This document shows positions 1 through 32,875 of a stretch of 32,875 nt of DNA, in pieces. The translations under genes and the position numbers were made by a program. How positions within the stretch are numbered: position 1 is the stretch's first letter; the number at the start of each line of letters is the position of its first letter. The stretch comes from a virus: the IMG/VR virus record IMGVR_UViG_3300031227_000237, positions 1 through 32,875 of that record; one strand, given 5' to 3'. The notes beneath the pieces were generated by a model. The model was not told the DNA's origin, searched no databases, and was given only the letters and a program-made list of their open reading frames with translations.

Positions 1-177
1 GACCTCCTCCGCTATCGAGTAGCCCAGGCGGCGGCAGCCGGGGTGCCGCAGGCCGTGGAAGTGGTAGAGGATGTCACCTGTCTTGATCGGGCGCTTGCGC
101 AGGGCGCGGATGGTCTGGCGCTTGTCGCCGCTCTCCACCTTGGGGGCGAACTGATCAGAGTAGTTCAGGGCTGGCAT
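1..177 (-). CDS. Phage ASCH-like small protein, cut by the window edge
   Basis: The first 59 residues are visible, beginning MPALNYSDQFAPKVESGDKR and continuing with QTIRALRKRPIKTGD. The pattern of a short hydrophobic start, a 'FAPKVESGDKRQTIRA' stretch and then a 'GD.LY...G' strand resembles small phage proteins with an ASCH/PUA-like fold, which are thought to bind nucleic acid. The call rests on that resemblance alone. The ATG overlaps the TAA of the gene upstream (TAATG), so the two are probably translationally coupled. The C-terminus lies to the left of base 1. This shows that the leftward early operon, and hence the phage, continues beyond the window. Confidence 0.6.
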   Translation of the reverse strand, partial: MPALNYSDQFAPKVESGDKRQTIRALRKRPIKTGDILYHFHGLRHPGCRRLGYSIAEEV

Positions 178-506
178 TAGAGGGCTCCATTGGACAGGGA
201 TTCCATCAGCGTGGGGCCGTACTTTGGCTTCCGCACCCGAGGTTTTTTGGATGTGCTTCTGGCTTTGTCTGCCCGTAGCTTTGTCATGTGTGGGTAGCGC
301 TTGCCGCGCGATGCGTGATTGAGGAGACGCATGCCAATGGCTATAATGTGGTCTTGCCTTCTCATTCTGTGCGCACCGGCATCCACTGCGGCTGCGTGGC
401 ATGTATCCGGGTTACCCAATACCATCGTGAGGGCATCGTAGTCATCCATGGCGGCCTCTAGCTCTTTGATGCAATCACGGACATGCTGATTCATGACGAG
501 CTTCAT
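177..506 (-). CDS. Small basic early-operon protein, unknown function
   Basis: A 109-residue protein beginning MKLVMNQHVRDCIKELEAAM. The N-terminal half is predicted helical. The C-terminal 40 residues are rich in Lys and Arg (KKPRVRKPKYG), which suggests nucleic acid binding, but no family is recognised. The start at 506 was chosen because GAGGAGA lies just upstream and because the ATG overlaps the stop of the preceding gene. A longer frame upstream has no ribosome site and reads as the shadow of the neighbour. It is co-transcribed with the early operon. Confidence 0.6.
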   Translation of the reverse strand: MKLVMNQHVRDCIKELEAAMDDYDALTMVLGNPDTCHAAAVDAGAHRMRRQDHIIAIGMRLLNHASRGKRYPHMTKLRADKARSTSKKPRVRKPKYGPTLMESLSNGAL

Positions 507-769
507 GCTGTCTCCTCGATGTGTGCGGGGAGTAGTGCAATAGGGCGCATGTCTCTGTTGGTCTGCGAGAGCTGCACCTTGTTTCCGCGATTGTCCCAGG
601 CTTCTGCCATGAAGCCGTCTGCGTGCCAGTGAAAACACGGATCGTGCCCAAACCATTTGCGGAACATGATGATCACGACGGCGCGGATCTTCGCACTGGC
701 TGTGACGTGCTGGCCCGGCCAGTTCATGTATCCGCCCGGACGCATGGCTGTGAAGTCGTAGTTTCTCAT
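503..769 (-). CDS. Hypothetical early protein, 88 residues
   Basis: Begins MRNYDFTAMRPGGYMNWPGQ. It contains several aromatic residues and a central 'AVVIIMFRKWFGHDPCFHWH' strand-like segment. No family is recognised. The start at 769 is supported by AGGAG six bases upstream, and the gap to the previous gene is only 8 bases. The longer reading frame starting at 814 would overlap the upstream coding region and is not preferred. The size, position and tight spacing fit an accessory gene of the phage early operon. Confidence 0.6.
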   Translation of the reverse strand: MRNYDFTAMRPGGYMNWPGQHVTASAKIRAVVIIMFRKWFGHDPCFHWHADGFMAEAWDNRGNKVQLSQTNRDMRPIALLPAHIEETA

Positions 770-777
770 GGCTGCTC

Positions 778-1398
778 CTATACGGATGCGATGTCGAGGG
801 GGATCAGCGCCCACTCGTCTTCGGTGGTTGCCCGCTCGTAGAAGCGGATGTAGGTCTTGGACTGGATCGCGGTCTTGCTATCTTCGATCAGCTCCATCGC
901 GTTGCGCCACGTTGGGTCGCTGAGTTTGACGCGGCGCTGCACGGCCAGGACAGCATCGGCCCGGACGCGGCCGTCGCGGTTGGTCGTGAAGGCGGCGGTG
1001 ACGAGCTGGATCAGCGCCTGGTCGACGCTGTCGGATGCGCGCGCCTTCAGGAACTGGTCGATCAACGCTTTGGCCTGCTGCAGGCGTTCGTCAAACTCGA
1101 TGTACTCCGGTCTGCGGATGCGCACCTGGGAGAGCCCGTCGAAGCTGGTGAGGTTGACGTTCCCCTTCTCTCCTCCCAGGGTCTTGACGTTGCTCTGAGC
1201 GGCGGACCAGTCAACAAACGCGTTGACCGTGATGATCGTTTCGTTGCGCAGTTCTCCCAGCTTCTGACTCAGTTTGAAGGCGGCTTTGGCCATCCGGACC
1301 ACTACAGCCGTGGCTTTCTTGTCTCGCTGCGGGACGTACTGCGCCGGCACGGTCTGGCCGGCACTGTTGATCCAGGGGTGTGCTTTTCTCGGGCTCAT
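778..1398 (-). CDS. DUF3164 family protein of Mu-like phages
   Basis: A 206-residue protein whose sequence fits DUF3164. It has an N-terminal 'G.tVPA.YV...DK' segment, a central 'GNVNLTSFDGLSQVRI' core, 'FDERLQQAKALIDQ', a 'AAF....DGRVRADAVL' segment and a C-terminal 'SKTYIRFYER' followed by 'ALIPLDIASV'. DUF3164 genes are a regular part of the early region of Mu-like phages, usually just downstream of transposase A and B. Their biochemical role is not established. The ATG overlaps the TGA of the upstream gene. The position, two genes after the MuB homologue, supports the assignment. Confidence 0.88.
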   Translation of the reverse strand: MSPRKAHPWINSAGQTVPAQYVPQRDKKATAVVVRMAKAAFKLSQKLGELRNETIITVNAFVDWSAAQSNVKTLGGEKGNVNLTSFDGLSQVRIRRPEYIEFDERLQQAKALIDQFLKARASDSVDQALIQLVTAAFTTNRDGRVRADAVLAVQRRVKLSDPTWRNAMELIEDSKTAIQSKTYIRFYERATTEDEWALIPLDIASV

Positions 1399-1820
1399 GC
1401 GGGGACTCCTTGTGTTTGGGTGTTGCTCGGACGGTGCATGGCGAACAGCTCGGGGGAATGGTCCGGGGGATTGACAAAGTCCTCGCCCTGTTCCGGCCAG
1501 CCCTCGATGCGCGCCATGTGTACGACGGTTTCTTCTCGGCGCTGCATCTTGCGGTGACGCTGGTGCAGGGATCCGCGATAGGTGTTGATTTCCTTGGCCT
1601 CCGTGGGGCGATAGTAGCCATGTGCGCCGGCCACCAGCAGGAACCCGAAGCTGCGCAGCCGGGTCTCGAGCAGGTGCTCGGTTATGCGGCGATCGTGGAT
1701 CCCGACAGTCTCGGTGATGTCCGCGATTGTGATGGCTTTCTCCTTGCCGATACGCGGCTCCAGGAGGCGCTTCACGTCCGGGAAGTATTGCTCAGCCTGC
1801 TTGTCCATGCGTTCGCTCAT
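1395..1820 (-). CDS. Hypothetical early protein, possible winged helix
   Basis: A 141-residue protein. Residues 1-60 (including KAITIADITETVGIHDRRIT then EHLLETRLRSFGF) look like a winged-helix fold that would bind DNA. The hydrophobic 'FGFLLVAGAHGYYRPTEAKE' segment that follows could be the wing. The C-terminal third is polar and probably disordered. Its start overlaps the stop of the MuB-like ATPase gene (ATGA) and its own stop overlaps the DUF3164 gene, so all three are translationally coupled. It may be a regulator or a helper in replicative transposition, but that rests only on position. Confidence 0.65.
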   Translation of the reverse strand: MSERMDKQAEQYFPDVKRLLEPRIGKEKAITIADITETVGIHDRRITEHLLETRLRSFGFLLVAGAHGYYRPTEAKEINTYRGSLHQRHRKMQRREETVVHMARIEGWPEQGEDFVNPPDHSPELFAMHRPSNTQTQGVPA

Positions 1821-2914
1821 AGTCTGCCCTCCGGTAGTTTGGCCATCTTCTCTACGATCGCGACAGCCTTGACGAAATGCTTCCAGTCAAGCGGCTGGCG
1901 GCGCTTCGCGGCAAACTCCCTGGCATCTTCCAGCCGGGTGAAGAACATAGCCAGACCGTGGTCCTTGGCGATCTGGAGCATCACTTTCTCCGCTTCCCCG
2001 GTTGCCGGTGGCAGGCCGTGGGCCGCTGATATCATGTCCAGATCCTTGCGGGGGGCGACGTCCGGGAGCTGCAGCTCGTAGAGCCCGCGGCGGCGGAGCT
2101 GCTTGAGGTACTGCTTGAGCGGCCCCTCGTGCAGTTGCTCCCGGAAGACATTCGTTCCGCAGAGCACCATCGGGCAATGGGTGCGATCGTGGACGTACAT
2201 CAGAACGTCCAGGCAGCGCATGATGGACGTTTTCTGGTAGCTGTAGAAGATCCGGTGCACCTGATCTGTCAGCACGAGCATCTCGCGATCGACGGCACCG
2301 ATAATGGCGTCCTGCATCTTCTCAAACGTCGTGCTCGCGGCTACGTGCAGCGCCCTTGCCCAACACCGGGTCATGAGCTGCACTCCTCCTGAAGGCGGCA
2401 GCTCCCAATAGACGGTCTGCCCGTGGTTGTTACGCCGCTGGAACTCCTGCATGCAGATGGTCTTGCCTATGTGGCTTTCGCCATAGATGAAGCCCAGCTT
2501 CTTGCGGGAGTAGACCTTGTTGCACAGCCAGTCCACGCGCTCCCACACGCTGGTCTCCACGAAGGGGTGCTCGGTGCCGTCAAAGGCGGGCTGGCCGTAT
2601 TCCTTCTTGAGTTTGGTCAGTTCCCCGCAAACACGATCGAGAGAGACCAGCTTGCCTGTTTTGTTGTCCCTGCGCTTCCCGTGGAAGATGCGGTACCAGG
2701 TGGTCGTGCTGTACCCCGCAAAGTCAACAAGCTCGCTCCACGACCAGCGCTTGTCGCGAGCGGTCGTGTAGAGCCACCGAATGAGCGCTCGCTGTTTCTC
2801 CGGCAGCTCCGCGGTTGCCTTGGTGACGACCTGTCTCGGGATGTTGATTCCGTCATGGCCTGCGCATTCGCGTGCGACCTGATCGAGATCCTCGTGTTCC
2901 TGTTCTTCTGTCAT
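1817..2914 (-). CDS. MuB-type transposition AAA ATPase
   Basis: A 365-residue protein expected to act as the ATP-dependent target-capture partner of the DDE transposase encoded just upstream. Residues 57-80 look like a helix-turn-helix (WSWSELVDFAGYSTTTWYRI), which fits the N-terminal DNA-binding domain of MuB/TniB-like proteins. The Walker A motif is GESHIGKT at 145-152. The Walker B strand is MLVLTDQVH around 212-220, with Gln where Glu is usual. A sensor-like 'VLCGTN' follows at 250-255. AAAGGG lies seven bases before the ATG at 2914. Only 33 bases separate it from the transposase gene, the classic A-B order. Confidence 0.9.
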   Translation of the reverse strand: MTEEQEHEDLDQVARECAGHDGINIPRQVVTKATAELPEKQRALIRWLYTTARDKRWSWSELVDFAGYSTTTWYRIFHGKRRDNKTGKLVSLDRVCGELTKLKKEYGQPAFDGTEHPFVETSVWERVDWLCNKVYSRKKLGFIYGESHIGKTICMQEFQRRNNHGQTVYWELPPSGGVQLMTRCWARALHVAASTTFEKMQDAIIGAVDREMLVLTDQVHRIFYSYQKTSIMRCLDVLMYVHDRTHCPMVLCGTNVFREQLHEGPLKQYLKQLRRRGLYELQLPDVAPRKDLDMISAAHGLPPATGEAEKVMLQIAKDHGLAMFFTRLEDAREFAAKRRQPLDWKHFVKAVAIVEKMAKLPEGRL

Positions 2915-2947
2915 GGTGATGCCCTTTCTTTGTTGGTGCTCGGTTTT

Positions 2948-5062
2948 CTAGAGTTGAGAGAGTTCCTCCATACTGACGGCGTAATCGGCGTCCTCACCCG
3001 CTGCGGCCGGGGCCGTGGGGGCGAAGTCCTGGAAGTCCTTGTCTGTTACCGCCCGCACACGGCGGCGGCGCTCGCTCACCGCCTGGTGCTCTTCCGGCAG
3101 CATTGGCGCACCATTGAGGACGGCGGCGTTGTGCCTGGCGTCTTCCGTGCGCTTCTTGATCTCGGTGCGGTTGCGGGCGATGTGCTCCTGCGCAGACAGC
3201 TTCTCCAGGTGTGCGGCGCGGCCCATCTCCGCCATGAGCCGATCGTTATCCAGCTTGCCCGGAACGTCGCAGCGCTGACACGTCCCCAGGTAGCCGCCGT
3301 GCTTCTCGCCTACGAGTAGCTGGCGCGTGTCGAAAGGGTTAATCAGCCATAGATACTCACGGCCCTCAGCGAGGCGCAGCTCGCGCCCCTCATGGTCCCG
3401 GTACCGGGTTTCAAAGATCATCGGCTCCGGATCAATCTGCTGGTCCTCAAAGACGATCTGCTCACTGGCCGGGCAGGATCGCGGCAGACACAGGTCCTGA
3501 CCACAGATAAGCCAGATGTTGTGCTGGGGTAGCCGGACAAGCCCGTCCTGGCCCTCGCTCCAGACGTCCCAGGGGCTCTTACGCACCACGCGGTGATTGT
3601 CCTCAAGCGCCGCATATGCCTCAACCGCTGCACGCTGCACATCGCTCAGCTCCTCGAGATCAGTGTGGTCGTGCCATCCGTCACCCGTTCCCAGGCGGAA
3701 CTGGTGCTTCACGTGGCCCAGCTTGATCCAGCCCTCGAGGTCGTGCTCCACGCGGCGGTTCATGTTGTAGTAGGCGTCAAGGATTGCCTCTACGCCCAGA
3801 TTCCACTCCATCACAGGAAAGCGCAGCAACGCTGCACGCTCCGGCGTAAGGGCGTAAGAGGCGATCAAAAGCTTCGTGTTGATTTCGTCACGGCCATAGA
3901 GCGACTCAGGCATATTGTCGCGGTCCTTGCCTGTCTGTGCCGGCAGGTTGGATGTCTCGTTGTGGCAGAGATTATGCAGCGACTCGTAGCCGGCCTTGAG
4001 GCGGGGGTTGCCTTTGCCCTGCCCGCGGTAGAGCTGGGCATACTGGCGCACGCCCTCGATGCCGGAATCCTCAACCCGGATGCGTCCGCCGCTGATGTCC
4101 GACAGGATGTCGCGCAGGGGGTGGTCCTTGCGGTTGCGCACCGCCGCGGTGCCGTGCTCCACATAGAGCGTGCAACCATCGCGATAGAAGCCCACGTTGC
4201 AGAGCACGTGGGCCAGATAGAAACGCATGTCCTTCTCTGTGAGGTTCTCGCGCGTTCCATCCTCGCGCGTGCGCCGCGGGCGAAAGCCAGGCTGCATTTT
4301 GTAGCCACTGAACACATCCGCGCCGCCAAGCTCCAGTGGGCGCACGGAACTGCGCTGGCCGGTAAAGTTCAGCTTCATGTCGTGCCACATATCGTCGAAG
4401 ACGAAGCCCTCACCAACGTGCATCCCCGCCCGCGTGGTGTGCACGTGATAGCGGTGCTTGTACGCCGCCCGCGCACCGATGCGCGCCTGCACCTCTTCCA
4501 CTTTGCGCGGCTTGTGCTTCATGAAGTTCTCATAGGTCCACCCCGGCGGCAGCGGCATATCCGGAGGGATCTGCGAAGGGAGCGACTGACCCGGATGCAG
4601 ATGCTTCCAGACCGTGCGCCAGGAGACGTCGCCAATCTTCTCGCCACGGCGGTACCGGCGCGCCAGGCTGCGCCATGCCGGCTTGTACTTGCGCTGGAAC
4701 TTCAGGCCCTCGGCCATCCATGCCTCGCACACGGCCTCGCTCATGAAGCTCTTCGTCCCGGCAGTCCGGAGCGGTCCGCGCAGCTTGCGCCCGTTCACAA
4801 GGATTCGCCACGACGCCCCCTGGCGCAGCCGGTAATAGTTCCGCTCGATCGCCTTGTCGCTCATGCCTGGGAGCTGCAGCTCACGTGCAATGGCCTTGCA
4901 TGCGGCCGTGGGCCGCGCTGCAAGGAACACCCGCGTCAACACCTTTGTCCACCTCATCACATCATCCTGTACGCAGGCCGGGAGCTGCGCGAAGAAGGCG
5001 GCATCCTCCTGCGACGCGTTGATGTCCAGAGCCGCAACAACGGATGAGAGCGCAGTGGTCAC
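2948..5062 (-). CDS. MuA-type DDE transposase
   Basis: This protein would carry out replicative transposition of the phage DNA. From the chosen start it has 704 residues, close to MuA (663). The N-terminal 200 residues contain helical DNA-binding segments. The RNase H-like core begins near residue 217 with FVFDDMWHD (Asp223/224). The second acidic position is LYVEHGTAAV (Glu302, where Asp is usual), and the third is probably Glu360 in LKAGYESLHNL. The 58-residue spacing between the last two resembles MuA. A GTG at 5062 is preferred over the GTG at 5071: AAAGGAG lies eight bases before it, and it overlaps the preceding stop as GTGA. The C-terminal 100 residues are charged, like the MuB-contacting tail of MuA. 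Confidence 0.92.
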   Translation of the reverse strand: MTTALSSVVAALDINASQEDAAFFAQLPACVQDDVMRWTKVLTRVFLAARPTAACKAIARELQLPGMSDKAIERNYYRLRQGASWRILVNGRKLRGPLRTAGTKSFMSEAVCEAWMAEGLKFQRKYKPAWRSLARRYRRGEKIGDVSWRTVWKHLHPGQSLPSQIPPDMPLPPGWTYENFMKHKPRKVEEVQARIGARAAYKHRYHVHTTRAGMHVGEGFVFDDMWHDMKLNFTGQRSSVRPLELGGADVFSGYKMQPGFRPRRTREDGTRENLTEKDMRFYLAHVLCNVGFYRDGCTLYVEHGTAAVRNRKDHPLRDILSDISGGRIRVEDSGIEGVRQYAQLYRGQGKGNPRLKAGYESLHNLCHNETSNLPAQTGKDRDNMPESLYGRDEINTKLLIASYALTPERAALLRFPVMEWNLGVEAILDAYYNMNRRVEHDLEGWIKLGHVKHQFRLGTGDGWHDHTDLEELSDVQRAAVEAYAALEDNHRVVRKSPWDVWSEGQDGLVRLPQHNIWLICGQDLCLPRSCPASEQIVFEDQQIDPEPMIFETRYRDHEGRELRLAEGREYLWLINPFDTRQLLVGEKHGGYLGTCQRCDVPGKLDNDRLMAEMGRAAHLEKLSAQEHIARNRTEIKKRTEDARHNAAVLNGAPMLPEEHQAVSERRRRVRAVTDKDFQDFAPTAPAAAGEDADYAVSMEELSQL

Positions 5063-5811
5063 GTGAGACACTCCTTTATTGCGGCCCGCACATCGCCCAG
5101 CAGCCCGTAGATATCGTGGAGCTGTTCCTGGGTAAGATGCACATGCGTCCGGTGCTTCAGTGCCTGAACCTCAAGCTGGTTCATCAGCTCCGGCCAGTAC
5201 CTGCGGGCGACCTCGCGCTCCAGTTCCTGGCGGGTCTTCTTGCTCGGCGGTCGTGCCCCACCCTTCGGCTTGGGTCGCTTCACGATGTCCCAGTCCTCGT
5301 ATAGCGCCATCAGCGATTGCTCGTTGGTGACCTGCCTGACGGCCTGCACAATCGCCTCGCGGCGCAGGTTGTTGACCTCAGCGGGATCGAAATCAGCCAA
5401 GAGCTGGAGCGTGGAGACCTGGCCCTCTGGCAATTTCGCAAGCGACTTGCGAAATTGGCCCTCGGGTAAATTCCCCACTAATGGGGAATTTGGCTCTTTG
5501 GCCTGCAGGAGCTTGATTCTCGCGTCCATTTCCTTGGCCAGGGCAATGTAGTTGTCTGCCGTTCTCGGGCTGATCTTCATCCCATCCTGAAGCACGAGAG
5601 TCTCTTTCCATTTCGTGAAGCCCTTGCCCCATCCCAGCGCCTTCTTCTTTTGGAGCATCACGGCCCCGGCAGCCGCCGCGCAGTAGACCGCTGCGCTAGC
5701 GTGCTGCCCTGCCGCGACGTGTAATTTCACCACCCGCTTGGCGTACTCGTCCTGCTCGGCTACGGCCGGCAACACTTCCGGTTCGATTGGTTCCTGTTTC
5801 GTCTTATCCAT
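5059..5811 (-). CDS. DUF3102-like early protein with two in-frame palindromes
   Basis: A 250-residue protein placed directly before the transposase gene. Residues 25-105 (AAAAGAVMLQKKKALGWGKG, FTKWKETL, then SPRTADNYIALAKE) match the DUF3102 pattern: a helix, a G-W segment, then a helix-turn-helix-like 'RTA..Y..LA' motif. Such proteins occur in phages and plasmids and probably bind DNA. Residues about 107-132 contain two LPEGQ copies encoded beside two perfect DNA palindromes. The C-terminal half is basic, then helical. The gene overlaps both neighbours and is likely co-expressed with A and B. Confidence 0.75.
   Translation of the reverse strand: MDKTKQEPIEPEVLPAVAEQDEYAKRVVKLHVAAGQHASAAVYCAAAAGAVMLQKKKALGWGKGFTKWKETLVLQDGMKISPRTADNYIALAKEMDARIKLLQAKEPNSPLVGNLPEGQFRKSLAKLPEGQVSTLQLLADFDPAEVNNLRREAIVQAVRQVTNEQSLMALYEDWDIVKRPKPKGGARPPSKKTRQELEREVARRYWPELMNQLEVQALKHRTHVHLTQEQLHDIYGLLGDVRAAIKECLT
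5431..5491. repeat. Two adjacent perfect palindromes inside a coding region
   Basis: The first palindrome is 5431-5457, with 12-bp arms CAATTTCGCAAG and CTTGCGAAATTG around CGA. The second is 5468-5491, with 10-bp arms AAATTCCCCA and TGGGGAATTT around CTAA. Ten bases separate them. On the coding (minus) strand each palindrome is followed by a near-identical stretch that encodes LPEGQ, so the unit 'palindrome plus LPEGQ' appears twice in frame. The block is clearly more AT-rich than its surroundings. It could form two strong hairpins in early mRNA or serve as a paired protein-binding site. Confidence 0.85.
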
Positions 5812-6016
5812 GGAGCACGATTCCCCACTCTGCTGCTTTTGCCTGGCACTGCGCTTTCGTTGATCCGCGATACATCATCGTGTAGACCTCGAGCAGGCCG
5901 TCGACCTGATCGCTCAACATCGACTGCTCGCACACCATGCAGAGCGTCGCAACCAGTGCCTCCTTGGGCGTCTTGCGCAGTCGCTTCAGCAGTAAGGTTC
6001 TTGTTTGCTTACTCAT
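5804..6016 (-). CDS. Hypothetical helical early protein, 70 residues
   Basis: Begins MSKQTRTLLLKRLRKTPKEA. It has a basic N-terminal helix followed by hydrophobic and acidic helices (LVATLCMVCEQSM, LLEVYTMMYRG). No family is recognised. The ATG at 6016 is preferred over a TTG six bases upstream because GGAGGG lies at good spacing and the ATG overlaps the preceding stop as ATGA. It overlaps the start of the DUF3102-like gene. It could be a small DNA-binding or anti-host protein, but nothing in the sequence settles this. Confidence 0.6.
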   Translation of the reverse strand: MSKQTRTLLLKRLRKTPKEALVATLCMVCEQSMLSDQVDGLLEVYTMMYRGSTKAQCQAKAAEWGIVLHG

Positions 6017-6267
6017 ACCCAAGGTCCCTCCTCATCCATCTCTCTGCTGATCCGGTCCATCTCGTCCTCGCTGAGGCGCTTGCAGGAGATCAGCTCAATG
6101 TCGCACTCGTCCGCAAGCACGAGCGCGTCGTAGTGAATGGGCTTGCCATCTTCCAGCGTCGTGATGTCGCTGATAGCCCCGCCGCCAAGGAACTCCAGGC
6201 CCACAACCGGAAGCTCCTCGCCCGTCTCGCTAAACCGCAACATGCAGGCAGTGTCCATCTTGATCAT
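6013..6267 (-). CDS. Hypothetical acidic early protein, 84 residues
   Basis: A small, strongly acidic protein: a run of predicted beta strands (LPVVGLEFLGGGAISDITTL, HYDALVLADECDIELISCKR), then an acidic C-terminal helix (SEDEMDRISREMDEEGPW). No family is recognised. It overlaps the preceding and following genes by four bases each (ATGA), so it is translationally coupled within the leftward operon. Small acidic phage early proteins often mimic DNA or bind host proteins, but that is only an analogy here. Confidence 0.6.
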   Translation of the reverse strand: MIKMDTACMLRFSETGEELPVVGLEFLGGGAISDITTLEDGKPIHYDALVLADECDIELISCKRLSEDEMDRISREMDEEGPWV

Positions 6268-6611
6268 GCTGCTGCTCCAGGTGCGGCGTCCTCGGCCGGG
6301 AGGTCGACCTCACGCACGGCGTCCGGACCCAGGCGCGAAGCGATCGTGTTGAGGGTGGAGAGGATCTGCGGCTGCAGGTTCGGCGCGGCCTTCAGTTCCA
6401 TGGAACCGGGCACGAGCTGCTCGAGGTGGGCGTCATCGTGTCGGGCACGGAGCGCCATGTCGTGCGAGTTCCTGGTCTGTAGTGCCAGGTCGCGATCGCG
6501 CCGCGCGTTCTCCATCCCAAGGCTGAATACCCAGGCGATGAGGGCGACCGGCCACCAGATCCAGGGGAGCTGGAAGGCCACAATGAATAGTGCTGCGAGT
6601 AGTAACGTCAT
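6264..6611 (-). CDS. Small membrane protein with coiled tail
   Basis: A 115-residue protein. Residues 2-32 (LLLAALFIVAFQLPWIWWPV and ALIAWVFSLGM) are strongly hydrophobic and form one long or two short membrane segments. A charged helix (ENARRDRDLALQ) and a mostly helical soluble tail ending in Ala and Pro follow. The topology and function are unknown. The start overlaps the upstream stop (ATGA). A membrane protein in the early operon may act on superinfection, the host envelope or lysis timing, but there is no family match to support any of these. Confidence 0.6.
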   Translation of the reverse strand: MTLLLAALFIVAFQLPWIWWPVALIAWVFSLGMENARRDRDLALQTRNSHDMALRARHDDAHLEQLVPGSMELKAAPNLQPQILSTLNTIASRLGPDAVREVDLPAEDAAPGAAA

Positions 6612-6961
6612 GGTGTGCTCCTCTTCTGTGCTGGTGCTTCCGATGCGGCAGCGATAATCGCGGCCACTTCCTCGTGGCCGGCGCTGTTAACCCCGGCAAA
6701 CTCGATCAGATCCAGCAGCCGAACCGGCGACAGGAAGTGGCTCAAATTGGCCGCGGCCACCTGTGAGCGAGTAACCGCCAGCGCCAGGGCGCTCAGGTGT
6801 GTGTAGTCCTCTGCATTGGGGCTCACGTGCCCCATCGCATGGTTCAGCTCGCGCTGAGTCCCGCGCAGCGCCTCCGCGCAGCGCCTCAGTTGCAGTGCCA
6901 CGTCCATAGCCTGGACGACGCACACTCCGACTGTCTCTCGTGGTGCATTGCTCGTGCCCAT
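6608..6961 (-). CDS. Hypothetical helical early protein, 117 residues
   Basis: Begins MGTSNAPRETVGVCVVQAMD. It is mostly alpha-helical with Ala- and Leu-rich segments (ALQLRRCAEALRGTQRELNH and ALALAVTRSQVAAANLSHFL). The ATG at 6961 follows a purine-rich GAGGGAAAGGGG stretch, which makes it a good translation start. The longer frame that begins at 7159 would run through the preceding gene region and is not used. No family is recognised. The gene ends four bases inside the membrane-protein gene. Confidence 0.55.
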   Translation of the reverse strand: MGTSNAPRETVGVCVVQAMDVALQLRRCAEALRGTQRELNHAMGHVSPNAEDYTHLSALALAVTRSQVAAANLSHFLSPVRLLDLIEFAGVNSAGHEEVAAIIAAASEAPAQKRSTP

Positions 6962-6965
6962 ACTT

Positions 6966-7328
6966 CTACCCCTTTCCCTCTTTGCCGCCAGTCGACGGCG
7001 TGTTATGCTCTGCCCATGATGATTCGGAAAAGCGAGATAGAGCGGAGGGAACGCCTGGCAGCTCTTGAAGCGCGCTACGAAGAGATGGAGAAACGGCTTG
7101 CCCGTGTCGAAGAACGAACAGAGCGACCTTGGACGCGAGTGGCCGAGCTCTGCTCTCACCTGGCAAAGGCTGTTGAGATATTGCAGGATCGACGCGAGCG
7201 CAGCAGAGATCCAAAGCCAGGTTCTTCAGTGGCTGCAGAAGCGGCTGAGGAATCTCACTCACAGGATCCTTGAGCTCCTGCTCTGCGATCTGGAACGCGG
7301 GGTCGTAGGTGTCCCAGTTCTCGCTCAT
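6966..7328 (-). CDS. Hypothetical early protein, overlaps an antisense gene
   Basis: A 120-residue frame that begins MSENWDTYDPAFQIAEQELK. AGGGGAG lies seven bases before the ATG, and the gap to the upstream gene is 13 bases, so the start looks real. The first 35 residues look like a normal acidic protein. The rest is less convincing: it lies opposite an open frame on the plus strand (7016..7273) that has better codon character and its own promoter. Either the two genes truly overlap in antisense, or the C-terminal part has drifted or been frameshifted. Confidence 0.45.
   Translation of the reverse strand: MSENWDTYDPAFQIAEQELKDPVSEIPQPLLQPLKNLALDLCCARVDPAISQQPLPGESRARPLASKVALFVLRHGQAVSPSLRSALQELPGVPSALSRFSESSWAEHNTPSTGGKEGKG
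6982..7009 (+). promoter_or_regulatory. Sigma70-like promoter with extended -10
   Basis: TTGCCG at 6982-6987 and TATGCT at 7004-7009 are separated by 16 bases, and TG one base before the -10 makes it an extended -10 box. The predicted transcription start lies about six bases further on, at the ATG of the plus-strand frame at 7016. The transcript would be leaderless, or nearly so, and antisense to the leftward early operon. Confidence 0.5.
7016..7273 (+). CDS. Small coiled-coil protein, antisense to the early operon
   Basis: An 85-residue protein beginning MMIRKSEIERRERLAALEAR. The first 45 residues form a strongly charged heptad-rich helix (RYEEMEKRLARVEERTER). A second helix (LCSHLAKAVEILQDRRERSR) and a polar Ser/Ala/Glu tail follow. 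The composition is that of a genuine protein rather than a shadow. There is no clear ribosome site, but the promoter upstream would place the 5' end of the mRNA at the ATG. No family is recognised. It points against all its neighbours, so it may be a separately regulated accessory gene or an antisense regulator. Confidence 0.45.
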   Translation: MMIRKSEIERRERLAALEARYEEMEKRLARVEERTERPWTRVAELCSHLAKAVEILQDRRERSRDPKPGSSVAAEAAEESHSQDP

Positions 7329-7341
7329 GGCGCTCTCCCCT

Positions 7342-7656
7342 CTATAGTGCCAGCTTGCGCCGGCGGTTAATGAACGCGTGCAGGCTGCGGCCCGTCACGC
7401 GGCGATGCAGTCTCTGCGGCCGGGGCCGCACGTGTTCGTTGATGGCGATGGTTTCGAGGTCACCGGCGTCGATCAGGTTGGCCACCTGCTGCCACGAGCA
7501 CTTCAAGAATTCGGCAACCTCGGTGACACGGAAGAGGTCTTTCTCGTTGGGGAGGGTGAGCTCGTTCTGTTGGTCGAACAGGTCAAGCTGTGTCGGGGGA
7601 TCCAGAAGGGAGCCGCGCGCCTTGCTCGGTGCGTCCAACGGTGATGCCGGTACCAT
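7342..7656 (-). CDS. Excisionase-like helix-turn-helix protein
   Basis: A 104-residue protein. The N-terminal 35 residues are polar and probably disordered. Residues about 40-100 (LFRVTEVAEFLKCSWQQVAN, LIDAGDLETIAINEH, then VTGRSLHAFINRRRKLAL) match the MerR/excisionase-type 'helix_turn_helix, type 11/17' pattern. In it, a helix-turn-helix is followed by a short beta wing and a 'R.S..AFI..R' helix. Proteins of this kind bind DNA as small regulators or architectural factors. GGGG-type purines precede the ATG. It lies early in the leftward operon with other small regulators, where Mu has ner and similar genes. Confidence 0.7.
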   Translation of the reverse strand: MVPASPLDAPSKARGSLLDPPTQLDLFDQQNELTLPNEKDLFRVTEVAEFLKCSWQQVANLIDAGDLETIAINEHVRPRPQRLHRRVTGRSLHAFINRRRKLAL

Positions 7657-7659
7657 AGT

Positions 7660-7902
7660 CTAATCCCCTGCTATTTCGGGATGGCTCAGAGCCATGTCAA
7701 AACGGAATGCCAATTCGGTAACCGTCGCATCCAGTTGGGCGAGTACCATTTCGCCTGACGCCGGCCAGCGTGACAGACGAGAGGAACGAGATGCGTGCTC
7801 CTCTGTCAGCAACTCTGAGAAGGCGCTGATGCGATTAATGAGTGCATCCTCCGATATCCGTCTGAGTCGGTGCTGTGCGTCAAATAGTGATGCCATTGCC
7901 AT
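7660..7902 (-). CDS. Hypothetical early protein, 80 residues
   Basis: Begins MAMASLFDAQHRLRRISEDA. It is predicted to be two or three helices, with a Ser/Arg-rich hinge (EEHASRSSRLSRW) between them. No family is recognised. GAAGGGAG lies eight bases before the ATG at 7902. The gap to the following gene is three bases and to the preceding one 23 bases, so it belongs to the same transcript. Confidence 0.55.
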   Translation of the reverse strand: MAMASLFDAQHRLRRISEDALINRISAFSELLTEEHASRSSRLSRWPASGEMVLAQLDATVTELAFRFDMALSHPEIAGD

Positions 7903-7925
7903 CAGATAGACTCCCTTCGTAACGG

Positions 7926-8093
7926 CTATGCTCTTCTTGCGGCCACCAGTTCCTGGTACCGGCGTGTGAGGCTCTTGCTCACCCGGCGACCGGTGAGCAC
8001 CGCGAACAGGTGCTGTCGAGTCACGCCGAGTGCGGCGGAGTCGGCACAGATGCCAGGTATTCGTGGTGCTCTCTGGCGTGAGGACGATTTCAT
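7926..8093 (-). CDS. Very small helix-turn-helix protein
   Basis: A 55-residue protein whose core (ADSAALGVTRQHLFAVLTGR, then VSKSLTRRYQEL) is a single helix-turn-helix. The pattern 'AA.LGV.R.HL..VL.GRR.S..L..RY' is also seen in weaker form in the next gene upstream (8101..8400), so the two may be related. The ATG at 8093 was chosen because AGGAG lies four bases upstream. A start at 8111 would overlap the preceding gene and has no ribosome site. It probably binds operator DNA near the early promoter, like the small Ner regulator of Mu; this role is inferred from size and place. Confidence 0.6.
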   Translation of the reverse strand: MKSSSRQRAPRIPGICADSAALGVTRQHLFAVLTGRRVSKSLTRRYQELVAARRA

Positions 8094-8100
8094 TGCGCTC

Positions 8101-8400
8101 CTACTCCACATGGCTGCGGGCCTTCATTTGCTCTCGCTTCGGAAGATTTTCGATAGCTTTCATAACGCGACGGTTTGAGTACTGCCCGTTCAGAATCCGA
8201 CTCAGGCTCACGAAATTGACCTTGAGGAGGGGGGCGGCAGAACGGTAGGTCCACCCCTTGCTTTTCAATTGAGCTTTGGCGTGTTCGCGTGCCTCGATCG
8301 GCTTCTTCACTAACACCAGCACGCGCTCGCGCTCGCCATTCTCGCAGATGTCGATCACGCGCCACTCCGCGCCCAGATTCTTCAGCAGTGTCTCACTCAC
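8101..8400 (-). CDS. Helix-turn-helix regulator, first gene of the early operon
   Basis: A 99-residue protein. The N-terminal part (WRVIDICENGERERVLVLVK) looks like a small beta domain. The C-terminal part (AQLKSKGWTYRSAAPLLKVN, then FVSLSRILNGQYSNRRVMKA) is a helix-turn-helix of the type 'GWT...AA..L.V....LSRILNG'. A GTG at 8400 is the likely start, because AGAGGG lies seven bases before it. The longer frame from an ATG at 8433 would start inside the control region. As the first leftward gene, opposite the repressor, it is placed like a Cro/Ner-type early regulator. Confidence 0.68.
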   Translation of the reverse strand: MSETLLKNLGAEWRVIDICENGERERVLVLVKKPIEAREHAKAQLKSKGWTYRSAAPLLKVNFVSLSRILNGQYSNRRVMKAIENLPKREQMKARSHVE

Positions 8401-8479
8401 GGCGATGCCCTCTTTTCGGTTGTGCGATCTCATGAGGAGGCGTATCCTCAGTTTTGTACCGCGTTACAACAACACGTAT
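8401..8479. promoter_or_regulatory. Divergent control region with two inverted repeats
   Basis: This gap separates the leftward early operon from the rightward repressor. It holds TGAGGA-N6-TCCTCA (8433-8450) and TTGTA-N6-TACAA (8454-8469), both with six-base spacers. Read leftward, TTGTAA and GATACG, 17 bases apart, form a possible early promoter whose two boxes fall in the two inverted repeats. A repressor bound here would therefore cover it. Read rightward, TTGTAC (8454) and GTATAT (8476) could form a weak repressor promoter. The box calls are by eye. Confidence 0.55.
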
Positions 8480-8854
8480 ATGCGTAGGCGGAGATTCTTG
8501 CAAGAGGAAAATACAACTAAACGTAGATTTTCTTTGGGGCTGAAAACGCTGCTCAAAGAGCGAGGCATCACTCAGACGGTCCTGGCGGAGAATATGGGTG
8601 TAACGCAAGCCACGGTGTCGCGCTGGTTCAATGGCAGCATCCCGGGCGGTGATAAGCTGACGGCGCTGTCGAAGGTGCTTGCGGTGTCTCCTGAGCAGTT
8701 ACTCACTGGCTCAGATGCAGGGGGCGTGGAGCTGGCCGTACAAGCCGCGGCACCTGTCGGAGAGCGCGCACGCGCGCTGGCGAAACGGATTGAAGCCTTG
8801 CCCGCATCCAAGCGCAAGCTTCTCGAGAATATGATCAAGGAGTTTGAAGCATAA
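8480..8854 (+). CDS. Xre-family phage repressor
   Basis: A 124-residue protein. Residues about 16-70 form a lambda-repressor-like helix-turn-helix (LKERGITQTVLAENMGVTQA, TVSRWFNGSIPGG, then LTALSKVLAVSPEQLL). The C-terminal region (GERARALAKRIEALPASKRK, LLENMIKEF) is helical and probably mediates dimer formation. It lacks the peptidase domain of CI/LexA-type repressors. The ATG at 8480 has no clear ribosome site; a TTG at 8498 preceded by GGCGGAG is a reasonable alternative. Facing the early operon across paired inverted repeats, it is the best candidate for the lysogeny repressor (the MuC role). Confidence 0.8.
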   Translation: MRRRRFLQEENTTKRRFSLGLKTLLKERGITQTVLAENMGVTQATVSRWFNGSIPGGDKLTALSKVLAVSPEQLLTGSDAGGVELAVQAAAPVGERARALAKRIEALPASKRKLLENMIKEFEA

Positions 8855-8867
8855 CTAAGGGGGATCG

Positions 8868-9161
8868 ATGGATTATCTGTTTTTGGGAGGGTTCGTATGG
8901 CTGCTCGCTGTTATCATTGGTTGCATGATCGCGCTTGCGCCGCTGTTCATCTGGATTCATGTGGCGCACATGCGGAAGGATCAGCAACAGATAGGGCGCA
9001 TCCTAGAATCGCTGCTCACCGAGCTCCGCCACCAGCGTCCTGTAACTCCCCCATCGGAACCGACGCGGTGCCCGGCCTGCGAGAAGATCATACCGGAGCG
9101 GCTGCTGTCGCAGACGGAGTTTGCTTGCCCGCATTGTAACGAGATCGTGCAGGTGCAGTAG
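8868..9161 (+). CDS. Membrane-anchored zinc-ribbon protein
   Basis: A 97-residue protein. Residues 2-33 (LFLGGFVWLLAVIIGCMIAL and APLFIWIHVAHM) form one long or two short membrane segments. A charged linker and then a C-terminal zinc ribbon with CPACEK and CPHCNE pairs follow. The cytoplasmic or periplasmic side of the ribbon cannot be told. AGGGGG lies before the ATG, 13 bases after the repressor stop, so the two genes share a transcript and should both be expressed in the lysogen. That makes it a candidate for a lysogenic-conversion or superinfection-exclusion function, by position only. Confidence 0.65.
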   Translation: MDYLFLGGFVWLLAVIIGCMIALAPLFIWIHVAHMRKDQQQIGRILESLLTELRHQRPVTPPSEPTRCPACEKIIPERLLSQTEFACPHCNEIVQVQ

Positions 9162-9166
9162 CGTTT

Positions 9167-9207
9167 CTGGCCGCTGAGCCAGCCAATTCTGAACTTTTTT
9201 CAAAGTT
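9167..9207 (+). terminator. Weak terminator-like hairpins
   Basis: Two small hairpins follow the zinc-ribbon gene. The first is CTGGC-CGCTGA-GCCAG (9167-9182). The second is AACTTT-TTTC-AAAGTT (9192-9207), which includes a run of six T. The first stem is only 5 bp and lies nine bases from the second, so this is at best a weak terminator for the repressor operon. Confidence 0.35.
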
Positions 9208-9212
9208 TAGTT

Positions 9213-9240
9213 CCATCCATCCCATCCATCCCACCCACCC
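9213..9240 (+). repeat. Pyrimidine tract of CCATCCATC repeats
   Basis: A purine-free run except for A at regular spacing: CCATCCATC occurs twice and then decays to CCCACCCACCC. It is a simple low-complexity tract in the gap before the late genes. It may keep the region free of secondary structure or be slippage-prone; no function can be assigned. Confidence 0.6.
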
Positions 9241-9257
9241 CTAGGAGCTGCCCTTCA

Positions 9258-9299
9258 GGCGTGATTTAATTACGCCGTAATGCAGTTTCTCTCTACATT
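9258..9299 (+). promoter_or_regulatory. Candidate late promoter with 19-bp dyad
   Basis: The 19-bp dyad GGCGTGATTTAATTACGCC (9258-9276) has 5-bp outer arms and matching ATT/AAT inner arms. TACATT at 9294-9299 is a usable -10 box, but no good -35 box lies 17 bases before it. The dyad occupies that position instead and is centred about 39 bases before the predicted transcription start. This is where activators of the Mor/C type bind in Mu. A middle or late promoter activated by a phage protein is inferred. Confidence 0.45.
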
Positions 9300-9325
9300 G
9301 CAGACTCGTGGTGATGCACGGCGGA

Positions 9326-9342
9326 CCTCGATTACATCGAGG
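9326..9342 (+). promoter_or_regulatory. Perfect 7-bp hairpin in the late leader
   Basis: CCTCGAT-TAC-ATCGAGG forms a perfect stem of seven with a three-base loop, followed by GGGGAGA. It lies about 130 bases before the first late gene, within the predicted leader of the late transcript. It could be an RNA structure that protects or controls the mRNA, or a DNA operator. The remaining leader to 9473 holds no gene that I can support. Confidence 0.5.
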
Positions 9343-9473
9343 GGGAGACGGCTTTGCTCGGGCCGTACCGCATACGTTCTCGGTCGGGTTTGCGCCCGGC
9401 TGAGGACGTCTCTCCCTTACTTCCCTGTGCTCGCATTGCTCCCGCTCGCCTGTGCAATAGGAGGATTCTACCT

Positions 9474-9893
9474 GTGACGACCCCACTCTGGATCACCGGC
9501 GGCATGTTCATCATCGCGCTTCTGGCTTTCGGTGTAAACGTCATCGCCTCGTTCCGGCGGATGCCGCCGCTGGATCGCGAGCTGGGGCAGTACGCAAAGA
9601 AAGAAGACCTGCACCGGCACCGCGAAGAATGGCGCAACGATATGCGCGAGGTTCGCGAGGAGCTCCACGAAGGCCAGACCCGGCTGCACGAGCGCCTGGA
9701 CAAAGTCGGGGCAGAGATCGGCGAGTCGTATGAACGGCTCCAGCGATCGGACGAGGCGCGCTCGCGCAACCTTCATCAGCGCCTCAATTCGTTCGGGTCT
9801 GCGATCGACAAGCTCACCGGCGCATTTGCACAGCTCCCCTGTAACCGCGGCAATGGAAAACGTCTGCCTGTGGAGTGCCCCTCTGATGGATAA
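9474..9893 (+). CDS. DUF2730-like membrane coiled-coil protein (Mu gp25-like)
   Basis: A 139-residue protein. It has one N-terminal membrane segment (LWITGGMFIIALLAFGVNVI) and a long charged coiled coil (REEWRNDMREVREELHEGQT, RLHERLDKVGAEIGESYERL). A short Cys-containing tail ends the protein. Its layout and its place just before the gp26/gp27-like genes match the small DUF2730 proteins of Mu-like phages, whose role is unknown. The GTG at 9474 was chosen because AGGAGG lies nine bases before it; the TTG frame start at 9354 lies in the leader hairpin region. It opens the late operon. Confidence 0.65.
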   Translation: MTTPLWITGGMFIIALLAFGVNVIASFRRMPPLDRELGQYAKKEDLHRHREEWRNDMREVREELHEGQTRLHERLDKVGAEIGESYERLQRSDEARSRNLHQRLNSFGSAIDKLTGAFAQLPCNRGNGKRLPVECPSDG

Positions 9894-10140
9894 ACTAATC
9901 ACACTCACCATTCTCAAGATCCTCTTCCAGTACAACCGCCGGCCCATCGGCGAGCGGCATCTCCTCACCGCGGTGAACATCGAGCTGGCCGACCCCATCA
10001 CCAAGCTCGACCTGCAGGTGAACATCCAGGCAGCCAGGCGCAAGGGCTGGATTGATTTTCAGGTGGACAATTTCCGGGCCACAAACTGGTGGCTCACCGA
10101 TGCCGGCGCAGCGGAGGCCAGCGAACAGGGAGCGATTTAA
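9886..10140 (+). CDS. Winged-helix protein, Mu gp26-like by position
   Basis: An 84-residue protein beginning MDKLITLTILKILFQYNRRP. Helices followed by 'GWIDFQVDNFRATNWWLTDA' suggest a small winged helix: 'G.I......, W.LT.AG' is the usual end of such folds. In Mu-like phages a protein of this kind lies between the DUF2730 and DUF3486 genes. The gene overlaps the stop of its upstream neighbour. An earlier in-frame ATG at 9853 lacks a ribosome site. A part in packaging or control is inferred from position only. Confidence 0.6.
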   Translation: MDKLITLTILKILFQYNRRPIGERHLLTAVNIELADPITKLDLQVNIQAARRKGWIDFQVDNFRATNWWLTDAGAAEASEQGAI

Positions 10141-10203
10141 CAGGACGATTTGACGGCAGGACGATTCATGCACGCAAACCAACATCAGAAAGGGTCGATC
10201 GAC

Positions 10204-10710
10204 ATGAGTAAATCAAAAGTTCCGACAGGCGGAGGAGGCCGCGCATTCGTAGATCTCGTCGCCATCTTGGTGGCGGTCCTGGTGATCGGCCCCATAGTGA
10301 TCGTCTGCACCACGCCCGCCGACGCTCAGATGCTGCCGGTCTCCCTGGCGGTAACGAACCTGCGCGAGCAGGCCACCATCGAGCTGCCCGCCGGCAACTA
10401 CGAGTTCACTGAGGGCGATTCCCTGCTGCTGACCAACTGCGTGGCCTATGCCGGCAGCACAACCAATACGGCCCGCGATAACCTCACGTATGTGGAGGTG
10501 GACGTGACCATCGGCGACACGACCTGGTCGCAGACCTACACCGGCGTCGTGGCCAATGCCACCAACGGGCAATGGTGGTGCCTCATCACTACCGTGCCGA
10601 CCAACCCCTCCACGCACTACCTGGAATACTCGTTCTACAACACGAGCACGACCGTGCGGGTGACCGATACCTGGGACAAGATCAAGACGCGCAGCCCGCT
10701 GCGCAACTAG
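10204..10710 (+). CDS. Exported protein with beta-rich domain, unknown function
   Basis: A 168-residue protein with a clear signal peptide or N-terminal anchor: basic start, then FVDLVAILVAVLVIGPIVIV, then a cleavage-like TPADA-Q site near residue 43. The mature part is rich in Thr, Asn and Tyr and is predicted to be beta-sandwich-like (YEFTEGDSLLLTNCVAYAGS, TYVEVDVTIGDTTWSQTYTG), with two Cys residues that could pair. AAAGGG lies before the ATG at 10204; an ATG at 10168 after AGGA is possible. No family is recognised. It breaks the usual gp26-gp27 order, so it was probably inserted as an extra gene. Confidence 0.6.
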   Translation: MSKSKVPTGGGGRAFVDLVAILVAVLVIGPIVIVCTTPADAQMLPVSLAVTNLREQATIELPAGNYEFTEGDSLLLTNCVAYAGSTTNTARDNLTYVEVDVTIGDTTWSQTYTGVVANATNGQWWCLITTVPTNPSTHYLEYSFYNTSTTVRVTDTWDKIKTRSPLRN

Positions 10711-10720
10711 CCGGAGAGCC

Positions 10721-11278
10721 ATGCCCCGCAAACCCAGAGCAGATCGATGGGATACGCCCCTCTCCGATGAGCAGCGGCTGCAGTGCTTTGAATGGGCACG
10801 CGACCTGGGCTATCGCAAGGCGATCATTCTCATTGGCAAAGAGCTGCACCCCACGGTGAGCCCTCCCTCTCTGGGTGCAATGAGCGACTGGTACCAGGAC
10901 ATGACCGCCGAGGTCCGCGAAGTCAATCTGCGGAAGGCCCTCGTGGACGCGGCGTCCATCCGCGAGACAGCGCAGGAGTTGGGCGATGTTTCCGACGCGG
11001 TCGCCACAGCGCTGCAGCAGATCGCGCTGGAGGCCATCGTGAGCCGCGACCCGAAACGGATCACGGCGTTCGGCAACCTGGCGCTGCAGGCCCAGCGCGA
11101 GCGCCGCAGCGACGACCAGCTAGAGCTGGATCGCCAGCGCTTCCAGGAACAGCTCAAGAACAATCTGGAGCGGGCAATCGACGCCCTGCACGAGGAGTGC
11201 ATGGGCAATGCAGCCGCGCTGCAGGCCTGGGAGAAACTGCGCAAAGCAGTACTCAAGGAGATGGAGAAGGCGGCATGA
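10721..11278 (+). CDS. DUF3486 family protein, probable small terminase (Mu gp27-like)
   Basis: A 185-residue protein. It has an N-terminal 'PRKPRADRWDTPLSDEQRLQ' segment, a helix-turn-helix-like 'WARDLGYRKAIILIGKELHP', and long charged helices through the middle and C-terminus (LQAQRERRSDDQLELDRQRF). This is the pattern of DUF3486, the Mu gp27 family considered to be the small terminase subunit, which recognises phage DNA and loads the large subunit. CGGAGAGCC precedes the ATG. Its stop overlaps the start of the large terminase gene (ATGA), which supports the pairing. Confidence 0.85.
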   Translation: MPRKPRADRWDTPLSDEQRLQCFEWARDLGYRKAIILIGKELHPTVSPPSLGAMSDWYQDMTAEVREVNLRKALVDAASIRETAQELGDVSDAVATALQQIALEAIVSRDPKRITAFGNLALQAQRERRSDDQLELDRQRFQEQLKNNLERAIDALHEECMGNAAALQAWEKLRKAVLKEMEKAA

Positions 11279-13329
11279 CCTCAGCCATCACACAACTGGA
11301 CCAGCGCTTTCACGAGGCCAACGCCCCGGCGCTGACCGTCCCGGCGATCGCCACGTTCCGCCAGTTCATGGAGGAGCACGCCAAGGTGCGCGTGGGCAGC
11401 GAGTTTGTTCAGTACACCACCGTGGGACGCGAGCCGCTGGCCCTGGTGATCGCCATCATCGACTATGTGCTGGGCAACGACGTCAGCTATGTCCCGGATG
11501 ATGTTCGCATGGAGCTGTTCGGCACGCTCGATTACGGCAAGATCATCACCGATGCTCACATTTATGTCTGCGGCGGCGCGCAGTTCGGCAAAACGATCCT
11601 GTCGCTGCACCTCAAGCAATACCTCTCGGCCATCCGCTGGATGCACTCCTATTACGTCCTGCCGGATAACGACCTGGTCAGCGCCATCATAGACGGCAAG
11701 GAGCGCCCCGAGGTCCTGGACCAGATCCCCTGGCTGAACCAGATGATCACCATCGGCAAAGAGGTCAACGAGTCCGGCAAGACCGTCAACCGCAAGGGCG
11801 CAATGCTTTACACCGACGGCAAGCACTCTGCCATGAGCTACATGCGCGGAATGAACAAGATCCCGACATCCATCTCCGCGGACTGCGTAATCCAGGATGA
11901 AAGCGACGACATCGATCCAGAGAAAAGCAAGTTCCTGCCGGGCCGCATGACAGCCTCCGATCTTCGCCTGTTCGTGGGGATCGGCACGCAGCGCTATCAC
12001 GGCGCCGGCCAGAACAAGCTCCTGGAAGATGGCTCCAAGCTGCTGGGCGATCTAATCTGCCTGGCCTGCGGCACCAAGATGAATCCGGAGGAGACCTGGC
12101 CCCAGATCGCACGCATGGCCATGGACGGAAAGCCATCGACCACGGATCCGCAGCTATCCTATGAGGGCAACTTCAAACGCGGTACCGAGACCATTGCAGA
12201 CTTCGACCACGACGCAGTCTACTACATGGCCTGCACGCATTGCGGCGACGAGCTCGATCGCGAGGCAATCAAATATACCTCGCAGAAGCCCCTGCGTATC
12301 AAGGCGCGGCGTTGGTCTATCCGCGTAAGCCAGATGTGCTGCAGCGGCCTCTCGCTCAAGATGATCATTGCCGACTGGTGCCAGAACGCGGTGCGCGATC
12401 CGGACGCCATGGTGGCCTTTGCCTGCGATCGCCTCGCCATCCCCAAGAGCGCGGCCCAGCAGGTTGAGCCGTCGCACCTGGCCAAAGCGCGCAGCCTGGA
12501 AGAGTTCACACTTTCCCTCACGCCCAGCCCCAAGACCCTCCGCTATGGCGGCATGGATACCGGCGACCGCTGCTGGTTCATCTCGAGGGAGATCCATAGC
12601 GACGCCGCCAAACGCATAAGCTGGGCCGAGCAACTCAGCCCGGAGCGCTGCCGCGAGCGCATCCCGGCGCTGTTCAACACGCTGGAGCTATCCTGCCTGT
12701 TTATCGATATCGGCGCAGAGCGTTCTCTCACCCGCGACTTGTGCCTGGTCATCAACGGCCTGCAGGACTGGGACGCACCGCAGATCGACAATCCGGAGAA
12801 TGCATACATCCACATGCCTGGCGGCGTTGCCTGGGACGGCCCCAACAACAAGTGGCACGGCATCAAGTGCGCCGCCGTGGAATTCAGCCGCAAGCCGGGC
12901 AGCGGCATTGTGCATAAGCTGGGAATCAACCCGGACGGCAACCGCTACTATCCAATCATCCAATGCAACCGCGACGAAGTCATCGGCCAGGCCGTGCGCG
13001 AGCTGCTCACCGCCGAGGATGGCGTTATTGAACTCATCGATGGGGCTCTGCGTACAGAGCCCGTGTTGCGGCTGCCGCAGATGGGAAGCGGGGCACAAGC
13101 TATTGCGCAGAGCATAGACGCCCATTTCCTGGCCGGTAGCTGCACAGAGAAAGATGCCAAAGGCGCGATCCACTATGTTGGAAAGAAGGAGAACCATCTT
13201 CTCCTGGCGGCGGCCTATGCGCGCCTGGCCGAGACGATCGGCGGCACGCTCAAGCCCCGCAAGTTCGAGTACTCCTCCGTCGCGGCGCCGTCCGGCACCG
13301 TGGCCAAAGAAAGGAGCCTGGTATTCTGA
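11275..13329 (+). CDS. Phage terminase large subunit
   Basis: A 684-residue packaging motor. The ATPase domain has Walker A GGAQFGKT at residues 100-107 and Walker B CVIQDE at 204-209. A zinc-ribbon insert has CLAC at 262-265 and CTHC at 320-323. This insert, the 'RRWSIRVSQMCCSGLSLKMI' segment and the overall length resemble the lambda GpA class (Phage_GpA). The C-terminal nuclease domain starts near 'YGGMDTGDR' and includes 'CLFIDIGAE'. The gene starts at the ATG that overlaps the small terminase stop. A reading frame that begins 480 bases upstream is only an extension through that gene. The portal gene follows with a one-base overlap. Confidence 0.92.
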   Translation: MTSAITQLDQRFHEANAPALTVPAIATFRQFMEEHAKVRVGSEFVQYTTVGREPLALVIAIIDYVLGNDVSYVPDDVRMELFGTLDYGKIITDAHIYVCGGAQFGKTILSLHLKQYLSAIRWMHSYYVLPDNDLVSAIIDGKERPEVLDQIPWLNQMITIGKEVNESGKTVNRKGAMLYTDGKHSAMSYMRGMNKIPTSISADCVIQDESDDIDPEKSKFLPGRMTASDLRLFVGIGTQRYHGAGQNKLLEDGSKLLGDLICLACGTKMNPEETWPQIARMAMDGKPSTTDPQLSYEGNFKRGTETIADFDHDAVYYMACTHCGDELDREAIKYTSQKPLRIKARRWSIRVSQMCCSGLSLKMIIADWCQNAVRDPDAMVAFACDRLAIPKSAAQQVEPSHLAKARSLEEFTLSLTPSPKTLRYGGMDTGDRCWFISREIHSDAAKRISWAEQLSPERCRERIPALFNTLELSCLFIDIGAERSLTRDLCLVINGLQDWDAPQIDNPENAYIHMPGGVAWDGPNNKWHGIKCAAVEFSRKPGSGIVHKLGINPDGNRYYPIIQCNRDEVIGQAVRELLTAEDGVIELIDGALRTEPVLRLPQMGSGAQAIAQSIDAHFLAGSCTEKDAKGAIHYVGKKENHLLLAAAYARLAETIGGTLKPRKFEYSSVAAPSGTVAKERSLVF

Positions 13330-14936
13330 TGGCAACCTTGCTCGACCAGTTCGGCCGCCCGCTGAGCACGACGCCCAACGTCGCTGATTCCATTATGCAG
13401 GCAGAGCGCATTGCCAGGGAGATTCGCGGGCACTTCAACCCCATCAAGAACCTCACGCCCGTTAAGCTGCGCCAACAGCACGACCAGTTCGACGCCGGCT
13501 TCATCGGCCCACTGGCCCGCGTGATCGCCACCATCAAAGAGGTGGACGACGTCGTGCCCAACGTAGCGGCCAAGCGCGAGGGCGGCCCGGCCACGCGTGG
13601 CTACGAGATCGTGGCCAAGGACAAGAGCCCGGAAGCGCAGCGCCACAAGGAGACCCTGGAGTACTTCTATGACAATCTCTCCTGCAGGAGCGCGGTCGAC
13701 CTCGACCACGTCGGCGGCGTGGAGCTGCTCTTCCGTCAGCAGATGGATGCAGTCAGCAGCCGCTATGCCGTGCATGAGATGATCTGGCAATCCTCCACGC
13801 GCGGCATCACTGCCGAGCTGCGCTTTGCGCCTCTTTGGTTCTTCGAGCGGACGCTCGGCCGGCTGCGCTTCCTGGCCGATCCCAGCGCGCAGTATGGCCA
13901 GGACCTCGAGCCGGGGCGCTGGCTGGTAACCGTCTCGCCGGCCTTCCTGGGCAAAGCCATCTCCATCGCCCGGCTATACAAGAGCACCCCGCTCAAGGAC
14001 TGGCTCATCTACTGCGGCCGGCACGGCATGCCGGGCATTGCAGGCAAGACCAACGCCAGCCAAGGCTCCACCGAGTGGGACGCCATGGCGACGGCCGTGC
14101 AGTCGTTCGCGGCCGAGTTCTCCGCGGTCATGAGCAACACAGACGCCATCGAATCCATCGACCTAACCGCCAAAGGAAACCTGCCCTATCCCCCGCTCGT
14201 CGAGCGCATGGACCGCATGATGGCCGCCCTCTACCGCGGCGCGGATCTTTCCACGATGTCGGCGGGCGGTGGCGAGGGAACCGGCGCGAGCCTGCAGGGA
14301 GACGAGGCCGATATCCTCGAGAGCACCGATGCCTCCATGATCTCCGGCTCCCTGCACAGGCAGATCGATCGCCTGGTGATTTACTACCGCCACGGCACGC
14401 TCGAGCCGCTGGCCGGCATCCAGGTGAACACCTCCACCAAGGATACGGTTGAGCAGGACCTCAAAGTGGATAAGCAGCTCCACGAGATGAGATTCCCCCT
14501 GTCCATCCAGGATCTATCCCGCCGCTACGGCCGCACTGTCCCGGATCCGGACGAAGACCTGATCCCGACCCCCGGCTCCGCGGCCCCCGTACTGCCGGCC
14601 GATCCCGGCTTGCCGGCCGCCAACGAGCTGAGCGCGGCCAACCAGGTGGGATCGGTGCGGGCCGCCCGGTTGCGCAAGGCCTCTATGGATGCCTATGCGA
14701 AGGCCCAGGCGCGCGAGTTTGAGCCGATCGCCCAGCGACTGCAGGCGGCCATCGAGGCAGACGACAGCCTGGAGGCCATGGCCGCCATCAACGAGCTGCG
14801 CCGCGACCTGCCAGGCATGCTCACGGAAATGGTCCAGGACAGCCACACAACCGGCGCTTTGGAGGAGGCCCTGGTTGCCTCGCTCATCAATGGATACGCA
14901 GAGGCGGCCGTGCGCCGCCAGGGAGAGGCATCGTGA
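13329..14936 (+). CDS. DUF935 portal protein (Mu gp29-like)
   Basis: A 535-residue protein that forms the dodecameric DNA gate of the head. It follows the DUF935 pattern: an N-terminal 'LTPVKLRQQHDQFDAGFIGP', 'EMIWQSSTRGI', 'FAPLWFFERTLGRLRFL', then 'DWLIYCGRHGMPGIAGKTNA', and a 'LSTMSAGGGEGTGASLQGDE' core loop. The C-terminal 110 residues are Ala-rich helices with 'PAANELSAANQ' at 429-439. That repeats a motif also found in the scaffold and capsid proteins. The start overlaps the terminase stop (TGATG) and the end overlaps the next gene (GTGA). Confidence 0.92.
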   Translation: MATLLDQFGRPLSTTPNVADSIMQAERIAREIRGHFNPIKNLTPVKLRQQHDQFDAGFIGPLARVIATIKEVDDVVPNVAAKREGGPATRGYEIVAKDKSPEAQRHKETLEYFYDNLSCRSAVDLDHVGGVELLFRQQMDAVSSRYAVHEMIWQSSTRGITAELRFAPLWFFERTLGRLRFLADPSAQYGQDLEPGRWLVTVSPAFLGKAISIARLYKSTPLKDWLIYCGRHGMPGIAGKTNASQGSTEWDAMATAVQSFAAEFSAVMSNTDAIESIDLTAKGNLPYPPLVERMDRMMAALYRGADLSTMSAGGGEGTGASLQGDEADILESTDASMISGSLHRQIDRLVIYYRHGTLEPLAGIQVNTSTKDTVEQDLKVDKQLHEMRFPLSIQDLSRRYGRTVPDPDEDLIPTPGSAAPVLPADPGLPAANELSAANQVGSVRAARLRKASMDAYAKAQAREFEPIAQRLQAAIEADDSLEAMAAINELRRDLPGMLTEMVQDSHTTGALEEALVASLINGYAEAAVRRQGEAS

Positions 14937-15442
14937 TCACCATTGCAGCCTACAAGGGCATCAGCGTCTTCTCCCGCCTCATCTGCTGGTTCAACCGCTC
15001 GCCGTATTCGCACATCTCTGTGGTGGACACGAACTACGCCGCCCTGATCTATAACGGTCGCGAGATTGAGGCCTGGCGCGGCATGGTCCAAGAAAGCAGG
15101 CCGCCATACGTGGCCCACAAGGCCGGGACGCAGGTGGACCTCTTCGACGTGGATCTCACCGCCGAGCAGTGCGCAGACGTCCTCAGCTTTCTTGGGCGGC
15201 AGATTGGCAAGGATTACGACTGGATGGGGATTCTCCATTTTGTTACGCGCCGTTCGGAGTACACGGTCGACCAGGATAAATGGTTTTGCAGCGAGCTGGT
15301 CGCGGCCGCTTTCGCGCAAGCCGGCAAGCCACTCCTCGAGCGGATCCCGGCATACAAGGTGTACCCCGGAATGCTGGTGACCTCGCCGCACCTCACGCAT
15401 CGATGCACCTTCACAGTTCCAGCCAGAAAGGCCGCAAGATGA
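14933..15442 (+). CDS. Permuted NlpC/P60-like (YiiX-type) cysteine hydrolase
   Basis: A 169-residue protein. His27 in 'SPYSHISVV' comes before Cys119 in 'WFCSELVAAAF'. That is the His-then-Cys order of permuted papain-like YiiX/YebB (DUF830) enzymes, which cleave or form amide bonds in peptides, peptidoglycan or lipids. 'GKDYDWMGILHF' at 92-103 is also typical of this family. No signal peptide is visible. The GTG start overlaps the portal stop. In Mu this place holds the F (MuF) gene, which is here found far downstream. The enzyme could be a virion-carried peptidoglycan hydrolase or a maturation factor. Confidence 0.78.
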   Translation: MITIAAYKGISVFSRLICWFNRSPYSHISVVDTNYAALIYNGREIEAWRGMVQESRPPYVAHKAGTQVDLFDVDLTAEQCADVLSFLGRQIGKDYDWMGILHFVTRRSEYTVDQDKWFCSELVAAAFAQAGKPLLERIPAYKVYPGMLVTSPHLTHRCTFTVPARKAAR

Positions 15443-16872
15443 AAAACGCCCTAGAATGCCCTGTAAGCGCCGCCCGGCTCCAGGCAGGCACTGGCCCGCA
15501 GAATCCGCTCGCGTCGATATGCATTAGCATAGCGGGCATATGCACGGCACATCTGTTGCATGGCCCGCAGCGAGGCAATCGTGGATGCGTGATCCTGCGC
15601 GCAGCCAACGAATCACCCGCCGCACAGCCCATGCGGGCGGTTGCCGCGGCCAACGAGTTTGTTGTGCTCCAGAAAGACTCGCTGCACATCCCGTTCGGCG
15701 ATTTCTGGAACGAGGCGATCCGTGCCACGCAGCGCTTCGACATGGCCGCAGCCAATGCCATCATCGACGACCTCAACACCGTGCGCGGCAAACTGCTCAG
15801 CCGCTTCATCGGGCTGCCCGTCTACCTCGGCCATCCGGATGTGCCGGGTCGCGGGGCGGACTACCCCGACAAGAAGGTCTATGCGCGCTTCCGTGGTGCC
15901 GAGATCGCAGCGGACAATGAAGGCCGCCCAGGGCTCAAGCTCTGTCCCGTGAAGTGGTCCAGCGCCGGCTGGGACCTCATCGAGAACGGACACTTTGCAT
16001 ACCACTCTCCGTATTGGGATCTGATCCCGATCGGGAACGAGGGCGGCCGCCTGGTCGCGCGCCCGGTGAGGCTCCATAGCCTCGGTCTCACCAACTGGCC
16101 GGTAATCCCGGTCAGCGCAATAGCAAATGAGGCTCAGAACGCCGCTGAAGCGGCCAACGCAAGAGAGGGCAGCATGGATCTGCTACAGAGACTGATCGCT
16201 CTGCTCGGGCTCGGGAAAGACGGGGCCGATGCGGCGAGCGAAGATGGGGTGATCTCCACAGTGTCAAAGCTGTTGGAGACCGCAAAGAAGCTCAAGGAAG
16301 AGATCGAGGCACGCTGGAATGCACAGGACGCGGCTTTCGCGGCTGTCCCCAACGAGGCCGGAATCGAGACACGCCTGGAGACGGTTCTGACCGTGCTGGA
16401 TGGCAGCCTGAGCGCAGCCAACGAAGCTCGCGCCAGTGCCGAGGGACAGGTGCAGCCCCTTGAGCTGCGTGTGCAGGCCCTGGAAGGCCAGCTCACTGCC
16501 GCGAACGAGGCAACCCAGACGCAGCTACGCGCCAGGGCAGAACTCATGGTCGACGGGGCCATCGCGCAGACGCGCATCAACGCTGACGCTCACGATACCT
16601 GGGTTGGCGAACTGGTCGGAGACTTCTCGGCAGCCAACGCGCGCCTGGAAGCACTCACACCACGTGCGCCGGGCGGTGAGGCACTCACGCTGGGCCTGGC
16701 CGGGCGCGAGACTGGCAGCGAGAGTGAGGCAACCCCAAGCGACCGCTTCATGCAGGCGGTGAACGAACGGCGCGTCCTGACCGGTGAGGACCATCACACC
16801 GCCTGGCGGGCAACCAAGAAGACGCACAAGACGCTGTGGGAGGAAGCCAACACAAAAACCAGCGAAGAGTAG
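15439..16872 (+). CDS. Mu I-like prohead protease with C-terminal scaffold
   Basis: A 477-residue protein of the Mu-like prophage I family. It cleaves head proteins during maturation and supplies the scaffold. The protease part has 'GLPVYLGHPD' (His132), 'WSSAGWDLIENGHFAYHSPY' (Ser190 in the last motif) and 'LTNWPVIP'. From about residue 246 the protein is Ala/Glu-rich coiled coil, as expected for a scaffold. The first 55 residues are an unusual Cys-containing extension. The ATG overlaps the previous stop (ATGA) and follows AAAGG, but a start at 15631 is possible. AANE-type motifs occur at 55-58, 70-73, 228-231, 327-330 and 354-357. Confidence 0.85.
   Translation: MKNALECPVSAARLQAGTGPQNPLASICISIAGICTAHLLHGPQRGNRGCVILRAANESPAAQPMRAVAAANEFVVLQKDSLHIPFGDFWNEAIRATQRFDMAAANAIIDDLNTVRGKLLSRFIGLPVYLGHPDVPGRGADYPDKKVYARFRGAEIAADNEGRPGLKLCPVKWSSAGWDLIENGHFAYHSPYWDLIPIGNEGGRLVARPVRLHSLGLTNWPVIPVSAIANEAQNAAEAANAREGSMDLLQRLIALLGLGKDGADAASEDGVISTVSKLLETAKKLKEEIEARWNAQDAAFAAVPNEAGIETRLETVLTVLDGSLSAANEARASAEGQVQPLELRVQALEGQLTAANEATQTQLRARAELMVDGAIAQTRINADAHDTWVGELVGDFSAANARLEALTPRAPGGEALTLGLAGRETGSESEATPSDRFMQAVNERRVLTGEDHHTAWRATKKTHKTLWEEANTKTSEE
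16174..16872 (+). CDS. Nested in-frame scaffold (Mu Z-like)
   Basis: Within the protease gene, ATG at 16174 (Met246) is preceded by GAGAGGG at good spacing. It would give a 232-residue protein that starts MDLLQRLIALLGLGKDGADA and contains only the coiled-coil part. In Mu and lambda the scaffold is made from an internal start in the protease gene (Z in I, Nu3 in C). The domain boundary, the ribosome site and the precedent all agree here. That the internal start is used is inferred. Confidence 0.6.
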   Translation: MDLLQRLIALLGLGKDGADAASEDGVISTVSKLLETAKKLKEEIEARWNAQDAAFAAVPNEAGIETRLETVLTVLDGSLSAANEARASAEGQVQPLELRVQALEGQLTAANEATQTQLRARAELMVDGAIAQTRINADAHDTWVGELVGDFSAANARLEALTPRAPGGEALTLGLAGRETGSESEATPSDRFMQAVNERRVLTGEDHHTAWRATKKTHKTLWEEANTKTSEE

Positions 16873-16938
16873 AGGATTCTGCGCGGCCGGACGGTCGCGA
16901 TCGAGCAGGGCGTTAACAACGAACGAAGGGGAAAGAAC

Positions 16939-17400
16939 ATGCTGAAGCTCATGCGCATCCTGTGGCCGCAACTGCGCGGCACAATCCAGGCAGCCAACAT
17001 CGCCGAGGGCACCCACGAGGGAGCCGTCACGAAGTTGAGTGATGCTGCCATCACGACCCGCAATCTGCTGGTCAAGGTCGGAACGGATTCCGACCACATC
17101 GCTGTCTGCGGAGCGAGCGATCGTCCGCGTGGCGTATGCAACGACGAAGCCGGCGCGGCTGAGGAGAACGTAAACGTCAACCTGCTGGGTCGCAATACGC
17201 AGACCGACCTCATGGTCGCAAGCGAAGCGATCGCAGACGATGTGGACGTCTACACCGCCGCCAGCGGCAAGATCCAGAACGAGCCGGCGGTGGCCGGAAC
17301 GTACTACCTTGTGGGGCACTCCCTGGGAAGTGCTGCAGCCGTCGGCGACGAGCTGGAAGTGGATTCCTGCCATCCGATCGCATTCGTAGTCACCGAATAG
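16939..17400 (+). CDS. Capsid decoration protein, DUF2190-like
   Basis: A 153-residue protein likely to sit on the outside of the head and stabilise it. The sequence follows the small beta-barrel 'capsid cement' pattern: 'CGASDRPRGVCNDEAGAAEE', 'VNVNLLGR', 'IADDVDVYTAASGKIQNEPA', 'GTYYLVGHSLGSAAAVGDEL'. It resembles DUF2190 and the lambda gpD-type proteins that lie between the protease and the major capsid genes. The N-terminus carries 'TIQAANIAEG' (residues 15-24), so a short N-terminal piece may be removed. GAAGGGGAAAGAAC precedes the ATG. Confidence 0.75.
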   Translation: MLKLMRILWPQLRGTIQAANIAEGTHEGAVTKLSDAAITTRNLLVKVGTDSDHIAVCGASDRPRGVCNDEAGAAEENVNVNLLGRNTQTDLMVASEAIADDVDVYTAASGKIQNEPAVAGTYYLVGHSLGSAAAVGDELEVDSCHPIAFVVTE

Positions 17401-17468
17401 GAGAGACAGCAGCGCAGAAAAGCGAAGTAGAAACCCTGAGTATCAACAGCAAGTAAGAGGATAAAACG

Positions 17469-18428
17469 ATGGATATCTTTCGACTCCAGGAGGATCGAGG
17501 CACGAACCTGGTAAAGGACGTGCTCTATGCCGCCAATGAGGCGCGCTTCACCTCCACCAACTACAGCGAGCCGCTCACGCAGTACATCGTGGGCTGGCAG
17601 GACCCCGCCAACCTCGCAGAGCTCCTTGAGTTCTTCGCGCCCGAGGTCCCCAACACGCCGCGCCGGTTCGAGTTCAAGAAGGGTACAAACGCTGAGTACT
17701 TCTTGACCGAGACCGACGACGTCCGCGCCATCGGCTCTGCGTTCAAGCGCGTTGAGCAGAAGGGCACGACCGTCACCGATCGCACCTACAACAAGGGGCT
17801 TACCACCCGGGTGGATCACGACGACGTCCTCGGCGACGACTGGCGCGAGCGCAAGGTGGCCTGGCTCAAGGCCCGGCTCCTCCGTAACGAGATCATCCGT
17901 GTGGTCGCACTCTTGGGCACTGCCGCCACCAACCTGGCCAAGGTGTGGGATAGCACCAAGGATCCGGATGCAGACATGCGGGATTCGCTGCGGCTGGCCA
18001 CCAGTTCCTCGGGGATCCGCCCCAATCGCATCGCGATCGGGGAAGGCGCCTGGGACCTGCGCACGGATGCGTACCATGCCGGTGCACATGCGGGCGTATA
18101 CGTCCAGGGCGACAAGACTCCGGAGGAAGTGGGGCGCAAGCTTGGCGTGGAGAGCTGCCGCGTTGTGAGTGCCCGCTACCAGTCCAGTGCCAGCGCCAAG
18201 AGCAAGGTGCTCGGCGATACGGTCCTGGAGTTCCTGGCAGAGGCAGTGCTCGACAAGGACGATCCGTCCAACATCAAGCGCTTCATCTCGCCGACCGAAC
18301 AGGGGCAGATGTGGGGTGTCTACATCGAGGAGCACCCCAAGTTCACAGACATCTCGGTGGAGCACTACTCCAACACGGTAATCACCAGCACGCTGGGGAT
18401 CCGTAAGCTCACCATCAGCGCAACCTAA
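17469..18428 (+). CDS. Major capsid protein
   Basis: A 319-residue protein directly after the decoration gene and before the neck genes, the usual place for the HK97-fold head subunit. Characteristic segments are 'VDHDDVLGDDWRERKVAWLK' (a long spine-helix-like region), 'AIGEGAWDLRTDAYHAG' and a C-terminal 'ISVEHYSNTVITSTLGIRKL'. The latter two recall the Mu-like and related 'major capsid protein' families. Residues 18-26 read VLYAANEAR, the same motif found in the scaffold; cleavage there would remove about 23 residues. AAGAGG precedes the ATG. A strong hairpin lies after the stop. Confidence 0.85.
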   Translation: MDIFRLQEDRGTNLVKDVLYAANEARFTSTNYSEPLTQYIVGWQDPANLAELLEFFAPEVPNTPRRFEFKKGTNAEYFLTETDDVRAIGSAFKRVEQKGTTVTDRTYNKGLTTRVDHDDVLGDDWRERKVAWLKARLLRNEIIRVVALLGTAATNLAKVWDSTKDPDADMRDSLRLATSSSGIRPNRIAIGEGAWDLRTDAYHAGAHAGVYVQGDKTPEEVGRKLGVESCRVVSARYQSSASAKSKVLGDTVLEFLAEAVLDKDDPSNIKRFISPTEQGQMWGVYIEEHPKFTDISVEHYSNTVITSTLGIRKLTISAT

Positions 18429-18443
18429 AGACAGGAGCATCCT

Positions 18444-18465
18444 GGGGGCCGCCTGGCCGGCCCCC
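18444..18465 (+). terminator. GC-rich hairpin after the major capsid gene
   Basis: GGGGGCCG-CCTGGC-CGGCCCCC forms a perfect 8-bp stem 15 bases after the capsid stop. No T run follows, so it is more likely to be an attenuator, or a block that protects the capsid mRNA, than a full terminator. Strong hairpins after the capsid gene are common in phages. Confidence 0.6.
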
Positions 18466-18538
18466 GGGACCTCACGCCTAGCCACAGACAGAGCAACGTA
18501 GAGAGAACCAACAACAGTAACCAAGCAGGAGACAGACC

Positions 18539-19069
18539 ATGCGGAAGAAATTCACAACTATTGAGATGCTCGTCGTGATCGCACTGATTGCGCTCATGGC
18601 GGCACTGGTCCCGCTGGCAGCCCGGGGAGGCCCGCAGTTCGTGGCAAACCTCACCAACATCTTGAGCCGCCTGCAGGCCTATACCAACTCCAACGACACG
18701 GCGCTGTCCGCGGTGGTCAGCAACCTGGGCAGCGTCAGCAACGACGTAGACACCGCGGAAGCAACGCTCGCCTCCGCGGTCAGCAACCTGGGCAGCGTCA
18801 GCAACGACGTAGACACCGCGGAAGCAACGCTCGCCTCCTCGGTCAGTAGCCTGGCCAGCGTCAGCAACGACGTAGACACCGCGGAAGCAACGCTCGCCTC
18901 CGCGGTCAGTAGCCTGGCCAGCGTCAGCAACGACGTGGACACGGTGGAGGCGATCCTGGCCTCTGGCCTGGATGGGTCGAACTACTTCCTCAGCGCCACC
19001 GCTGTCACTGGGGTTGTGCAACGCGTCGACGGGGTCGTGACCAATATCGACCTGGACGTCAGTCAGTAA
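18539..19069 (+). CDS. Prepilin-like protein with tandem coiled-coil repeats
   Basis: A 176-residue protein that starts MRKKFTTIEMLVVIALIALM. This matches the type IV prepilin/pseudopilin leader: basic residues, then a 'FT.IEMLVVIA' hydrophobic helix with the conserved Glu five residues after the cut point. The residue before Phe is Lys rather than Gly, as in some Lentisphaerae/Verrucomicrobia-type leaders. Residues 60-143 are four 21-residue repeats (S-N-D-V-D-T-A-E-A pattern), which would form a rod-like coiled coil. The remainder is short. The gene stands alone between two hairpins in the head-tail operon. Its role is unknown: membrane anchoring, assembly with host pili or a receptor decoy are possible. 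Confidence 0.7.
   Translation: MRKKFTTIEMLVVIALIALMAALVPLAARGGPQFVANLTNILSRLQAYTNSNDTALSAVVSNLGSVSNDVDTAEATLASAVSNLGSVSNDVDTAEATLASSVSSLASVSNDVDTAEATLASAVSSLASVSNDVDTVEAILASGLDGSNYFLSATAVTGVVQRVDGVVTNIDLDVSQ
18716..18967 (+). repeat. Four tandem 63-bp repeats in the prepilin-like gene
   Basis: Units lie at 18716-18778, 18779-18841, 18842-18904 and 18905-18967, each 21 codons. Units 1 and 2 are nearly identical. Units 3 and 4 differ from them at a few codons (Asn to Ser, Gly to Ala). The last unit has drifted most. Recent duplication in whole codons is likely, and the copy number may vary between strains. Confidence 0.9.
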
Positions 19070-19111
19070 CCTGAATCCAAACGCGAGATGAAGAGCGTTA
19101 GTGAATAAGTA

Positions 19112-19143
19112 GCCCGGCGGGTGGGACCGCCTGCCCGCCGGGC
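19112..19143 (+). terminator. GC-rich hairpin after the prepilin-like gene
   Basis: GCCCGGCGGG (19112-19121) and CCCGCCGGGC (19134-19143) form a perfect 10-bp stem with a 12-base loop. No T run follows. With the hairpin at 18444 it brackets the prepilin-like gene. It would separate this gene's transcript level from its neighbours or mark the edge of an inserted cassette. Confidence 0.6.
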
Positions 19144-19161
19144 CGCGCGAAGGAACAGCAC

Positions 19162-19611
19162 ATGGCATGGGAAGCAATAACCGAGGCGCACCTGCTCACG
19201 AAGATCTCCGGTGCGGAGCTGGAAGCGCTGCGCGAGGCCGCCCTGGCGTCCGCTCAGGTTGACCCGGTGGCCCCATCGATTGTGCACGTCACCGGTGAAG
19301 TGCGCGGCTATGTGGCGGCACACAAGCCCAATCTGCCTCTGCCCACCTCGACCACCACCATTCCCGAACGGTTAATGGGCCATGCCGTCATCATGACGGT
19401 CACCGAGATCATCGTCCGCGTGCCGGGCTATGACCTCGACGAAGACCGGCAGCGCCAGCTCAAGCGCGCCTACCAGGTAATGGACGATGTCGCCAAAGGA
19501 GATTTCTCGATCGAAGACCCGTCGACCGGCCTCGATCCCGGCGGCGGTGCCATGGAAGTGGTCAACAGTGTCACGCGTCACGCAAGCAGAGAGAACCTGG
19601 ACGGACTCTAA
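19162..19611 (+). CDS. DUF1320-like head-tail connector (Mu gp36-like)
   Basis: A 149-residue protein. The pattern 'V.GEVRGYVAAHKPNLPLP' followed by 'IPERLMGHAVIMTVTEIIVR', then 'RQRQLKRAYQVMDDVAKGDF' fits DUF1320, whose members link the portal to the tail in Mu-like phages: 'G.V.GY.......LP.P..L', a helical pair, then 'Y..A...L..I..G'. It follows the capsid and prepilin-like genes, where Mu has gp36. GAAGGAACAGCAC precedes the ATG. The C-terminal 40 residues are Gly-rich and less conserved-looking. Confidence 0.75.
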   Translation: MAWEAITEAHLLTKISGAELEALREAALASAQVDPVAPSIVHVTGEVRGYVAAHKPNLPLPTSTTTIPERLMGHAVIMTVTEIIVRVPGYDLDEDRQRQLKRAYQVMDDVAKGDFSIEDPSTGLDPGGGAMEVVNSVTRHASRENLDGL

Positions 19612-19623
19612 AGGAGAAGGAAC

Positions 19624-19968
19624 ATGCAGCAGCAAATCATCAAATCTGTAACCGTCGAGCTGAAGAAAGCCGGCTACCTCGAGGTAGCCACCGTCGAGCG
19701 CAACAAGGAAGTGTTCGGCAAGGTGAAGAAAATAGGCGAGTACCCGCCGGTCGAGAAGGTCGTCGTCGTGGACCTGCACTGCCAGGTCGGCCCGGAGATG
19801 GCGCTCAAGGACCACTTCGCCTGTCTGACGGTCCTGGAGACCGCCGGCATCGGCTACAACAATCGCTACACCAGGATGCTGGGCGATACGGTCATCGTCT
19901 CCGAACTCACGACCGAGGCCAAGAAAGACCAGGTCAAGCCCACGCCCAAGGAAGCCGTCGCTGAATAA
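19624..19968 (+). CDS. Hypothetical neck or tail protein, 114 residues
   Basis: Begins MQQQIIKSVTVELKKAGYLE. It is predicted to be beta-rich in the middle (EYPPVEKVVVVDLHCQVGPE) and has a Lys/Glu-rich tail (TEAKKDQVKPTPKEAVAE). No family is recognised. AAGGAGAAGGAAC precedes the ATG, and the stop overlaps the next start by one base. Between the gp36-like and tail-terminator-like genes it is most likely a connector or tail-completion protein. Confidence 0.65.
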   Translation: MQQQIIKSVTVELKKAGYLEVATVERNKEVFGKVKKIGEYPPVEKVVVVDLHCQVGPEMALKDHFACLTVLETAGIGYNNRYTRMLGDTVIVSELTTEAKKDQVKPTPKEAVAE

Positions 19969-20708
19969 TGAGCTCAAGCACGTTCAATCCCGTTGCGGTT
20001 ATGCAGGAAGACCTCTCCTCCCGCCTGGAGGCGGACGCGTACTTCTCAGACATCAACGTCTTCACTGAACGGCGCGGTTCCATCACCGGCATGCTGGCCA
20101 ACGGCCTCAGGGTTCTCACCAAGAAGGGCAACAAGATCGGTGTGGCCGTAATGGTGGGGCTCTTCGAGGCCGACGCCAACAACGAGAACGCCCCCGGCCC
20201 CATCTTTGACGATGGCGCCACGCTGGTCTCGGTCTTCGAGAATCCCACCCTCAACAGCGGGGCCAGCGGCAGCGGCAAAGCAGCGCTGGATATTGCCGTG
20301 CGCGTCGCGCGCGTACTGCACCATTACTACCCAGGCGGCATCGGCCAGACCGTGCTGGTATCCGGCAAGGCCGTGATCCAGCCCATACCCGAGCGCGAGC
20401 TCGGCAGCGGCATGGTGGGCTACATGGTGCGCGTGGGGATCCCGCTGGACTCCGAAGAGCTGGATAAGGTCCTCACCCCGTCCATTTCGCCCACCTCCGG
20501 GGCTGCCCCGCAGACCGTCACACTGGCGTGCGCAACGGCAGGCGCGGCCATCTACTACACCACCGATCTATCGTACCCCTGGAGCGGCAACGAAGAGGCC
20601 ACGCTCTACGCCGCCCCGTTTGAGATCTCACAGGCCGCCACGCTCAGAGCGGTCGCAAGCAAGACAGACATGGTCGATAGCGACTGTGCCTCCGCCGCCT
20701 ACGCGTAA
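19968..20708 (+). CDS. Tail-terminator-like protein with chitobiase-C-like domain
   Basis: A 246-residue protein in two parts. Residues 1-165 (MQEDLSSRLEADAYFSDINV, then 'ALDIAVRVARVLHHYYPGGI') are similar in layout to the small tail-terminator/DUF1834-type proteins that cap the tail tube at the neck. Residues 168-246 (LTPSISPTSGAAPQTVTLAC, AAIYYTTDLSYPWSG, 'ATLYAAPFEISQAATLRAVA') match the CHB_HEX_C_1 domain, found at the end of chitobiases and many surface proteins. That domain may bind sugars or decorate the neck. The TAATG overlap with the preceding gene sets the start. Confidence 0.7.
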   Translation: MSSSTFNPVAVMQEDLSSRLEADAYFSDINVFTERRGSITGMLANGLRVLTKKGNKIGVAVMVGLFEADANNENAPGPIFDDGATLVSVFENPTLNSGASGSGKAALDIAVRVARVLHHYYPGGIGQTVLVSGKAVIQPIPERELGSGMVGYMVRVGIPLDSEELDKVLTPSISPTSGAAPQTVTLACATAGAAIYYTTDLSYPWSGNEEATLYAAPFEISQAATLRAVASKTDMVDSDCASAAYA

Positions 20709-20738
20709 GTCAGTCAACACCTAGTAAGGAGAGGGACC

Positions 20739-21671
20739 ATGGGAATCGATCGCAGTAACATCTATAAGGGACCGGGCACGATTCAGATCGGCGCGGCAGG
20801 GCCGGTGCTCTACGACAACGGCGAGGGAATCGACGTCTCCTGGGACATCGTCCGTGGTGCCGTGAACACCTCCATGCATGGCAAAGTGGATTCGTTCCTG
20901 GACGATCGCATCGTGAAGATCACGCTCACTCCGGTGGGCCAGATCACCGCAGCGATCGTCGCGGCGCTCTATCCCTACCAGAACCCGGTCATTGGCAGCT
21001 CCATCTTTGGTGCAGCCGACACGCCCACCATCGTGCACGGCCGCGACGGCAAGAAGCTCACCATCCTCAACACGGCCGTAACCGGCATGCCGGACCTCGT
21101 CCTGTCTCCCGGGAAGACCGCGTTCGGGCAGCTCGAGCTCACCGGCGTGGTTGGCAACACCCTGGACCCGGCCGACGATCTGAGCTACTACACCGAGGCC
21201 ACCGAGGCGTTCTCGGATACCTCGCTGGATACCTCCCAGATCCTGCGCCTGGTCTATGCCGGCGTCTGGACCGGAAAACTCACCTCGATCAAGACCGAGG
21301 CCGGCTGGATGCTCTCGTTCGACGTAGGTGTGCAGCCGCAGCCCTGCGACGACTACGGCAGCGTGGACCTGAACCTGGAGAGCGTCGGCGCAATGGCCAA
21401 GACCAAGCCGCTCGACGTCCTCTATTCGGACCTCATGAGCAACGCCCGGATCCAGGGCGCAGCGCGCGGTACCACCCTGCGCGAAGGCGCGGACCTGGTC
21501 ATCACCGGCGCAGGCAGCGCCCTGGTTGCCACGCTCAAGGATTCCGGCCTGGTGGAAGTCCCGGGGCGCTGGCACTCAACCGACCTGCGCGACGGCGAGA
21601 TCGCCTTCGATGCGCTGCGCGATGAGTCCGCCGGCACCTTCGGCAGTCTGTTCTCGATCGCACTCGCATAG
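20739..21671 (+). CDS. Major tail tube protein
   Basis: A 310-residue protein. The start 'MGIDRSNIYKGPGTIQIGAA' and repeated beta strands such as 'VNTSMHGKVDSFLDDRIVKI' followed by 'TLTPVGQITAAIVAALYPY' fit tail-tube subunits, in which a loop carrying the 'KVDSF' segment stacks ring on ring. It lies after the terminator gene and before the fibre and tape-measure genes, where the tube gene is expected. No sheath gene precedes it, so the tail is probably non-contractile. AAGGAGAGGGACC is a strong ribosome site before the ATG. Confidence 0.8.
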   Translation: MGIDRSNIYKGPGTIQIGAAGPVLYDNGEGIDVSWDIVRGAVNTSMHGKVDSFLDDRIVKITLTPVGQITAAIVAALYPYQNPVIGSSIFGAADTPTIVHGRDGKKLTILNTAVTGMPDLVLSPGKTAFGQLELTGVVGNTLDPADDLSYYTEATEAFSDTSLDTSQILRLVYAGVWTGKLTSIKTEAGWMLSFDVGVQPQPCDDYGSVDLNLESVGAMAKTKPLDVLYSDLMSNARIQGAARGTTLREGADLVITGAGSALVATLKDSGLVEVPGRWHSTDLRDGEIAFDALRDESAGTFGSLFSIALA

Positions 21672-21695
21672 CGGGCAACGGCAACAGGTGAAGCT

Positions 21696-22094
21696 ATGCG
21701 CATCAAGTTCGGCACTGTCTGGCTTACGGGCGACTCCCCCAAGGAGTGGCCCGATGGCCTGCGCATAGTTCCCGGCCGGGACGCAGAGCCCAAGAAGGGC
21801 CTGCGTTTCACCCAGGTGGAAATGGCGGACCGCGGCAACGAGAGCTGGACATACCAGTTCCGCGTCACCCGTCAGCACGCAGGGGTCCGCGAATGCCAGC
21901 GCTATATGCATGACCATGTCCTCAGCCTCTCCGGCCGTGCCCACGTCACGTTTGTGTTCACCGACGGATCAGGGGAAGACGTCTACTGGCTGGCCAATGC
22001 GATCTGCCGCGCCGTTCCCACCCAGGTGGGAGTGCGGTCCATTTGCAGCTATACGCTCACCGGCGGCCGCCCAACGAAGGATAACCCAGCATGA
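21696..22094 (+). CDS. Hypothetical tail protein, 132 residues
   Basis: Begins MRIKFGTVWLTGDSPKEWPD. It is probably a beta-rich domain ('WTYQFRVTRQHAGVRECQRY', 'HVTFVFTDGSGEDVYWLANA'). No family is recognised. Its start follows 'ACAGGTGAAGCT', a weak ribosome site, 24 bases after the tube gene, and its stop overlaps the next start. Possible roles include a tail chaperone or tube-associated protein. Confidence 0.6.
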   Translation: MRIKFGTVWLTGDSPKEWPDGLRIVPGRDAEPKKGLRFTQVEMADRGNESWTYQFRVTRQHAGVRECQRYMHDHVLSLSGRAHVTFVFTDGSGEDVYWLANAICRAVPTQVGVRSICSYTLTGGRPTKDNPA

Positions 22095-22765
22095 GCACAC
22101 TCAGCCGCAAACGCATTCGTCTGCTTGCCGACCAATCCACCCGCACCTCGGACAAGATAAGCGACGTTCTCACCAGCTCCACGCCAGAGCTGTGGCGCGG
22201 CAACGACGTCCAGTTCGAGATCGGCCTGGCCATCAACGAGGTCATCCGCGACGACATCAGCAACCTGGCCTCCGTCTCCCTCACGCTCCGGCGCGGATCC
22301 GCCGCTGGCGCTGAGCTGGTCACCAAGTCTGTTGCAGCCGCGCAGCTCACGGATATCAGCCAGGCCCAATGGACCGCCGGCACCCACCAGCATGCGCTCG
22401 TCGTGCTCACGCGGGAAGAGACCGCCTGGACCCTCACCGGCAGCAGCGAGAACCTGTGGCTGGTCGTTTCACAGGCCACCAACGACGCTCCCGGCCGCGA
22501 CCTTACCATCCAGCACACCATCCTCAAGTTCGTGGAAGACGGCACCGGTACCGGCGACTACGTCACCAGCAACCCGGACCAGTACTACACCAAGAGCGAG
22601 ACCGACGCCCGGTACCTGCAGAAGCATGAAGACCAGGCGTGGGCGCAGTGGCTGAACGGCCGCTGGTACCACTACATCCAGACCACGGACCTCTGGTACC
22701 CGGAAGTGGCCCTCATCAAAGACGGCATCCCCATTATCACCCTCGGAACAGGAGTATCCCTATGA
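22091..22765 (+). CDS. Fibre-like protein with YTKSETDARYLQ motif
   Basis: A 224-residue protein. The N-terminal 130 residues are beta-rich ('DVQFEIGLAINEVIRDDISN'). Residues 165-178, YYTKSETDARYLQK, match the 'YTK.E.D.RY' motif often found in trimeric tail-fibre shafts next to the receptor-binding part. It is followed by an aromatic C-terminus ('WAQWLNGRWYHYIQTTDLWY'). It is translationally coupled to the gene on each side (ATGA), and the next product is a large adhesin, so the pair may form one fibre complex. Confidence 0.65.
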   Translation: MSTLSRKRIRLLADQSTRTSDKISDVLTSSTPELWRGNDVQFEIGLAINEVIRDDISNLASVSLTLRRGSAAGAELVTKSVAAAQLTDISQAQWTAGTHQHALVVLTREETAWTLTGSSENLWLVVSQATNDAPGRDLTIQHTILKFVEDGTGTGDYVTSNPDQYYTKSETDARYLQKHEDQAWAQWLNGRWYHYIQTTDLWYPEVALIKDGIPIITLGTGVSL

Positions 22766-25140
22766 CCCGCAGAATCGTCCTGCCCTCAATCGTCCTGTTA
22801 ATCGCATCGCACCTGTTGTGCACGAGCGCTGCAGCAGCCCTGCAGATCGATAATCTTGCCCCCACCGGCACCACACGCACCACAACCTGGCTGCGCGGCG
22901 ACCTGGTCTCCACCAACCAGATCACCAACGCGCTCACCGTCTTCTACGGCACCAGCAACGGCGCAACGAACACCGCGTCATGGGCCAGCTCAAACGTCTA
23001 TGGCAACGTCACGACGACCGGCAACGTGCAAGTGCAGATCAGCTCACTCACGGCCGGGCAGCTCTACTACTCGCGCTGGTACGCCATCGACATCTCCAAC
23101 ACCGTGGATTGGGCCAACTCCACCACAAGCTGGTGGACCACTGCCGGCGCGCCCACCAGCTCGCCTATGGCGGCGCTCTATTCTCCCGTCATGGTCGACA
23201 CCAACCTGCTCATCGTGGCCCCCAGCAACGGCCCTGCCTTCCGGCTCACCAACGACCTGCAGAGCGCCAGCGGAGCCACCTCAAGCAACGCCGCCCTGCA
23301 GGCCGGCATCGATACCAACACCGCCAACCTGGCCGCCCACATCATCACCTGGGGCAACACCAACACCGCCCTGCAGGCCGCGATCGCCCTGCGCGTACTG
23401 ACCGCAGACTGGAACAACACCAACACCGCCCTGCAGGCCGCGATCGACCTGCGCGTACCGTTCGCGGATCCCGTCTACACGGCAGTCTGGACCAATGCCG
23501 TACTCACCCTCTCGGACACGAACGTGATTGCGACGTTCGGCCGCGACCTCTACATCACGATCGATACCAACAACTGGAACACCCCAGACCTGGCCCTGCA
23601 GGCGGGCATCACGGCCAACGCTGCCTACACCAACCTGGCCGCGACCGCCTGGCGGACGGACGGATCTACTGGCCCGGCGACGGCCGACTGGAGCATGGGC
23701 GGCAACTCCATCACCGACATAGGGACCAATTCTATGGAGTTCTCCGACGGCCTCGGCATCGGTACCGATGGAATCGGCTCAAATATCGTAGTAACGACCG
23801 CCGGCGGAACGATCAAGACGAACGCATTCAAAAGCGAAGTCACGGCGGTACAGTCGCAGGTCACCGCCAACGACACCGATATCGCGGGGAACACCTCCGC
23901 GATCCTCCGCAACGAGCTGGTAGACATGGAGCAGGGCCTGCGGCTCGCAACGCTCTCGGAGCTGTATGGCATGCTCTATAGCTACGGGTCATGGGACGCC
24001 TACAGCTCCACGAACTACGTCAACGGGACTGCCAGCTCCAACCACAACTATGACGCAGACGGCGACTATTACGCATCATCATACGCCGCGATCAACCTCA
24101 CCAACCAGATAGCGCAGTACACGCTGAACGACGACGCGGCGAACACCACGGTAGTCGAGGACGGCGGGACACACACCGGCACCCTCGTCGGAGGCGACAA
24201 CACAGCGGACATCACCACGTCAGGGAAGATCAGCACGGCGCTCCTGTTCGACGGCAGCGCAGATTATGTGACCATTGCCGACAACAACGCGCTCAGCTTT
24301 GGCGACGGGACAAACGACTCGCCGTTCTCGGTTTCGTTATGGTGCAAGACCACCTACGGAACAGGCTCATCGAGAACCATGTTTGGGAAATATAATTCTG
24401 ATTCCGTTTCCGAATGGAATTGCGGACATCTCGGCTCCACGGCCATGCTGCGGCTCATGGACAACAGCACCCTATCAATAGAGGGAATTGGCGGAACAGG
24501 AGGCGGCACGGCCATCATAAACGATAACGTATGGCATCACTTGGTCTTCACATACGACGGACGCGGGGGAGGAAGCGCGAGCGCCGGCATGGCGATATGG
24601 GTGGACGGCGGACTGATGACCACAGCGAGCAGCGGCTCGACCGGGTCTTATGTCGCGATGGAGAACAACGCCTCGACCTGCAAGTTGGCGATGCGCCACG
24701 TTGCGTGGCCGGGGTCACTGGATGACGTTCGCCTGTTCGCGCATGTACTCACAGCAAACGAGATCGCCACGCTTTACAATATCGGCAGCGGCACGGAGAC
24801 AACGAACGGCGTGACCGGCGGCAACATGATTCTCCAATCCACGGAGAACGACCAGCTCACCCCCCCCACCGAATACCGCGCGGCGGTCATCGCCAAAACG
24901 ACCGACGGCAGCCTCACCAATCTCCACACCTATGTCAGCAACGACGGCGGGGCAACGATGGACGAGTGCACCCTGACGCTACAGGGCTGGTGGGATGAAT
25001 CGGCAGGCACATACCTCTATACCGGCGCGACGAATTTCACGTCCAGCACGGCCACAGAGACGAACATCCTCTATAGGCACGTAACGACTAATCTTGCCAA
25101 TGGAATCCAGATCCACGGAACGGCAATCCTCACAGACTGA
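22762..25140 (+). CDS. Large secreted LamG adhesin or tail spike
   Basis: A 792-residue protein with an apparent signal peptide (RRIVLPSIVLLIASHLLCTS, then SAAAA-LQ). Residues about 30-130 look like a fibronectin/Ig-type beta domain. Then come Asn/Thr/Ala-rich repeats with LQAAI (period 20), and a LamG/concanavalin-like domain at about 448-677, marked by 'ALLFDGSADYVTIADNNALS', 'FSVSLWCKTTY', 'WHHLVFTYDGRGG' and 'GSLDDVRLFAHVLTANEIAT'. LamG domains bind sugars. A signal peptide is unexpected on a virion fibre, so it may be exported to the cell surface instead. The ATG overlaps the previous stop. Confidence 0.72.
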   Translation: MTRRIVLPSIVLLIASHLLCTSAAAALQIDNLAPTGTTRTTTWLRGDLVSTNQITNALTVFYGTSNGATNTASWASSNVYGNVTTTGNVQVQISSLTAGQLYYSRWYAIDISNTVDWANSTTSWWTTAGAPTSSPMAALYSPVMVDTNLLIVAPSNGPAFRLTNDLQSASGATSSNAALQAGIDTNTANLAAHIITWGNTNTALQAAIALRVLTADWNNTNTALQAAIDLRVPFADPVYTAVWTNAVLTLSDTNVIATFGRDLYITIDTNNWNTPDLALQAGITANAAYTNLAATAWRTDGSTGPATADWSMGGNSITDIGTNSMEFSDGLGIGTDGIGSNIVVTTAGGTIKTNAFKSEVTAVQSQVTANDTDIAGNTSAILRNELVDMEQGLRLATLSELYGMLYSYGSWDAYSSTNYVNGTASSNHNYDADGDYYASSYAAINLTNQIAQYTLNDDAANTTVVEDGGTHTGTLVGGDNTADITTSGKISTALLFDGSADYVTIADNNALSFGDGTNDSPFSVSLWCKTTYGTGSSRTMFGKYNSDSVSEWNCGHLGSTAMLRLMDNSTLSIEGIGGTGGGTAIINDNVWHHLVFTYDGRGGGSASAGMAIWVDGGLMTTASSGSTGSYVAMENNASTCKLAMRHVAWPGSLDDVRLFAHVLTANEIATLYNIGSGTETTNGVTGGNMILQSTENDQLTPPTEYRAAVIAKTTDGSLTNLHTYVSNDGGATMDECTLTLQGWWDESAGTYLYTGATNFTSSTATETNILYRHVTTNLANGIQIHGTAILTD
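23341..23460 (+). repeat. Two 60-bp repeats in the adhesin gene
   Basis: The blocks 23341-23400 and 23401-23460 line up without gaps and share most of their last 48 bases; each encodes a 20-residue unit with NTNTALQAAI. Weaker copies (LQAGI) lie on both sides. The units probably build the shaft between the N-terminal domain and the LamG head. Confidence 0.8.
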
Positions 25141-25153
25141 CGAAAGGGGCACC

Positions 25154-25480
25154 ATGAAGACACTGACACTCGTACTGGCTGTACTGCTGACCGGTACTGC
25201 TCACGCCGGATCGGCCATGCATTCCCCGAGCGTGGTCGAGAAGATCGCCACAATCGAGCAAGCGGCCGACCCGGACTATCTGACGCTCGATCAACTCCTG
25301 GCCGAGTGGGCCTCCGCGAACAGCGACACCAAGAAATGGCAGGTGTTCGAGAACTTCCTGAAGGCCGAGGCGGCCAAGGAGAAGGTGAAGAAGGCCGCAA
25401 AAGAGAAGGTGAAGAAGGCCGCAAAAGAGAAGGTGAAGAAGGCCGCAAAAGACAAAGCCGACAAAGAAAAGGACAAGTAG
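25154..25480 (+). CDS. Small secreted protein with Lys-rich tail
   Basis: A 108-residue protein with a signal peptide (MKTLTLVLAVLLTGTAHAGS; cleavage likely after AHA). A helical middle (VVEKIATIEQAADPDYLTLD, LLAEWASANSDTKKWQVFE) and a Lys-rich helix made of perfect 8-residue repeats follow. GAAAGGGGCACC precedes the ATG. The protein would sit in the periplasm or outside the cell. With the lipoprotein gene that follows it might form a spanin-like or envelope-acting pair, but it lacks the usual retained membrane anchor. Confidence 0.6.
   Translation: MKTLTLVLAVLLTGTAHAGSAMHSPSVVEKIATIEQAADPDYLTLDQLLAEWASANSDTKKWQVFENFLKAEAAKEKVKKAAKEKVKKAAKEKVKKAAKDKADKEKDK
25379..25450 (+). repeat. Three perfect 24-bp repeats coding for Lys-rich units
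   Basis: Copies lie at 25379-25402, 25403-25426 and 25427-25450 with no mismatch between them, each encoding EKVKKAAK. A degenerate fourth copy follows. Perfect identity means very recent expansion or gene conversion. Confidence 0.9.
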
Positions 25481-25515
25481 ACCGCCGGCACAACCCGGCA
25501 GAAGGGCAGGGAAGT

Positions 25516-25683
25516 ATGAGAGCAGTGAAAGCAGTGGCAGCAGTAATGATGGTCGGAGCACTCCTGGTCGTAGCGGGGTGCGCCGGCACAGGCAGTCTGG
25601 ATCTGGGCGACCTCGGCGACTTCGACTCCGGCGAGCTGCCCGTAACCGACTCGCTGCCGTCGAACGTCAGCACGAATAAGTAG
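25516..25683 (+). CDS. Small lipoprotein
   Basis: A 55-residue protein. Residues 1-21 (KAVAAVMMVGALLVVAGC) form a lipoprotein signal with the lipobox VAGC. The mature part is about 35 residues, acidic and low in complexity (SLDLGDLGDFDSGELPVTDS). AGGGAAGT precedes the ATG. Phage lipoproteins of this size are usually outer-membrane spanins (Rz1 type) or superinfection-exclusion proteins. This one lacks the Pro-rich linker typical of Rz1, so the role is open. It follows the Lys-rich secreted protein by 35 bases. Confidence 0.6.
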   Translation: MRAVKAVAAVMMVGALLVVAGCAGTGSLDLGDLGDFDSGELPVTDSLPSNVSTNK

Positions 25684-25685
25684 GT

Positions 25686-26570
25686 ATGATCTTCTCGTCT
25701 CCAATTCCCTGGGAAGCGGCCATCCAGCATGAACAGGTCAAGGTGCTCCTGGCAAACGATGCCAGAAGCGCAGACCTGCTCAAGCTCGCCCCCGCTATAC
25801 GCCGCCGTGCCCGCTTCTCTGCCGGCGTCACGGACCTGCGCCTCCTGGGCCACATGGACGAGATGCTCACCAGGGTTGCATCTCCGGAGACTGTCATCGA
25901 CCCCGATACCGGCGAGCGCCGCGCTGCCCTGCCCGGTGAATACATGGACCGCGCCACCTTTCGCCAGGAAATGACCGCGACTCTGCGCTCCATCCAGTAC
26001 AGCCCGGACCCCGCCAAGCGTGGTACCATCCAGGACCTGCTCAGCGAGCAACGCCAGGACACCATTTTTGACACCAACCTGCAGATGGTCCACAACCACG
26101 GCGACTGGCTGCAGGGCCAGCATCCCGCCGTGCTCGATCAATGGCCCGCCCAGGAGTTCCTGCGCGTGGAATCCCGCCAGGAACGCAGAAGCTGGGGCAG
26201 TCTCTGGAACGAGGCCATCCGCGCTCTACCGCGTACCAGCGCCAAGCCCGTCGGCAACCCCAAAGCCGAGTCTGGCATGTACGCCCTCAAGAACGATCCA
26301 ATCTGGCGCGCCATCAACCATTTCGGCCAGCCCTATGGCCCCTGGCATTTCGGTTCCGGCATGGGCACTCACGACGTGGACCGCACGCGCGCGATCGAGC
26401 TCGGGCTCATGTCCGAGCATACCGCCATCGAGCCGGAGGAACGCCCCCTCAACCAAGATCTCAGCGCCTCCACCCAGAGCCTGCCTCCATCGCTGCTGAA
26501 CGCCGCTATACGGGCCTTTGGCGAGGCGGTTCGGATCACGGCCGATCAGCGCCTGGCCCTGGTTACGTAA
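25686..26570 (+). CDS. MuF-like minor head protein, displaced
   Basis: A 294-residue protein. 'RRARFSAGVTDLRLLGHMDE' and 'DLLSEQRQDTIFDTNLQMVH' are followed by 'WRAINHFGQPYGPWHFGSGM' and 'DRTRAIELGL'. This layout (a helical bundle, then 'IFDTN', then a 'P.W...' C-terminal domain) is that of MuF/SPP1 gp7-type minor capsid proteins, which attach to the portal and may enter the cell with DNA. In Mu the F gene follows the portal gene; here it lies some 10.7 kb further on, between a lipoprotein and the gpG-like gene. The start is two bases after the lipoprotein stop. Confidence 0.65.
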   Translation: MIFSSPIPWEAAIQHEQVKVLLANDARSADLLKLAPAIRRRARFSAGVTDLRLLGHMDEMLTRVASPETVIDPDTGERRAALPGEYMDRATFRQEMTATLRSIQYSPDPAKRGTIQDLLSEQRQDTIFDTNLQMVHNHGDWLQGQHPAVLDQWPAQEFLRVESRQERRSWGSLWNEAIRALPRTSAKPVGNPKAESGMYALKNDPIWRAINHFGQPYGPWHFGSGMGTHDVDRTRAIELGLMSEHTAIEPEERPLNQDLSASTQSLPPSLLNAAIRAFGEAVRITADQRLALVT

Positions 26571-26606
26571 TCGTTCTGTCGCAAATCGTCCTGCAAAGGA
26601 AAACGA

Positions 26607-27221
26607 ATGTTCGGAATGGCCATAAAGATTCGCGATCGCCACATCCACCGGCTCCTGCGCGAGGTCAAGGGCGCACTGGCAGACGATAACGTCAAACACG
26701 TCATCGGTCGTGCCGGCTCCACCACCGTCCGCGACCATCTCTTCGGCATGGACATGTCCGAGACCAACGCCCTGGGCGGCAAGCGCACCCACTTCTATGC
26801 CAACGCGGCCCGCGCCACCCACTACGAGCTGATAAGCAATGGCGTGGCGATCGTCATCAGCCATACCGGCATCGCCCTGCGCCGCTACGGCGGCACCGTC
26901 CGTCCGGTGAACGCGCGCCTCCTGGCCGTACCCAACATCAAGGAGGCTCACGGCCGCCGCCCGCGCGAGTTCGATAACCTGGTAGCCGTCATGTTCGGCC
27001 GTACCGGCATCGGCGCACTCATGGAACGTTCCCACTCAGATATCGGCTCCCGGCGCACCGTGCGCGGCCGCGCGCGCCGCATCTACTACTGGCTCGTGCC
27101 GGAGACCCACCATCAACCGAATCCGGACGTGTTGCCCACCGCCCGGGAGCTGCTCGAGAGCGTCCTGCCGCCCGCCCGCGACTACGCCCGGCGCACTCTT
27201 GAATCCAGGAGGGCCAGATAG
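26607..27221 (+). CDS. Virion morphogenesis protein, gpG/tail-completion-like
   Basis: A 204-residue protein. 'FYANAARATHYELISNGVAI', 'ISHTGIALRRYGGTVRPVNA' and 'LLAVP' match the pattern of Mu-like virion morphogenesis proteins (Mu gpG, PF05069), in which a 'GI..R..GGT..P' segment is followed by 'L.(A/I)P'. These proteins act at the head-tail junction. The C-terminus has a distinct 'TARELLESVLPPARDYARRT' helix. AAAGGA precedes the ATG. The MuF-like gene precedes it, so F and G remain adjacent as in Mu, but as a pair moved into the tail region. Confidence 0.7.
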   Translation: MFGMAIKIRDRHIHRLLREVKGALADDNVKHVIGRAGSTTVRDHLFGMDMSETNALGGKRTHFYANAARATHYELISNGVAIVISHTGIALRRYGGTVRPVNARLLAVPNIKEAHGRRPREFDNLVAVMFGRTGIGALMERSHSDIGSRRTVRGRARRIYYWLVPETHHQPNPDVLPTARELLESVLPPARDYARRTLESRRAR

Positions 27222-29963
27222 ATGGCAGCCAAAGAAGAACTCCGGATCATTCTCAAGACCATCGGCGACCTCACCGGCATCAACGCCGTCATGCGCCGGC
27301 TCACCGGTGCCTCTGCCACCGTCCGCGTAATCAGCAAGATGTTCGTGGGGCTGGGCAAAGCCGGCGGCGCTGCGCTGCGATTGCTGGGCGGCGCTGTCCG
27401 CGGCCTGCAGACGACCATGCTGGGCCTCACCGTGGCCATTGCCGGCTCCGTCCGCGAGTTCGTGAAGTTCAATGGCGGCATGGCCCGCGCCTGGACCATG
27501 GCCGGGTGGACCGTGAAACAGTTCGTCAAGGTCCGCCGTGAGATCATCGGCCTGGCCGGCGATCTCGGCGTCGCTAAGTCCCAGCTCACCGACGGGCTCT
27601 ACGCCGCCCTCAGCAAAGGCGTCCCGGAAAACAACGTCGTCAGCTTCCTGGCCACCGCCGCCAAGGTCGCGGTAACAGACGGCTCCACCGTGGTCGGTGC
27701 CGTCGAGGGCATCACAACCGTCCTCAACGCATTCGGCATCGATGCCGCCCGCACCGACGAGGTCGTGGACAAGATGTTCATGACCGTCGCCTCCGGGGGC
27801 GCCTCATTCGCGCAGCTCGCCGCCAATATCTCCCAGGTTGCTCCCCTCGCAGCATCGGCTGGGGTTGCCTTCGAGGATATCAACGCCGCGGCCGCCACCA
27901 TGACCGCCGGCGGAATAAACGCCTCGACGACCATGACGATGCTCCGTGCCGTCATCATGGGGCTCAACAAGGTACTGGGCGATGGATGGAGCAAGACGAT
28001 GAGCCTGCAGGAGGCCATGGTGAAGGTCGCAGAGCAGGCCGGCGGAAGCCAGACCGCCCTGTTCAAACTGACCGGCACCTCCGAAGCCATGATGGGCATC
28101 CTTGCCAACACCGGCATCAACGCCGACCGCGCCGCCGCATCCATCAGAGCCCAGGCCAATGCAGTCGGAGAACTCTCCGAAGCAAACAAGAAGGTAGACA
28201 CCCAGGTCCAGCACTGGCCCAAGCTCAAGGAGTCGCTCCTCGGCGTTGTGACCCAATTCGGCCAGGCATTCGACAACGTCCTCAAGGGCCCGGTCACAGA
28301 CATAGCCAAAGCCATCAACGACTGGAGCACCTCCACAACGTTCTTCGCGACGATGGAGAAACACCTTGAGACCTCCCGCGAATACGCCTTGGACATCGCC
28401 ACCGCACTATTCAGTGGACAAGGAGACAGTCTGCTTTCGGGGCTCAGGCACATGCTCGTTGGCGGGATCCGCATGGGCTTCGAGAAGGCCGTTGCATTCC
28501 TCCTGGAGAAGGCCCCAGCCATCGGCGACCTGATCGGTTCTACGGCTAAACGAGCGATTGCAGGGGGCCTCCGAGGGGAAGCCATTTCTTCGCTACAGCA
28601 GAAAGGAAAGATATCCACGGTCGACGCGATTGCCATGCGAGCGCCAGGCATGGGGAAAGCAATGGAGGCCGGTGCAGAGGCAAGACCTCAATCGGAGATG
28701 GCCAGATACGTGCGGATGGTCGAAAAGGAAAAGGCCAAACTGCTCCGGAAAGAAGGTGCAGAGGCGGCAAGATCGGCAAAGGGCACTGGCCTAGAGCAGT
28801 TCGAGGGCGGCGTTAAAGAGTGGAAAGAAGGCGGGGCATCCGGAGCAGAGACGCGTGATGAACTGAAACCCATCAAGACTAAGATCGCTGCCTTCGAGGA
28901 TCTCAAGAAGGAACTCAAAAAGAGCATTGCGGATGCCGAAAAGGCTGCTGCCGGGATCATCGCGGCGCGCGACGCGGCGCAGGCATCAGGGGAGGCAGGC
29001 AAGGCTGCGAAGGCCGAAGCCGCCCTGGCCGAATCTGTCAAGACGGCCGCCGCTGTCAAGAAGGCCGAAGCTGCGTTGGCCGCGCATGAAGCGATCGGCA
29101 CGCGCGTCGACCGGCCCGCGAAAAAGGGCCAGGCGGGACCTCCCGTTGCCGGCCGCAAGTGGTATGCCAGCGAAGAGGGGCAGGCCGAGCGCGCCAGGCT
29201 GCAGGGCGAGGTCGAGTCGGCGAAGAAAGGTACACAATCCGCCGTCGAGAAGGCCGAATCTGCGTTGGCCGCGCATGAAGCGATCGGCACGCGCGTCGAC
29301 CGCGAGGGGAAACAAGGACAGATAGGAGGGGAACGAGGTCCCGTGCCCGGCCGCAAGTGGTATGCAAGCGAAGAGGGGCAGGCTGAGCGCTCCAGGCTGC
29401 AGGGCGAGGTCGACGCGGCGAAAGGCGCACAATCATCCGCAGGAACCGATGCGGCCGCCACCCCGGAAGCAGCGTCCGCCACCCCGGAGGCAGCGGAAGC
29501 CTCCCTCGCCAAACTACGCGAGTACGTAGAGAGCCAGGAATCCGAACTGGGCGCAGTTGAAGAGCGCGTGGGAGAGCTGAAGGGCGAGCAGGCCGCCGTT
29601 CTGGAAAAGACTAAGGACTCGGCCGAATCTGTTGCCACCGATGGCCAGGCCGTGGACGCCGCCGTGGACGGCATCACCCAGCAGCAGGATGCTGCTGCAA
29701 CGGAGACGGAAGGCAAGCTGTCAACCACCGCCCAGGCAATCTCATCAGAGGCCGATACGACCGGCTCCACGCTCGATCAGATGGCCCAAAAGCAGGCCAC
29801 CGCCATGGCCGGCATGCAATCCACGGCCCAGCAGTCCGCGCAGGAGGTCGATAATAGCACTCAGGCAGTCATCAACCTGCTCAGCAACATCACTGCCAAC
29901 CAGTTCGCTCTGCGTAACGCGGTCAACAACCTGCAGTCGCAGGTCTCCGCAATGAGGGTCTAG
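27222..29963 (+). CDS. Tail tape-measure protein
   Basis: A 913-residue protein that sets tail length and may help DNA pass through the host membranes. The N-terminal 400 residues follow the TP901/PhageMin_Tail type: 'EFVKFNGGMARAWTMAGWTV', 'LADGLYAALSKGVP'-like segments, 'VVGAVEGITTVLNAFGI', 'AQLAANISQVAPLAASAGVA', 'LFKLTGTSEAMMGILANTG'. Hydrophobic segments lie at 50-75 and about 410-435. Residues 500-900 are a charged coiled coil with a duplicated ~60-residue block. TAG and the ATG are in direct contact with the gpG-like gene. At roughly 1.5 angstrom per residue it would give a tail of about 135 nm. Confidence 0.85.
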   Translation: MAAKEELRIILKTIGDLTGINAVMRRLTGASATVRVISKMFVGLGKAGGAALRLLGGAVRGLQTTMLGLTVAIAGSVREFVKFNGGMARAWTMAGWTVKQFVKVRREIIGLAGDLGVAKSQLTDGLYAALSKGVPENNVVSFLATAAKVAVTDGSTVVGAVEGITTVLNAFGIDAARTDEVVDKMFMTVASGGASFAQLAANISQVAPLAASAGVAFEDINAAAATMTAGGINASTTMTMLRAVIMGLNKVLGDGWSKTMSLQEAMVKVAEQAGGSQTALFKLTGTSEAMMGILANTGINADRAAASIRAQANAVGELSEANKKVDTQVQHWPKLKESLLGVVTQFGQAFDNVLKGPVTDIAKAINDWSTSTTFFATMEKHLETSREYALDIATALFSGQGDSLLSGLRHMLVGGIRMGFEKAVAFLLEKAPAIGDLIGSTAKRAIAGGLRGEAISSLQQKGKISTVDAIAMRAPGMGKAMEAGAEARPQSEMARYVRMVEKEKAKLLRKEGAEAARSAKGTGLEQFEGGVKEWKEGGASGAETRDELKPIKTKIAAFEDLKKELKKSIADAEKAAAGIIAARDAAQASGEAGKAAKAEAALAESVKTAAAVKKAEAALAAHEAIGTRVDRPAKKGQAGPPVAGRKWYASEEGQAERARLQGEVESAKKGTQSAVEKAESALAAHEAIGTRVDREGKQGQIGGERGPVPGRKWYASEEGQAERSRLQGEVDAAKGAQSSAGTDAAATPEAASATPEAAEASLAKLREYVESQESELGAVEERVGELKGEQAAVLEKTKDSAESVATDGQAVDAAVDGITQQQDAAATETEGKLSTTAQAISSEADTTGSTLDQMAQKQATAMAGMQSTAQQSAQEVDNSTQAVINLLSNITANQFALRNAVNNLQSQVSAMRV
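29061..29424 (+). repeat. Duplicated 170-bp block in the tape-measure gene
   Basis: Blocks at about 29061-29227 and 29250-29424 encode near-identical segments (AEAALAAHEAIGTRVDR and AESALAAHEAIGTRVDR; GRKWYASEEGQAERARLQGE and GRKWYASEEGQAERSRLQGE). Long identical stretches such as the AHEAIGTRVDR coding part show that the duplication is recent. It would lengthen the coiled-coil part and thus possibly the tail. Confidence 0.85.
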
Positions 29964-29965
29964 CC

Positions 29966-31846
29966 ATGTCCTGGGAAATACAGATCGCCGGCCAGTGGCA
30001 ATCCTTCGCTTCGCTCGGCCTCAAGGACCTCAAGCTACAATATGTCTCGCAGGACGCAGACTCCGCCACCTTCTCATCAACCACCGATTTCGACTCGGAA
30101 GCGCTTCTCGCCTATCGCACCGAGGCATCTATCAGGTATGTCGACGCCGATGACAACGCCACCCTCTGGTTCACCGGAGAGCGTACCACGCTGCCGCGCA
30201 ACGGCGGCCCCCGCTCGGAGTCCATCACCTACCGCCTCGATGGCCCTTGGGCGCAACTGGAGCGCTGCCCTTACGAGCAGGAGTGGGCGCTGTGGGATAG
30301 CGGCGCCGGTGCCCTTGTCGCCACCTCCCATGCACGCGTAATCCTCAACCAGTCCACTACCGGAAAATACACGGTCGCGCAGCAGATCAAGGCCATTGTC
30401 GACTACGCCCAATCAAAGGGCGTCAATATACAGGCGACAGGTGCATCGATCGCCGTGGCCGACGTCGCTCTCCCCTCGGACGAGCGCACCGATGTCATGT
30501 GTGCCGAGGCCATCCGCGTGGTTCTGCGCCATTTCACCAATGTCGTTGTGTCGATCGACTACTCCACCACGCCCCCAACCCTCTGCTGCAAGCAGCGTGC
30601 CTCCTGCACTGCGGCCAGCGTAACGATCCCCGGTCCGGAGAGCGTTTCCATCACCAGGCGGGACGATCTGGCGCCCCCTGGCATACTTATACGCTACGAG
30701 CAGCTCCACCAGCACGACAGCAACACGTTCCGGACCCTCGTCGAAGACTCTGCCGGCGACACAGCCGCCTACGACTGCGTCAAGCTTACCGTCGAGCTGG
30801 CCGGCACTCGTAGCAAGGGCGTGGAGCAATACGTCCGGGTCGAGTCCCTCCTCGCCCTGTTAGACACAGACGCCCAGAAGAAGACGTGGCTCCTTTCCCA
30901 CTTCAAGGTCCTGTCCGGCCTGGTTGCAGACGATATCACCATCGATTCATTCTCTGTCGCCTCGGCCGGCGGCGAGGCCCTGCAGTCTCTGTCATACGTG
31001 CTCGTGGCCGGCGAGATCCCGCCCTGGCTGCAGGCTACCGTCAACCACCAGGCACAGGTCGTGACAGCATCTCTATCCTACGAGCGCAGCGTCACAGACG
31101 TAGGCACTGTGGGGGTCACCGAGGAGCCGCTGGTCTACAGAGTCATGGCCGTGGATGCCGACTGCGGCGTAGACGGCGAGCGCACCTACCAGCAAACCAT
31201 CACAGAAGATGCCGGCGAACCGATTCCCAGCGGTCTGGCGGCCGCCCTTTATGCCGCATGGTCGGAAATCCACTACGACGGCACCATCGCAGTCCATGCC
31301 GACGAATGCAGCGGCACGATCCGCCCTGGCAATGTCATCAACATCCAGGGCGGCATGGCCGAGTGGCAGATCATGCGAGCCCTCGTGCAAAGCGTCACAG
31401 AAGACGTCGAACACGGCCGCACAAGCATAACCATTGGCCCCCCCCGCCAAGTCACGATCGACGATCTTCTCGCCCTTGCTCATGCCTCGCGCACCAAGAA
31501 ATACGCAGGCGACTACTCCTACCGGGCCAGCGTCGAGCCAGGCCCCGGTGCCGACCCTGCGCAGATGGAGAACATCGCTACAGTCGGCGGTGAACTCCCT
31601 GGAGAAAACGAGGGCCGCGGCCTAGGTGTCATGAAGAGAATCACCATGGGCTACCAGCCCAAGAAGAAGAAGATCAAGATCGACCCTGCGGATGGCGGAA
31701 TAGAGGTCGAGAAGCTCAACAAGATCATCAAGATCGACCCGGAGCTTATGCCCCACGACGGCACTATCCAACCGCGAGAGATTCAGGTCTGTGAAGACGG
31801 CGTGGTGAAGAACATCATGCTCCTCTGCTCGGAGACCTACATATGA
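29966..31846 (+). CDS. Tail hub or baseplate-like protein
   Basis: A 626-residue protein directly after the tape measure, where the distal tail or hub protein is usually found. The N-terminal half (WEIQIAGQWQSFASLGLKDL, LWFTGERTTLPRNGGPRSES, 'QQIKAIVDYAQSKGVNIQ') resembles phage tail hub proteins of the gp27/'late control D' type. The middle is beta-rich with paired Cys residues (LCCKQRASC). The C-terminal 100 residues are charged and Lys-rich (YQPKKKKIKIDPADGGIEVE). Its stop overlaps the next start (ATGA). Confidence 0.65.
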   Translation: MSWEIQIAGQWQSFASLGLKDLKLQYVSQDADSATFSSTTDFDSEALLAYRTEASIRYVDADDNATLWFTGERTTLPRNGGPRSESITYRLDGPWAQLERCPYEQEWALWDSGAGALVATSHARVILNQSTTGKYTVAQQIKAIVDYAQSKGVNIQATGASIAVADVALPSDERTDVMCAEAIRVVLRHFTNVVVSIDYSTTPPTLCCKQRASCTAASVTIPGPESVSITRRDDLAPPGILIRYEQLHQHDSNTFRTLVEDSAGDTAAYDCVKLTVELAGTRSKGVEQYVRVESLLALLDTDAQKKTWLLSHFKVLSGLVADDITIDSFSVASAGGEALQSLSYVLVAGEIPPWLQATVNHQAQVVTASLSYERSVTDVGTVGVTEEPLVYRVMAVDADCGVDGERTYQQTITEDAGEPIPSGLAAALYAAWSEIHYDGTIAVHADECSGTIRPGNVINIQGGMAEWQIMRALVQSVTEDVEHGRTSITIGPPRQVTIDDLLALAHASRTKKYAGDYSYRASVEPGPGADPAQMENIATVGGELPGENEGRGLGVMKRITMGYQPKKKKIKIDPADGGIEVEKLNKIIKIDPELMPHDGTIQPREIQVCEDGVVKNIMLLCSETYI

Positions 31847-32331
31847 CCGTCTGGCTCCGCACCCTCATAGACGGCGACTGTGTCAACTGCGGCTCCGACC
31901 CCTGCGACGACAGCGGTGGCGGATGGATTCCTCCCGCCCCGGCAGATTGCTGGTCAGACTGCGGCTCACCGCTGCCCAGCCAGTACACCTGCACGATCGC
32001 TGGGGGCACTGGCGTATACGCAGGGGCCTACCTGCTGGAAGCCGACACAGTTTACTGCGAATGCTCCTGGCATCACTACCAGGTCTCCCCGCACCTGCAT
32101 ATCGTGCTCTACTATCGCACGGGCACAGCGGGGGGGGACCGCTGGTTCTGCATGTTCGAGATCCTGGGAGCCTTATTATGCCACATTCAGTGGTCTCTGG
32201 TTGCCGGCCCCTGCGCCCCGGCGGGCGCTTACATAGGCGAAGTCGGTACCGGCGGGCTCTGCAACCCCTACAGCGCATTCCCGTATCCATGCGGCGGTAG
32301 CAGCATCGGCACCTCGGTAGTCATCTCATGA
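31843..32331 (+). CDS. Cys-rich small protein at the tail-gene end
   Basis: A 162-residue protein with 15 Cys residues (DCVNCGSDPCDDSGGGWIPP, CWSDCG, 'YCECSW', 'CMFEILGALLCHIQW', 'CNPYSAFPYPCGG'). The N-terminal cluster could bind metal or form disulphides. No signal peptide is seen. No family is recognised. It is translationally coupled to both neighbours. As a late tail gene it may be part of the tail tip, where disulphides would help in the oxidising medium outside cells. Confidence 0.65.
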   Translation: MTVWLRTLIDGDCVNCGSDPCDDSGGGWIPPAPADCWSDCGSPLPSQYTCTIAGGTGVYAGAYLLEADTVYCECSWHHYQVSPHLHIVLYYRTGTAGGDRWFCMFEILGALLCHIQWSLVAGPCAPAGAYIGEVGTGGLCNPYSAFPYPCGGSSIGTSVVIS

Positions 32332-32741
32332 ATACATTCCTGACAGATCAGCACGGCCGCATGTCCGAGCACTGCCGCAGCCGAGCTCACTGTCGGATCT
32401 GTCGGGATGTCGAGAGCGGAGATGCCTTCAGGAGATCGATCGCCGCAGCCTGCGAGGACGTGGACGGCCCCGAGTTTGAGTGCCCCTGGGGAGTCAAGTG
32501 GGGAGAGGGCGATTCCTTCTCCTATATAGGAGGTCCTGCACCCGTCCAGATTCCCCCGGAGCTCCGGGACCTGGATTTCTTCGCACTCGAGGGCCGTATC
32601 AACCTACTAGCCGACCGCCACGCCCGCCTGCGCGGCCTCGGCCTGGCCGCCGAGCAGCGCCGAATCATAGAGTCGGCCGACTGCACCGCCTGTGCCCGCA
32701 ACGCCGCCACCGCCCGCCTGAGAGTCTTCCTGGCCTCATAG
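32328..32741 (+). CDS. Small Cys-cluster protein, last gene in the window
   Basis: A 137-residue protein. Cys pairs in 'CRSRAHCRICRD', 'FECPWGVKWG' and 'CTACARN' suggest one or two zinc or iron-sulphur sites. The pattern 'C..C...SGDAFR......C....FECPWG' recalls small proteins at the end of tail modules in phages of the Verrucomicrobia/Lentisphaerae group. That is a recollection, not a search. The start overlaps the previous stop. No function is known. Confidence 0.65.
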   Translation: MNTFLTDQHGRMSEHCRSRAHCRICRDVESGDAFRRSIAAACEDVDGPEFECPWGVKWGEGDSFSYIGGPAPVQIPPELRDLDFFALEGRINLLADRHARLRGLGLAAEQRRIIESADCTACARNAATARLRVFLAS

Positions 32742-32747
32742 CCGCCC

Positions 32748-32778
32748 CTGCATCCCTACTGCAGCCCCGCTGCATCCC
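32748..32778 (+). repeat. Three 9-bp repeats at exact 11-bp spacing
   Basis: CTGCATCCC (32748), CTGCAGCCC (32759) and CTGCATCCC (32770) are in phase at 11 bp, and a degraded fourth (ATGCACACA) lies at 32781. The repeats start six bases after the last gene and face the same side of the DNA helix. The region from 32742 to the end of the window has no gene. These could be transposase- or regulator-binding sites near the right phage end. Confidence 0.7.
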
Positions 32779-32797
32779 ACATGCACACAAGCGCCCA

Positions 32798-32840
32798 TTT
32801 TGAGCAAAACCACCTCAGACCATTGCGATTTCCCCTCAGA
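32798..32840 (+). repeat. Short palindrome and paired CCTCAGA repeats
   Basis: TTTTG-AG-CAAAA (32798-32809) is followed by CCTCAGA at 32813 and again at 32834, 21 bp apart (two helical turns). Sites arranged in this way are typical of multi-site transposase ends, but the sequence does not match the Mu consensus that I know. The right end of the phage (TG...CA) cannot be placed with confidence. Confidence 0.4.
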
Positions 32841-32875
32841 ATGAATTCCATGATACAGGTGTCGCACGGTTTCCT

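Follow-up and report, generated by a model that had tools for sequence, protein, structure and literature searches.

Why would a gene whose product begins like a type IV prepilin lie between the capsid and gp36 genes of a Mu-like phage? The window, by which we mean the whole stretch of 32,875 nucleotides analysed here (positions 1 to 32,875 of IMG/VR virus record IMGVR_UViG_3300031227_000237; the window features located below are on the plus strand), contains such a gene at 18539..19069, which we refer to as the slot gene. Its product, a protein of 176 amino acids, consists of a prepilin-like leader, a heptad rod and a short C-terminal part. We estimate a probability of roughly one in two that this protein is a coiled-coil fibre exported to or across the inner membrane, with a leader used for export or anchoring only, and that it is probably a part of the virion surface.

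The slot gene is an open reading frame with an ATG well placed behind an AGGAG ribosome site. On one side is the gene for the major capsid protein (17469..18428; phrog_1005 major head protein, E 3.6e-5), and on the other is that for a gp36-type head-tail adaptor (19162..19611; PF07030, E 6.6e-8; phrog_195). A preliminary description of this DNA had placed the gene between a major capsid gene and a gp36-like gene and had considered the location unusual; the phrog_1005 and PF07030 matches confirm the placement, and the location is indeed unusual. The head operon is Mu-like and also contains a Mu-type portal (13329..14936; PF06074, E 1e-43), a Mu-like protease, and a cement-like capsid protein with a basic amphipathic N-terminus (16939..17400; PF09956, E 0.0047).

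Most of the slot protein is a rod. Residues 38-143 form a clean heptad pattern in which 87% of the a and d positions are hydrophobic, versus 27% elsewhere. Residues 61-144 (18719..18970) consist of four tandem repeats of 21 residues, or three heptads, each, just as first described. The DNA identity between successive units is 98%, 94% and 79%, and the 98% identity of neighbouring units points to recent duplication. A short C-terminal part follows (residues 145-176; 18971..19066). A single-sequence AlphaFold2 model shows three helices, spanning residues 7-29, 31-144 (without a break) and 153-169 (short); there are no strands in this model, and the beta-sheet head of a pilin is absent from it. 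Profile searches of known fibre families with the window protein gave weak coiled-coil matches only, and no relatives of the protein were found in IMG/VR with patterns of its own or among GenBank phages.

The first 29 residues (MRKKFTTIEMLVVIALIALMAALVPLAAR; 18539..18625) comprise the prepilin-like leader and a transmembrane helix, with Lys at -1, Phe at +1 and Glu at +5. In the leader, MRKKFTTIEMLVVIALIALM, the n-region is basic as in a prepilin and about 20 apolar residues come after it, and the protein satisfies a prepilin leader rule as MRKK-FTTIEMLVVIALIALM. None of 189,400 shuffled N-termini matched this rule, and only two of the 4735 ORFs from all loci did, both of them in the slot behind the capsid gene. 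The resemblance to prepilins thus exceeds chance. The preliminary description had called this a type IV prepilin leader and had proposed a search for the N_methyl domain. The prepilin-like character of the leader stands; a curated pilin-domain match does not. PF07963 (N_methyl) gave 11.7 bits with the whole protein and 14.0 with the leader alone, under the Pfam cut-off of 21.2, and TIGR02532 gave 11.4 and 13.2 bits, respectively, under a cut-off of 16.3. The GspH model TIGR01708 scored better (26.9 bits, E 4e-6) and was still under its cut-off. The Verru_Chthon cassette protein D (TIGR02596), a prepilin-like family of Verrucomicrobiota, reached 20.1 bits with the leader alone, under a cut-off of 70; the window leader matches the first 23 positions of this family, and there is no match of the window protein past the leader. 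The main difference from known leaders is at -1, where Gly (or Ala or Ser) is absent from the window leader and Lys is found instead, and the low N_methyl and TIGR02532 scores fit this difference. The leader is therefore pilin-like but atypical.

A profile of the capsid protein identified 42 prophage loci in GTDB genomes, all from Verrucomicrobiota (the record of locus L037 is titled uncultured bacterium). Most are from Opitutales, and others are from Spartobacteria, Akkermansiaceae and one Kiritimatiellae record. The same profile matched at least 80 contigs in IMG/VR and nothing among GenBank phages, and a terminase query gave no match. The phage family thus defined appears to be Mu-like and specific to Verrucomicrobiota.

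In most members of the family the capsid and gp36 genes adjoin. In 36 loci, 28 of them distinct, the two genes are separated by a gap of 250 bases or more, and this post-capsid slot is a cargo site. In the related prophages of Cerasicoccus (L020, L021 and L057) we identified no slot gene. The preliminary description had suggested that related prophages be checked for a gene at this place, and such genes are present: by a simple rule, 20 of the 28 distinct inserts begin with an N-terminal export leader, mostly a Sec signal peptide. The same rule applied to the capsid and gp36 ORFs picked out 11 of 238, nearly all low-scoring. Some inserts can be related to known virion proteins. The slot protein of L063 matches the tail fibre family phrog_892 (E 1e-11), that of L099 matches the virion structural family phrog_16122 (E 1.8e-5), and the model of the L116 group is a beta-sandwich (pLDDT 76) weakly resembling birnavirus capsid proteins, carbohydrate-binding modules and phage spikes. 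Most slot inserts seem to be fibre-like or beta-sandwich-like, with export leaders that appear interchangeable.

The second ORF with a prepilin leader (L066:4857-5273) provides the clearest example of such an exchange. Its product, MRKSGFTLTELLTVACVLLILGTSFVRA|QGGADYGRG..., has a prepilin leader and then a signal-peptidase-like site. The slot protein of L037, MKKHLLAFLMIVCAASISQA|AGGADYGRG..., has a mature part that is 58% identical to that of L066 and is preceded by an ordinary Sec signal peptide. The motif GGADYGRGxETDPVA is also found behind the signal peptides of proteins from L012 and L015, and neither a motif scan nor an L066/L037 profile revealed members beyond the slot loci already known. 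The window protein and the L066 protein are weakly similar (31% identity over 101 amino acids, leader included; E 2e-4 when only the two are compared). The interchange of prepilin and Sec leaders in the L066/L037 pair favours a role of the leader in export or anchoring over a role as a pilin.

Membrane leaders are also found on other virion-surface genes of the family. Large fibre-like genes with signal peptides occur in 15 loci; relative to the capsid gene, they lie at roughly +1.5 to +6.5 kb. The gene directly upstream of that for the capsid encodes the cement protein, and 53 of 108 distinct cement proteins have a transmembrane-like helix at the N-terminus. Of these 53, 46 have more Lys and Arg residues after the helix than before it, which predicts that the body of the protein would be on the cytoplasmic side. 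As controls we used Rhodovulum P1, Pelagibaca P1 and FP_Mushu, three Mu-like phages that infect other hosts and have this gene order; no such leaders were found on their cement, slot or fibre genes. Fibre-like proteins with Sec or lipoprotein signal peptides include L093:8846-12154, L090:12961-15912, L065:13008-16724, L016:13532-16840, L018:14011-16194 and, in the window, a LamG-domain protein (22762..25140; PF13385, E 6.7e-16) with a ribosome site directly before the ATG of its Sec signal peptide. Cement proteins with transmembrane helices include L117:6670-7314, L102:7166-7807, L028:1478-1966 and those of about 50 other loci; the window counterpart is the cement-like protein at 16939..17400. 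Signal-like hydrophobic N-termini are also present on some major capsid proteins (L124:7752, L056:9815, L109:7836 and L115:215).

Based on these observations, we favour a role of the slot protein as an exported fibre. The prepilin-like leader would bring the coiled-coil fibre, possibly a trimer, to the host inner membrane for insertion or translocation, and would serve as nothing other than an export and anchor signal. The basic N-terminal residues predict an N-terminus inside the cell and a rod outside, in the periplasm; the membrane-anchored rod put forward in the preliminary description is a fair reading of the leader and the heptads. After a membrane-bound stage, the product would most likely become a component of the virion surface, as a head fibre or a decoration protein. 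The usual way of joining a head in the cytoplasm is closed to an exported protein, and a role in the virion would therefore need an assembly step that is membrane-bound or takes place after lysis. The position of the slot between the capsid and gp36 genes inside the head-tail operon is consistent with a virion-surface fibre, as are the direct matches of the L063 and L099 proteins to fibre and virion families, although the window protein itself has no such match. The leaders on fibres and on about half of the cement proteins, absent from the control phages, point the same way. In addition, a G+C-rich hairpin lies directly after the major capsid gene (18440..18469), and the slot gene is trailed by one that resembles it, a 14-bp perfect G+C hairpin in the interval before gp36 (19112..19143; z = -3.9 for the stretch folded).

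The slot protein could instead be an accessory protein displayed in the envelope, a "moron" whose rod is anchored in the inner membrane and acts at the host envelope, for example by blocking superinfection or aiding adhesion, and that at no stage forms part of the virion. Exclusion of superinfecting phages by envelope proteins of phage origin is well known. This explanation fits the data almost as well as a virion-surface fibre, and we regard it as a real if less probable alternative. The slot gene is accessory and variable and occurs in only part of the family, and its product starts with a signal or anchor with N-terminal positive charge, as do many others in the slot (in 13 of 18, Lys and Arg are more numerous before the helix). 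The gene is also bracketed by hairpins, and a second hairpin follows the insert in the window and in L012, L063, L111, L112, L116, L117 and L124. However, nearly all loci examined have the post-capsid hairpin, whether or not they contain an insert. Neither hairpin around the slot gene has a T-run, and the upstream one is common to phages that have no slot gene. We considered the hairpins as borders of a moron cassette and dropped this idea because the post-capsid hairpin exists without a cargo gene. No sigma-70-like promoter site of the slot gene's own was found, the head operon encloses the slot, comparable slot proteins are fibre-like, and the clear fibre and cement genes of the same phages also have membrane leaders.

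The distinction between a virion-surface fibre and an envelope protein matters for the whole family. Products that belong to the virion would mean that these phages assemble or mature in contact with a membrane. Products that do not would mean that the head operon contains a set of genes for envelope display. Either way, automatic annotation would label such proteins as pilins or as secreted proteins of the host. To us a stolen pilin seems a poorer description of the pattern than a broader, so far unreported tendency to direct virus-surface proteins to the cell membrane. We speculate, tentatively and with some doubt, that in this Verrucomicrobiota-specific Mu-like lineage the virion surface is constructed on, or by passage through, the host membrane: N-terminal helices would hold the cement on the cytoplasmic side of the inner membrane, Sec or prepilin-type leaders would export the head and tail fibres, and the envelope would take part in assembly or release. 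Involvement of the envelope would then be of a kind that is undescribed for tailed phages. We found no precedent in the literature for phage prepilins, virion proteins with signal peptides or membrane-anchored cement in a search that took in few subscription papers. Chronic phage release from Lentisphaerae is only suggestive as a setting for envelope-linked assembly, since the release described concerns filamentous phages (PMC11361711).

It is improbable that the hydrophobic N-termini are head-assembly propeptides, that is, scaffold-like tags or membrane-tethering helices that are removed by the prohead protease and are not export signals. The charges flanking the cement helices, with their predicted cytoplasmic body, would suit such propeptides, and weak hydrophobic N-termini occur on some capsid proteins too. 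In contrast, the N-termini of the slot and fibre proteins have AxA sites and the usual features of signal peptides, the charge balance of the slot proteins is mostly opposite to that of the cement proteins, and the swapping of a prepilin leader with a Sec peptide points to a membrane export route.

Could the slot protein be a true minor pilin or pseudopilin? It had been suggested that the host prepilin peptidase could process the protein, which would then join host pili or a secretion system, here taken as the pseudopilus of type II secretion. The machinery may be available: among hosts of related prophages, all ten genomes analysed for it have exactly one prepilin peptidase (Peptidase_A24) and between 10 and 99 N_methyl matches. 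The Phe at +1, the Glu at +5 and the sub-threshold GspH score are also what a pilin might have. Furthermore, Lys at -1 is a native leader type in part of the Verrucomicrobiota phylum, given that the leader pattern KFTxxE is present in 90 of 289 genomes of the phylum, with up to 85 in one genome, and that a reversed control pattern had almost no matches in the same survey. The idea that Lys at -1 makes the leader non-pilin was at first backed by the ten host genomes and was then qualified by this survey of 289. The capsid profile had no match in 44 genomes of the Lys(-1) type, and the host of the window could have either type of leader. One consequence of the survey is that pilin-like proteins of Verrucomicrobiota, where the Lys(-1) type is KFTLIELLV, will be counted too low by curated GFxxxE models. 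Nevertheless, we consider that the slot protein is very unlikely to join host pili or a secretion system. Credible Lys(-1) pilin leaders were found in none of the 42 host genomes that carry related prophages, where the few hits look like chance; ten of these genomes together contain over a hundred hits with Gly at -1. The missing Gly, the N_methyl score below cut-off, the single-sequence model with no pilin head and the exchange of the leader for a Sec peptide in the L037/L066 pair all argue against a pilin, and neither a prepilin peptidase nor any other pilus gene was seen in the window. Least credible of all is a functionless capture, in which recombination happened to join a host leader to a phage coiled-coil gene: hosts have tens of prepilin leaders and the rod repeats seem recently duplicated, but two prepilin-led genes in one slot among 4735 ORFs, together with leaders on 20 of 28 inserts, are far from random.

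The slot protein can be compared with several known systems. It shares with type IV pilins and type II pseudopilins (PF07963, TIGR02532 and TIGR01708) a basic n-region, the residues at +1 and +5 and a long apolar helix; it differs from them in the residue at -1, in its sub-cut-off scores, in having a heptad rod in place of the beta-sheet head, and in being encoded in a phage head operon. With phage tail and head fibres and decoration proteins (phrog_892, phrog_16122 and PF09956 cement) it shares a position in the virion operon and coiled-coil repeats, whereas N-terminal export leaders are missing from the fibres and decoration proteins of the control phages. The virion proteins of tailed phages are taken to be cytoplasmic, and the window family contrasts with this in having export or membrane leaders on proteins expected at the virion surface, in phages of a poorly known phylum. 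The cultured verrucophage P8625 is likewise a double-stranded DNA tailed phage of a Verrucomicrobiota host, with a genome of about 33 kb, and in contrast to the window family, signal peptides were reported in none of its proteins (PMC4642752). In work on the Hankyphage, the phage variable proteins lacked signal peptides, which was taken as support for their phage origin (PMC6199706).

Besides the slot gene, four genes of the window start with export or anchor sequences. One is the LamG-domain gene at 22762. Another (10204..10710) encodes a protein with an N-terminal export or anchor segment that has relatives with signal peptides in other loci: L099:9666-10124, which is in the slot, and L012:10572-11045 and L015:10412-10867, which are after gp36. 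The gene for this secreted-looking family thus precedes the terminase in some phages and in others lies in the slot or follows gp36, and the differing positions suggest that it is a mobile cargo gene. The remaining two genes encode a signal-peptide protein with KEKVKKA repeats and a ribosome site (25154..25480) and a small lipoprotein with the lipobox VAGC (25516..25683). This pair might be spanin-like lysis genes.
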